Below, in pieces: positions 1-64,000 of a stretch of 64,000 nucleotides of DNA; position 1 is the stretch's first letter; each line of letters starts with the position of its first letter. This DNA comes from Bugula neritina (Eukaryota; Bryozoa; Gymnolaemata; Cheilostomatida; Bugulidae), in the NCBI GenBank assembly GCA_964035545.1, contig OZ037770.1:13594642-13658641 (forward strand). The letters run 5' to 3'. The notes under the pieces are model-generated. The model made no database searches. It was not told the DNA's origin and worked only from the letters and a program-made list of their open reading frames with translations. The position numbers were made by a program, and so were the translations under genes.

Positions 1-147
1 TTAAACATCAATCAACATGACTCTATAATACATGATATCAGCAAATACTACTTAAACAAGTCTTTTTTCACTTAATTAGAAGAATGCCATACCAAACAGC
101 TGCATATTGATAAGGGACAGTTTACGGACATGCATGAAGAACTTTAC

Positions 148-2747
148 CTTGAGCCCCAGCTGTGGGTCCGTCTTCACCCAGTGTGGTTTCTTCTGGTGCA
201 GGTTCTGTCCTCCAGGAGAGGTGGAAACCCTTCTTGGCTATTCGGCTGTCGGCTGCAAAAAGCAGACGTCTAAGGATCAGCTGAAACGCGACTTCAGCCA
301 TATTTACATCAAGTAGAGAAAGTGATTGATATTGATGTTATCAATACTTAAATTTTCGTTAAATTTAAAATTTGCTTAAAATTTTAAACTTCCATCACAA
401 TTGTAATTTCAAGTAGAAGAATTGCACCAAGTAAAAGCAGTGATTGACTTATGAATGACTTATTATATTACAGATGATATAATAGAATATATATTATAGT
501 GATTAGACTTAATGTTATCATTATCAAAATGTTAATTTTCAGTACAGAAATGAAAAAACTAACCCTCAAACCTGACTTCCATTCTATTGCCACTGGCCTT
601 GTATGTGAGTATATCGGGCTTGTTTCCAGAGAGTTCCGCTATCACAGCGTCATTGTTCAATGGGTCCACAAGCTAACAACATAAACAAACAAAACTGTTA
701 GCCTTCTGAGCGGTTGGTTAGGCTTTCAGTCAAAGTGAAAAAATATAAAAAATCAAATTTTATAATTTTGAGTAGAACTTAAACCTAGGGCTATTTACTA
801 TCGCAGGTAAAAGTATTAACAAGTACCTGTAGGTCAAGATATGAGGTATGGCGAGTTACATGTTTAGTCTGAAAGCTTTTTATCAATGCCAGTGATTTAT
901 TTGTAAGCTGCTTTTTCAAGCTAGCAAAATGCTAACTGTATTTCATCAGCATGAAAAATTATTCTCAGCCTCTTCAGGAATTTGACTATCAGTTATTTAC
1001 CTTAACTGTGTCAAACCGACGCTCCGTCGTGAAATCTTCCACATTGATAACAACGATGGTGCCGGGAGATGATGTAATATCCCACACATGGCTGTATGTG
1101 CCGGACGGCCAAAAGTAAGGCTTGGGATAAAATGGTGACTTTATGTCTCGACTGTCATCCTCCGTCAGAGAAGTTATCTGTCCATTGGCTAGAAGGAAGG
1201 ACAACTTCAAATCAGTTTGAATGAATTAAATGGTACAATATTTATTTACAAACAGAACTTTAAATCAAATATAAAGTGAGTTGATAAGCACTCTGAATTT
1301 CGCATTTGCGCTATCATGCAAACATAACAATTGTGCAATTATTATTTCAACAGAAACGACTTTATATCAGTACTAGCAAGTGTGGATATTCTTGACAACT
1401 AAAAGAAATACCACAATAACTTATTCTCAGCAGCTAAATTACTAAAATATTATCAAGCTAAAAGTTGATTTATCACGTACTAGGAGGAGGCACAATGGTG
1501 GGATCTGGGTTAGCCGAGACCGTAATGTTATCAACAGCGAAATCTCCGTCACCATAAATTCCAGCACCATTTAATGTTCTTTTAGCAGTGAATCGCAGTA
1601 AAAAAACTCCTGGAAATAGAGAATACATTTTATAGAAATTTAACTCTACATTTCAACAGTAAACTAGTAATATTTCAACAGGAAACTTGTAAGCTAATTC
1701 ATAATTGTTAAAATGCTGGAAACGTGATCAGTAAATTATCAATATTTCATCAGAAAGTTATTACTGCTTTGCCGTAATTATTATGAAAAAACACTAGAAC
1801 TAAGAAACAAAACAAACAATAAACAAAAACATTACACTGTGGTTAAAATAGAAATGAACAAAAAAATGTACTTTTTAGCATTGTACACCATTGAATGTTT
1901 TAAGATGCATTTTGTTTGACACTATGATAAGTTTGTTGAAATCTGTTGAATTCAAACTCATGTTCAAAAGTTTATGTTAGTTTCTAGTATTTAAACAAAA
2001 GTAGGCAAAATAAAAGACAATAATACTACCTTCTCTTTCAAAGTCCTCAGAAGCCAAAAACCATCTGTCAGTTGAAACACCGTCAAACATCCAGAGATTG
2101 GTGGACTCATCATCAGAACTGATTTGTCTCCTCTTTCTTTGACTCTCTGGAACTATATCTACTGTGAGTGATCCCAGGTTGCTCCCGAATGCACTGTATG
2201 CAAAACTTAGGCTGTGTTTGTTACTGCTGTGAAAGATGGGACCGACTGTGAAAGACCCGACATCGTCATTCTAAAATTATAGAGAAAATAGTACTCAGTC
2301 TATCCATGTGTATGTAGGCAATGTTAACTTTAATTTAGGGCCATTAGTAATACATAGGCATAGTAATATAAATTAGTAATAGATATAATAGTAATTCATA
2401 AATGTAGTAATATAAATTACTAATAGATAGATATAGTTGCTGTCAGATGAACAACTTACCACGGCAGCATGGCTGTCCATAAGCAGATATCCTCCTGATG
2501 CTGTCGCAGGTCCGGTGTCCGGGTAATTTGGCCCTTGACCTCTCCACCATTTCCACTGGAAGTCTGTGTCCTCCAGTATAGAGATCATGTCGATACAGTC
2601 TAACTCAGTGACAAAGTAGCAGGCGCCTTGTCCCAGCGCTGTATTATATTATATTACATAATATATAATATGTGTATAAATATATAAATATAAACATAAA
2701 TATATATATATATATGTATATAAATATATATATATGTATATAAATGT

Positions 2748-2783
<36 letters not shown>

Positions 2784-5700
2784 ATAAATATATATATAAA
2801 TATATAAATATTCCAATATATCATAGCTTACCATGTCTAACATTAAATTAACGTGATGAAATAAAAATTTTAATAAATAAATTATTACCGAAAAAATTGT
2901 ATACATATATATACTATTAGCAACTGTTCATACAAATGAAGGACCACATTTTATGACAACTGAAAAACTTGTTTTATTTTATAAAGTTCAAAGTTCAATA
3001 AACACAAGTGGAAATAAACTAAAAGAGCAAGCAAGAAGAGAAAATGTGAATACAGAGTATCCAAAGGTTTGATACTGCTGCAGGAGTGGAGACAAAATAG
3101 AAACTTACGTTGAGGGGTTGTAGTGAGCAAGCTGACTTCCTTCCACTCGACTCTCCACCCCTTGGCGTCAGCGTCAGCATCTGTGGTGAAAGTGAGCAGC
3201 ACTTGGTTAGTCAGCGACGTGTACACTGAGTCAGCTACATCTCCCGAGAGAGTGAACAGGGGGACGTCTTTGTTTACATCGGCTGCCTGTGAAACACATG
3301 CTGCCAGTTACAGCCAATCATAATCCAAACATTCTATCAGACTACTGAATGAAAACAAAAAGCTGGCATACAAAGTATAAGATCTGGGGCCACTACGTCT
3401 TTCTTTATTGCATGAGGAGATAAAAAAGTAGGTTTTTTGGTTATTTAAGAGCATTTCAATTTCATTTCGTAACTTAAAACTGTAATACAACAGATAAACT
3501 CTTTTAGTTTGTTAAACAAAATGCTCAACACATGACATACCTGTAAGACATCGTTGATTTCAGTGTCAAAGTTAGTGACAGTTAGCTCTATGACAAAGCT
3601 CGGGGCGACAGTAATAGTCCAAGTGTGGTTGAATATGTCAGGGTAAAAACTGGGGTAGTTGGGGGACACGACCACCCCACCCTCACCAGTCACGTTAGTC
3701 TCAGTTCCTTCAGGGTTCTCTGCAACCCATTCAAATATTTTATAAAAGGCATTATTGATAGAAAACAGCTAAACTCATGACGATTTTTTCAACGATGATT
3801 ATCTTTAAAGAAAGAAGATACTAAAATCTGACAGAATTTAGCAAGTTCTAATAGTCTTGGAAAGTTGCCTGAAAAATTTGCAAACTTTAAATAGATATAG
3901 TATAGTATCACAGAAGAGCATAACAAACCTGTGGCCAGACTAGTATCGGAGTCGGGGTATAGGGGTACCCCCCCACAGTTTACTACTGGTACCTCAACAT
4001 TATCCAGGGCAAAGTCACTTCCGCCCGTAGCAGCTGACCGTTTAGCTTCAAAACTCAACTAAACAACACAGCAATACATTACCAGCTACAAGATACTGCA
4101 TGTAACATAAACATTATTAGTTACTGAATAAATGAATTTAAAATAAAAACCTATACACAGCTTATAAATATATACAAGTCTTTACAAAACTTATCAGCAT
4201 GCAGAAATCTTTCATCTAAAGATGGCCATGGTGATCGCTGAAATGTAAATTCTAATTATTTTAAGTTATAACATAAAATACTTTAAAAGTAATTATAAAA
4301 CCCATGCTTATTCGCTTCTAATTTTACAACAATGTCCAGGAAATTCCCAACATTTGTTCAAACTAAATCTAAAACTAAGTAATTTCAATTTACAAAATTC
4401 TTGATTATAAACCTTCTCAAGTTGCCTTTATACCTTCACGATTTTCGGTCAGAATTTCAATTTGGCCGGGTTGAAATTTCACCGAGTTGCATTGCATTGT
4501 AAAAGCCACTCGTAAAAATTTTTGTACTGCGATAACTTAATCGGCCAATTTTAGAATAGGAGTAATAACACCTTGTAAACATCGTTATTTAGTTATTACT
4601 TTGGCGATCAGACAACGTACTTATACGGTTATAATTATATAGCCTACGCCTTCTCAATTATCGCTTTTATGTTGTCCGCTTCACTAATTCACGACGTTTA
4701 CAAAGGGCATCAAATAGCTATTATGCGAGTCAAATTTCAATTTCAGAAAGTGAGCAACCGCATCAATATGATTTCAACGAGTTTCAGTTTGACTATAAAG
4801 GGGTACCCGGACAAGCATTATTAACTTAAACTCGGTACTTTTTTCAGCAGAGGTATAAACGCAACTTCACTCGTAATAACTTGAAGCTTGATTATTTTAA
4901 ACAAAAACTAGTAAAAGATTATACTTTATCGGCTAGTGTTGGCTCACCTTAAACTTGTCAAAGTATCTGAATGGCACCACTACTGGATCAGTCCATCCAC
5001 TAGTTATGATGTCACTAGACCACAGCTCTTTGACCTTGACATTTTCAGGGGTCAGCAGAATCAATCTGAGTGTGCCACCTGATCCATCTGGTAAAATATA
5101 ACAGAGTCCTGTGTGACACTGCAAGTCAGTGTGATGCAATTTAGTTGTGTGGTAGCTTCAAAAACTACCCCGGTTGAGATGGAGAACTTTGCCTGGTGCA
5201 GGTTCATAACTTAGGGTTTGGGGTTTGAGTTCATATTGTGACACTTCACTTCACGGACAGACAACTTCTTTAGATCTAGTAACCCTTAGAACTAGCATCA
5301 TTTAAAATAATCTAACAGTAATTAAGAGTTTTTAAATTTCAAATTCAATAAAATTAATGTAAAGTAAAAACAATACTAAAACTGCTAAATTTACACGCAG
5401 CAGATACCCTGAACTATTTACATGCTTTGAGTCACCATGATACAAGGGGTCAGGGTATTGCGAATCAGTTCGAGTCATTTAGTTATGATTAGTCTGTGTG
5501 CGTCAGTCAGGCATTGTTAGTGAGTTAGAGTGAGTTGGGATTTGGAATCCATATACCAATTGGTAAGTTTTAAAGTCAATATGAGTCATTTAGGTACTAT
5601 TAGTCTGTGTGAGTCAGTCAGTTATTGTTGTCAGTGGGGCATAAATTGAAATCAGTAACTCAATGCATGCAAGATGATAGAACTCACCTGATATGCTATG

Positions 5701-8700
5701 TCTGAAGGAAATGCTGTGACAAGTGTCTGGATCATACACAACGTCTGTTGTTAGTGTAGCTAAATCACTGCTAGCCTATAACACAACCTAACAGGTTTAC
5801 ATCTATCTCACCAACTGTGATAAATACGGTTTATTCGGAGACAACAAAATTTTTTTTTTAATATTTGAAAAATAAAGGTAAAATTTTAGTGAATGCACGA
5901 AAAATATTTGTTTTTATGTTTGAAACCTACCACTTGATCAGCATCAACAAATGCCATTCTGCCAGTTGCACTGATATCTTCAGGTGGAACTCGGCTGGCA
6001 TTGCTACCAACTCTCTCCCACCTCAGGCCATCAGCTGGCTGAGTGTAGGCGCAGAAATCGGCGTTGAAGTCACAGCTGTGTTGACCAATAGCTGGAAAGT
6101 TATACTCTCATATTACAAATAGTAGAGAAAACAACTTCTCAAGTCTAAGCAATAAATACTGATAGGCAAGTAAATTCATAGCCTGTGAGAAGGGCAAGCT
6201 CAGTTCCCAGGTTTGACATCCCCAGGTGTTTCTTTTACTCATGAACTTAAGTATTGAAAGTACAAAGTCTAAAATAGTTATTTATATGAACTGTAAAATC
6301 TAATAAATTTCGGTTTATTAAAGAAAGACGAAATTCAAACATACTATTTCATTTATTGAAATTAGTATCCAAGAACTAAATTGAGTATTGTGCTAGCTTG
6401 TAAAAAATTATCTAGAAGCCATATAATACGCCCTGGCTGTATCACATCGCTGAAAGCAACTATCTTCTTGACAATATCTAAGTTCAAGGACCAATAGGCT
6501 GAAAAATTGCAAAACGTATATATACAATCCGATTTCAATACCTTAGCCCATCTAGGCTTTTTGTACTTGAATCAGATAGATAGTATGCCAGGTTTGCTCA
6601 AAGAACGTATGCTAGTAGTATTTTACTCTGTCTAATGTTTATATACTGAGATGTGTTGTAAAAGAAGTGCAAAAAATGGTATACATAACATAATTTGCTA
6701 AACAGTAAAAGCATACACGCATTACCTAAATTCCAATAATGCTTTTGTTTTGCAAGCATTACACTTACGGTGAGGTGTAGTAGTGCCAGTGGTAGTTGTG
6801 GTGGGTGTAGTGGTAGTTGTAGTGGGTGTAGTTGTGGTGGTTGGTGTGGTAGTAGCTACAAACACACGCATATGCTTCATACCACACAAAACAGCCAACA
6901 ACATTTAATAGGAAGCACCCCACGCCACTACATCTAATGCGAGAAAATCAGAACATTCCAGAAGATTTCCAACAGGCAATCGTGTGTGACAGAATAACAA
7001 ACAATTTGTTGTAGAAAATGAAGGAGCATGCTAATAAGTTGATAAAAATAAAAAAATAGTCATTTAGCTAATTTTTAATTGATTAGTGTCACTGTACTTG
7101 GTAATTGTCTCACCCTATTTAATAACCATCTCATCCTAATTGGTAATTGTCTTACTCTATTTCATAATTGTCTCACTTTAATTGGCAACTTTTGTAACCC
7201 AGTCAAACACTCTCCGTTATATAAATCACATATTAAAACATTATGACACTACATCAAAGATATTTGACACCTTAGAATAAAATTAAGCCATGGTAGGACA
7301 ACACTCGTTCTGATCATTATGTTAAAGAAAGAATAAGCCGTTGAAGTAACCAACAGTATCAACTTATTAATAAGCGAGTATACTACAAAACCCTTTGATT
7401 AGCTTCAGCCAATGGCAAGCTGGCCTTAGCTAAAATCAAATTATACCGTCACCTTCTATCTCTAAATTTAGCATATATCTACATAATGCATTCCTAAATA
7501 AAGAAGACAAATCTTCAAAATTAAAACTGTTATTTAAAGGCTTATTTAGCTGATCAAAAGAAATCTTTTTCACTAGAATTGGCTAGTAAAACTTTTTTTT
7601 CCGAACAATTTTATTGCCACATTAAGTTGTAGGGCAAACTAAAGTAAGCATAGCAGCACATGCTGGTTGAACTACATACAACTTAGCAGTTTAATCTGAA
7701 CAAGAGGTAGCGCTAGAGGCAGCAAAAGAGACAGCAGATTACCATAGTATTAGTCTGTCAGAGGAAAAGAAATATATGAGAAATAGAACATCAAATAAAC
7801 AGGAAATATTTAATTTGTTTTTTGCTTATAGCTAAGCTTTGACAAAATATATTTCACTATTAAGTCTCATTATCCAGTTTGATAAAATTATTCTTACAGC
7901 TCACGAACCAATTTCAAACTACAAACATCAATTTTGATCAAATCAATATAAGGAATTTATATTCATAGTTCACCAATCATAGCTTTTAAAATTTCAGATT
8001 TTAAACCTCAAATATGATTCAAAGGTGTATGTTTATTAAATTTCAGTCAAGAAAAAGTATTTTTGAAATGTAGTGAGAAATGAAAGATTGAATAAAAAAA
8101 ATGGGGCTACAAGATGGTGGCCTTACAAAGGTGTAGTTGCAGTTGTTGTAGGGGTAGTCGCTAGAAAAAAAATCGTAAAAGACGCTCAGCCATGCTGTGC
8201 TATGCGTACATAGGAATGTTATTCGATTTGAATATGCAAGAGTCGGGAAATTATGTGTAGAAAATGCGATTGAATGTCATCATGATTACAACCATGCTAG
8301 GCTTGTTCAAAATCAAGCTAAGTAAAGAAACAACGAACATCGTCAAGAAAATGAGAAATACAGTTTTAATTTGTCGAAATCAACTTAGTCAACCATTAGG
8401 TTAGTAGCTTAAATTCTGTTTATGAATTTACCAATAGTGTAAAAATTTTCTGTTAATGAGCATATAGCTGTTAACTAGCAAACACATTTCCCAAAATAAT
8501 TTTAAATGAGCATTACTATAAGCAAATGTGTAGCGAAAATATCAGCTAGGCCAAACAACAATTTTAAATCACAAAATATATCATTAAGTTGTAAATATAC
8601 TTAGAGCTTAATTAGTGGAGGTGATTGTTATGTTAGAAATACATAGTATTCTGATTAATAAAAAGTGTATATCTCAGCTCACACAACTCTGAAAATACTT

Positions 8701-11700
8701 GTAAATAACATTGATAAAAGTAGTTTTAGCAGTCAATGGTAAAGTTTATACTCACTTGTTGGAACTGTAGTAGCTGCAACAAACAACAAAAACTTAACTA
8801 GAATAACTAACCATTGTTGAAAATTGATTGTTGAAAATTCATTGTTGCACAACAATTAAAATTAAAATAATATGTTATGAAGTAAATAAAACAATGCAAT
8901 CATGCAAAGTATTTATTTTTATCAGAAAATTCAATTTTGATGAAAAACAATAAAAAGCATTTTAAAAACATAACTAAAGTTAGACATTTAATGAATTTAA
9001 AGTTTCAACACACAGAAGGTCAGCAAAAGCATTAGTAGTGAGTGAAAAACGGATTACTTACTGGTAGTAGGGGTAGTGGTAGTGGTAGGTGTGGTGGTGG
9101 TAGTGGGTGTAGTGGCTAAACAAAACATTAACTTGTTAGAAGGCGCACAAACATTGAGGTATAACAAAATACAAACATAGGTGTGTACCTGGACAGTTAG
9201 GTGCATTAATGGGGACATTTAAGTTGCCAAGATTGTTCAATTTCCATTCTTGTATTTTGGTATCAGGTGTAAATTACAATTTTCACTAGACATAACATTT
9301 TCTGCTACTTTTTTCATTTAGCTGATCTATTATTATTTTATTTTCTCCATGACTGTATCAACATCCAAAGTATGTCAGCTGACACATCAGCTAATGAAAG
9401 ACGGCTCAAAATGGTGAGTTTGCAAGTAAAACAACATATAATCACACCACAAACTTAGAAAATAAAAATTTTCAGCAGTTTTAGCACACGCAGTCAGGGT
9501 TAAAAACCGCATTAGTAGCTAGCGGGAAGGATAACTTACTCGTCGTAGGTGTAGTGGTGGTAGTAGGTGTAGTGGTGGTAGTGGTGGTAGTGGTGGTAGT
9601 GGGTGTAGGGGTGGTAGTGGGAGTAGTGGCTAAACAATACATCAATTTGTTAAGACACACACATGCATGGAAGTATAACATACAATAAGAATCTGCTGGG
9701 AACACAAGTGATACTGACACAGGTGCTTGTTGGAAGTTCTAATAGTTTGTGTTACAGAAAGACCTACTAGCAGTTGGGGTGGACGTAGTAGGGGTGGGAT
9801 CTGAAACACCACCACAGATAGATAGGATCACATGCTACATGCTTGCTACTCATAGGCTAATATATAGTGCCATGCACACATGCTGGAACAATACAACGGA
9901 ATTATACGTCTACACTCTACAGGGAGGAATAGATGCAGGGAAGGAAAACTCCTAATTGTATTAATCTCTCATAGGAAGTTAAAACCTGTGTAAAGGCTGC
10001 ACGAGTTTATAGAAGGACAACTCCAGATACAGCAGGAGAGAAGCCATACAGGGAGATTATTACAAGAGGAGAAAACCCACTCACTTGCACAGCCACCATC
10101 GATATCAGAGCATGTCTCTAACGACACGTCATCAATAGCAAAGTCGCCACTCTCCGAGTTGTTAGCATAACCAATAAATAACATCTGCAATCAACAAAAG
10201 CACACATATGATCAACAAGAAATAATGCGCTTTGTAGTTGCCCTATCCTGTAAAAACACATCCTGCACTCAACAAAAAGAGTTAAGATTTGAAGGTCTGA
10301 TTGTATTAATATTTTACTTTTATTTTCCCTGCCATGTCCTGATCAGGTTGCGGTGGTATTTTATTGATTTATATAGTTGGTATAACAAGTATAAACCCAT
10401 TTCAGCACATAGGTCTAGTGATATTCAATTGTTGATTATTTACAATTTGTAGATCAACAATGGCTGTTATTGGCTAGCATGTGCATCGAAATTCTTAAAG
10501 AATCCCGACAAACTTCATCTATGCAGTGATAATATAATTGTATATATATCATAGCTATCATCTACATACTGTTTGATAGTTGTATGTTTGCACAAAACTT
10601 ATTATGAAACAAGATTATTTAAACATACAACCCCCTAGCACTCTGTAGTTGATAGCTAAGATACATATGAATATTGCTGCATAAATGTGAAGTGTATCAG
10701 GGATTCTTCAAGTTGTTATAAAAAATTACAAATCAAATCATAAAAACTACATTCACGCACAACTATATTATCATCAATCACTGCTTTAATAAACTCATTC
10801 TAAATAAATTTCATTTCTTAGGAGCAGTAGCAAAGAAATTGAGATAGCCTAAGTTCTTTAATTTTATTATTAAACTTTGGTTTGGGGCGCGGGTTGAAAT
10901 CTTTGCAACATAGCTTCTTTTCCTACATTTTTAATCTAGAACACAGGCTTTTCTCAATTTCTCCTTTACTGCACCTACCTCAATGTCATTATACAGTGCA
11001 TCTACCATTGCTAAATATTTCTATATCAGAGATTATGTAGGATCAAAGCTGGTCTCTCAACACTGCAAACAGATCTATACTCACCTTGACCGGACCCTCC
11101 ACCCTTACAGTCCTCCTCATATGCACCCACTCATCTTTAGACAGGGGCACTCCGCCAAGCCTCTGAGGCAAAGTGACAATAGGTTCATTCGCCCCGTCAA
11201 TCCAAGCCTGCAGAAACAAACTCTAAGTTTAGTTATCAAGCAAATGCAAAAACTTACAAATTTTCCAAACAAACTTTAAAATAAGAGAAGACAACTTTTT
11301 ATGGAATTTAGGAGTTTTCACCTCATTGAACGATCCATTTCGCGGAAAACAAATTAATAAACTATAGCTAATTGACATGCCAAGACAAACATGTAGGTAC
11401 CGGTAAGTGTAAATGTAAGCAAAACAATAATATAATTGTTCCCTTTACTGATGGGTAATTTTCTAAAAATGTGTTGTTTGTTTATATACAACTTAAAATA
11501 TATCTAAGTTGGTGAGCAATTATTCAAAAGGTTTCTTGGAAAGACTTAAATTCTTAGTACTTAGTGGAGAAAGGGTTAAAGAATTGAATGTAATAATCAT
11601 ATGTTAAACAAAGATCAAAAGGCCAATAAGAATGTAACATGAAACTAGCATATCAATGGCTAACTCAAAACACTTGAAATCAATGATGGTGTAATAGTTA

Positions 11701-14700
11701 ACAGTAAGTGATCCAGTAGTTACCAGCTTAATAAAACATAACAATTCCTTTGACAATCTAATCCTACAATACCTTTAGAAAATTAAACTAAAGCAAACAA
11801 AATAAACTCAATAATAGACTGAGTATAATAAACACAACAGTGAAAGGAGGGAGCGGGCACAGAGGCTGTCAGTATCAGCTAGGGAATCACGGCTTCAAAT
11901 GGTGCCAGTTACATAATTGCATATCATTTGCCTGAAATATTTCAACAAAAGTAAAACCAAATTCATTTGAAAAAGTAAATGCCTTCAAAAGTTATTTAGA
12001 TTTGTTGAAAGAAAAAATTCTCAACACAGTATTTTACTTTAAATTGGAGCTCAGATAATGAAGTAGTGAAAAATGCAAATAGTTTAAACCAGCTGTGATA
12101 AAGTTTACGTTTAGCTGCATATTTCAAAATGTCTACTGAAGACCATATAAAGTCATGTGACACTCACTATCACAAAATTGTTGAACTACCAAATATTTCT
12201 AATAAACATTTATTCCCTCACACAAGTTTATTGTCACCATGCCTGTGAGAAACCTCTGATGGAAGGGTTTGGTTAAATCAGGCTAAGGACTTAATCAGAT
12301 GGGACACAGGAGTAATTATGACTGGATACTCTTCCTAACACCACCGCTGGCCTTTGTCTGGGCTCGAACCCACGACCTTGTGTTTACTAAGCAAATGTTC
12401 TAACTCCTAGACTATGACTGCAACTTTATTATTCACTATTGAAGCTAAATTTTCTTTAATTTAGAAAACAACAGTTGCCCTGGATTCATATGATATCAAC
12501 TGTAGATATACAAACCTCGAGTCTGTTCAACTCATCCCCACGAGCATGGTAGTAAAACTCCATGTAAAAACAGCCACACTTTGGGTAAAACTCGGGAGTG
12601 CTCAGCACAGCTCGCTTTTCATACTACAAATGATAAGAAAATAATGTTTTTATATGCATTTAAATTATTATAAATAAAATAACGTGCAACAAAACTTACA
12701 TTTAGGCCTGCAGTAACGGAGAAACTTTAATAGCTGATAGATAAACAGTTGGTTAGTTTTAATTTAACTAAAGAATAGTTCAAGTTCATCGATTTTCTTA
12801 ATAAATCTTGAGTTGAAATTCTGGCGAGAATATAATTTATAACATTTCTAATTTAGAATACAGGTTTTTCATAATTACTGGAATTACCTCAATCAAAATT
12901 TAGGCACGCCAGAAAATTATTTTAAAAAATTTGCCTAAAACAGTAGATGAAAATCAGGAAACAGAACTATTACAGCAAATTGCAAAACACATTGTCTTTC
13001 TAGTTTCTCTTCCTTTAAGTCCAGTGTTTATTATATATTACAGTTAGATGAGAGAGTGAATAGAATATTACAATTAGATGAGAGAGTGAATAGAATATTA
13101 CAATTAGAGTAAAAGGTTAAAAGTTTAAAAATAAGTTCTCACTCTGGGTGTAGAAGCTGCAGAAACGTCCATCTGCATACGATAGCCACTGACGCTACCC
13201 AAAGTGTGATCTATAGAAGGACCCGTTGAGGAGGGAAAAAAGCCCGTACCCCGAGTTCGCAACCAGTTGAACTGACTCCGGTAGTCGACTATGTCAAACC
13301 CACAGACATCCGTCTGTTCAAAGTAAGAGAGGACATAACTCACATATAATTAGTCACTTGAATAAAATATGCAAAAAAAATAAACTGTAGCAAACATGCA
13401 TTATAGAACATGAGCATTAAATGCCAAATGCTTTTTTACATTTCAGTTTTGATAATTATAATAGAAATACCTACTTCAAAGTCACATTTGATTGGCAGAC
13501 CAAAGACAAGTAGTTCTGTGGGAGTTGCCTCGCCTATCCGGTTGATATCTACGCTGTCTATGGCAATGTCTCCCAACGAACTTTCCCCTCTCCAGCCTTC
13601 AAACTCAACCTACAACATAATAATAACTTTACTTTTAGGAGTTCTTTTCTATATCTAATATATGGGATACCCACTACTACATAAACTTCATTCTAAAATG
13701 CAAAAGTTATAACAGAAAATCTCTGTGCAGTTCTTTGATATATAATCTCTCCCCTGGAGCAAAAGTTGCATTGTGGTACATTTATACATGCTACAACTTA
13801 GTAGCATGATAGAGTAGATAACTCCTTTACTTTTAATATAGCGATTAATTTACTATGCTTGTAGTCTTACCATAATTAGTATGTTAATACGAGTATGATG
13901 CATAACCATAGTAATATCATCACAACAAAACAAACAATTACCTAATAGCAGGGAAACATTATAAACTTATGTTGTGTCTTTTCATTACGTTGCGTCATAG
14001 TCATGTTTGACCCTCTCTGATCAAAATTTAACTTGCATATTCAGATACAGCAGGTAAAAACACCCGTGTAGGCTATTTAAAAAATATAGACTCAAATATA
14101 ATTTTCACTAATTCTTTTTGTGTGTTTGTACTAAATAAACTGGACTCACCCAAATGTTAATGTAACATATGACGTGTATAATGTTAACATAATATATAAT
14201 GTTAATATAATACTTAAAACGCTAGTACAGTTAAGTAATAATACAACTATATTGCACTAACACGGAATGATGACTCCCGATCAATCTGAACTGTAACCTC
14301 TGTCCAATTAGGTTGTTCGCCGTTGAAGGACATCGAGTAAGACCAAATCCTATTGGTGAATTCAGAGCCAGACGACCTAGTTGACACGGAAAGGCCACCT
14401 GGTTCACCTTTTGCATGGTACCAGAAGTTAACGGTGTATTTACCAGGCTCCAAATCCGATGTATATACTATGGCATTGTCATTTACAATCTAAAATTATA
14501 AGTTGCATGAAAAAAATCACACTCAAATTTCAAGAATTTAGTTTTTGTAATGAATAAATGAAATTTTCGTTTAGAACATACTGATATTGTTTTTAAATAA
14601 TTGCTTTTAGCAAAATTTAAATCTTGGAGGTAATTAATTGTGTAGAAATTATTTTAATTTGCTGTATCTTTATCAAAATTTGAATTTATTCCATGCTATT

Positions 14701-16411
14701 ACGTTAAATCTTCATCATGCAAAAATAGAAGTCATGTGATGCAAAAGTGTTTTCTAAGGTTAAACTCAATGCTTCAAACTCAACCATATTATACTCAACA
14801 TAATATTTAGATATTTGGAAGCAATAGTAATAAGTTTAAATTTTAAATATTAAATTTTTTGTAGAAAGCAACTGAAGTTAAAACTTACGCCTGAGGCTAC
14901 GTTTATGTAAAGATAGTAGCCTGCAGCACTGCCCACATTTTGATCTGTGTCGGGTCCTGTACCGAAAGTGGGCGTAGAACCTGTACCACGTGACCACTGA
15001 AAGGTCACTAAACTTGGGTCAGTTTCATTGAAGATTGTTCCACTCTGACACAGTCTATTTCCAAAGTAGCAAGTCACTGATGTGAGACCTGGATAAATAA
15101 CAATATTTTTCAAATTCCTGAATACCTTAACACAATCACAAGAATTTTAGAAATTTGCTAAACAATTTATTAGTTTAGAAAAACAATTTTATGCTCCTTT
15201 GGTGATTAGCAGTTTTTATATATACCTGGACGCTTGTATGGGTGTAGCAAAATAGACGTAGCAAAAAATTTTATAGACTGTAGAAAAGGTAGATGAGAGA
15301 TTTATCATTTACCCTTTCCACATTTTATAGCAAACAAAGTCTCTATTTCTGTATTATGAAATCTATTTTATAATACTCAGAACTTTACCAATTCAGTAAC
15401 TTTCAAGTCTTTATTCTATATTATAAAATGTGTTTCCACCATGTGTGCAACTCAATAAATATGAAAACATTGTATAAAGGGCACTAAAGAGTCATAAAGA
15501 CTAGTATCAACTTCATATTTTTAATAAACTTTTATCAGTAGGGCAGCAATTCTAAAACATTAAAGTGAAATAGTTACCTGAGGCATGTTGCACAAGTAGT
15601 AAGTAAACCACCACTGAGAAATCTACAAAATATTTAAATTTCTACAATGGCATTGACAATCAACTTATATAAAATAAAAATTATTATCAACAAAATCATT
15701 TGCAACTTTGACATGTGCAGTAACTTGCTGATCTAGCTGGAAAGTTTAAAAATATTAAAGTGTTCATATAGTAGCTTTTATGCTGGTTTTATATTCAAGG
15801 TTAGTAGTAATTATCATAAATTTTGATAAAACCTAAAAAGTTGAAATCAATTCTTCTATTTCATTAGACTGAGTTGCATATAAGTAATTACCACAACATT
15901 AATTATTATTGTGTCAATAAAATTGGTAAATTATAGTTATGGCAGTTATTATAAGTTTATTTATATATTAATATTGTTAGACTAAGTCATAATGATCACG
16001 ATTTCACTTGCAGTTGCTGCTACACCTACAGTTAGTGTTACTAAGTGACACAGTTATACTTACTATAGCTTTTTCAACTAAAATATGGCTACGTAAACAA
16101 TGGCTACAGTTATAACAAAATGCAACTATAGTATAAGTATAATTCAAATTGCAATGATTATAATTATCAATGAATTAGATATAATCTAAATTATATTAAA
16201 AATTCACTAATACTTAGTTATAGTTAATGTTATTACTTATTAGTTACTGATTGATTCATACTCATAGACCATAAGGCATAGACATAGTCATAGTTAATGT
16301 TATTAATATTGTAAATATTAATATAATCATGGTGATGGTTTGACTCATTAACTTGAAGCTATTGAACAATTATCAATTAAACTTACAACCAGGAGCGTTG
16401 GGTGAAATCAT
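148..16411 (-). CDS. Secreted MAM/CUB multidomain protein with Thr/Pro-rich linker (3' end outside window)
   Basis: Probably an extracellular adhesion or matrix protein; the family is recognised but no one-to-one orthologue is. Exons, 5' to 3' on minus: 16411-16387, 15622-15578, 15088-14889, 14489-14262, 13609-13475, 13313-13143, 12623-12516, 11207-11085, 10184-10085, 9800-9768, 9629-9540, 9115-9062, 8773-8756, 6855-6769, 6091-5931, 5775-5688, 5087-4948, 4058-3929, 3719-3541, 3286-3109, 2638-2460, 2270-2030, 1609-1481, 1188-1001, 672-572, 269-148. All junctions keep frame, giving about 1,084 residues before the left edge. Order: signal peptide (1-23, core VVVYLLLV), MAM1 (24-190), MAM2 (205-375, starts CDFE), Thr/Pro linker (379-472), MAM3 (473-625), CUB1 (CGG then SPNYPSFYP, to 764), MAM4 (765-940, with an RKRR basic site), CUB2 (948-1070, ending [10 protein letters not shown]). 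Start is the first Met before the signal peptide. The last donor at 148 leaves an open frame, so the gene continues leftwards. Confidence 0.85.
2640..2835. repeat. TA-rich simple repeat
   Basis: Nearly pure TA/TATATG microsatellite directly upstream (in gene sense) of the acceptor of the MAM4 exon at 2638. Long open frames through it are low-complexity artefacts. Confidence 0.9.
6769..9800 (-). repeat. Block of small phase-1 exons encoding the Thr/Pro mucin-like linker
   Basis: Five exons (9800-9768, 9629-9540, 9115-9062, 8773-8756, 6855-6769) encode almost only Thr and Pro, from ACC/ACT/CCT triplet repeats. Each begins and ends in phase 1, so any of them can be skipped or duplicated without shifting frame. 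One is only 18 bases (six residues). The product would be a densely O-glycosylatable stalk between MAM2 and MAM3. The introns between them show no other gene. Confidence 0.75.
8127..8160 (-). pseudogene. Out-of-phase relic of a Thr/Pro linker exon
   Basis: It has the acceptor (TTTCTAG) and Thr/Pro coding content of its neighbours and a GTAAGG donor, but is 34 bases long, so inclusion breaks the phase-1 register. Reading on in the linker frame meets TAA just after the donor. I read it as a decayed duplicate exon, normally skipped. Confidence 0.5.
10542..10669. mobile_element. MITE-like inverted repeat
   Basis: Two arms of about 48 bases (10542-10589 and 10621-10669) are imperfect reverse complements; both contain TAGCTATCA and TTGTATGTTT blocks. 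The whole would fold into a hairpin of about 128 bases. It lies in an intron of the MAM/CUB gene. No coding capacity; no clear target-site duplication found. Confidence 0.5.
12238..12424 (-). mobile_element. tRNA-derived SINE
   Basis: On the minus strand it starts with a tRNA-like head: A box TAGTCTAGGAG (12414-12404) and B box GGTTCGAGCC (12370-12361). A body with TGTTAGGAAGAG, AGTCATAA, GTCCTTAGCC and AAACCCTTCCATCAG follows. The same body recurs at 47826-47996, and part of the head at 41680-41760, so it is a dispersed family. It sits in an intron of the MAM/CUB gene. The head is not a functional tRNA: there is no matching acceptor stem. Confidence 0.8.
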
Positions 16412-17639
16412 GGTTTAGATTACTGCCGAATTTGTAAGTTAAAAATTTAGAGTTAGCATCCACCTCGTGCACTCAACCACTCTTTCATCGTCAAATTAAA
16501 GATGGCATCAGTGCCAGGCTAAAAACGGACGACTTTGAAAAGAAGAAACACTCGGTGTTTATACTAAACCTGCTATGGCAACGAGTGTAGAAGCGTGGCG
16601 ATTGGATGACAGTCGGCGGCCTTGTTCAAATTTTTATTGTAGTAAATAGCGAAATTTCGGATGCATTACATGAGAAAACAATTTCCATGACAAACATGTT
16701 TTTAAACGGAGTGCTTAAAACTCCCAATAACAGGTAAGGCAGAGGAGTGGAACTATACACAGAAAAACATTTAAAAATGAAACTGAGCAAAACAATCAAT
16801 TGCAAGAACAAACAAGTGGCCGTTTATAACCAGTTTAGTCCATTTGGCAGGCATGTGCAAGTTAAACCAATAACAGAAAAAAGCATTGTTATATGGAGTT
16901 TGATAGCACATGTGCACATTTTATCAACTTTTGCCAATTTTTGTGCAGTGAAGTTGATTTTTTGACAAAAGAACTTTAATGCTACTTTGTTTTGACTTTT
17001 CCAGCACACTGGCGCGACAGATATTGCCCCATCCACAATACCCGTTTGGAGAGAATGTTGATAGAAACACATTTCAGAATTTGAATTCTTCGGCAGTTTC
17101 AAGTATCTTTCAATTTTTAAAAGCAAAAACATCATAAAGCTAGTTTTTAGTTTGTGTTTTTTACTATATTTAATTTTCATCATAATAATTTTTTATTGCC
17201 ACAAGATATTAGAAAATACAACAAATCAAGAGAAAATAACTCTGTGCAAAAAGTGAAGGGACCAGAAATTGAGCAGAATCATACATGGTGAAAGATAAAA
17301 ATAAATATCGTTATAAATGTTTTTAGTAAAATATTGTAAACATATTAATTATTGATTTAAATTTATACATAATGACCTGCAATAAGTATTATCATTTTTT
17401 GTAAAAAGATAAAAATTGGAAATCTAAAATCTAATGAAGATAAATACTATACAATATAAAAAGTGAATAACGAATATGGTTGTCATATAAACTGGTATGG
17501 ATAGCTCATGAAAATATCTTTGTTTTGCAGTATATCCAACAGCCTTGGGTAATAAACAGATTGTATGGATTGTTTGGACATGATTTGGAGCACAACTCCC
17601 AATAAAATTGTATAGAATCACACAGTCTAGGAATTTGGG
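16412..17639. other. Intergenic gap between MAM/CUB gene and IPCEF1-like gene
   Basis: Both flanking genes are on the minus strand, head to tail. It should hold the promoter and 5' UTR of the MAM/CUB gene and the 3' UTR of the IPCEF1-like gene. A minus-strand AATAAA at 17197-17192 is a candidate poly(A) signal. A 119-codon minus frame (17183-16824) has no recognisable domain and I do not call it. Confidence 0.5.
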
Positions 17640-20600
17640 CTACAAATGGGTTACACTCTGCTTATGCTTCAGTTTACCAAATCTATTTGTAGCTGCAACT
17701 ACACTTCTGTTAGAGGAAGTCGACGTTCGTATAGCCTCAGAGGACGGTACAGAAGTTAGCCTTAGGTTATCAATGTCTGGTGTTAGAGTATGGCGATTGT
17801 CTTCATAGCTGTCTAAGTCCTCAGAGGTATTGTCTGTTAGGGAGGGGCGCCTACCGTCCCGCATGGTTACAGTGGAGCTGCTTGAAGATGAGACCATCGC
17901 GTCTTGATAGTCAGGATAATGGGACAGGAAGTCGTATAGGTTTGATTGTGAGATATTGTTAAGTAGCGTCTCGATAGCCGCTAGCTCGTACTCCAACGCC
18001 TGCAATGCAAAGAATCACGGGCTATTTTATGAAACTTTCTGATGTATTAACTTTTTACAGTTGCAGCTCTCTACATTTCTTTTACAAAAGCTATATTTCG
18101 CAGTCTAAATGTACTTCCTAAGTATTTAAATGTATTACATGTATTGCACTATTACTAGACACAAGCTGCAAAGAGAAAACAACTTCCTAGCAGGTCTGTG
18201 GTATTATTGGATACATCCTTGTAGTTGATGGACAAGGGCAGATGTGAAACTTTGAAATGGAGGCAAGAAAACTTGAGCTAAGAAAACCAGACAAGTGAAA
18301 GGCATAGCACATTCTAGAACAATACTAAGCTGAGTGACTACCCCTTCACATTGGCTAGTAAAATAAGCTCCACCCACCTGCTTCTGTCTCTCCATAGACC
18401 GCAACGTAAACACTTTCTTGTTATGTTGGGAGTTTTTCCGAGTGAAGCCAGCGCTGGCCATAGATTTACGCAGTTCAGATTGTCTCCTAGTGGTGGCGTC
18501 TGTGCCTATAATGTCAAGGTCGGCTTCTCTGATGGACGTTACAAGATGGCGGAGTGCTTGGTTGGACTCCATCCGAGAACGGAGCTTCACCGGGGTGAGC
18601 GTGGAAGACTTCTTGGATCGGATCTTGGCAGGAACAACTAGATAATCGAGAGCACAACTTCAATTAAACAGAACACGAATCAATTTAGAAGTTGTCTACC
18701 ACCTTTTACTTTAAAAGCTGCATTGTAGAACATACTATTACATGGTTGAATAATATATAATTGCATAGCAGAACAAACTATTATATTGTTTAATAACTGA
18801 TAGACACTAAGAAGAGGATATAGTCTAGCACAGGGATGTTAGGAAGTGTCCCTGTACCACATTAGAGGTCCTTAGGCTTAGCTATAGTTCTAGACAAAGT
18901 TTATAGTATAGACTTAGTCTAGAATTATATAGTCTGCTTAAAACCAGAGACGGTGACAATAAACAGAGGGCTGAATAGGTTTGCTAATAAAGTAGTTATT
19001 AGAATTCATTGTATGAGAGAAATTGAGTTTGCTTGTAATCAGGTAAAGGACACAACTCCTAAGTAGTATGCACATTCCTTAGAAATGATCTCAGACTTTG
19101 TAGCAGCTGTTGGCAAATGTCCAGAAAGCAGATTAAGATTGTCACAGGAAACGTGTGCAGCAACACAGTGTGTTATTTTAATGATTAAAGTGTGAATCAT
19201 ACAGTCATTAAAAACTCTGCAAGGTGGCCTTCAATACCATTCTCAGCTACCATGATTCACTGGTTACAGATGACTAATCAATTTTTAGTTCATTAAACTA
19301 AAATATCTATATAACTATCCTACTACTGCTAGTGCTAGTACTACTATTGCTAGTGCTAGTACTACTAGTGCTAGTGCTACTACTACTGCTACTGCTAGTG
19401 CTACTGCTAGTGCTACTGCTAGTACTACTACTAGTACTACTGGTACTAGTAATAGTAGTAGTAGTAGCAGTAGTAGCAGCAGCAGCAGCACTAGTAGTAG
19501 TAGTAGTAGTAGCACTACTACTACTGCTGCTACTACTAATACTATTACTAGTACTATTACTATTATTATTATTACTGCTACTAGCGTTACTGAAGTAGTA
19601 CCACTGCCACTATTATCACTAATGATATCACTGCTACTACCACTTCTACTATAAAGATTTATATAGTATTACTGTGACTATTACTATTACTATCGTACTA
19701 ATGATTTCAACATTATAGCTGCATCATCTACTAAATGAAGAACAGGTGCCCTAGTGTTCACCCAACTGTCACACACCATATACAAAACAAAGCATAGAAA
19801 CTATCAACAGTTTCTAAGAGAATATCATGTTCAAAAGAACGGGTGACTGAATCACCGCCCCATATTTCAGAGATATGCACCAAGGCTAGCAACAGATACA
19901 GTGTGAAGCAGTATTTGCCACACTCTATACTAATATGTGATAACAAAAAGTTGTGACTGAGGCTATGCTACTTACTGAAGGCAGGCTTAGTAATTTCCCC
20001 GCTAAAAGATATCATGTGGACAAGTAAGAACACAGTCTATGAGCCCCCCCCCCTTCCCTTTACTGTACAAGTGTTACTCCACTATTTTATTCATATTTAT
20101 TAGAATTCCCTTTCCAACTATTAGTGCATATATTATAATCAACAGCTTTATCTCAGATTATGCAGAATCAGTCACTGTCTATATTGATTGGAATAAATTA
20201 ACTAAAGTTAATTACATGGCAATATAAATATACAATCAAGTGCACATCTCACTGACTTATCTTTCACAATGAGAGCTTTTTAACACCGCTGATAAAGAAA
20301 GAATTATTTATTTCCCCTGGTAGGAGTTTTGGTACACAATATTAAGACTCATGTCCCCTGAAGGAAAGCTTTTTGAACACCATATTAGGATTTATCTCCC
20401 TTGAGTAATATTTCGTACAAAATATTAGGAGCTATTTTCCCTGAAAAATATTTCGCATACAATATCATGACTTATCTCCCCTGAAAGATATTTGATACAC
20501 AATATTAAGACTTTTCCCCCTTAATATGACATTTCGCACAGAATATTAGAAATCATCTCCCCTGATACTCACCTAACTCCTCGGAGATGGTAGATGAGTC

Positions 20601-23600
20601 ATCCATCTCATCAATGTCGGAGTAGGCCTGACTGGTGCGGCTGCTGTAGCCACTGTTGACGTCAATCCCGGAGGAGCTGGCACTGCTGCCGGACACCGTG
20701 TAGTCAGCTGAGGCAGCGTAGGGGAAGGGGTACTGTATCGCGGTGAGGGAGAGATGATTTATCCATCTTATCTTCTCCTCCTCACTCTTACACTTGAAGA
20801 GGAAGGTTGTGCCCTCGTTATATATCTTGAATGCCCTGTGATAAGAAATCAACATATCGGTCCATTTATCACTATTACATTTATTTGTTATCTCGAGGAG
20901 CTGAACTAAAAACTTTTTGTTGGCTAATTTGTTTTGTGTTGTATGTCAACTTCGCAGCAGATAAATAAAAGTTGTAACTAGTAATTGTATAGTTTTATAT
21001 TATAGATATCAATAGATATATGAATGGATGGAATGATTATCATACAACTCTGTTAGTAAAAATCTAATGAATGGCGTTACATCAGCACAGGGTCTATGCT
21101 TGCACGAAATGACTCAATTTCCAAATAGAATATCTCAATTATATGAAAATCCCTACACTATTCAATGACCACAGCAATGATATAAAAAATTTGATAGCCT
21201 TAACTTCCCTGTTGCTTATTGACACTGTTTACTAAACATGTCACATGAATAATGATTCTGAGTCACTTTGAATTACCCTGACGGAGCTGATTGGTTGAAA
21301 CTCATTAGAGCTGTCACTGAGAAGTTAAACATGCTGCCAGATGCTGCTAATTCTGGCAGCACCTAGAAGTATGACTCTGAGAACCACGTTTACGCATGAA
21401 AACAGTTCACACATTAACATGAAAACAGAGCAGTGTCAACCGAAGTGCAAGTCAAACAAACTAAGCAAATAAGCAACCCAACAAGGAAGTGCATTTAGTA
21501 GAAGATATTGAATGAGTATATTTTCACTTGCGATACAGTCACTCCCCCCAATGTGTTCACTCACAATGCACGAGAGATCGCAGTCTAAATTTTTGTAAAT
21601 AAAGCTTCTTTCATCACCAAAGAATTACTGCAGTTTTTCCCCAGCTTTTAGTTTACTCAAGTTTGACCACTAGAGACTTCAGTTATCCCCCCTTGTCACA
21701 CAAGCATGACGAGAAACTCTGTTTACTGATAATAGCCAGCCTACCCCGTCTTTTTGGTTTCTGTTGCTTCCGACACTCTGAACGCCGGTAAGTATATTCT
21801 GCTGCTTGCAACTGTATCCTGCAGAAAACAGACAAGGTCAAGGACAATTATCAGAATGTACAGATATTAAGTAGAGAGCGAGTTTAGCCATTTACATGGG
21901 TTGTTCTTTATGGAAATATGAAAGGCCCAGCAGATAGCATTATGGGAAGGTACAGATTAGAGCTTTCGTACAATGAAAGTGCACACATTTTCAAGAAACA
22001 TGTGTTACTATAAGAAAACAGTATGCATTTACAGCACACTTTTACAGTACACACTTACACTACACATTTACACTACACACTTACACTACACACTTACAGT
22101 ATACACACTTACAGTACACACACTAACAGTATACAATACACACACATTCCACATGTGCACTCTATGAAAATCTGCCAACCACACATCATCTCACGAAAAC
22201 CAACTAATTACTGAAGTTCTTGTCTAAATATTCAAATAGTTGAGTGTGTGCCAACATTTCCAGTTACTTCCTCTGTGATAACATCAGTACAAGCCGGCCA
22301 TCATAGAATTTAGAGGCCACAGGCTAATTTTTTTACTGTGGACTAGTGATAATTTAGCCTGTGTTCCATAGTTACTAAATATCTCTAGTGTTGGAGGAAA
22401 TAAAATTACAAGACTAATATTCTAACTTGTCCCAAACTACTAGCACTTTGAGACAAGCGGAGGGGGGGAGGGGCAGTTGTAGAATATGATAGCCTTAAAT
22501 CATCAGATATTCCTCAAGAGAGAGTAAATAGCAACGTTCTAAGGCTTTCCACTGGGCAAAGTCTGCCTTTAGGAAAAAACATTTGACTGCCGGGTCAACG
22601 TTGCGAACATTTCAACACATGTGGCATATGTTACAGGAATGTACAGACTGGTTGTATTGAATATAAACAATTTATTAGCAGCACTCACAGTTCAGCTAAC
22701 AACTTCAGCAACATTTCAAAACTCAGGCATGTTTCTATACAGTGAATGCAATAACTTAGAATATCTAAAAAACTAGAAATTAAATTCTTATGGTGAAAAA
22801 GATGCAGCATTATCAGGTCAGTTAAGCTGCTAACTCAGGGTTGTCCAACCTTGTCAGACCGAAGGCCACCTAAATGGAATATTTCGGTAGCAAGGGACGA
22901 ATAGTAAACTTAAGCTTTTCAAATTAATTTATACCAAATACCTATGGTAAACTTTAGCTTGAGTTGGGGGCCACTCAAATAACTGTATTCCAAATACCTA
23001 TGAATCATTACACAATGAGCTCTCAATAATTACAGCAGGCTGCATGTTTTGTATCATGTAAATAAGACATTTAAAGGTGGCTTCTTACTCCAATTCATAT
23101 TAGTGTGAAAAATATTTTTAGTTTTATGCTTTTGAGGGCCACATACATGTAGGCTGGGGTCACCTGGGGTCGCCTGCTGGACAGCCCTGTGCTAGACTAG
23201 CTAAGCTGCTAGGATGTGCTAGAACATTTGAAGTTGTCCCCTTACCATCTGGTCGTCGTAGACAAACAGATCAGTATCTTTGATGACACACCACTTGGTG
23301 CATTTGTCCCACTTGGCTTTGCGGGGCTTCTTGGTCAGCAGCCACCCCTGGAGGGCCCCGGACCCGAGATCTGCACAGGAGACTCTGCGGCTCACTGGAA
23401 ATAATAGTCATATTATTAAAACATAGCATATTACACGGACAAGTGGAGCACGTCCCTTACAATATGCAGCAAACAGTAGAATACTATAGCTTCAATTCTG
23501 TACAAATAACGGTGATAATAGAAAAAGAAACAAATCAAAAGTTCAGAGATAAGTTATCTATAACATTCTTATGCCAAGTTTTGACTCACAAAAACCTTTT

Positions 23601-24189
23601 GACACTCACTACAATGAACAACTTCATTACCAATTAGAATTAGAAAAGTCTTAGTAGTCTTAGTAACAAATCGGTAACATTTTACCTACTGCTAGATCGT
23701 TTTCAGACCAAAAAACACTCTTCAACAATAAGTCCATTAGCATATCAAGCTACTACTGAAGCAGTAAGAAGAAATCTACACACATCTTTATCTACTCAAA
23801 TCAGATGCTCTTATAAAAGCTGATTACAAATCATTCAGCCATAAAGATAAATTACACAACAATGAAAGGAGGTTTTTAAATCACAAACTTCTATTTTTTC
23901 ATGCAATTTGTACGTAGCAAATCAGAGTGAACCTTTGGAATCAAACAACTTCCTTTGTACTGTTCATTGCATGTGATTTGATATACATACCTCCGGATAG
24001 TTTGGGTTTAGTTCGACATTTCATGGAGTTGACTCCCCCGCCCACAGCCTTAGGTCTGCGGTACACCACCTCTTGTTCGGGGTCCTCTGGTATAGCAGAC
24101 CCTGAAGTTCTCTCTGGCGAGTTCCATGGTGAAGGTCGACTTTCACTCGGAGATTGTGTCGCTGCTTTATAAGACAGGCTTTTCTTCAT
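17640..24189 (-). CDS. IPCEF1: IPCEF1-like PH-domain scaffold (CNK C-terminal-type protein)
   Basis: Six exons: 24189-23991, 23394-23246, 21818-21745, 20835-20573, 18637-18378, 17999-17640. All junctions are in phase, giving 434 residues, close to human IPCEF1. The segment KLSG-VSRRVSCADLG-(x)4-GWL immediately before the PH domain matches the SRRRISCKDLG-(x)4-GWL hallmark of IPCEF1 and CNKSR proteins. The PH domain runs about 81-170 and ends with a helix containing RWINHL. A Ser-rich acidic stretch follows, then SELRKS and a helical segment (TLRSMERQKQALEYELAAIE, about 305-325) like the C-terminal coiled coil of IPCEF1/CNK. The family binds cytohesin ARF exchange factors and phosphoinositides at membranes. 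No SAM, CRIC or PDZ exons are seen up to 28.2 kb, so this appears to be the short form. The start ATG has a CACC context just after an acceptor, so 5' UTR exons lie upstream. Confidence 0.82.
19318..19640. repeat. CTA/TAG trinucleotide repeat block
   Basis: About 320 bases of interrupted CTA, TAG and GCA triplets in an intron of the IPCEF1-like gene. Poly-Leu and poly-Val open frames on both strands are artefacts of it. Confidence 0.9.
20280..20572. repeat. Minisatellite abutting a splice donor
   Basis: About five diverged units of roughly 60 bases, each with a CTCCCCTGA-type block and a CACAATATTA-type block. In gene sense the array starts about five bases after the donor of IPCEF1-like exon 4 (exon ends 20573). 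Confidence 0.75.
21990..22150. repeat. ACACTTACA-type simple repeat
   Basis: Repeats of roughly 10-14 bases built from TACACT and TACAGT, inside an intron of the IPCEF1-like gene. No coding value. Confidence 0.8.
22836..23189. mobile_element. hAT-type MITE
   Basis: A 354-base non-coding element with terminal inverted repeats: CAGGGTTGTCCAACCTTG at the left, and CAGGGCTGTCCAGCAGG read inwards from the right. CAGGG(N)TGTCC ends are typical of hAT elements. The flanking octamers tgctaact (22828-22835) and tgctagac (23190-23197) share their first five bases, consistent with a decayed 8-base target duplication. It lies in an intron of the IPCEF1-like gene. Confidence 0.7.
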
Positions 24190-27100
24190 GGTGCTGTCGG
24201 AAAATAAAAAAAAGACATAACAGCAGCGACAGCAGTGACTGTATACAACAAGCTAACCTGCAATTAATCTATTTCCAATAAAAGTTACTAAAACTAAACA
24301 AATTTTTGTAATTTCAAAACTTATGTTTCGAAAAAATCAATTTAAACTTGTAAACTTACTGCAAAGTAAGAGTCAGGTTATTACATAACGCTATCAGTAC
24401 TCAGTTGCCTACTACAGTTAGGTAAACTTTATCACAGCTAGGTAGTTCTCCTAGTTTGGTAGGAGATGATATATAGTTATTAGTTAGTAGGCTAAGGGAG
24501 ATTTAATCAACTAGTGATGAGAGATGATAAGGAACACAAAGTAACAACTACTAAAATTACCAGCTTGCATTGTGGTCCTATTTCACAAGCTGGTATAAAC
24601 AATGATTAACACTGGCATATGTAGAATTTAAGATTAACTAAATCAACCACAACTAACAGCTACATTTCTCAATCTTTGATTTGATAATTTATGATTTCTC
24701 ACAGCTGAAGGTTAACAAAGGCGGTAGTGTTTAATGCTTACTTAGGCAGTGACATAATGGACTATATTTCACAAATATTGATTTAATAAAGCAGAAAACA
24801 AAGCTTAGAGGTCTTTTATGCTTGGATTGAGTAACGTGATATCTGAATAATACTGCCAGTTAGACAATGACATAGTAATGACTTTACGATGAATAAGCAT
24901 TTACTACTTGGGGTGAGAGTAACTAGACACTTTGAGCGATATTGACTCATACTAGGAGTCAAATTCATATCTCTAGTCTAACTGAAAGTGATGAGTGAGA
25001 GTTGTCACACTGAACAGTTACCCAATACGACACTGAAGAAGCACGACTATTGCTAATACAATATATTATCATATGAAGTGCTAACAATAACCGGGCCCAT
25101 TTATTAATTTAGCACATCTTTAGGAGTCCACAACCTGATTGTAAAAAGTTAGAACTGCCTTTAAAAAACACTTTCTTCTATAGTTAGTGCTAGTAAATTA
25201 TACTATCCTGAAAATGAAAATTGCCCAGGAGAGTTGTGCCATTTTTATTGAGATTTGAAGGGGGTGCAGGAACAGAGAAATTGAGAAAAGCCTGTCTTCC
25301 AGATTAGAACAAAACCCAAACCAAAAGTTATTAATGAAATTAAAAGTCTTGGGCTATTTAAATGTTTTCACTACTGCACCAATTATGAGATCTAAGATGA
25401 CATAACGTAATGCTGCCTCTTACCACACCATCAGCTGCTGACTTCACGGATGACACCAGAACATGGGCAGCGCAACACCGTGATTGGTCCACTGTGCCAA
25501 CTTACTACAAGAAAGATAGTCTATGAAGTAGCAGAATATCTAATCCTAAGTTGAGAATCAACAACAAAACTTTATGATTTGTAAAAAAGAAAAAAACAAA
25601 AAACAAAATTTTATTTTTTAAAAGTGTTAATTATGCATACCCCAGTTTACTGTAATAAAATAGTATAAATTTTTCCCACACTAAATTAATATTCCACTAT
25701 TATTATTAAATTATGATTGTGTTGCTTTACCAAAATTACTACAAGGAAATGAGACTCTGATCAAATTAATTTTTAGCAATATAAATACCATTCCTACTAA
25801 TTTTAAGTACCATATATCTGTGAAAAATGATGAAATGAATCTTAGAAAAACATCTTTAAATCTTTTTTTATGTGAGAAGATATTCCAAATTAAAAACTAA
25901 ATTTTAATTAAAAAAAATTTAGTAAAGCAAATGTCATAGGGTGCATCTAATGCCATAATAAAACAACACACACATATATACGAGGCATAGACTTATAGTT
26001 ATAGCAAATCTTTTTGAAAACAAAATATTTCAAAGCTGAACTTATCAATTATTAACCATATTATAAACTACTACAATATAATTGTTTTGTCAGGGTGAAA
26101 ATTATTCAATTATTCAACCAGCAGCTTGTTTATGACTTTATCAAACTTTTTTGCGGTATATTCCTTACTCCCATACCAATTACCATTATGATTAGGATTA
26201 TGATACTGATAGCAACAATTACATTATTATTATACTGTGAGTATCAGTATACCTATTGCGATTAGTATTACTATTAGTATTGCTATTAGTATTAGTATTA
26301 GTATTATTAATAATATTAGTAATGATCAACCATAAATGAGAGTGTATCACTGCAACTGTAAGTGGAATCATAATGACTAATGAGTATGGCGAAGTCTCAC
26401 GAGTAATGACTTGGGAGTCTTGGGCTATCAGAGTATCACTATCACTACGAGTATCACTGAGTATGAGTATGACAACACTCTTACATTTACTATTACATTT
26501 ACTATTAGTATTAGTATTACTATTACTATTATTACCTCAGTTGAGGTAGGACTTCCGCAGCAACTGGAAAGTCTATAGGGAAGCCTCTAGTGAAAACTTA
26601 CATTAGTATTACTATTACATTTACTATTAGTATTACATTTACTATAGTATTACTATTACTATAAGTATAAGTATAACATTAACTATAGTATAAGTACAAT
26701 ATTAAATTTAAAATTAAATAATTTATAATTATATTTATTAGTATTACTATTAGTCTATTACTAAAACAGTAAAAGTAAATGATTTGAGTAAATGAAAATG
26801 AGAAGCAAGTAAATACTAAATTAAAATACTAACTAGCAAACTGTAACTTTTATGTTTAGTTTGACTTGTCCGGTGTTCACACTCTTGCAATCTTTTCTCT
26901 ACTACTATTAGTATTACTATTGCTATTAGTATTACTATAGGGACTACGTCGTAGTTTCAGCCATATCGCTCAGCCAGTGTTCTACAACATGCTGAGGTCA
27001 CTAAAATTATAACCCTTCGACATCGAAAAGAGCGCATAGCATGTTATTCTAAACGACAAGTGCAATTAAACTGGAGCAAATTAGTAGCACTATCGATAAA

Positions 27101-28236
27101 ACCTTACCAAATAGACTATGGTTTACAGCTATACCAGCCTAAACTACAATAACTCAATTATAGCCAAATATTGAAAATAAGAGTTGACAACTCTTACAAA
27201 TTACCATTGCACTATAATAATACATCTTATATTATTATACTATTTAATCAACAAAGCTACCATTTTCTCTATAAATTACGAGACAAGGGCTTCTTTATTG
27301 AAACTTTGTATACTAACAAGTTTAGTGGTATTATTGAAGCTTTCCATATAATAAGCAAATATGAAGCTATAACTTGCACTAACACTGCTAGAGCTAGCGA
27401 TGATATCTTAAGAATCACAGTATTCTTGCTTCTAGGAAATATATTTTGGTTGGGAGTTTTTAAATTTAGTTGTCAACTTCCAAGCCATACATAACACACG
27501 TGAAGATTATTTTATAGATATTCAACTTGCAAACGTCAGTAATTTTTATTCCAGGTCTATAAAGCCAACCAACTTAACTTTAACCCTATACTTTGCACAT
27601 CAACAATGACTTGAATACATGAGCATGTAGCACACATTTTATTTTTTAAATGTTACAAAAAAATAATAAAAATATGATGTTTAATGAAAAAGTTATAAAA
27701 GCTAATGCAGTTGAATATTGTTACATCTTTTACAGAGTTAAAGTACACGTTGAGTTATAAAGTAGATGATTGGTGAGCATAAAGAATACAAAATCCTTTG
27801 CTAAAAATACACGAGATAAAGTATTAAAAATAAACAACTTCCAACTTGAAATTTAGGATTACAGAACTTTCCAAATGCAAGTGCATACAGAGCAGCCATT
27901 TGAAATATAAAGTTGAAATTGCAAATAAAATAAATCACATCAAAACATGGCATAACTCCAAAATATTATAAAACTTTATTAGCTTTAATATAATGTAGAT
28001 TACATCATTTATAAGAAGTGATATTGATTGGCCATACAGATAAATGTGGTGCCCACTCAATCGAATTAGGTGAAACTATAGAAATACAGGTACAGTTACA
28101 CATATCTACTGAATGATGTAAAGTTATGAAGACAGAATATTCATAATTGAATGATAACTAGCTATACTATGGATATGATAAAATTTACTGATTTAGCATT
28201 GTTTTATAGCACTCTTAACCTGCAAGTTTTACATGT
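24190..28236. other. Gap between IPCEF1-like gene and kinase-caspase gene
   Basis: No supported coding exon. A minus-strand block near 25506-25433, bounded by TAG/AAG-like and GTAAGAG signals and GC-richer than its surroundings, could be a 5' UTR exon of the IPCEF1-like gene. TATTAG-type repeats fill 26165-26930. A candidate minus-strand AATAAA for the kinase-caspase gene is at 27980-27975. A 107-codon plus frame (27171-27494) has no domain and is not called. Confidence 0.5.
26165..26930. repeat. TATTAG/TATTAC simple-repeat region
   Basis: Long interrupted runs of TATTAG, TATTAC and ATTACTATT hexamers, with one unique insert at about 26535-26600. Intergenic. Confidence 0.8.
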
Positions 28237-31200
28237 CTACAGTCCAGGAAAGAGGTAAAGTTTTCTCAGGTTGGTGAGGGTATCCCAGGCAATAACCAGC
28301 TGTCCATGGCCAAAATTTCTCTTCACACACAAATTTCTCACTTTAGCTTGTACCTGCAATGGATATGTAAACATTATATATATATTTTAGAATTTAGACA
28401 AATAATATGTACAACATAAAATATAATAGGAGAGGGCGAAACTGGCTGAACCAAAAAATGCAGTTTTGAGTATAAGTTTTGAAGTTTAAATTTATTGCAA
28501 ATCCAAAGACCAGCACCTAAAAATTAAACACATGTTGCTGTCTTTGCCCATTAAAACTAAATGTACAAACAATTTACTCACTAAGTTAGAGCCAATTATT
28601 TACCTGTAAGTTTTTTGGCACAACATGGTAAAGAAGGGCATACCTGTTTGAATATAGCGCAGAGATCATGGTGACCGGCATGTTTGTACATTGAAGATAC
28701 AAGAGCTCTGATCATTAGGGACCCATACACAGGATGCCGCCATGAAACAAATGCTAAAAGTGGAATCTCGATAGTTAGAAGTGATATATAGAATACAGAA
28801 CAGTATAGTATAACAACAGCATCATGATTTCAACCTTGCTGAAACAAGGTAATCTTATTTGAACAACAATCTAGACTCTAGAGTAATAATAAACCTTGTC
28901 AATTTTCACAAAAAAACTATATTTTAGACCTTAAAAGAAGAACTCTTAAACTGCTTAGAACATAGTTAAATAATTATTATGAAAAACAATTTGAATAAAA
29001 CAATATTCCAGTTCCAGTTACACATCACAACTGGTTGTCATAAACAGAAAGCTGATGTAATCAAATAACTGATGAAGTCAGAGGAAATATAGCTAAAGGC
29101 TGCAGTCAAAGTTTAAAAAATTGAAGTTTGAAATAATATGCTACACCCAAGTTGCAAGATCGAACATTAAATTATCTATTCACAATGAGACTTGAATAGA
29201 GTTTTGGTAAAAGTAGTGTGGATAATAAAGTTACACTCACATTCCACACTAGCTTTCACCACCAGTAAATCATCGTATACTAGTTTATGGTGAGAGTGAG
29301 TAGAGGAGCTGGCTTGCAAGTGGACCACATCATCATCAGCTTGAGGTTGGGAAGGTTTGACATCAGAATTCACGCTGGCATCAATGCTAATACCACCTGT
29401 TCTGTCTTCACATTTATTATAAAATAAAGTGTATTAATAGTAGTGAGCTGATGACGTTGACCTAATTACTGGTAGACTAGGCATGTGATTGGTCAATGCT
29501 ATAAGTTAGTCAGTAATACCTTCTATTGACAAATAATTTCGGCTTTGTAGCTGAGCGTTTTCAACTAAAATCAACTTCGGCTCACATCCAAACAGCTCAC
29601 CAAAATATGTGAAATGCTGTATAACCCTACTAGGGCAACAATGATGCTACATCATCCTGCTAGGATTTGCACCCCTATGCCATTATCACTACGATTCCCT
29701 TATCGTTCCCATTATGCGAGTGGATTTTTTTATTCGCCCCATGGAACTAGTTGCAAAACCTTCGATGAAAAAATTCCTTTCCATTATATGAATGATGGAA
29801 ATGGTTCCTTCGGTTAAATGGAATGAAACATTTTGTGACGGAAGCAGAGATCAGCAATTGTAGCGGCTAGTTCATAGTTACCCAATAATAATTATAAGTT
29901 ACAACCTGCACTAAAGTGTACTTCGGCTCATAACAATTTAAATTATTTCATTTATCTTAGCTGCTATTAGTTAAAATAATTACCTATCATCTTAAATTTA
30001 TAAAAATTTTCCGTAAGCCAAAGCATTCCCAAGCTAAAAATAAGTTGACAGCTATTTTCATTTTCTGCATCGAAACGCAGTGCCCATCAATAAAATTTTC
30101 ATAAACTTTTGAAAAATAGTTCAACACTGAAATGTTCACAAAGGATATGAGTCAAGACACACATCTGCCTATTAGCTATGATAATGAGCACTATGATCAA
30201 GTTCTACCAAGTTATGATCTTCCTAATCCAACATCTCACCTCCACTGCAAGCCTGTATGATAACGACCTTAGGTTTGCCGGCCATTCCTCGGAAGTTCAA
30301 GGGCGTCAGAAGGTCATAGACATCAATGAGACTGACTTTCTTCAAATCTGTGCCGTAGATGTAGTTGTCTTTGCTACCGTGAGACATGATCACCAAAACA
30401 TGGCAGCCAAAGTTCCCGTGTCCGTCATATCTAACTTCAGATTCCACTGCCTCTAGGATACCCTGAGGAGACGAATTAAAACATCTCAGTTAAAGTCTAC
30501 TCAGAACAGAATGGTAATCTATTCTAAACAGTGCTGGTCTGATGGTGCACATGCTACGCCAAGTTATTGCCTTAAATATTCATAGGTTTTCCTCCTTGAA
30601 GTTTCCCCAGACAAAACAAATAAAACTATAAGTGGCTGGACTTTATAAAATAAACCCAAATACTATTCATCTATAATACATTTACAATGTAGTTGCAGCT
30701 AAACCAAAAGGAGTTGATTTTACTTCAAAGTATAATTTTCTTACACTGAAGTTTTCACAAAAGAATACAGTAACTTACAGAAAGAATAGTGACTGGACGG
30801 CAGAAGAAAAATAGTATTCTATTAAATACATGTGCAGTCAAGCCAAAAAGAGTTGAACACTCAACGATGTTCAATAGTAACCATAGAACATATATAAAAC
30901 AATTATATTATCAATAGAGGTCAATAAGATCAATGATTACCGTAGCAGTAAGATTACTCTTGATCTCCACTTCAAACTTGAATTCTTGCAACATGGCTTC
31001 CATGTTCATCACGTCAACATCCGAGCCATCTCTCCGAGCCAATGCTGTTCCCTCAAAGTTCACATTGTTGATTATTAAGGCTCTACCCCTTGTTGGCGTC
31101 ATATCGAAAACCTAGAAAGTCAAGATCAATGGGAGGTTACAGTGAACACAGTGAGTTTATTTTCAATTTAATAGCAATTATGCTCTTGTGCTTAGCTCAG

Positions 31201-34200
31201 TGTGTAGTGTTGTTTGTAGTGTTGTGTGCTGGGTCACATATAGTGTTGTGCGTAATGTCAGGTGTAGTGTTGTACGTATTGTTGCAAATTATTTTTCAAC
31301 AAACGAGTATCAATATAATATTTGAATTATGAAAATCTCAACAAAAATCTAATCTATCTTTGTAGAGATACAAAACATAAGTGACATCTTTTTTTAAATT
31401 GATAGTTCAATATTCATTTTCTTTCTCTAGTCTTTGCCCTAAAAATTATTGAAATTGCAGTTCAAAAAAGAGAACAAATTCAAATAATATTGATTTTAGC
31501 AATATCAGACAACAGTATCACACGACTTACTATTTCAGTAACATCAGCCAATAGTGTCACATGACTTACTATTCCAACCAATAGTATCACACGACTCACC
31601 TTTTTAGTTTGACGAAGTTGTTTTATTTTATTATTGATTGTAGGTTTCACACTCCTTCTTATCAACACCTTTTCATCAGTGATGTCTCCACTGGGCAGCA
31701 GACATTCATCCTCATCGGAGAGATCACTCAAATCATCGTACTCTTCTGTTGTCATTTGGCGAGCTAGTTGGCCATGACCTCCTACTAGAGCAAACATATC
31801 AGTAACTTGAAACCTGTCAACTTAACTTAACGTTTTATTTCTGTATGTTAAATTTTTCTCCCCAACATCTTTTCCATAATGAACTTATATCAAGCAGCCA
31901 CATCTCTTTTTTATTTTGACAGAACAAATTTTAGAATAGATTTTGCAACAAAAAATGTGTTTTTAAAATAAGAAAACAAATACGTTTTTTCCTGTAGGTT
32001 GGTTAAATCTTGCTATTGAAGTTATAAAAGTAAGGTTTTTCCTTATTGAATTCATATCTAGCAGAAATAATTCATAACTTTGTTCGTTTATTAAACAGAA
32101 TAGATTTAATAAAACAGAATGTTCACGATAAAAAAGAAAATAAAAAAATTCACCACTTTCTGTGAAAAACCAGCAATGCTTCAACAACTCCTCAGCCGAG
32201 GGTCTTCTATCGTAGTTGTAATTGAAGATTATATCGAGGAAGTTTCTAGCATCTGAGTTGACAGAATGTTCCAGGTGGTACTGAGGTCTTTCCTTATTGC
32301 CAATTCTGAACATCATCTGAAAGTCTTTGAGCTGACACCATGGTGGTTGTTTGGTAAACATTTCAACCAGTGTGGCACCTACACTCCTACAATATATGGA
32401 GTTGATCTAAAAACTTTTCCTTCTATGAGATTTGGAGAATGTTTACCTTTTTAAAAAGACTAATATTCTCAAAAATCTGTCAGATTCCAGAGAATTCAAG
32501 GCAGGTGTGAGATGTAACCTCCTTGACACTGATTAGTTGCCGACTATTTTGGACTTGCACCTCCATTTAGGTCCCACCATTACCTCCACTTGGGTCCCAC
32601 CATTACCTCCACTTGGGTCCCACCATTACCTCCTTTTGGGTGACACCCCATATTATTTCCTTTCTCATTAAACTTATGGATGAAATAGAACAAACAAATT
32701 TTCAAATGGATATTCAATATGTTTCCATTGTCCAAAAGAACTCCTATTTGAGTTAGAATGACAAACCACATATTTCTATAGTCTCTAAAACAACTACAAT
32801 AAAACAGTCCTACCATTCTGCTAGCAACCAGTATAGCACTACGTGGTAATACAAACATGGTCAATATTAATTCAGTTCTACAGCCCTTTTCACTTCACTT
32901 GCTCTGCTTTGGTATTTTCGAAACTAATTTTACAATCACATCCATCAGTATAATATGAATGATGGATACATAAACACTGTTTTCTATTTACCAGATGTCC
33001 GCTTTCCTTCCATATTTTTCACCAGCAATAACCTCGGGCGCCATCCAATGCGCCGTACCGCAAATACCAGTACTGTGAGATCTCCTGCTAGCATATGTTG
33101 AAAACACATCGTATTTTGAAACACCAAAGTCTGCCAGTTTTATGTTGTCTTCATTGTCAAACAGTATATTTGAGCCTAAAATATATTGCAGTACACTAAG
33201 TCATTCACAAAGCAAGAAGAGCTGCAGTGGAAGTCAGGGTTGACGCGATTTGTAACATAAAATAGTTTGCGGCTGTTGTAAAAGATGGAGTGAACTGTGT
33301 TTAGTAGATTGAGGCATGGTTATATAGCAAATACAAAAAACACTTGTATATGTTGAAGATAGGAAGACAACATGAGCTGGATCTTTGCTATTTTCTAACT
33401 AGTAACTAGCTAGGACTGTACTGGTAACTAGCTAGGGCTGTACTGGTAACTGGCTAGGACTGTACTGGTAACTAGTTAGGACTGCACTGGTACTGTCAGA
33501 CTCAGTGAAACACTATCAGTTAACTAATGAAAACCGTTACTCATATTTTACTCTTTTCAAAATAAATGTAATGAAAACTTAAAAAACTCCTGAGAACTTA
33601 CCACAATATAAAATGTATAAAAGTAATAATAAAATCAGTATAGAACCTTTCAAATCTCTGTGCATTATGTGTTGTCTGTGAAGATAGGCGAGTCCCTCTA
33701 AGATTTGATAAGTGTATTCTTTGCATTTGTTTTCACTGAAAGCACCATCACGGTCTAGACGCATTCTAACTGATCCGCCGGGCATATACGCCATGTATAT
33801 ACACAGCAACTTGGTTTCTGTGTAGAAAATTACATAATAAAATAAGTAACAGTTTATACAAAATACGTCTATAAAAGTTATAAATAACGCTAAAAGACTA
33901 CTGAAAACAACTGAACAGACATACAGACAGATAAAAACAAAAAGTATGCAACATTTTGGATATAGAAACTAGGCTAGATTAACTCTGCTTTGTTTGATTC
34001 CTAATAAAGACATCAATACGAAACTGCATAGCAGCTAAAAAAATTTAGTTTAGAATATTTCAAGTTGACCAAAATTTGAAATTGTGCAGCTACTCCACGA
34101 TTGTTCCTAAAAAAGTAGCTCATATAATTTGTTTAGGGTACATTTTTAATTAAACAAACAACATATAAAGTACACATGTATATTAAACAACATATAAAGT

Positions 34201-35210
34201 ACACATATATATTAAACCATATATAAAGTACACATGTATATTAAACAATATATAAAGTACACATGTATATTAAACAATATATAAAGTACACATATATATT
34301 AAACAATATATAAAGTACACATGTATATTAAACAATATATAAAGTACACATATATATTAAACAACATATAAAGTACACATGTATATTAACACACCTGGTC
34401 CATGAACACCATTCCTATACTCTCTGCCATAGCATTCCAGAATATTCTTGTGATTCAATCGCCGCATTATTTCCACTTCCTGAATAGCTTTGTCTATTTC
34501 CTGAAAATAAATTTGAGAACTTAAGCTATCTTGAAATCTGAAGCTGTACACTTTGAGCAGGAAGAGTCATGTGACTAACCTCTTTATATTTCTTATTCTC
34601 AACCAATCCGAGCTCCACTTCCTTAACAGCTACCTCCATTCCACTCCTTCCATCCAGGTACTTGAAAACCTTGCCATATGCTCCAATACCGAGCAGATGT
34701 CCTCCAGATAGCTGGTCTAAAATCACAAAGACATTGAAGTGCAGACAAATTGTCAAATAAAAAAAATAAAATGAAAAAAGTTGTTAGCTAATGTTAAACA
34801 GGCAACTTGGAAATTTGAAATTTAAATGATATGATAAAAGTCATTAGCCTGTGACACTACACAATTAAGCAAGGTTTGCTCTAAATACTAGAGGCACTCA
34901 TGTCAAACAGCTGACCATAATTTATAGAATAATCTCCAAGTTGGATGACACCATCGGGATCATTGGAAGTCTCCATTTCCTCGTCAACATCTACAAACAT
35001 TCTTTTGACAAGTAAATATCTGCATCTACTAATTGTTAGTGAAGTTGCGATGTTTATCAGTAAGCATTGAAGTAAACAGAAAAATTAAATCTAATTTAGA
35101 CAAATACACTGACGTAAAAAAAACACTTCATAAAAATATCAAAAGCTCAAACCATTAGCAAATTCAATATTTAGTAACTCACCCCTCTGATTATTCTCGC
35201 TAGCACTCAT
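28237..35210 (-). CDS. MEKK-type protein kinase fused to a caspase
   Basis: Thirteen exons: 35210-35183, 34990-34916, 34716-34580, 34500-34395, 33817-33647, 33175-32992, 32386-32154, 31784-31600, 31111-30941, 30462-30240, 29396-29241, 28753-28644, 28353-28237. They join in phase without a stop: 1,896 bases, 631 residues. Kinase (about 37-311): glycine loop GIGAYG (44-49), VAVK Lys66, alpha-C Glu near 90, HRDLK (168-172), Asn175, DFG (188-190), GTAHWMAPE; closest to MAP3K2/MAP3K3 (YMPGGSV, YGRKADIWS). Linker (312-373): acidic, with DDLSDLSDEDE. Caspase (374-631): RGRALIINN, SHG with His458, QACSG with Cys502, acidic interdomain loop, SWRHP (S1-pocket Arg) and the p10 end. There is no PB1, CARD or DED. 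Expected activities are MAP3K signalling and Asp-directed proteolysis in the cytosol. The start is the only Met in exon 1. Exon-7/8 junction: AGT-G joined to TA-GGA, in frame. Confidence 0.85.
31531..31600 (-). repeat. Triplicated in-frame splice donor in the kinase-caspase linker
   Basis: After exon 8 (ends 31600, donor GTGAGTCGTGTGATACTATT) the same motif recurs as GTAAGTCATGTGACACTATT and GTAAGTCGTGTGATACTGTT. These alternative donors would end the exon at 31570 or 31531. The extensions are 30 and 69 bases, all open and phase 0, so they would add 10 or 23 residues between kinase and caspase. Confidence 0.7.
33410..33492. repeat. 22-base tandem repeat, about four copies
   Basis: Units of the type TAACTAGCTAGGACTGTACTGG, in the intron between kinase exons 5 and 6. 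No function evident. Confidence 0.8.
34148..34390. repeat. 29-base minisatellite next to a kinase exon donor
   Basis: About eight copies of a 29-base unit (TTAAACAACATATAAAGTAC followed by ACATGTATA, with small variations). In gene sense the array begins about six bases after the donor of kinase-caspase exon 4 (exon ends 34395) and fills nearly half of that intron. Confidence 0.85.
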
Positions 35211-36899
35211 GGCAATAGGAACACAACTTATTCACCCTCTGCTTAATAGTACTCTGCACTAAAAGACAAGTTTTGCAGTAAATTATACTGATACTCAAAG
35301 TGACTGTGAGTGATAGTTTTAGTGTTTCATATAAACTAATGCTAATAGTAATAGTAACAGTAACAGTTTAGTAATAGTACTACTGGGAGTCTAAGTTAGT
35401 CTGAGTTTGCATAAATGTGCGACTAACTCAATTCGAAGCTGATAGTGAGATGTTATATAGTGTAGTATAGACTATAGTATAGTATAACTATAAGTATAAG
35501 ATAAAGATTAAGACTAGGTTACCGTTAAGGTTTATCAGTAAAACTAAAACTAAAAGTAAATGAAAGTAAAGTTGTACTTAATTCAAGGTTGGGGTCAATT
35601 AATAGTAAATTTAGGTAATTACAATTATACGAAAAATTGTCAATTACAAATACCATTACAGCTAAAAAGTGATGTAATTAATTACATTTACATGGTAATG
35701 TAATTTATTACAATTACAATTACTTTCATTCTCACAAGGGATAAAAGAAAGTTATACCATCTAGGGTCCAACTACCTGGGGCGACTTTGACAGTGGCGAA
35801 CTTTCTTTGTTTTCAACAGTGACTAAGAGGGTTATACAATACTACATTGAATTAATCTGAACTTGTTATTCAAGAGTAGACATGGTAAGAAAAATATGAA
35901 CTTTTTAAGATTTAAAAATTTGAAGTAATTGACGTCAACATGTAAGTATACAGTAATTGTAAAAATCAATAAAATTAGATATGTAATTAATTACTATTAT
36001 GACTTATGAGTATTACAATTACATTTTATCCCCCAACTAGTATTACGAATTACATTCAATTTGAATTACTATGAAAAATGTAATTAGTTCCACCCATTTT
36101 GATTTTGATTTACAAATACTGAAATAGAAACCCCAACCATCACCCTGGTAGTGGTACTTAGTCTCACAGTTATACTTACACTTACAGTTACAGTATAATA
36201 ATACTAATACTAATAGTATAAGTCTTAGTTATTTATCATAATGATAACATTATTAATAATTATTATGCTACTTAACATTATTAATATTAAAATTATAGTT
36301 ATTGCTTTATCATTACATTATCATAATCATTATCATTATGATTAAGCTTATACTTACAGGAAAATTAAAATCTAACTGTTTTACTTTTAACAATGAGTAT
36401 GAACTATTAACTTAATACTTATACTAGTTCAACCTAAAACTCGTACCGTTTAGTCGCAATGGAAACAGTTGCTTGAACCGAGTTCCTCAATAACTAGGCC
36501 TAGTACCGCTGAACTAAAAATGATATTTTTTCAGTTCAGTGTCTAGTACACCATGACCATAGCCAAAAACTGTTCGGTTTAGAGCATTTGTCACGCAGAG
36601 TGATGTTTACCCTTTGATATCATGCTAGGCTTGGAATCAAAACTTGTGCAACTCGGACTATTTTTCACAAACGCTAACCATTCTGACCCTCTGACCTTTC
36701 AGTTTGTCCTTGAAACATACGCAGGTATTCAGATTGGGATTTTCATTATAATTATGATCATGATAATGATTATCATTAGAACCCAAATTGAAGTTGCAAT
36801 TGCATTCCCTACCATTTCAAATTTTAACTATTTTTAACCGAAAAGCTGTTTCTTTTAATTTTGATTCAGCTAAGTTTATGATATCCGAGTAATTAAATT

Positions 36900-37200
36900 T
36901 CAATTTCATTTTGGCACTGTAAGTGTAAGTGAAAAAGTTAGTAACACTAACTGTAACTGTAAGTGTAACTCTAACTCAGTAAGTGTAACACTAACAGTAA
37001 CACGAACTGTGTAACTGTAAGTGTAAACTCAAACTGTGTAAGACTAACTCTAAGAGTAAGAGCAAGATTAACAGGAACTCGCTAACTCTAACTAAAGTCT
37101 AAGCAGCAAGTGTAGCTAACTTACTAAATCAGTAGCTGTAAGTGTAACAGTAACTGTAGCTCAAACTCAAACTGTAAGGGTTACTAAGACTAGTAAGTCA
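36900..37200. repeat. Irregular GTAAGTGTAAC-type repeats
   Basis: Short units of AACTGTAAGTG, TAACACTAAC and related sequences, degenerate and non-coding. Similar tracts occur at 35330-35560 and 41460-41590. Confidence 0.7.
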
Positions 37201-40200
37201 TAACATATTACTATTAAATAAGTGTATATAATAAAATAAAACCACGTCATCTCTGACAGTCACGATGACACTCAGTCTCACCCACTAACAGTAACTGAAA
37301 GTCCAAGTGAATTATTCTCATTTTATTTTTCTCAAATTTATATGATTGTAGTAAAATTGAAAGTCAAGTTCAACATCAAGAACCATAGGCTTACTCTTAG
37401 AGTTCTCTTGCTCACAAGCTTAAAGTGAAGGTAAAGAATAAGTATATTAATAATTGTTAATCTAATATTTACCTGTACCTCTTCTTGACGTGAAAGAGTC
37501 GGCCAAGCGAAGAAGGCCAGTGGCTAAACTAATAGTAATATAATAACAATACTATCACTAAAAGTAATAATAGCAATTGTGATTTAGATTAGGCTGAGAG
37601 CAATTTCATTTTGTAGAACTTTAAGAAAATAAAGTTTACAATCAGTATCACAATGGAAATAGTTATAACACTCAAATTCTATATCATAATCTTAAAGTTA
37701 ATGATAACCATTAACCGATAACATTAACTGACACTCCCTGTTAGACCCAGTTTTAACTCACTCTGATGATAATAAAGTAGTAGTAGGACTAAATTCTTAA
37801 ATTAAAAATAGTATCTATTTTAAAAAAATCTTAGAGTTTGAAAGGATTACATGGCTTGGTTTATGGCTGTTATGTTAAAGCTGACTGTGTTTTGCAATGG
37901 TTTGCCATGGTTACTTATTACTATGACTACTACTGTAACTATTATAGTGGCAGCTTGAACAACAATTAGTCTACGGCATATGGTTATACCTTAGACTTGG
38001 TCTAAATATTTTATATATAAAAAACAATATATGCATTCATACAAAATATATATTATACTGTGTAAAGATCAGCTCTGTGCATGAAAAAACAAGTATTTAT
38101 AAGCACATGAGTAATTGTGTAATTGCTTATAACGCAGGTGCTTGCAATAATTAATTATTTATGCTTGCATTTACAATTTTAATTACATTGTGGTTTTGAC
38201 CCTACCTTCCAGCTTCAAAAGAAGAAAGTTTTTCAAAAAAGGCTGTAAATGCTGCAATTTTTAGATTTTACTGGTGTAATGTAAACCTTCTCTGCTTATA
38301 CTAAAGTATTGCTAGGTATTAATTCCCATGGCATTTGGAGACCACAGACTATTGGAGTTGTATTCTCAACTAGTGAGTCCTAGAGTTTGCTTAGTCAGGT
38401 CACTGTCTGTTTTGGGTATTTACTCTGGCAGCTTTTGCTTGCATCACTATGAATATGATTTTAGTGATAGTTTCTATGGGTCTATGGGTACGATTTCAGT
38501 GAAAGCTATTTTAAAATAAGATTAATGTTGTGAGTCACTGAGCTTGTGGTAAGTAAAAAGTCCAATTCAAGCAGCTACAATGTGCTGTGGGGATATTTGA
38601 ATTTTTGGAACTTTTTGTTTCAATTACATGTTTATAAAAATTCTTCATTTGGAAGTAAACTTCAGTAATTACCAGTTTAGATTTAATGTATTTGTGGCTG
38701 CTGTGCTTAGGAGCAGTGCTAGTATTGAACTTAGTAGTACTAGTATAACATGATTAACTATATTACTTTTATATTTTATTTTATATATGAATAATTGCAA
38801 TAAAGTGAGCTTGAATTGCCATAATAATATTTGGTCTAGTATCATGTCTTCCTCAAATATATATTGCATCAAACATGGGAATTTAAGGGGCTTACTGTAT
38901 TTATCCCAGTTCTCAGTTCTGGACACTAAATCAGTCGAACCTTTGATCTAGCAATTTATGTGAACTCAATCAGATTAATAAGCATTCCCCCCAGATAGCT
39001 ACTTTTGAGTTTCATAAAATTATAATCAGCAATTCTACAGTAGATTAATATTGTGACACAATAGCTTTTATAAATTAGCTTTTATGATGTTTGTTTAAAA
39101 ATAAATTTACAGAGTAAGTGAACTTACTATATGAAAGTGTAACACTGAAGAGCAAAGTTGATAAATAATTTAAAATGTAAGTTTACCAAGTTTTCTCAAT
39201 GTGCTAAAATTTTCCGGCATTTAGCTGTGGGAAGTTTGTACCCACTATGTACTCTATTTAATGGGTTGGTTGCCATCTGGCAAGAAGCAACTTTTCACAG
39301 TAGCTCAAAAAATAGCTGTTTTAATTAAGTCCAAAACAGCCATTTTGTTATGCATCCAACTCTGAATGAAATGCCAATATAAGTATGGGAAAGCTAATTT
39401 TTTGGAGCTGCAAAAACACTTGGGTCATTGAATCTCAATAACTGCTGTGGTTTTTTAAAAGACTTTTTTTGCAGAAATGATTGTTGGTCAGTAATTGCTT
39501 TATTTGAAAAAATATAGGCAAATAACCCCAATTTTTGGGAAGTAAGTGGTAGGTTTATCTTGGCAGCCCTTTTTCATTGTTAATCAGTTTCTCTGATATG
39601 GAGGCGTTTCACTTCTAGCTCCATGTAGATTTCTGGCAAGAAATAATTCAACTGTTTCTAAAGTGATTGATTGGTCTGAGAATGTTTTGAATAGAATTGA
39701 AAGGCTTCCCTTTTTATTGTTTTACCTGTCAATTTGCAGAGTGAAACATACTATTTAAATGAAATATTTGCTTTTCAAAGACTGTTGTTAATCAAAGCTA
39801 TTTAAACAGCAGAATTACTAGCATCTTTAAGAAGTTTAAATTATTTCAGGCGGTACAGGAATATATTTGCAACATTTCAAATTGATAAGGCTTTTGCAGC
39901 TATACTTTTTGTACCCAACTTCCTCCGTAGACTTGTCTTTTTTTGTGAGGAAATTGAAATAACTTATGCAGGTCTTTATTAGCTACTTAATTATTCACAC
40001 TTTTTGTGGTAACCTGCCTCTCTACTTTCTTCCCATATGCTGTTTCTGGCACATCTTCTCAGCTTCTTTTAAGGTCTCATTTAACTGCAGCATTCTCACC
40101 CATTTTCTTCCTGGTTAAGTCAATAACATTCAGAGAAAAATATGCCAATATGTTAATACATTTTTTAAGATCAATGCATTTTTATGATCTTTATTTTCAT

Positions 40201-40626
40201 ATAATAGCAATTTAACTTGTTTGAATAATGCTGCCCCCTGGTGTTGTCATCTGGGAGTTATCACACCTGTGTGGGTTGATAAATCTTTTAACAAATATGA
40301 ACCTTGCCTGTTTTAATTCACTTTAAACTGGCCAGCGGTCTTTGTAGTGTTCTTTTATTTTAGTTTCTTGTTTGAAGTTTACACAATCGTTTTGGTGAGT
40401 GGTTTTGAGAGGATATTTTCTTTTTTACCATGAAAGGAAAATTTAGCTTTGTAGTTTGTCAAAATGATTTTGATGTGTCAGTCTTGTCACTGAATAGATT
40501 TAGTAAGGAACAAAATAAGCCAATATCTGTACCCATTACTTTAATTAATACTTTATAGTTTTCATCTCATAATCACTTGTTTCCCATGTATGATCTAAGT
40601 CCTAAGTCCTTATGTGTTGCAGTTCC

Positions 40627-40663
40627 AACTAAGATACATAAAAATTTTTTATGTATCTTAGTT
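40627..40663. repeat. Palindrome with perfect 18-base arms
   Basis: AACTAAGATACATAAAAA (40627-40644) and its exact reverse complement (40646-40663), separated by one T. It is probably the core of a short foldback element; the extremely short loop argues against a microRNA precursor. Confidence 0.8.
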
Positions 40664-41679
40664 AGAGCTCAAATTAGCATGTTGATGGCAGTCTATTTCT
40701 ACAATAACATGAAATTGTGTTTATTGTTCGTATCTAATTCTTCATGGCCCTTATAGCTGATTGTTCTCGTTGACAGAGTGCTATTGTAAGGTCCACTTTG
40801 CTGTAGAATTGTGGGTTTTTGAATATGTTGAGTTCTAAAATTCCTCTTAAAGCCACAAATGTTTGAATTTCATCTACATTTTAAATATTAGGTTACAACA
40901 AAGCTGTAACAGCTGAAGAAAAGTGTTCACCCATTTTAACCTTATAAGCGGTGAAGTTTCGTTTCAAGCTTATCGGACTTGTTTTTCTAATGCAAAGTTG
41001 ATATTCAATGGATGTTTATCGAATTTTAAGTTGTTTGTTAAAAAAATGGCTTTGGGAGACAAGTCGAAGATGTGCTGGAACCAATTTTGTATCGCTTAGC
41101 ATCTTAGCGGAGAGCCCTAACTAATCGAGCAATAATGCTGTACTAACAGCTCGTTATAAGGTCAATAGCTTTAGGCTATTCGCTCCATTGAGTTTATTTA
41201 TTGACCTGTGAATGTCCTTAGCAATCAACCAATAAGACGCGAGCACCCGTAACTGATTCCACAGTCCTGCAGAAGCACGTTTATCACTAGAGTCGTAAGA
41301 TTTTATTCCAACGGTCGTCAGTTAGTTGCCAGCTTGTTAATTCAGTATTCACACAATTCTGCATCTAATTTCCTCTCTGCCTAGGGGTGAGTATTGCCTA
41401 CTAACTAGCCGCTTCTATATCTTTTTGTGGTTATAGGTCACCCTCTTGGTTTTCATTGCCCATCATTATACTTATACTTAAGTTATACTTATAGTTATTG
41501 ACTGTAATTGCAGTTGAGTAAGTGTTAGACTTAGAGTTAGTGTAAAACTCTACAAGTATAACTATAAGTGATAAGTTAAAGTAAATTTAATTACTAATAA
41601 GTATTAGTCTACTACTATAAGCAATAGTATCCGTATGAATTAGGTTATACTTATAAAAGTAGTCAAAGTGATAGAAAGC

Positions 41680-41760
41680 AGCTGTGGTCTGGTGGTTAGA
41701 GCACTTGCTTAGTAAACACAAGGTGAAGGTCAGTGGCAATGGCATCACTGGCATGAAATT
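41680..41760 (+). mobile_element. Truncated tRNA-derived SINE
   Basis: The head GTGGTCTGGTGGTTAGAGCA followed by CTTGCTTAGTAAACACAAGG matches the head of the SINE at 12238-12424 (minus strand there). The body is mostly missing or diverged. Confidence 0.6.
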
Positions 41761-43685
41761 GAATCCAGTGAATGTAATGCGTGATGGTAAAACTCGAAAC
41801 TGAAAGTGAAAGGGCATTCAGTTTCACCATTCACTTTCAGCCATAACCACAATTGCTCCTTAGCCACAATAAAAAACAACACTTCAGTTTTTCCATCGAA
41901 ATTTGTCACAGAAAAGTGAGTTTTATAACCATAATGAATATCAATATGATGCAGTTCAAGTCTCACATTTATTTTTTAATAAAATGATTCAAGCATTCAT
42001 TTCAGTTGCCTTCTCATTGTTGTTTCGGTCAGAAAAGCTCAAGCTAATTTCTCCATTTGGTAATGAGTGTATTCATTTACTTCAACCGTCTTGAGTTCAA
42101 GATTATCACAATGACTATGAGTATGATTGTAACAATCACAAGATGAATGTCAAAGGAAACGTTTGCAGTTGTCTACTCTCTGTTGGCTAGGCTTGGTACC
42201 GTATGGCGATCTTTATCTTCAGTTACTTCCTGTTTCCTAGGGTATTTATAGACAGGAACAACCGACATGTAGCTAGTACACTTGTCTGTCCATGGGGTCT
42301 AGTCTGAGCTCCAACTTATTGATGTTTTGCTTTGACCTTTGAATAGTTTTAGCCTCAGTCCAGCTTGTCAAGTCTAATGAGGAGTTTAGGCTAATCTTCG
42401 TTATTTATGTTAGATGTATATTCTTGTTGCTAAATTGGTTTCTCTGTCAAGTTGTAGCTGTTCGACTTTCATCAAAAAAAGTTATTTATTGGAGGGGACA
42501 ATTCCTAAAACTGGCTTTTAAATTTGTAAATATTGTTACAAAAGGAACCATTTTCTCAGCATTGCTAAGTTATAAAAGTGTTGGTCCAAGTTGACTTCAT
42601 CGAATTACGTTTTTGTTTTCAGGAGAAGTTATAAATCACTTGGTTAAATCGTGATGTGTTTATCCCTTTGTAAATGGCTTTGTTTAGTTCAAAGTGCAGA
42701 AGGGAAAATGACCCTATTCTAGTTGGAAAAGCCCTCATTATTTAGCCTTTGATGCAGTTTCTTCAAAGGCTATATTTGAACAAACCACTTTCATTTCATT
42801 TCTAGATCTGAAAATTAAACTTTCCAAGCAGCTGCAAAACATTGAACTAGTTAAACTACACTATCTTGTTGATAAAGCTCATTCTTTTCATGTTTTGCTG
42901 TTTTGGTATCATTTCTAAACCCTCTTGAATCTAGATGAGGGAAGGGCTTTGGGAATCTCAACTCACTTGGGGTTGCCAGGTTTCCATCGTGAAAATTCAG
43001 CAGAAATAGGGGAAGCTGTACATTACTCCCTCACTGGCATATGCTTATCAGACAGCTGTTTCTAGAATGTTAAAAAATATAATCTAGCAGTATTATAATT
43101 CAATTGTGAAAAGTGAATGGGGCCAAAGTTTGCACTTGGAGTGTACTAACCAGTCCACTTTCCAGTCTGGAGTCTAAAGGGACCTAGTAGCAGGGACGAA
43201 TACTAATCCCTTCAGTTGAATTCACTTTTTTAATACAATAAACTGGCCATATACTAGGATAACTATAATAATTCGCAGCAGTATGCCATTAGAGATACTA
43301 ATTTCACTTTCATTTTAATCCTGCAGCTGCCATTGTTAGTGCTGTGTTCATTTGTCAACCTCAGACTCTGGCTGTCACCTTGTGGTTGTCTAGTGTGTCT
43401 TATGGTCTTTCTGCTATGCTGTGTCTACATTATACTATACTGTAGAATGTAGATAATATATAACACTGTAACTAATATATAACACTGTAACTAATATATA
43501 ACACTGTAGATACGAAACACTGTATACATATATAATGTTGTAGATACCTTATATAATATCTACAAGACAGTAGATGATACAGGGCAGTTGATATAGAATA
43601 TAGCATACTCTGTATAATAGAATCACATTAGACCAACTATCTAATGCTATGTTGTACATTGTATTAGCTTAAAATCGACTGTTCA

Positions 43686-43842
43686 TGTGCATGTCAGACT
43701 ACAGTCGAAACTGAACTGTGAACGCATGCAGAAAATTGACAGTTGCGATCAGAAATCAGACAGTTGTGACGTCACAGAGTTCAACGTTTAGCCTCGAAAA
43801 ACTCGTTCACAGTTCAGTTTCAACTATAGTCTGTCATGCACA
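43686..43842. mobile_element. 157-base MITE with 39-base terminal inverted repeats
   Basis: The left arm 43686-43724 and the right arm 43804-43842 are reverse complements with about four mismatches (shared core GAAACTGAACTGTGAACG). It ends about 200 bases upstream of the RXR start codon. The central part contains the palindrome TGACGTCA (43767-43774), the consensus CREB/ATF site. No open frame. Confidence 0.75.
43767..43774. promoter_or_regulatory. CRE-like palindrome upstream of RXR
   Basis: A perfect TGACGTCA octamer about 270 bases before the RXR ATG, inside the MITE. The match to the CREB/ATF consensus is exact; use as an element is inference. Confidence 0.35.
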
Positions 43843-44046
43843 TTAGAACTTCATTTTCTACCAAAAGTTTATTTTCTTCATTCAGTTTAAAGTTTTCCTC
43901 CATTTTCTTGTACAACAGAACCCCTGCACCTTAGGTAACTTCCTACTTTTCTCATCTCTGTTCAAATGGCTGGCATAATATTCTTTTGCATGTTCCAGAC
44001 CTTTCCTTGATATCTGGCTACTGAGTGGGTAGACTTAGCTCCTAGG

Positions 44047-47000
44047 ATGATGAATGGAGCGCCGGGTGGGCACGGGCCTGGACTGCCCCATGATATGAAG
44101 CCAGACCTCAGTCACATTCACAGCATGATGCAGCAGCAGCACGCCATGAACGCCATAACCCAGCAGGGTTACTACTACCCCATGTCAACGAACTCCCCCA
44201 CCGGTATACTGCATAGCCCGGTGTCTAGCATAGGATCTGCAGGTAAGTTGGCATACTGCATAGCCCGGTGTCTAGCATAGCATCTGCAGGTAGGTTGGCA
44301 CACTGCATAGCCCGGTGTCTAGCATAGCATCTGCAGGTAGGTTGGCATACTGCATAGCCCGGTGTCTAGCATAGGACCTGCAGGTAGGTTGGCATACTGC
44401 ATAGCCCGGTGTCTAGCATAGCATCTGCAGGTAGGTTGGCATACTGCATAGCCCGGTGTCTAGCATAGGATCTGCAGGTAAGTTGGCATACTGCATAGCC
44501 CGGTGTCTAGCATAGCATCTGCAGGTAGGTACTGCTGGTACTTCTATTGTCCCATAAATAACCTCCGTCTACTCTTTTCCTGAGCATCTCTTCAGTCTCT
44601 ACCTTCTGCTTCATTCAAGAACTGCCTGGATGTGCAAGTGAAACTGTTACAGTATTTCACACGTGTGCAAGTTTAGTGTTTTTGGCTAAAGATTGACTGG
44701 AAAAGTTGAACCCTGTGTTTACTTTATTCACTTTGATGTCTCAACTGATATCATTTGACGTCTAAACATACCCTCATTAAATTTTAATGTACTAAAGCAT
44801 GGTGTGCCTAGGAGGGGGATACAGAAGGGAGTGGATACCAGACAACATACTAGATAGCTTGCCCAGCTTAAAATGTCACTTAATGTGTCATCAAATTGTA
44901 GCAGTTGGCTTAAAATCAGTACAGGAAACACACATAAAAATGTAATTAAAGGAATGGCTAGGTTTCCAGCCCTTCTGTAAGGGATTGAATAAAACTGTGT
45001 GATATATAAAGTTCATTCGTTTTTGTCTCACGGTCCCATAACTGCCAGACATTCTAATACTCCACCACTCCAGCCACACATCGACTAGTAGAGTAAGTTT
45101 TTACTGCTGTGTAAATGTAGATGTGGTCTCATCCTATCGTATGCCCTTAGTGAGCACATTCCAGAAACATTGCTATTTCATAACTGATACACAATCGGTT
45201 GACTTTCATTAAAATCTCCACCATCATTATAATTGATGAGGCAACTGAGTGTAGCCATTGGACCCGTTGGCCAACGCAACTACTTCACTGTAATTAATAA
45301 TGTATTTGTAATACTTGTTTCGTAGGGCTAGTGCACACTTGGGCTTTTGTTGTGTGACTGCGCCAGCATAAATCATTCTACTACTTGAAATTTTATTGTT
45401 ATGTTATTAACCGCACGTTGAACAGGTCCTGACCTCGGACATATAATATTATATTGAAGTTGAATTCCCATTTCAATACCACAAGATCGTTCTTGTACTG
45501 TTGGCCCAGCAAGCCACTGAAATGATAGGAGGACTCTAACAGAGCTCTGTGTTGGCTCTTTACTCCTTCGAGTGACTTGCAATTTCCTCTAAATAATTGG
45601 CACATGCCCCAGCTTATCTTCAATGCAATCACTTTATGTAAAAAAAACTGGTAGAACCTGGTATCTATTTTTATCTGCTTATAGCTGGGTACATCTTGTA
45701 ATCAAATTGTAGGATAACCACAATAAAAACAAGTTTACTACCATCTTTATTCGACCCTCTACCCACATGCTTGATGTACATACAGTTGAACCGTGTTTGT
45801 TGTGCCCAGTTCCCTAAGTCCAGATGGTTTTAATATGTTGGTTGATTTGCATGGTTGTTCAATGTGTTATAATTCATGTTAGTTGTAACTATGGTAGTAG
45901 TTGCCTGGGTGTCTTGGTTTCAGTGATGTAAATTTTTGTTTATTATTTCTAGTTTGACATTTAAGTTTGGGACAAGATTGCTAGATTTCATAGTCTGACA
46001 ACAACGTGACACTGTTTCACTAGAAATAAGTTTATTAGAAAAATAGTAGTAGTAGTAGTAGTAGTAGTAGTAGCAGTAGCAGTAGTATTAGTAGTACTGC
46101 ATAATAGTAGTAGTAGTAATAGTACGACTAATACTGCTACTAGCAGTATTAGTAGTAGCAGTATTAGTAATAGTAGTATTAGTAGTAGCAGCAGAAGACA
46201 AATTTTAGCTATCAGTCCAAAATACAACTTGTAGATATAAATAAAGAACTTGGGCTTTAGAAATGTTTTGGCTGCTGCAGCTGTACAGTGGGTAGTTGAG
46301 TGACAGTCTCTCTTCAATCTGGCAGGTTCAGATGGTTTTATTGTATAGTTGATTAATCTCCCTCCCACTTTACCTTTCTATCTCACTCACTCACTGCCAG
46401 TCTTCTCACTCACTCTAATTCACTCTCACTCACTTACTGGCAGTCCCACACTCTCTCTCTAATTCACTCTCACTCACTTACTGGCAGTCTCACACTCATC
46501 CAAAAGTGCAGGTAGGTTCTATAGTGGTGTACAACAACAGTAGTGTATAACAACAGTGATATAACAACAGTGATATATTATCTGTTTGCAGGACTCTACT
46601 CCCCCCTAGAATCTCCCCTTTCCTCCCCCCTCAGCACCACCAGCTCTGTGGGTTCAGTGAAACACATCTGCCAGATCTGTGGAGACAAGGCTAGTGGCAA
46701 GCATTACGGTGTCTACAGGTACGTTACCTCTCTCTCTGTGTACTCTCTGTGTACTCTCTACATGAAAGTAAGTAGTGCTGCACAGCAAGTGCTCCTCCCA
46801 ACTACCCATTGGGAGTTGTATCCTCCTTCATCAAACAGACGATAGTTTCTCTCATAGATGAGTCAAGGCTACCCTGAATCTAGGCAAACTAGGTCACGGT
46901 AGTGCCCTCTGGTGGCTATCTTTATGTAGTAACTTTGTATGACTCATCAAGTGGCAAGCAACCAGATTTCACTACAGCTTCTCAGTTGAAGGAAAATATT

Positions 47001-50000
47001 AGCTATAAGTAGTCTTGTGTTAGAGGATTAAATTGAAAGAGCATAGAAAGAAGTCGCATAAGATTTGTTGGGGCACTTGCTACTACCTTGTAACATAATA
47101 AAACAGCTCTAGGGTTGTTTACTTGCACTGCTTGTTTGTTTGGTGGTTACATAACTTTAGCTTTCATTGTGCATTGTCCACCTGCAGCATGGGAGAGGGG
47201 GATGTAACAGTTGACTTGCTTTGCATTTATACTAAGCGGACATCCATTAGTGCTGCTCAAGAGCTCATTAAAAGACAATGTCATTGCAGAGAAATTTAAA
47301 AGCTTAGGATAGTGTTCTGAAACTTCTTCAACATTCTAGAAAATATAATGTGTATGCAAAGTTTAGTGGAAATATAATTAAAAAATAGTATTTGCAAGTT
47401 TAGTAGAAAAGTATGACTCCATAACGCAGAATTATTGTCTTGGTTTTTTTCAACATTAAAGATCTATGGAAATATGCTTACTTTGCAGTTAAAGAGTTGT
47501 AATCCCAACATATTTTGTATTCTAGCTGCGAGGGATGCAAGGGCTTCTTCAAGAGAACTGTGCGCAAAGATCTGACCTACGCATGCCGAGACGAGAAGTC
47601 ATGTGTGGTGGACAAGAGACAGCGAAACCGCTGCCAATACTGTAGATACATGAAGTGTCTGGCACAGGGCATGAAACGGGACGGTTAGTATACCCCCTTC
47701 CAAACATGTAGCACTGAGGCTACACATAATATGGTCCTCGTTTTATATTCAGAATTCAAACTGTGTGCTCAATGATTTTACTCCCGGAATATTATACTCA
47801 TAGTATATACATGTTGATATAGGGAGCAGCCATGGTCTATACCCTAGGGGTTAGAGTGTTTGGCTTACCAATCACAGTCATATGTCTGATCCCCAATAAA
47901 GGCCATTGATGATGTTAGGAAGAGCATTTAGTCATAAGTCCTTAGCCGTGTTTTATAAAAACAAACCCTTTCCATCAGGGTTTTTCTAGTGAGAGTACGG
48001 ACTATAAAATTGCGTAAGCTTTCATGTAAATGCCAATATTGCAGCTCAAAAACGCACTTTTTTGTCGAGTTTTGGGAGTTGTCAGACCAAGTTTAGTTAG
48101 TCTCTGCAATCCCTTTGTTCTCTGTAGCTGTGCTTAGCAGTGATCCAAAGTCCAACAGTCACGGAGATGGGGGTCGTCATGAGGCAGACTCGCACCAAGA
48201 TGACATGCCGATGGAGAGACTGCTGGAGGCGGAGATGGCCTCCGACCCTCTCACCAACAAGTTCCTGGAGGGCAGCTTCAGCGGTTACTTGACAGCGCAG
48301 AGTAAAGGTTTAGACGCTGGAGACCAGGTGAGATGTGCACAAACAGCGGTAAACCTATGAGTGGCTTCTCCTATTTGAAACAGGAAGAGTAAAAGTGTTA
48401 CCTTGTTTTTTTGTGTGCAAAGCTCCAGTTACTTTTATGTGACTTTGATATTCATCTCACGGGACTTGCTGGCTGTTTTAGTTTGATCTTGCTAAACCCT
48501 CACAACTTACGATAAGTATTCTTGTCTCTCTTCTGTCTGTCTTACTCCAATTCCACTGAGAGCTAGGCACTAGTTTGGTGTGTGGAGCAGTCAAGTGGTT
48601 CATATGGCGTATATTTGGCAGTTGTCTTCTCTGACTTGCTGACATGTTACCCTTTGTCTGTGAATGGTTATTGTCTTCTCCTAGTTTCACAGTATTCTTT
48701 CTCTCTGTCATTATATTCTTAGTTTTATTGACATGCAACCAAGTTAGCAGTTGTTTTTCCCTTGCATTCAACTGTTCAAGTTTCAAACTTTTATTAACTT
48801 CTCTCTCAATTCTATCTTATTACTCGGAAAATCTGTCAAACTTTAGAAATCAACAGCCCAAAGATAATCTACAAGTTATTTTAGCCACTCTGAAATTCAG
48901 CTGAACGTTCACTCAATGAATCTTGTAATGCGACAAAGATGGCCGACTTTAGTCTCTATCTTTATAACCACTTTATAACTTGGTTCTTTGCATGTAACCA
49001 CCGGAATAGTTGTATGCCTTCTGTCCAAGCTCTTTCTTGGCTACAGCTATAGGGTGCTGTCTTGATTGCCACTCTATCTTACAAAGTAGTTGGTATACTC
49101 TATCTCTCAATAATTGTTACTGTGACATCCGATAATGGTTACTGTATCAGCTGATAATTGTTGCTGCGTCAGCACGGATGCTGGATGCTGTTTGGCACGG
49201 ATGCCTATGTATTGTGATTCACTTAATGAAGGGTGAATGGATGTAGGACACAGATGCAGGCCACAACTCTATTTTTGTCTATTGCCAACAGTATATTTTC
49301 TAAGTTAGACCTCATTCATACTTAGACTCATACTCATACTTATACTCATACTTGTACTCATACTTGTACTGTAACTGTACTGTAACTGTACTGTAACCTA
49401 TAACCATGAAAATTGCAAACATATTGTTAACTTAACATTAATTACATAGCTGACAAAAACATTTAGTTAATGAAGTTAAAAACAAAAGATAATATTATAC
49501 TTGATACTTACAATTATTTTGACAATTGAGTATAGATTGCCTGCATCTTTAGCAGGAGGAAAATTGAGCTACACTGACTCATCGATCAAAAACTGTCAGT
49601 AAATAGCTATCGCGAAAGCTTTCACAAATAGCTTTCGGTACACAATGGTTTTTTGGAAAGCTGCCAAAAAGCCACTGCAACAGTCTCTCTCTAACTGAAT
49701 GATTCTATAAGCAGCTTCGAGTAGTTTAGGATTCTTGAGTTTGGAGTTGAAACTTGAAACCCCAACTTCAAACTTTAGAATCCTAAACTACTTTACTCCT
49801 TCACCTCGAACTCAGTGCTGCTTATGGAATGATTCTTATTTTTACGACTGGGTTAGCCTGTGGCCCAAGAGTTAGACTCTAAACATGTTAGTTGGTGTTT
49901 AATCAGTTTGTGTTCTTCTTTTCTACAACGAGCAGCAGGAGATGGTGACTAGCATATGCCAGGCAGCAGACAAACAACTGCTCTCATTGGTGGAGTGGGC

Positions 50001-51853
50001 CAAACGCATTCCCAGCTTTACTACGCTGCCTTTGGACGATCAAGTCACACTGCTTCGCTCAGGTATGTCCACTGATGTCTTCACATATTATATAATATTT
50101 TATTGTATCGGCTTATATTATATACTATTTTGTAGTGTTTTATGTTATCACATGGTATTTCATTTGTTGCATTACACTATATGTATTATATTATTTTGTA
50201 TTGTATTGTGTTATATTGTATTATACCACCTTATTGTTCATTATAATATAATGGATTATATTGCCTTATGGTATATTATGTAATTTTGTGTATATTCTAT
50301 TATAATACATTATAATATAGTGTAAAGTATTATATTACCTATTATTATTTTATAATGCATTGTATTATACTTTCTTATGTATATGTTATATTATGATTCA
50401 TTATATTCAAGTATAGTTTAATGTATTCTACCATCTTATTGTATATGATATTATAATGTATTATATCACCTATTAATATATTATATTCTAGTATAGTTTA
50501 ATGTATTTGTTATTGTACAGGTTGGAATGAGCTCCTTATAGCCAGTTTCTCCCACAGATCTGTCTCCATCATGGACGGCATCATTCTGGTGAACGGTCTC
50601 GTGGTACACCGAGCGTCTGCCCACCAGGCCGGTGTCGGCATGATATTTGACCGGGTGCTTACGGAGCTTGTGTCCAAGATGAGGGAGATGAACGTCGACA
50701 AAACGGAGCTCACCTGTCTCAAGGCCATCGTACTGTTCAACCCAGGTAGGTATCTATGTATATATATGTATGTGTGTATCTACATGTATATATGACTGTG
50801 TATGTCTACATGTATATATGTATGTGTGTATATCTACATGTATCTGTATGTGTGTATCGACATGCATTCTGATTACTTCCACATTCTTTCTGTACAAATC
50901 TTGCAGCTCTCTCTTATTCATTTTTTGGTGGATTTGTCCACTCTTTCTACTGTGCCTACTTGAGCTGTAGTCAATATTACACGTGATGTCTTCTGGCTAT
51001 TGTTTATTTCTGTGATAGTAAGGCTTTTGTAATAAATTAGTTGGAAACATTGTACAAACCTTTGTTCTTTTCCATGCATGTATGTACAGGTGTGTGTATG
51101 TACAGGTATGTGTATGTACAGGTATATGTATGTACAGGTATATGTATGTACAGGTATATGTATGTACAGGTATATGTATGTGCAGGTATGTCTGCGTGTA
51201 CAGATAAACTGTTTACTCCATTTAGATGCTAAGAGAGTGAACTCAGTGCAGGAGATTGAGAGACTGAGAGAGCAGGTATACGGTACTCTCGAGGAATACT
51301 GCAGGTCTACCTACAGAGATGAGCCCGGCAGGTTTGCTAAGCTCCTTCTCAGACTACCTGCCTTACGCAGTATCGGTAAGTAGTGCTACTGTCCCGCTGA
51401 AGGTCGTACTCATTGCTAATCAGTTACCTCTTCAGATAAACTATTTTCATATTACTATAGTTGTTTATATTGTAAGATCCTCCGACTCTTTTTAGCTATA
51501 GAAATACTGTGTTTCATATGATAAAGAATTCAACTTACCAAACCAGTCACTGAATTCATGTCTACAATTTATGCAAACTTCAACTATACAAATCAAGCTA
51601 TTAAGACAATGTTTTTTATTTTTACCTCTGCATTATTTTAGATTTTTGACGTTATATTGAATATTATATTGAGTAGTAAATTATGAGGTTATGTTGTGTT
51701 TACGGGTTTGTGTTACAAGAGCTGTGGAGTTGTTTCCTCTTTGCAGGTCTGAAGTGCCTTGAACATCTGTTCTTCTTCAAACTAGTTGGCGACACACCAA
51801 TTGACGACTTTCTGAAACGGTTGTTAGAGGGGCCCCACACACACCTCTCTTAG
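44047..51853 (+). CDS. RXR: Retinoid X receptor (NR2B nuclear receptor)
   Basis: Eight coding exons: 44047-44242, 46592-46718, 47526-47683, 48128-48327, 49939-50062, 50521-50745, 51226-51375, 51747-51853; 428 residues, all junctions in phase. RXR is the ligand-regulated nuclear partner of many nuclear receptors. N-terminal A/B region 1-91, rich in Met, Gln, Pro and Ser. DNA-binding domain from Cys92: [19 protein letters not shown]-box CEGCKG, second finger ending [13 protein letters not shown]. The ligand-binding domain has [45 protein letters not shown] (ligand carboxylate Arg kept) and the dimer helix [20 protein letters not shown]. Oddities: the AF-2 helix reads [11 protein letters not shown] where vertebrate RXR has FLMEMLEAP; the pocket reads IILVNG for ILLATG; the usual T-box after KRD is replaced by [10 protein letters not shown]. 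Exon 1 follows CTCCTAG, so upstream untranslated exons are likely. Confidence 0.95.
44203..44526 (+). repeat. 47-base tandem repeat made from the RXR exon-1 splice donor
   Basis: The end of RXR exon 1 plus the first intron bases (TACTGCATAGCCCGGTGTCT to TCTGCAG then GTAAGTTGG) is repeated. Donor-like CAG/GTAAGT or CAG/GTAGGT sites fall exactly every 47 bases, at 44243, 44290, 44337, 44384, 44431, 44478 and 44525. Reading past the first donor meets TAG within the first repeat, so only the first donor gives a full protein. Confidence 0.9.
46045..46195. repeat. TAG/CAG trinucleotide repeat
   Basis: Runs of TAG triplets interrupted by CAG and TAT, in RXR intron 1. A 126-codon frame on the minus strand is an artefact of this tract. 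Confidence 0.9.
46380..46500. repeat. CTCACT-rich tandem repeat
   Basis: Two to three copies of a roughly 55-base unit containing TCACTCACTTACTGGCAGTC, just before RXR exon 2. Its pyrimidine-rich composition could contribute to the acceptor environment. Confidence 0.7.
47826..47996 (+). mobile_element. tRNA-derived SINE, second near-complete copy
   Basis: Shares with the copy at 12238-12424 the head (TGGTCTA...GTTAGAG), AAAGGCCAT, GATGTTAGGAAGAGCAT, AGTCATAAGTCCTTAGCC and AAACCCTTTCCATCAGGGTT. The A and B boxes are diverged. Located in RXR intron 3. Confidence 0.75.
49195..49684 (+). repeat. Dispersed repeat, copy A
   Basis: Shares long blocks with copy B at 57780-58077: ATGCCTATGT, GAAGGGTGAATGGATG, TTGCCTGCATCTTTA, GAGGAAAATTGAGCT and AAAGCTTTCACAAA. 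Copy A carries an extra tract of ACTCATACTT/CTGTACTGTAA simple repeats. In RXR intron 4. Family unknown; no open frame. Confidence 0.7.
49698..49836. mobile_element. Foldback element (long inverted repeat)
   Basis: The left arm (AATGATTCTATAAGCAGC, then AGTAGTTTAGGATTCT, then GTTTGGAGTTGAA) is matched by its reverse complement on the right (TTCAAAC, AGAATCCTAAACTACT, GCTGCTTATGGAATGATT). Total about 139 bases with a short central loop near 49754-49759. It lies about 100 bases before RXR exon 5. Confidence 0.7.
50750..50870. repeat. TATCTACATGTATATATG minisatellite at an RXR donor
   Basis: Units of roughly 26-42 bases built from TATCTACATG, TATATATG and TATGTGTG. The array starts about five bases into the intron after RXR exon 6 (exon ends 50745). 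Confidence 0.75.
51080..51195. repeat. 14-base ATGTACAGGTATAT repeat
   Basis: Seven to eight copies of a 14-16-base unit, each containing CAGGTAT, a donor-like motif. Located 30 bases upstream of the RXR exon 7 acceptor. Confidence 0.85.
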
Positions 51854-52755
51854 ATTTGGTTCTATCAGCATGATGAACCAAGTCTCAGGAAAAAAGTCTG
51901 GCCTTAGTTTCAGAGAGAACATAGACTCGGTTCCAAGAAGAAATAAAAATTACTGCGGATATAAAAGACAAGTCGGTTTCAGTATATGACGACAATTATT
52001 CCTATTAAAATATTATACAATAGTTAAAAACTATTGAACATATAGACTGCGCTGCTAGTTTGTAATATTACTGTTCAGTATTCATAGATATATATACACG
52101 CAGACAGTGGCGTTATATTATATGCCAGTTGCTCTGTTTTAGTATAAAATGTGCCATAGTTGTGTTCTCTTTCACACTGCCTGTATACTAAGTACACTGA
52201 AATATTCAGGGTATTTTGTTATAGAATATGTCAATACAATATTTATGCTAGTTTCATCTTTTTATTTGGCGGCTTTAGCTGGTTTTATCTTATCTCAAGG
52301 GATATTTCAAGTCGGGTAGATGTGTATTTTCAAATTATTGACATCCATTTTAGTATAATTTTGCAAATAATTTTTGTACATACAAAAAACATTTTATGCT
52401 TTGCTACTCATGCTGAATGGACATATACACCATCAAAAACTTTTTATCCTTATATTTTATAACATGCTGCATTGTTTATGTCAAATTACTGTTCATCAAA
52501 ATTATGTCAATAAAGTTGGTAGTCAGTTTTATTGTCTGTAATCACAGTGTAAGGTTACAGCTGTTGCCTTTTTTCTTATCAAAAAGTAACAAAATAATAA
52601 ATTAAGCAGACACCTCTAAGAAATAATGTCTCCAAATACTGTGAGGCATATTTAATGTAATATAAAAACAAGCACCTGTTGCTAAGTTTCATGGAAAAGT
52701 ACACATGTAAATACCTGAGAATAGAGGTCATTGGGTAAGACAAGAAGTCATTCTC
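51854..52755. promoter_or_regulatory. Shared 3' region of convergent RXR and P450 genes with interleaved poly(A) signals
   Basis: RXR 3' UTR on plus: candidate AATAAA at 52509-52514 (an earlier one near 51941). P450 3' UTR on minus: candidate AATAAA at 52533-52528. The two hexamers lie 14 bases apart on opposite strands, so the mature 3' ends probably overlap. Plus-strand frames at 52160-52605 lie in the UTR and look non-coding. Confidence 0.6.
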
Positions 52756-55700
52756 TCATGAATCTGTTAAGGTGCGCACTGAAACTCGGCAATTGAGTTC
52801 ATTCATTGGCTTGCATGTGAGCTGCTGGCCAATCAGAAATGACTCAGAGGGATGCAACTCCATACTATAGTGCTGAAAGAACTTGGCCAACAGTAACTTC
52901 ATCTCCATCTGCAAAACATAGCCTCGGCTCTGTGAAACATCGCATTATTAAACATTAAAGTCTTAGTAATTTTAAGTTATTTTTTCCACCACATAATGTG
53001 GACAGACAACTCCTTTTTCTTGTGTTATCAAAGTTTATACATGGGTTATTAAACTATAATCATCAAGACATGATGTTACAATAACAGTTTATATAAACTG
53101 AATCTGTTGCGATTATTGCTTTTATTTTATACACTAACTGTGCATTGCTTATTAAGAGTTATCCTCCCATTATGTGATGTACTTTTCATGAATAGTTAAA
53201 AGTTATCTTCTTATGTGTTGGATAATAATAGAACAGGAGCATAATAAAAACACATTTGAGCCTGAGAAGCAATAATAAGTAGGTATATTAAATAGCGAGT
53301 ATGGATTGAGTAGCCAACAAATAAGAAATGTTCTCAGACTAGGAAATGCACCAACCTGAGCAAATGTCTGTCCAACACAGTTCCTTGCTCCAAGAGAAAA
53401 GGAGAGAAAGGAATATGAGGGAACTCTGTGTAGTATTAAGAGAAAAGAATATTGTGTTATCACTTTTATCTACTAGTCCAAGTTTAAGGAGTTGTCAACC
53501 CCTTTGACTGACTGAAATTATGTTTATACACTTTGCGGTATTCTAGTATAAAACTAGACCAATTTTTTGTCTTTCAATATTAGACTAAAAGTATAGCTAG
53601 TTACTACAGAAACTGAATCATCTAATAATCATTTTTGATTAATTTCTTTACTGCCTGACTGAAACAGAGTCGATTACAAAATGCATGCAGTGTTTGTTGT
53701 AATTAATAAAAAAACTATACAATTATTACTATAAATGATGTATAAAGGCAAAGTAGCATGGTTTATATATTTGATTGAACATTTTAACATATTCTAAGAA
53801 ATATAATAATCATGTATTTAAACAGAAATTTATACCTTTTAGCAGCCTTGGGATCAAACCTATCAGGGTCAAACTTGTCGGGATTCTCAACGTACCGGCC
53901 ATCGTTGTTGGCTCCAGGAATATTTAACTACAGAAAAGAAGAGTATATATAATATACTAGTAACCCTCTGCATGATATGAAACTGTGATATATGAATCTA
54001 ACAAGAAGCCAACAATAATATAGGTTAAACTTGGACAGCCAGTAACTTATAATTAAATAGCCAATAAGCTAAACCTAAACTAAATGGGTCAAAAGATTGG
54101 AATTGAATAGCCAATAGGCTACATTGTATGTCAGTACAATTAGCTTACAATTATGTTGCTATTGGCAGGGATTTTCCAACCATCAAGCTCAGTTTCCCTG
54201 GTATTACATCGCAGTGCTCCCGGCACCACAGAGTATTTCCTCAACGATTCTTTGATCAGAAGTGATGTGAAAGAGAGCTTCGTGATGTCATCATAAGTTA
54301 TGAAAGGTCTTTGACCAACGACTTCGTCAACTTCCGCCAGCAATCTGTGAATTGAACCACTAAATGTAGATGCATAGTAATTTAAAATGCAATGCAGGCT
54401 CGAAAGTGTTGAATTGAATAATTACAATTAAGAGTTGTTTTACTTTAAAATAACTCAGAGATGAAATATTTTTAGAGTTGTCCCATGTTGGAACTTTTTG
54501 CAGCTCATAGAACTAAAAATATTGAAATTAATAATCACAAAAACATCACATTACCCCATGTCATATCACATCATATCGATCTATATTATAGCATAGGTGT
54601 GCATTATACAAACATCGATCCTGACCAATGAGATGAGCTATTACATGAGTGACTGTTCACTTTCTCGGCTAACTTCTACACATCTGAATGAATTTGCACT
54701 TGAAACAGCACAGAAATTAAATTTTGCTACTTCAGCTGACCAAAAGAAATTTTGCTTTGCTTCGAAACACAAGCAATTTGAATTTCTTGATAATTGGATG
54801 CACTTGCTCTGAACAAAACATCATAATGTGGTTGGAGGCTGAATGCCGGTACTTGCTATATTTTAATGAGACAGTAAAAATAATAAGAGAGTTGCAAAGT
54901 AAGTAATAAGTGACAGATTTATTAATTATATTCACTTTGTAAAATTTTTTCATATTTTCAGCTTGTGTTCTTGTCAATAATTTTATCCAATGATCTCTTA
55001 AAGAGGTTTTTGACTACAAGTTGAAAATAATTTGCCAGGACTTCATAGGAGGTACTAATGACTTGCCTCAAAATGTGGAGCACCTGCACTAATTGTTTAG
55101 GAGAAAAGGTCAATAACGTCTGCATTACACAAATCTATTCATGTTTTGAGGCTTAGTTTCATATTATTTGTATTACATTATGTTTTGTTATTATAAAAAA
55201 CAGCATTTAAACGTAAAGCACACTACCTTTATAAAACATAGACTGTCAAGTGCATGAAAACTCCCAAAGCTGTTCACTAGACATTTTAATTTTTTTATTG
55301 TTGAGATTTTAAGACATGGCCTTAGAGTAAAAACAAATGACGCTAACCTTTGCAGCAAATCAGGTCTACGCCCCAACTCCATGAAGATAAAGGCCATGCA
55401 ATTAGCTGATGTTTCCATTCCGGCCAAAATCATAGTGACAAAATCATCAACTATAGTCTGGAAATCATATGCTGAAACAGACACAACACATAGGTGTACA
55501 GAGATTCTCCTTGTGCTGTGAAAGGCAAACAACACATCACTAGAATAGCTCTGATGAAATACTACGGTATATAAGACAGTTGCTATAAAACAACAGCTAT
55601 AACTACTCATGTCCTGCAATATTCTTTTAATATTTTAAACCCATGCAAAATTTATTCTACCAATCACAAGTCAGCACACATCAACAATCCCAACCAATTT

Positions 55701-58700
55701 CTATGACTATACTGATAATGGGGCAGCATTAACTTGATTCAACAAAACACATAACCAAAACACATAAAATTGCAGCTTAAATTTATTAATTTCAAATTAA
55801 TAACTGATTATATACAAAGGAGGGTCATTTCAACTAATATTATATAGCCTAACGAAAACAGGTTACTGAATAGAATGCTACTTTCGATGTTATTGCAATA
55901 CCAGCAAGCATTGGATATTAGTCAAGGCATGCCTGTACACTTACTGTGTAACAATGAATTTACAGACATTTTCTGCATATGGATTTTCTGTTTTTGCAAA
56001 ATACAGCTCGTGTGCGTGCAAATAAGTGGGTGTAAAGTGACATCATAGTCTTTTAAAAGTACAGCTTCATTTATACATTTATTCACATATATCTGAATAT
56101 AGCTACCATTTACAGACTGTTTGAGGGTTGTATGCTCAAACAATTTTGTTTAGAACTACATAAACTTTGTGTCCTGAATTAATTTGAAATTTCTGATCAC
56201 CTGCTGATGGCATTTATGCCAGGCTCTAAAGTTTGTGAAATTATGCAGCCAATATTAATTATAACTGACTTTCATTGCTATACTTAGCTGCTGCAACACA
56301 CATCCTAATCAACTCAAACTACAGTTATATATACAATTAAAACAGTTTGAACGTCACAAATAAAAACAGACAGTCCTCATTTTCAAACTGTTGCTAGCCA
56401 AGCAGATGTCACCATAGCCATTAGTGAGGAGTTGTAACACTAAAAACCTTCAGGAATACTTACATCTGCACATTCATTCTCATATTCAACTTGGTTTACA
56501 CATGAAGAAAATAATTATGAAACACATTTCTTATGCTAATTACTTTCCGAAGTCACCAATGCACTGAGCAAATCGTCTGACACATCTTCTTTGTTTAGAA
56601 GAGCTGCCTGTCTTTTTAAAATTATATCTTCACCAATCTGCCGAAAAGATTTCATCAGTCCTCGTATCTCCTCACGATATTTGTAATAATATGGACTGTA
56701 CTAGAGAATAATATAGCAACAAGTGAGGAGAAAACACAAACATAATATTTATATTGACTGTATGGGTTTGTGCCCAGTCTAGAGCAAAGGGTGCATGTAA
56801 TTGCAATGAAATTTGATTTTCAGAAAAATAACATTTATGGTATTATGAAATATATACAACTTTAGCAAGATGTGCTGTTACAGTTACAAAACCATGCTCG
56901 GAAAGTCATTATTATTTAGAAGTATGATAAATAATTTAAAAGTTCCTCTTAAAAATTATATTTTGAAAATTTACAATCTATAGCTATACGGTATAAAACT
57001 TATAGCTATAGTATGTAACTTATAAACTTATAGCTATAGTATATGTAAAACAGAAAAACATGCACTTAAAGAAATGTGTTATGACTCTAACCTCCATTAG
57101 TGGAATCTGTTTTTTCTGAATTGCCTCAAATGATTTTGTGACAAAGTCAATTGCTTGGTTGTGAAATTCAGTGTGCAAATCGTTTGTATCTATAGAGAAC
57201 ATTACCTAAAAATATGACATGTGCATACGTGTTTGGTGTGTATGTGTAGGTGGTGTGTTTATGTGTATGTGTGTGAGTGTGAGTGTGTGTGTAAAAACTT
57301 TACACACAATAACATGCTCATAATACCAACATTAACTATCAGTTTGTCTCATGTGCTAACAAGTTATTTTCCCACCTTTCGCCAAGTTTTAACGAAAGGC
57401 AGATGGAAACTCAGGTCTAGTCTGATTTAGCTGCTTTGAAATATTCCACCTACCTTCATAATCACATCCAGGGTGGTGTGGTGTAACAAGGGAGACAACT
57501 TAAAATATTCTCCTGACTCAACATGGTGCTGTAGCCCAGCTATAAATTTATCTCCAGAAAAATTAAAGGATTCAATCGCTAATTTAAGTTGTTTCCTGTG
57601 AAAGAATGGATCCACAACTTTCCTCCGCAAATACCAGCCATCATGGTCTATAGCTGTGACCAGGCCATCTCCAAGCAGCCTTGAAAGACATAGTTCCAAC
57701 ACAAATTACATCATTTGTAGTTAAAACAGCTAGAAGCATAGAAGCAGCAATTTAAAAAAAAAGTTTAATGTTTTCTGCGACAGCACAGATGCCTATGTGT
57801 TGCGATTAATTTGATGAAGGGTGAATGGATGGAGGACACAACTCAACCTTTTGTCTAATGCCAACAGTTTATATTTTTCACAAAACTCAAACTCAAACTG
57901 TAACAATTATTTAGACAATAAAGTTTAAGTTGCCTGCATCTTTAACAAGAGGAAAATTGAGCTGTACTGCCTCATTAAACAAAAGCTACCAGTAAAAAGC
58001 TATTGCAAAAGCTTTCACAAAAAGCTTTCATAAAACAATACTTTTCTTAAAACTAGAACAAAAAGCTCCTGCAACATTTAGTTCCTTAATAATTTTCATT
58101 TTCATACAGTAATAATGTGATGGAGTGGCAGTCTATAGTCATTCCGTATAAAATTTTCAAAGTTGGATTAAAATTTGCAAAATCAATTCTAGTAGAAATA
58201 ATTATTCATTTGTCTACTAGCCTTGCAATGGTTCATATTAAAATTACTCTGTTGCTCTACTAAAAGTTCAACACATTTATATACCTGATTACTCAACTTC
58301 CTTATAATATACTTCATAGCAGATTCATATGGACAGTCTAAATACACAGCAAATACAAGTTTGAGTGATATCACTAAAATTTCCAATTACTACCGTAGTT
58401 CCTAACCTCTGTCCAAAAAGAGTTCGTGCGTCAAAGAATTCACTCTTGAGAAAGAGTTGTGGGTCACTATCTACCAGAACTGTCTTGAGCATACTTTGTC
58501 CTTTGATGATTATAAGTGGTCTGTGAAGAATGAAAAGTAGGTACAAGTCACCATATTCATAGGACCTACAATAAGCATTACAAAATAGGTCATCATATTG
58601 ATATATTCGTATGACCTATATAAAATAGGTCACTATATTTATATATTCGTATGACCTATATAAAATAGGTCACTATATTTATATATTCGTATGACCTATA

Positions 58701-60461
58701 TAAAATAGGTCATCATATTTATGAGAAACAAAGTACAAGCAAGCTGCTAGCACAATGTTTCACCAGATCATAAATATAGCCTACTAATAATACTGCTGAA
58801 AAAGTGGAAAACGAAAACACAAAAAGTGGGCTCACTAAATATGAAAAGCCAATTAAATTGATTTTGCAAACTCTTTCTGCATTGGCATTTCAACCACATA
58901 AAATTTGTACAAAATAGCTCAGCTTCAGCTTCTTTAGTTGTCAGTATGGAAAATCTGCTTCATGTTTATTAATTGACAGGTTGAATTGGTTTGTAAAAAT
59001 ACAATGTGTGCACTTTTGGCCCTATCTGCATGTGAGACAGCTCAGTTGACTTTTAGCAAAACTTAAAGCTAAAAATTTGATTGTCTTTCAACAACTAGAA
59101 GTGCATAGATAGACAACATTTCTCATTGTAGCCAGTTTACTAGTTGCTAGCAGTTGATGTTCAGATAACTTATCTTATGAGTTAATGCAAACACACCTTC
59201 GGCCAGGTAGCAAGGTCAGCTATGTGTTAGACTGTTAGAGTAAGATAACAGCGTGTGTGTCTAGCTTTCCACAGTCACTAGGTGCTGCTAGTGACTGTGG
59301 ACAGCGTACCCCCTCCCCAACCTTAACCACTGTATATACCAGATAATCACAACTAAGTTCTATACATAAAATAAAATACTATATCAATTTTTGAAACTGC
59401 TACAGATAGAAAGAAACAATATATTTTAAAGAAATGTATTAAAAGACGCTGTTGGTATTTCAGAGTGATTGAAAATATGGCAGATTTATGTTTTTCACTA
59501 TTGTCTTTACTCTTATTATTATCATATATAATTAGTATATCAAATTATCATTATTATTAATGCAGTGCAGAACACATGGTATGTATACATTATATTAAAT
59601 TTGAATGTTAATTAATTTCAAGTTGAATTTTGAAAAATGCCATAAAACTTTACTTGCAGAGTACAGAATAAAAATCCTTTCAGAGTTTCAATAAACTTAC
59701 CATTCAGTCCATTTTTGAAAAGCCAAAGGTTTAACCTTTGCGTGACCTTCAGACAATTCTAAACAATCTCGGGGGTGGCGTGTGCTGCGGAAAATTTCGG
59801 GGGCATTCCCTAAAAAGAAACTAACGCCAAACCATACATTATTGTAGTCTTACTTCACGTTTCTTATATAAATCAGATCAAACTGAATGGAGAAAGATTG
59901 TCAGTATTGCATACAGAACAAAAGTGAAACAAGTGTTGAGGTGTGGGTGAGTGGAGAGGGATTGTCAGTGTTGCAGACAGGCCAAAGGTCAAACATGTAT
60001 ATATGAGGTTGGTGTATAAACAGGTATTGGAGCGGGGTGTATATAAACAGGTATTGGGGGTGTTTAAACAGGCATTGGAGGGGGGGTGTATAAACAGGTA
60101 TCGGGTGATGTATAAACAGGTAATGGAGAGGGGGGAGGGGTAGGGTGTATATGAATAGACTTATGTGGTTGTCTTATATTAAACCTATTTGCAAAACCAG
60201 ACAACAGATGATAAACTTTCAATAAGAATTCTGTATCTTATTTTATTAAAAAAATTCTTGTACCATAAAGTGGAGATTTGATGAGGGATAAAACTGAATG
60301 TCAAGATAAACCAACCTGGTTCTTTTTGGACCAGGCAGATGGTCATACTTGGCATGCAAGTAAGCCAAAAAGATGATGTAATAACCAGCTGTGCATAATA
60401 TTAGGGTCAAGGCTAAAATTCCAACTGTAGATATCAAGTCATAGAAGTCCATGATTGCCAT
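52756..60461 (-). CDS. CYP46A1: Cytochrome P450, CYP46A-like (sterol 24-hydroxylase family)
   Basis: Eleven exons: 60461-60316, 59820-59701, 58565-58407, 57679-57454, 57205-57092, 56700-56544, 55471-55348, 54344-54149, 53927-53836, 53425-53356, 52908-52756; 518 residues in one frame. A microsomal haem-thiolate monooxygenase: N-terminal membrane anchor (about 10-35), proline-rich hinge HLPGPKR, I-helix AGMETSAN (324-331), ExxR as KESLR (381-384), FDPDRFDP, and haem loop FSLGARNCVG with Cys461. Typical CYP46 features are HEYxPGP-type spacing, EVDEVVGQRPFITYDDITKL and the C-terminal TCKPMNELNCRV. CYP46A1 hydroxylates cholesterol at C-24 in vertebrates; the invertebrate substrate is unknown. Exon 3 must start at 58565 (WSYEYGDLYLLF); a later AG at 58527-58526 would create a stop. 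Two Met codons at the start; the first is chosen. Confidence 0.88.
57780..58077 (+). repeat. Dispersed repeat, copy B
   Basis: Second copy of the repeat described at 49195-49684, in the same orientation on the window, inside a P450 intron. It ends with AAAAGCTCCTGCAACA, where copy A has AAAAGCCACTGCAACA. Confidence 0.7.
58545..58722 (-). repeat. 40-base tandem repeat made from the P450 exon-3 acceptor
   Basis: On plus, GTCACCATATTCATAGGACC (the start of exon 3 plus its acceptor) is followed by three to four units of the type GTCACTATATTTATATATTC GTATGACCTATATAAAATAG. The first unit differs mainly by a 9-base gap. So the array begins inside the exon and runs upstream through the acceptor. Confidence 0.75.
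59268..59301. repeat. Perfect 14-base-arm hairpin
   Basis: TCCACAGTCACTAG (59268-59281), a six-base loop GTGCTG, then the exact reverse complement (59288-59301). In the intron between P450 exons 2 and 3. Function unknown. Confidence 0.8.
60005..60150. repeat. AACAGGTATTGG-type minisatellite
   Basis: About five irregular units of 20-30 bases with TATAAACAGGTATTGG and GGGGTG, in the first P450 intron. Contains repeated CAGGTA motifs. Confidence 0.75.
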
Positions 60462-60654
60462 CTACAGAAAAAATTTAATAATAAATTATTTTTGATTAAA
60501 AATAATTATCCTTATACACAATGCTACCCGATAAAATTAAAATGCTAACACCTAGTTTTTAGTGGTTAATTATTTAATATCAAGATTTATTTTCTTTTAA
60601 ATCAAAATGACCAATTTTCAAATTTTAGAATTAAACTTGGGATGAAGAAGAATA

Positions 60655-61900
60655 GCTTCTTTACATCTTGATCTTGATTGGGTTAAGTTCCAAGATCTCT
60701 CGGAGAGAGTAATTGTTGGACCCTCGGATCTATCCAGGCTCAAAAATCCGCTACTATCTCCCCCGTATGGAGCTCCCGGACAGTGCGCAACAGGAAACCC
60801 TGCAGGTACAGACTCGAATCGCAGGCTATAGCATTGTAGGTGTTAATACGGGTATTCATGTTATGAGTTGAGGATTTCATAGATTTAAGTGTGTTATTTA
60901 AGGTTGGAAATAAATCATCATTAGCAGTAATATGACACAACAAAGAAATTCTCTGTGACTGTCTGCGCTTTCTTAATGTTTCTAGGCCTAGGTCAAATTT
61001 GGCATCTGTTACCGATACTTCTCTACCCTTAAAATTTTTAATAAACCGTACAGCCCTATTTTGAGTAACTTTTAATTTTGTTATTAGATGTTTATTGCAT
61101 GGGTCCCATACTTCAGCAGCATATTCCAGGAGAGGTCTACAAAGAGTTTTATATGCAAGAATTTTAACATTCTCTGGGGCATTTCCTAGTGTGAGCTTGA
61201 TTAAACCTAATACTCTGTATGCCTTTGATATGACATTTTCGACATGCTTATTCCATTTCAAATCTGCTGATAGCAATATTCCAAGGTATTTTACAACTCT
61301 AACTCTATTCAGGGGATCTTCTCCTAATTTATAAATGAAGACATTTTCCATATTTTCTGTTTTCTTACCAAAGGTGATGACATTACTTTTCTTTGAGTTA
61401 AACTTCATATTGTTTTCTTTTACCCACCTATAAAGTCTAGAAAGATCTCCCTGTAGTTTATGATGATCATTTGGATCAGTAATGGGCAGATAAACAAGGG
61501 TGTCCTCAGCAAAAAGCCTGATTGTACTATGTGTAACACAGTTTACAATGTCATTAATAAACAAAACGAATAATGTTGGACCCAGCACACTTCCTTGCGG
61601 AACCCCGGAAGTCACTGGTGCTAAGTCCGAAGATACCTCGTCAATGACCACTCGTTGTGAGCGTCCAGTTAAGAATGATAAAACCCATCGGATAATACAG
61701 GGATTTATTTTTAACAATATAAATTTATTTACAAGGATATGATGATCAATTACATCAAAGGCTTTAGAAAAATCCAGCACAACTGTATCTACAAAATGCC
61801 CTTTATCTATATGCCTTAATAAATCGTGGTTGACAGTAGCAAGCTGAGTAACACATGAAAAGTTGCGGTGAAAAACATGTTCCAAACTTATGATTAAGTA
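60655..61900 (-). mobile_element. 5'-truncated non-LTR retrotransposon (LINE)
   Basis: Contains the reverse transcriptase frame 61885-60740 and a short 3' tail ending near ATCAAGATCAAGATG. The endonuclease domain and first RT motifs expected upstream in gene sense are missing, as in a typical incomplete LINE insertion. It lies just upstream of the P450 gene in the same orientation. Confidence 0.75.
60740..61885 (-). CDS. Non-LTR reverse transcriptase fragment (jockey/CR1-like)
   Basis: An open frame of 381 codons. It has RT motif A with VVLDFSKAFDVIDH, motif B SGVPQGSVLGP, then FINDI, motif C as FAEDTLVY, and a thumb region with VKYLGILLSADLKWNKHV and the AYKTLCRPLLEYAAEVWDP segment typical of jockey-type ORF2. 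The usual motif C is FADD; here the first catalytic Asp is Glu, so the enzyme is probably inactive. Full ORF2 proteins are about 900-1,000 residues, so the endonuclease and finger domains are lost. The intact frame suggests a fairly recent insertion. The start Met is only the first in frame, not a true initiator. Confidence 0.85.
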   Translation of the reverse strand: MEHVFHRNFSCVTQLATVNHDLLRHIDKGHFVDTVVLDFSKAFDVIDHHILVNKFILLKINPCIIRWVLSFLTGRSQRVVIDEVSSDLAPVTSGVPQGSVLGPTLFVLFINDIVNCVTHSTIRLFAEDTLVYLPITDPNDHHKLQGDLSRLYRWVKENNMKFNSKKSNVITFGKKTENMENVFIYKLGEDPLNRVRVVKYLGILLSADLKWNKHVENVISKAYRVLGLIKLTLGNAPENVKILAYKTLCRPLLEYAAEVWDPCNKHLITKLKVTQNRAVRFIKNFKGREVSVTDAKFDLGLETLRKRRQSQRISLLCHITANDDLFPTLNNTLKSMKSSTHNMNTRINTYNAIACDSSLYLQGFLLRTVRELHTGEIVADF

Positions 61901-63466
61901 ATGAACTAGACAGCAAAATTTTAATTAGATTAGTGAAGCAAACCCTGCTGAAACTGCTACAGGCCAATATGCAATCTTGGAACTTTAATTGAATATAATT
62001 AATAAAATTTACGAGCTATTCGATCTACTAATCTAACTCTAAGTGAGTAACTTGCACACACAAACTTGGATTTTGAAAATATACAATTCAAGAATAAAAT
62101 ATATATTACCTTGACAGACAAAATGAGTAACTGTCAAGTAAATTAACTAATAGGTAACTTACTAATATTGTGTTAATGCTAATGGTTACTAGTTCAGCAA
62201 TGAGTAGTTTTAATGTTATTAAAATAACTTCAAGAATCAACTAATCTATTGCAGTTAGTCATGATTTACTAATCTATTTGATAGTGATTATATAAATTAC
62301 TTCGATTTTAATTGCCACTTAAAAACGAATAAGGAATACCCCTAGAATAAAATACTTAGATGTATTACCGAAACAATCTGAACTAGCTTATCATCACCAT
62401 GGCACTTTAACAAGGTTTCGTGCTGCAGTTCACATACAAGTCTGCAAAATTGTCGTCTGATAAAACACGTGCTTTTAAAATGTGTTTTCCAGCAAGAATA
62501 GTTCAAGTTGATATAAACTTACGGGTCGCTCACGACGACGGACCTTGTTTTGCCTAAACAAAGATCTGCGTGCTATAACTTAGTTGGTTACATATTCACC
62601 CAATAAAGGATTTAGAGGACCAAATATTTGTTGTTATTGGTTGCATGATAAGCGTGCCTGATTGGCTATTACTGTGAGGAAGTACCGTCCTTGACATTTG
62701 TCAATGGAGTAATGCAACGTATCATGATCATTATAATTCTCATAATCATGATCGTGATATTCCCAGAGTAAACACTAATTAGTGATTATTTGCATTAAAA
62801 ATCACTACAATCATATTCCTTAATAATAATGTATAGTTTGTCAACATAACTTCTTTTTTACCACGATTGCATACCTATATTAATATTGGGGTGTTACTTT
62901 TTAATACTGATAGTGATAGTGAATGTGATAGTAAATTTAAATCAATAAAATTATAAATGTAATACTTAGGCCTATAGTGTTAGTGCTGCATTTTATAATT
63001 ATTTTAAATTTATACTTGTAGTTGTTCAACAAGTATAAAATAAAAATGTATCATTATTAATAATAATAATAATTGAGTATTAAGAAGTGTTACTGTTATC
63101 ATCATGTTGATAATCATAATGATTTATCATAACGTTACGGAGTAATTTTCACTTGAGTTTGAGTTTGTTACGCAAGTTGATGTTAGTCATGTCTTAAAAC
63201 TAATAGTTTACAGCTCTTATATTTAGTCACTTATCATCTAAAGCTAACTATTTTAAAATGTTTTTCAATATAATAATGTGTTAACAATGCTCCTTAAACT
63301 GTCTGTTCTTTACAAGCCAATATGATTAGTTTTGTAGGTAAAAGCGTCACACTCATCATGTAATATACACAGAGTTGAGTATGCAATGTTCTTGTATATC
63401 ATGTTATGATTTAATCATTGTTTTATTAAATAGTCAGTGTGAATTACTTGCCTATGCTCGCACACA
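61901..63466. other. Intergenic interval upstream of the SLC33A1-like gene
   Basis: AT-rich, with short direct and inverted repeats (ATCATGATCATTATAATTCT region near 62725-62760, TAATAATAATAAT near 63058). It should contain the SLC33A1-like promoter and any upstream P450 promoter elements displaced by the LINE. No supported coding exon. Confidence 0.5.
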
Positions 63467-64000
63467 ATGAAGTCAGACGAAGAGAAACTAAGACAACGGC
63501 ATTTTAGGGTAAGTTATGGACTGGTTTAATTTATAATTTGATATAATATTTATATTATATGTATGCATCCCCATGTATACCATTTTCTTGATTTTACTTT
63601 CTTTGTGAGATCAACAGCATGCTTGGTTTCGATTGTTTCTGGATGCTGGTTTCACTATTGTAAAGCAGGAAAATTGTTGCACGTGTTTACAGGATATGAG
63701 TGAAGAGATTGCGTACCAACCAATGCACTCCCAAGAGTCAAATGAGCGTACGGCGAGCAGTTGGTCTACTTTAGGGTCTGACAAGAAGAATGTGACTGTG
63801 CTGATATTTCTGTACGTACTGCAAGGTAAGTGTTTATCTTCCTGTACGTACTGCAAGGTAAGTGTTTATCTTCCTGTACGTACTGCAAGGTAAGTGTTTA
63901 TCTTCCTGTACGTACTGCAAGGTAAGTGTTTATCTTCCTGTACGTACTGCAAGGTATGTGTTTATCTTCCTGTACGTACTGCAAGGTATGTGTTTATCTT
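63467..64000 (+). CDS. SLC33A1: SLC33A1-like acetyl-CoA transporter, N-terminal exons (runs off the window)
   Basis: Exon 1 at 63467-63508 encodes MKSDEEKLRQRHFR; exon 2 at 63693-63825 joins in phase (AGG then GATATG) and encodes a hydrophilic Ser/Glu-rich tail ending in NVTVLIFLYVLQ plus the first base of a Gly codon. FLYVLQG at the start of the first membrane helix is characteristic of SLC33A1 (AT-1), which carries acetyl-CoA into the ER lumen, and the short cytosolic N-tail fits. The remaining helices lie to the right. An alternative start is the internal ATG at 63696. Only about 58 residues are visible, so the call rests on one motif and position. Confidence 0.6.
63815..64000 (+). repeat. 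32-base tandem repeat made from the SLC33A1-like exon-2 donor
   Basis: The exon end CTGTACGTACTGCAAG and following GTAAGTGTTTATCTTC repeat every 32 bases, giving donor-like sites at 63826, 63858, 63890, 63922, 63954 and 63986 (the last two GTATGT). The array continues past the window edge. Only the first donor keeps an open frame. Confidence 0.9.

Follow-up and report, generated by a model that had tools for sequence, protein, structure and literature searches.

Gene Structure of the Kinase-Caspase Locus

The window, i.e., the 64,000-nt stretch of the Bugula neritina genome that was analyzed (OZ037770.1, positions 13,594,642–13,658,641 of the forward strand), contains on its minus strand, between positions 28237 and 35210, a predicted gene of 13 exons that reads from an ATG at 35210 to a TAG at 28237 and specifies a protein of 633 amino acids (Table 1; coordinates are window positions). 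A preliminary description of this DNA had proposed 13 exons without a frame break, with a phase 1 border between exons 7 and 8 and a phase 0 border between exons 8 and 9. In agreement with this, re-derivation of the model from the DNA yielded one continuous reading with the same phases at both borders. Exons are delimited by AG acceptors and GT donors except that exon 1 opens at the proposed ATG and exon 13 closes at the stop codon, while the start of exon 11 at 29405 is demanded by phase 1. The N-terminus is uncertain, and the in-frame ATG at 35000 could also be the start. No match was found in the window with Rfam at gathering scores, and NCBIfam gave only matches far under the cut-off.

Table 1. 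Exons and associated features of the kinase-caspase gene in the window.
Feature	Positions	Strand	Remarks
Exon 1	35183..35210	-	MSASENNQR; ends in phase 1; start codon uncertain
Exon 2	34916..34990	-	Acidic N-terminal tail; alternative in-frame ATG 35000 just upstream; no counterpart in the model of the second locus
Exon 3	34580..34716	-	Kinase glycine loop and Lys66
Exon 4	34395..34500	-	Kinase alpha-C with Glu90
Exon 5	33647..33817	-	Kinase hinge to HRD Asp170
Exon 6	32992..33175	-	DFG Asp188 and GTAHWMAPE activation segment
Exon 7	32154..32386	-	Kinase C-lobe; ends in phase 1
Intron 7	31782..32153	-	AATAAA at 32092, 31915 and 31839; read-through of exon 7 open to stop at 31965
Exon 8	31600..31781	-	Acidic linker (DDLSDLSDEDE...); entered in phase 1 and left in phase 0; could also start at 31784 (NAGNAG)
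Exon 9	30941..31111	-	Start of caspase p20
Exon 10	30240..30462	-	Caspase p20, catalytic His457 (SHG) and Cys501 (QACSG)
Exon 11	29241..29405	-	End of p20 and intersubunit loop
Exon 12	28644..28753	-	Caspase p10 with SWRHP
Exon 13	28237..28353	-	End of p10, stop TAG; AATAAA downstream at 27980

Domains of the Predicted Protein

In the encoded protein a MEKK2/3-type kinase comes first, followed by an acidic linker and then by a true caspase, and the catalytic residues of both enzymes are kept. Searches of the full 633-residue protein with Pfam placed Pkinase at residues 41–307 (E 2.9e-66), with one further kinase model covering the same stretch. The K-E-HRD-DFG signature of protein kinases is complete, with Glu90 in addition to Lys66, Asp170 and Asp188, the three residues that had been reported intact at precisely these positions. 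The closest solved kinase is MAP3K2 (9p6a; E 1.4e-60, 208.9 bits), and the next structure lies 70.8 bits behind at 138.1 bits. Judged from this match and the conserved K/E/HRD/DFG residues, the kinase half is assigned to the MEKK2/3 type of MAP3K (MAP3K2/MAP3K3, STE11 group). MEKK2/3 carry a PB1 domain. The protein from the window differs from MAP3K2 and MAP3K3 in having a C-terminal caspase and in lacking a further N-terminal domain, as only kinase and caspase models were recovered for the full protein by Pfam at E up to 0.001.

Peptidase_C14 covers residues 380–601 of the full protein (E 7.3e-41), and the caspase half bears the signature of family C14A, i.e., a His457/Cys501 dyad with the cysteine embedded in QACSG. 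The dyad had been described as intact, which holds true, but under the numbering His458/Cys502, which would fit an exon 8 that begins at 31784 rather than 31781, at the alternative and likewise in-frame acceptor of a NAGNAG pair. Among caspases the best matches are caspase-1, CED-3 and caspase-9, and the likeness extends to the dyad, the QACSG and SWRHP motifs and the order of p20 and p10. The arginine of the p10 SWR motif is substrate-binding; in the second fusion treated below the corresponding sequence is SKIHP. In contrast to these animal caspases, neither CARD nor DED, the classical initiator prodomains, was detected in the protein by Pfam (E up to 0.001), and the kinase occupies the place of the prodomain.

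The Linker Exon and the LRR-Roc-Linker-Caspase Family

The linker exon has 93 matches in the genome. Within 8 kb upstream a Roc exon was found at 90 of these, a MEKK kinase at two and neither at one, and no Roc match is present in this interval at the linker of the window or at that of the second fusion. In a survey starting from the caspases, within 12 kb upstream of 129 caspase anchors, a number that includes a few genes listed twice, there was a Roc match in 107 cases, a kinase in two and neither in 20. The linker and caspase exons of the window are homologous to those of this LRR-Roc-linker-caspase family, and the linker acceptors of the three family loci read by sequence (L055–L057) are likewise in phase 1. 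Where the fusions have a kinase, the family has at the N-terminus an LRR-Roc(-COR-like) exon that encodes about 700 amino acids. As a Roc exon precedes 90 linkers and a kinase only two, the kinase appears to replace the LRR-Roc(-COR-like) module of a large family. The previous proposal that the kinase takes the place of the prodomain is thus borne out for the position, while the replaced module is an LRR-Roc(-COR-like) GTPase and not a CARD or DED. The same counts rule out the acidic linker as a kinase-specific device: it belongs to the caspase cassette and is therefore no special device for release of the kinase.

The LRR-Roc part of L055 matches LRRK1, LRRK2 and bacterial chains labelled as Rab family protein, which we take to be Roco proteins. 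LRRK1/LRRK2 and Roco proteins combine Roc-COR and a kinase within a single polypeptide, whereas Roc and kinase are alternatives before the linker in Bugula neritina, with both present upstream within 8 kb at 0/93 linkers.

A Second Fusion Locus

A second kinase-linker-caspase locus resides on another contig (C1:33267390-33274921). It has the same domain order and both Pfam domains, the linker and all kinase and caspase exons (3–13) recur, and the phase is shared at every common exon border, so that the layout is more than chance. The idea that a MEKK-type kinase lies N-terminal to a caspase in one gene is therefore strengthened, the predicted gene model being repeated elsewhere in the genome. 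The first exon at the second locus, a short one in phase 1 reading MASS, was proposed by eye. Differences between the two fusions at the three codon positions amount to 95/78/148 over 264 codons in the kinase, 21/16/34 over 52 codons in the linker and 80/51/130 over 253 codons in the caspase, i.e., with an excess at third positions throughout. At the DNA level, the linker-caspase cassette of the second fusion shares up to 93% identity with LRR-Roc caspases, and a break in this similarity falls at the linker exon. When its exons 9 and 10 are compared with those of seven LRR-Roc caspases, 14–22 codons are changed, 9–14 of them with a change of amino acid, which indicates that constraint on the caspase of the second fusion is not strong.

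One Gene or Two

Our preferred reading, to which we assign a probability of roughly 0.8, is that a single gene encodes a chimeric caspase zymogen. In it, a phase-1 intron would connect a MEKK2/3-type MAP3K with the linker-caspase cassette known from the large LRR-Roc(-COR-like) family, and the N-terminal module would act as an interchangeable input and proximity device. The locus could also consist of a MEKK kinase gene ending in intron 7 and a caspase gene starting at or before exon 8, with an accidental in-frame junction. Intron 7 does contain three AATAAA hexamers, two of them past the in-frame stop at 31965 that ends a 63-residue read-through of exon 7, and an in-frame ATG (DMFALVG) is located just upstream of the linker exon, such that separate kinase and caspase products are conceivable; at the second locus, intron 7 carries two ATTAAA and read-through of exon 7 ends after a few residues. 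However, the junction recurs there with matching phases, and no in-frame ATG was found between the linker exon of the second locus and the stop upstream of that exon. Furthermore, a donor is predicted at this position and in this phase in the related kinases L050–L054, the linker exon stands behind an LRR-Roc exon in the great majority of its occurrences, and kinase and linker exons are only 372 nt apart in the window and 629 nt apart at the second locus. Two separate genes are accordingly considered improbable.

Less easily dismissed, although still less likely than not, is a single gene with several products, namely the full-length kinase-caspase and a kinase-only isoform formed by polyadenylation in intron 7. 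It would draw on the same AATAAA cluster and open read-through. Against the three hexamers observed, the introns of the gene taken together would predict 0.35 (P 0.007), but the composition of intron 7 itself would predict 0.93 (P 0.06), so that the excess over chance is weak by the latter measure, and the second locus lacks AATAAA in this intron and offers only the very short read-through. An artefact of assembly or annotation that brought unrelated genes together is hardly credible, as the same structure occurs twice, on contigs that are 16.0 and 35.6 Mb long, and the window stretch contains no N.

Origin of the Two Fusions

In trees of the kinase halves a sister relationship of the two fusions was rejected (p-AU 0.00131 with 11 rows and 0.000183 with 9 rows; this test was named after the identities had been seen), while trees of the caspase alone did not (p-AU 0.0513 with 24 rows and 0.0865 with 21 rows). 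On the basis of the kinase trees and of the up to 93% DNA identity between the cassette of the second fusion and LRR-Roc caspases, an independent origin of the two fusions is favored. Alternatively, one ancestral fusion could have been duplicated, and gene conversion could later have replaced the caspase half of the second copy with sequence from LRR-Roc caspases of the same chromosome. This would agree with the caspase trees and with the location of the second locus on a contig that is home to many LRR-Roc caspases. We regard this as unlikely in view of the kinase trees and of the motifs in the caspases: that of the window has SWRHP and QACSG, whereas in the second fusion and the near LRR-Roc caspases these motifs read SK.H and, in all but one case, E[VT]C.

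A predicted phase-1 donor closes each of the seven kinases read, i.e., both fusions and the relatives L050–L054, and a phase-1 acceptor opens the linker exon, which makes exon shuffling the likely route. Independent origin would fit a caspase cassette that serves in this lineage, with its phase-1 entry intron, as a shuffling unit with swappable input, for which LRR-Roc-COR is the default and which has received a MAP3K at least two times independently. MAPK signaling and caspase activation would then be fused in one polypeptide, with Roc-COR and MAP3K as interchangeable activators; we hold this scenario to be somewhat more probable than its negation. Among 68 kinase matches, which represent the best-scoring candidates after leaving out repeats of one exon and matches on small contigs, no other MEKK-like kinase beyond the 10 exon matches of the two fusions had a caspase match on the same strand within 10 kb downstream. 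The kinase matches on small contigs lie in frames that contain TAA/TAG and hardly any TGA, and look like those of another organism.

Proposed Mechanism and Comparison With Other Systems

Following what is known of the respective protein families, either N-terminal module could bring two caspase domains together, Roc-COR by dimerizing upon a ligand or nucleotide signal and the MAP3K by clustering or dimerizing once its own pathway is triggered. Self-cleavage of the caspase might follow, at aspartates in the intersubunit loop and in the acidic DLSD-type linker. It would free caspase and kinase at once, and one molecule could thereby launch both a MAPK stress signal and cell death driven by the protease. 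The kinase may control the caspase, or the reverse may apply.

Hybrid caspase genes have been reported from amphioxus, where TNFR-caspase and LRRs-caspase genes occur and a cDNA was reported for TNFR-caspase (PMC2575513). These resemble the fusions described here in that a receptor- or sensor-like module is joined directly to a caspase as a signaling shortcut, and differ in that a kinase-caspase gene is not named in the passages of that article considered here. Death-fold/TRADD-N proteins of the sponge Amphimedon possess a variable C-terminal domain, which can be a kinase or a caspase among others, and bacterial caspases with variable C-termini, kinases included, are mentioned as well (PMC8195603). 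In the former, kinase and caspase are listed as alternatives behind TRADD-N, and the relevant passages describe no fusion of a MAP3K with an animal caspase. More generally, no MAP3K-caspase or Roc-caspase gene is named in the open-access literature among the matches listed, as far as titles, the beginnings of abstracts and passages of PMC8195603, PMC12909245, PMC13303787, PMC2575513, PMC3196919, PMC10967218, and PMC2246300 go, which makes for a weak absence.

Biological Significance

In well-studied animals, MAP3Ks and caspases interact in trans. The presence of kinase and caspase in one predicted protein makes this link physical and testable, be it that the kinase triggers the protease or that cleavage releases the kinase. 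That two genes show this layout, apparently formed independently, suggests that this animal can wire stress signaling and cell death into a single protein. The sister family, with LRR-Roc in the same position, offers a naturally occurring domain swap that could show what a prodomain has to provide to its caspase, and bears on the working of Roc-COR, the module of LRRK2, which here apparently precedes a protease and not a kinase. Should the combination of MAP3K and caspase indeed have arisen separately more than once, this would argue that it is useful and not a freak.

Structure of the predicted kinase-caspase gene

The predicted window gene comprises 13 exons whose borders, re-derived from the sequence, join in frame to a protein of 633 amino acids, with a phase 1 junction between exons 7 and 8 and a phase 0 junction between exons 8 and 9, exactly as the preliminary description had claimed; the predicted position of the start codon is unsure. 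Pfam places Pkinase at residues 41-307 and Peptidase_C14 at residues 380-601, both far past the cut-off; its one further hit is another kinase model that overlaps the Pkinase match. The solved structure closest to the kinase half is MAP3K2 (E 1.4e-60), with 208.9 bits against 138.1 for the runner-up, and those closest to the caspase half are caspase-1, CED-3 and caspase-9. The kinase residues named earlier (Lys66, Asp170 and Asp188) are in place, as is Glu90. The caspase dyad was likewise recovered, while its numbering, previously 458/502, is one lower in our model (His457, Cys501), a shift that fits an alternative in-frame exon 8 acceptor three bases upstream.

Coordinates of the features discussed
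Feature	Contig	Position	Strand	Remark
Window gene	window	28237-35210	minus	kinase-caspase
Intron 7, with AATAAA cluster	window	31782-32153
Read-through stop, intron 7	window	31965
P450-like frame	window	55191-55634	minus
Reverse transcriptase-like frame	window	60740-61924	minus	394 aa
Second fusion	C1	33267390-33274921		kinase-linker-caspase
L055	C1	34973000-34978500		example of ~90 linker matches with an upstream LRR-Roc exon, mostly with a downstream caspase
L056, L057				further examples
MEKK-like kinase cluster	C8	9677860-9716831		kin of fusion kinases
MEKK-like kinase cluster	C8	9958924-10013574		kin of fusion kinases

Elsewhere in the window, one open frame resembles a non-LTR reverse transcriptase and has a motif of this type. 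Another frame contains AGMETSAN, which looks like the I-helix of a cytochrome P450, and probably belongs to a P450 gene as one of its exons.

A second kinase-caspase locus

The assembly that holds the window (215.8 Mb, 295 contigs) was searched in all six frames with the window kinase and caspase as queries. Among the best-scoring matches, kinase and caspase adjoin at one other place, on contig C1. Its model has 12 exons encoding 599 amino acids: a short first one placed by eye, five for the kinase, a linker exon corresponding to the acidic exon 8 of the window gene, and five for the caspase; phase is identical at every exon border common to both genes. Pfam recognizes the kinase (1.4e-69), overlain by two more kinase-like models, and the caspase (8.3e-36). 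In kinase, linker and caspase alike, the codon position with the most differences between the two genes is the third, as expected for constrained coding sequence, an excess that reflects the history of the domains too and not just the time since fusion. Exons 9 and 10 of the second fusion differ from those of seven LRR-Roc caspases (see below) at 14-22 codons, 9-14 of which are amino-acid changes, so that this caspase lacks strong constraint.

On small contigs between C15 and C288, kinase frames are broken by TAA/TAG and hardly ever by TGA, resembling the reassigned stops of ciliates; these contigs probably represent a cobiont in the assembly.

A large LRR-Roc-linker-caspase family

The linker exon recurs in three loci closely related to the caspase (L055-L057), preceded there by an open frame of ~700 amino acids. 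A domain search, done on the frame of L055, yielded LRR and Roc matches (Roc 6.3e-8, above cut-off) as well as COR-A below the Pfam cut-off (0.0046), and in the structure set this frame matches LRRK1, LRRK2 and certain bacterial chains that we take to be Roco proteins. Genome-wide, the linker has 93 matches (E up to 1, thus including a weak tail) and the Roc part 111. Judged by coordinates, a same-strand Roc match lies no more than 8 kb upstream of 90 of the 93, and for 83 of the 90 a caspase match is listed downstream as well; two have a kinase upstream, no Roc, and a caspase, and one has neither Roc nor kinase upstream. Conversely, 104 of the 111 Roc matches are followed by a caspase match within 9 kb on the same strand. 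The two kinase genes are thus exceptions in a large LRR-Roc-linker-caspase family, whose loci we infer from exon order to be, like the window gene, single genes.

Both fusions keep a DLSD core in the linker, as do the 12 LRR-Roc genes with a linker match reaching that far (four further matches ended before it). Within the caspase cassette, the acidic linker may serve as a site of processing or phosphorylation. The near LRR-Roc caspases L035-L048 have SK.H in place of the usual SWR, and in nearly all of them the active-site Cys stands in E[VT]C, pointing to altered substrate choice or activity.

Possible origin of the fusions

By sequence reading, the kinase domain is predicted to end at a phase 1 donor in both fusions and in five related kinase loci (L050-L054), two of which (L053, L054) have other long open frames downstream of it, and the linker exon starts at a phase 1 acceptor in L055-L057 and both fusions. 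A kinase with phase 1 exit and a caspase cassette with phase 1 entry can join with the frame intact, as in classical exon shuffling. The long C-terminal frame of L053 and L054, located where the fusions have the caspase, looks beta-propeller-like by eye.

Provided that both are real genes, we favour two separate fusions over a single one, with a probability of about 0.7. Linker, intron 8 and exon 9 of the second fusion match LRR-Roc caspases at 78-93% DNA identity where the match runs through (best L055, 93.3% over 404 bases), and its caspase shares 81-96% (exon 9) and 85-93% (exon 10) protein identity with the near relatives compared, vs. 65% (130 columns) with the window gene for both exons together. 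Over the 500 bases that precede the linker exon, many pairs among 11 LRR-Roc loci match each other, up to 97.8% over 500 bases, vs. no match of the second fusion to any of them; its intron 7 has none among nine related kinase loci either, which places the break at the linker exon. The window caspase has SWRHP and QACSG. Its counterparts in the second fusion and in the near LRR-Roc caspases have SK.H and E[VT]C (L044 being the exception with EAC), a difference that fits separate origins.

In the kinase tree without outgroup, the second fusion, L053 and L054 are split from the window gene, L050-L052, L019 and L024 (100/100). With two outgroup kinases the former group is retained (82/87) and the position of the window kinase is not fixed. 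Holding the fusions together was rejected, with p-AU 0.000183 without outgroup and 0.00131 with it, for a pair chosen after identities had been seen and with a long window branch. The caspase-only tree speaks against two fusions in that it does not reject them as sisters, with p-AU 0.0513 (24 rows) and 0.0865 (21 rows).

Possible separate products

Intron 7 of the window gene contains three AATAAA, where the introns of the gene taken together predict 0.35 (P 0.007) and the composition of intron 7 itself predicts 0.93 (P 0.06). Two of the three lie beyond the read-through stop, and an in-frame ATG precedes the linker exon. Intron 7 of the second locus contains two ATTAAA and no AATAAA, read-through from the kinase soon meets a stop, after a few residues, and the linker has no in-frame ATG ahead of it. 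For the window gene, an isoform with the kinase alone is therefore possible.

Relation to described caspases and implications

Amphioxus possesses TNFR-caspase and LRRs-caspase hybrids, with cDNA for the former (PMC2575513); in other caspases of this animal the DED/DD prodomains have been reshuffled (PMC3196919). In Amphimedon many TRADD-N proteins have kinase or caspase among their variable C-termini, and kinases can occur among those of bacterial caspases (PMC8195603). In a paper on Dysidea avara NLRs, the legend of one figure names CASc and COR as domains shown in it (PMC12909245, section 3.3). No MAP3K-caspase or Roc-caspase gene is named among the literature matches listed. As far as our searches reach, we judge the window gene to encode a caspase with an input module not seen described.

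Bringing caspases together activates them, COR mediates the dimerisation of Roco proteins, and clustering activates MAP3Ks. In the simplest reading, the N-terminal module would provide the caspase with proximity and an input signal; the kinase acting on the linker and the caspase freeing the kinase would be two candidate directions. Set beside the kinase fusion, the joining of a Roc-type GTPase to a caspase on such a scale may be the more remarkable of the two.
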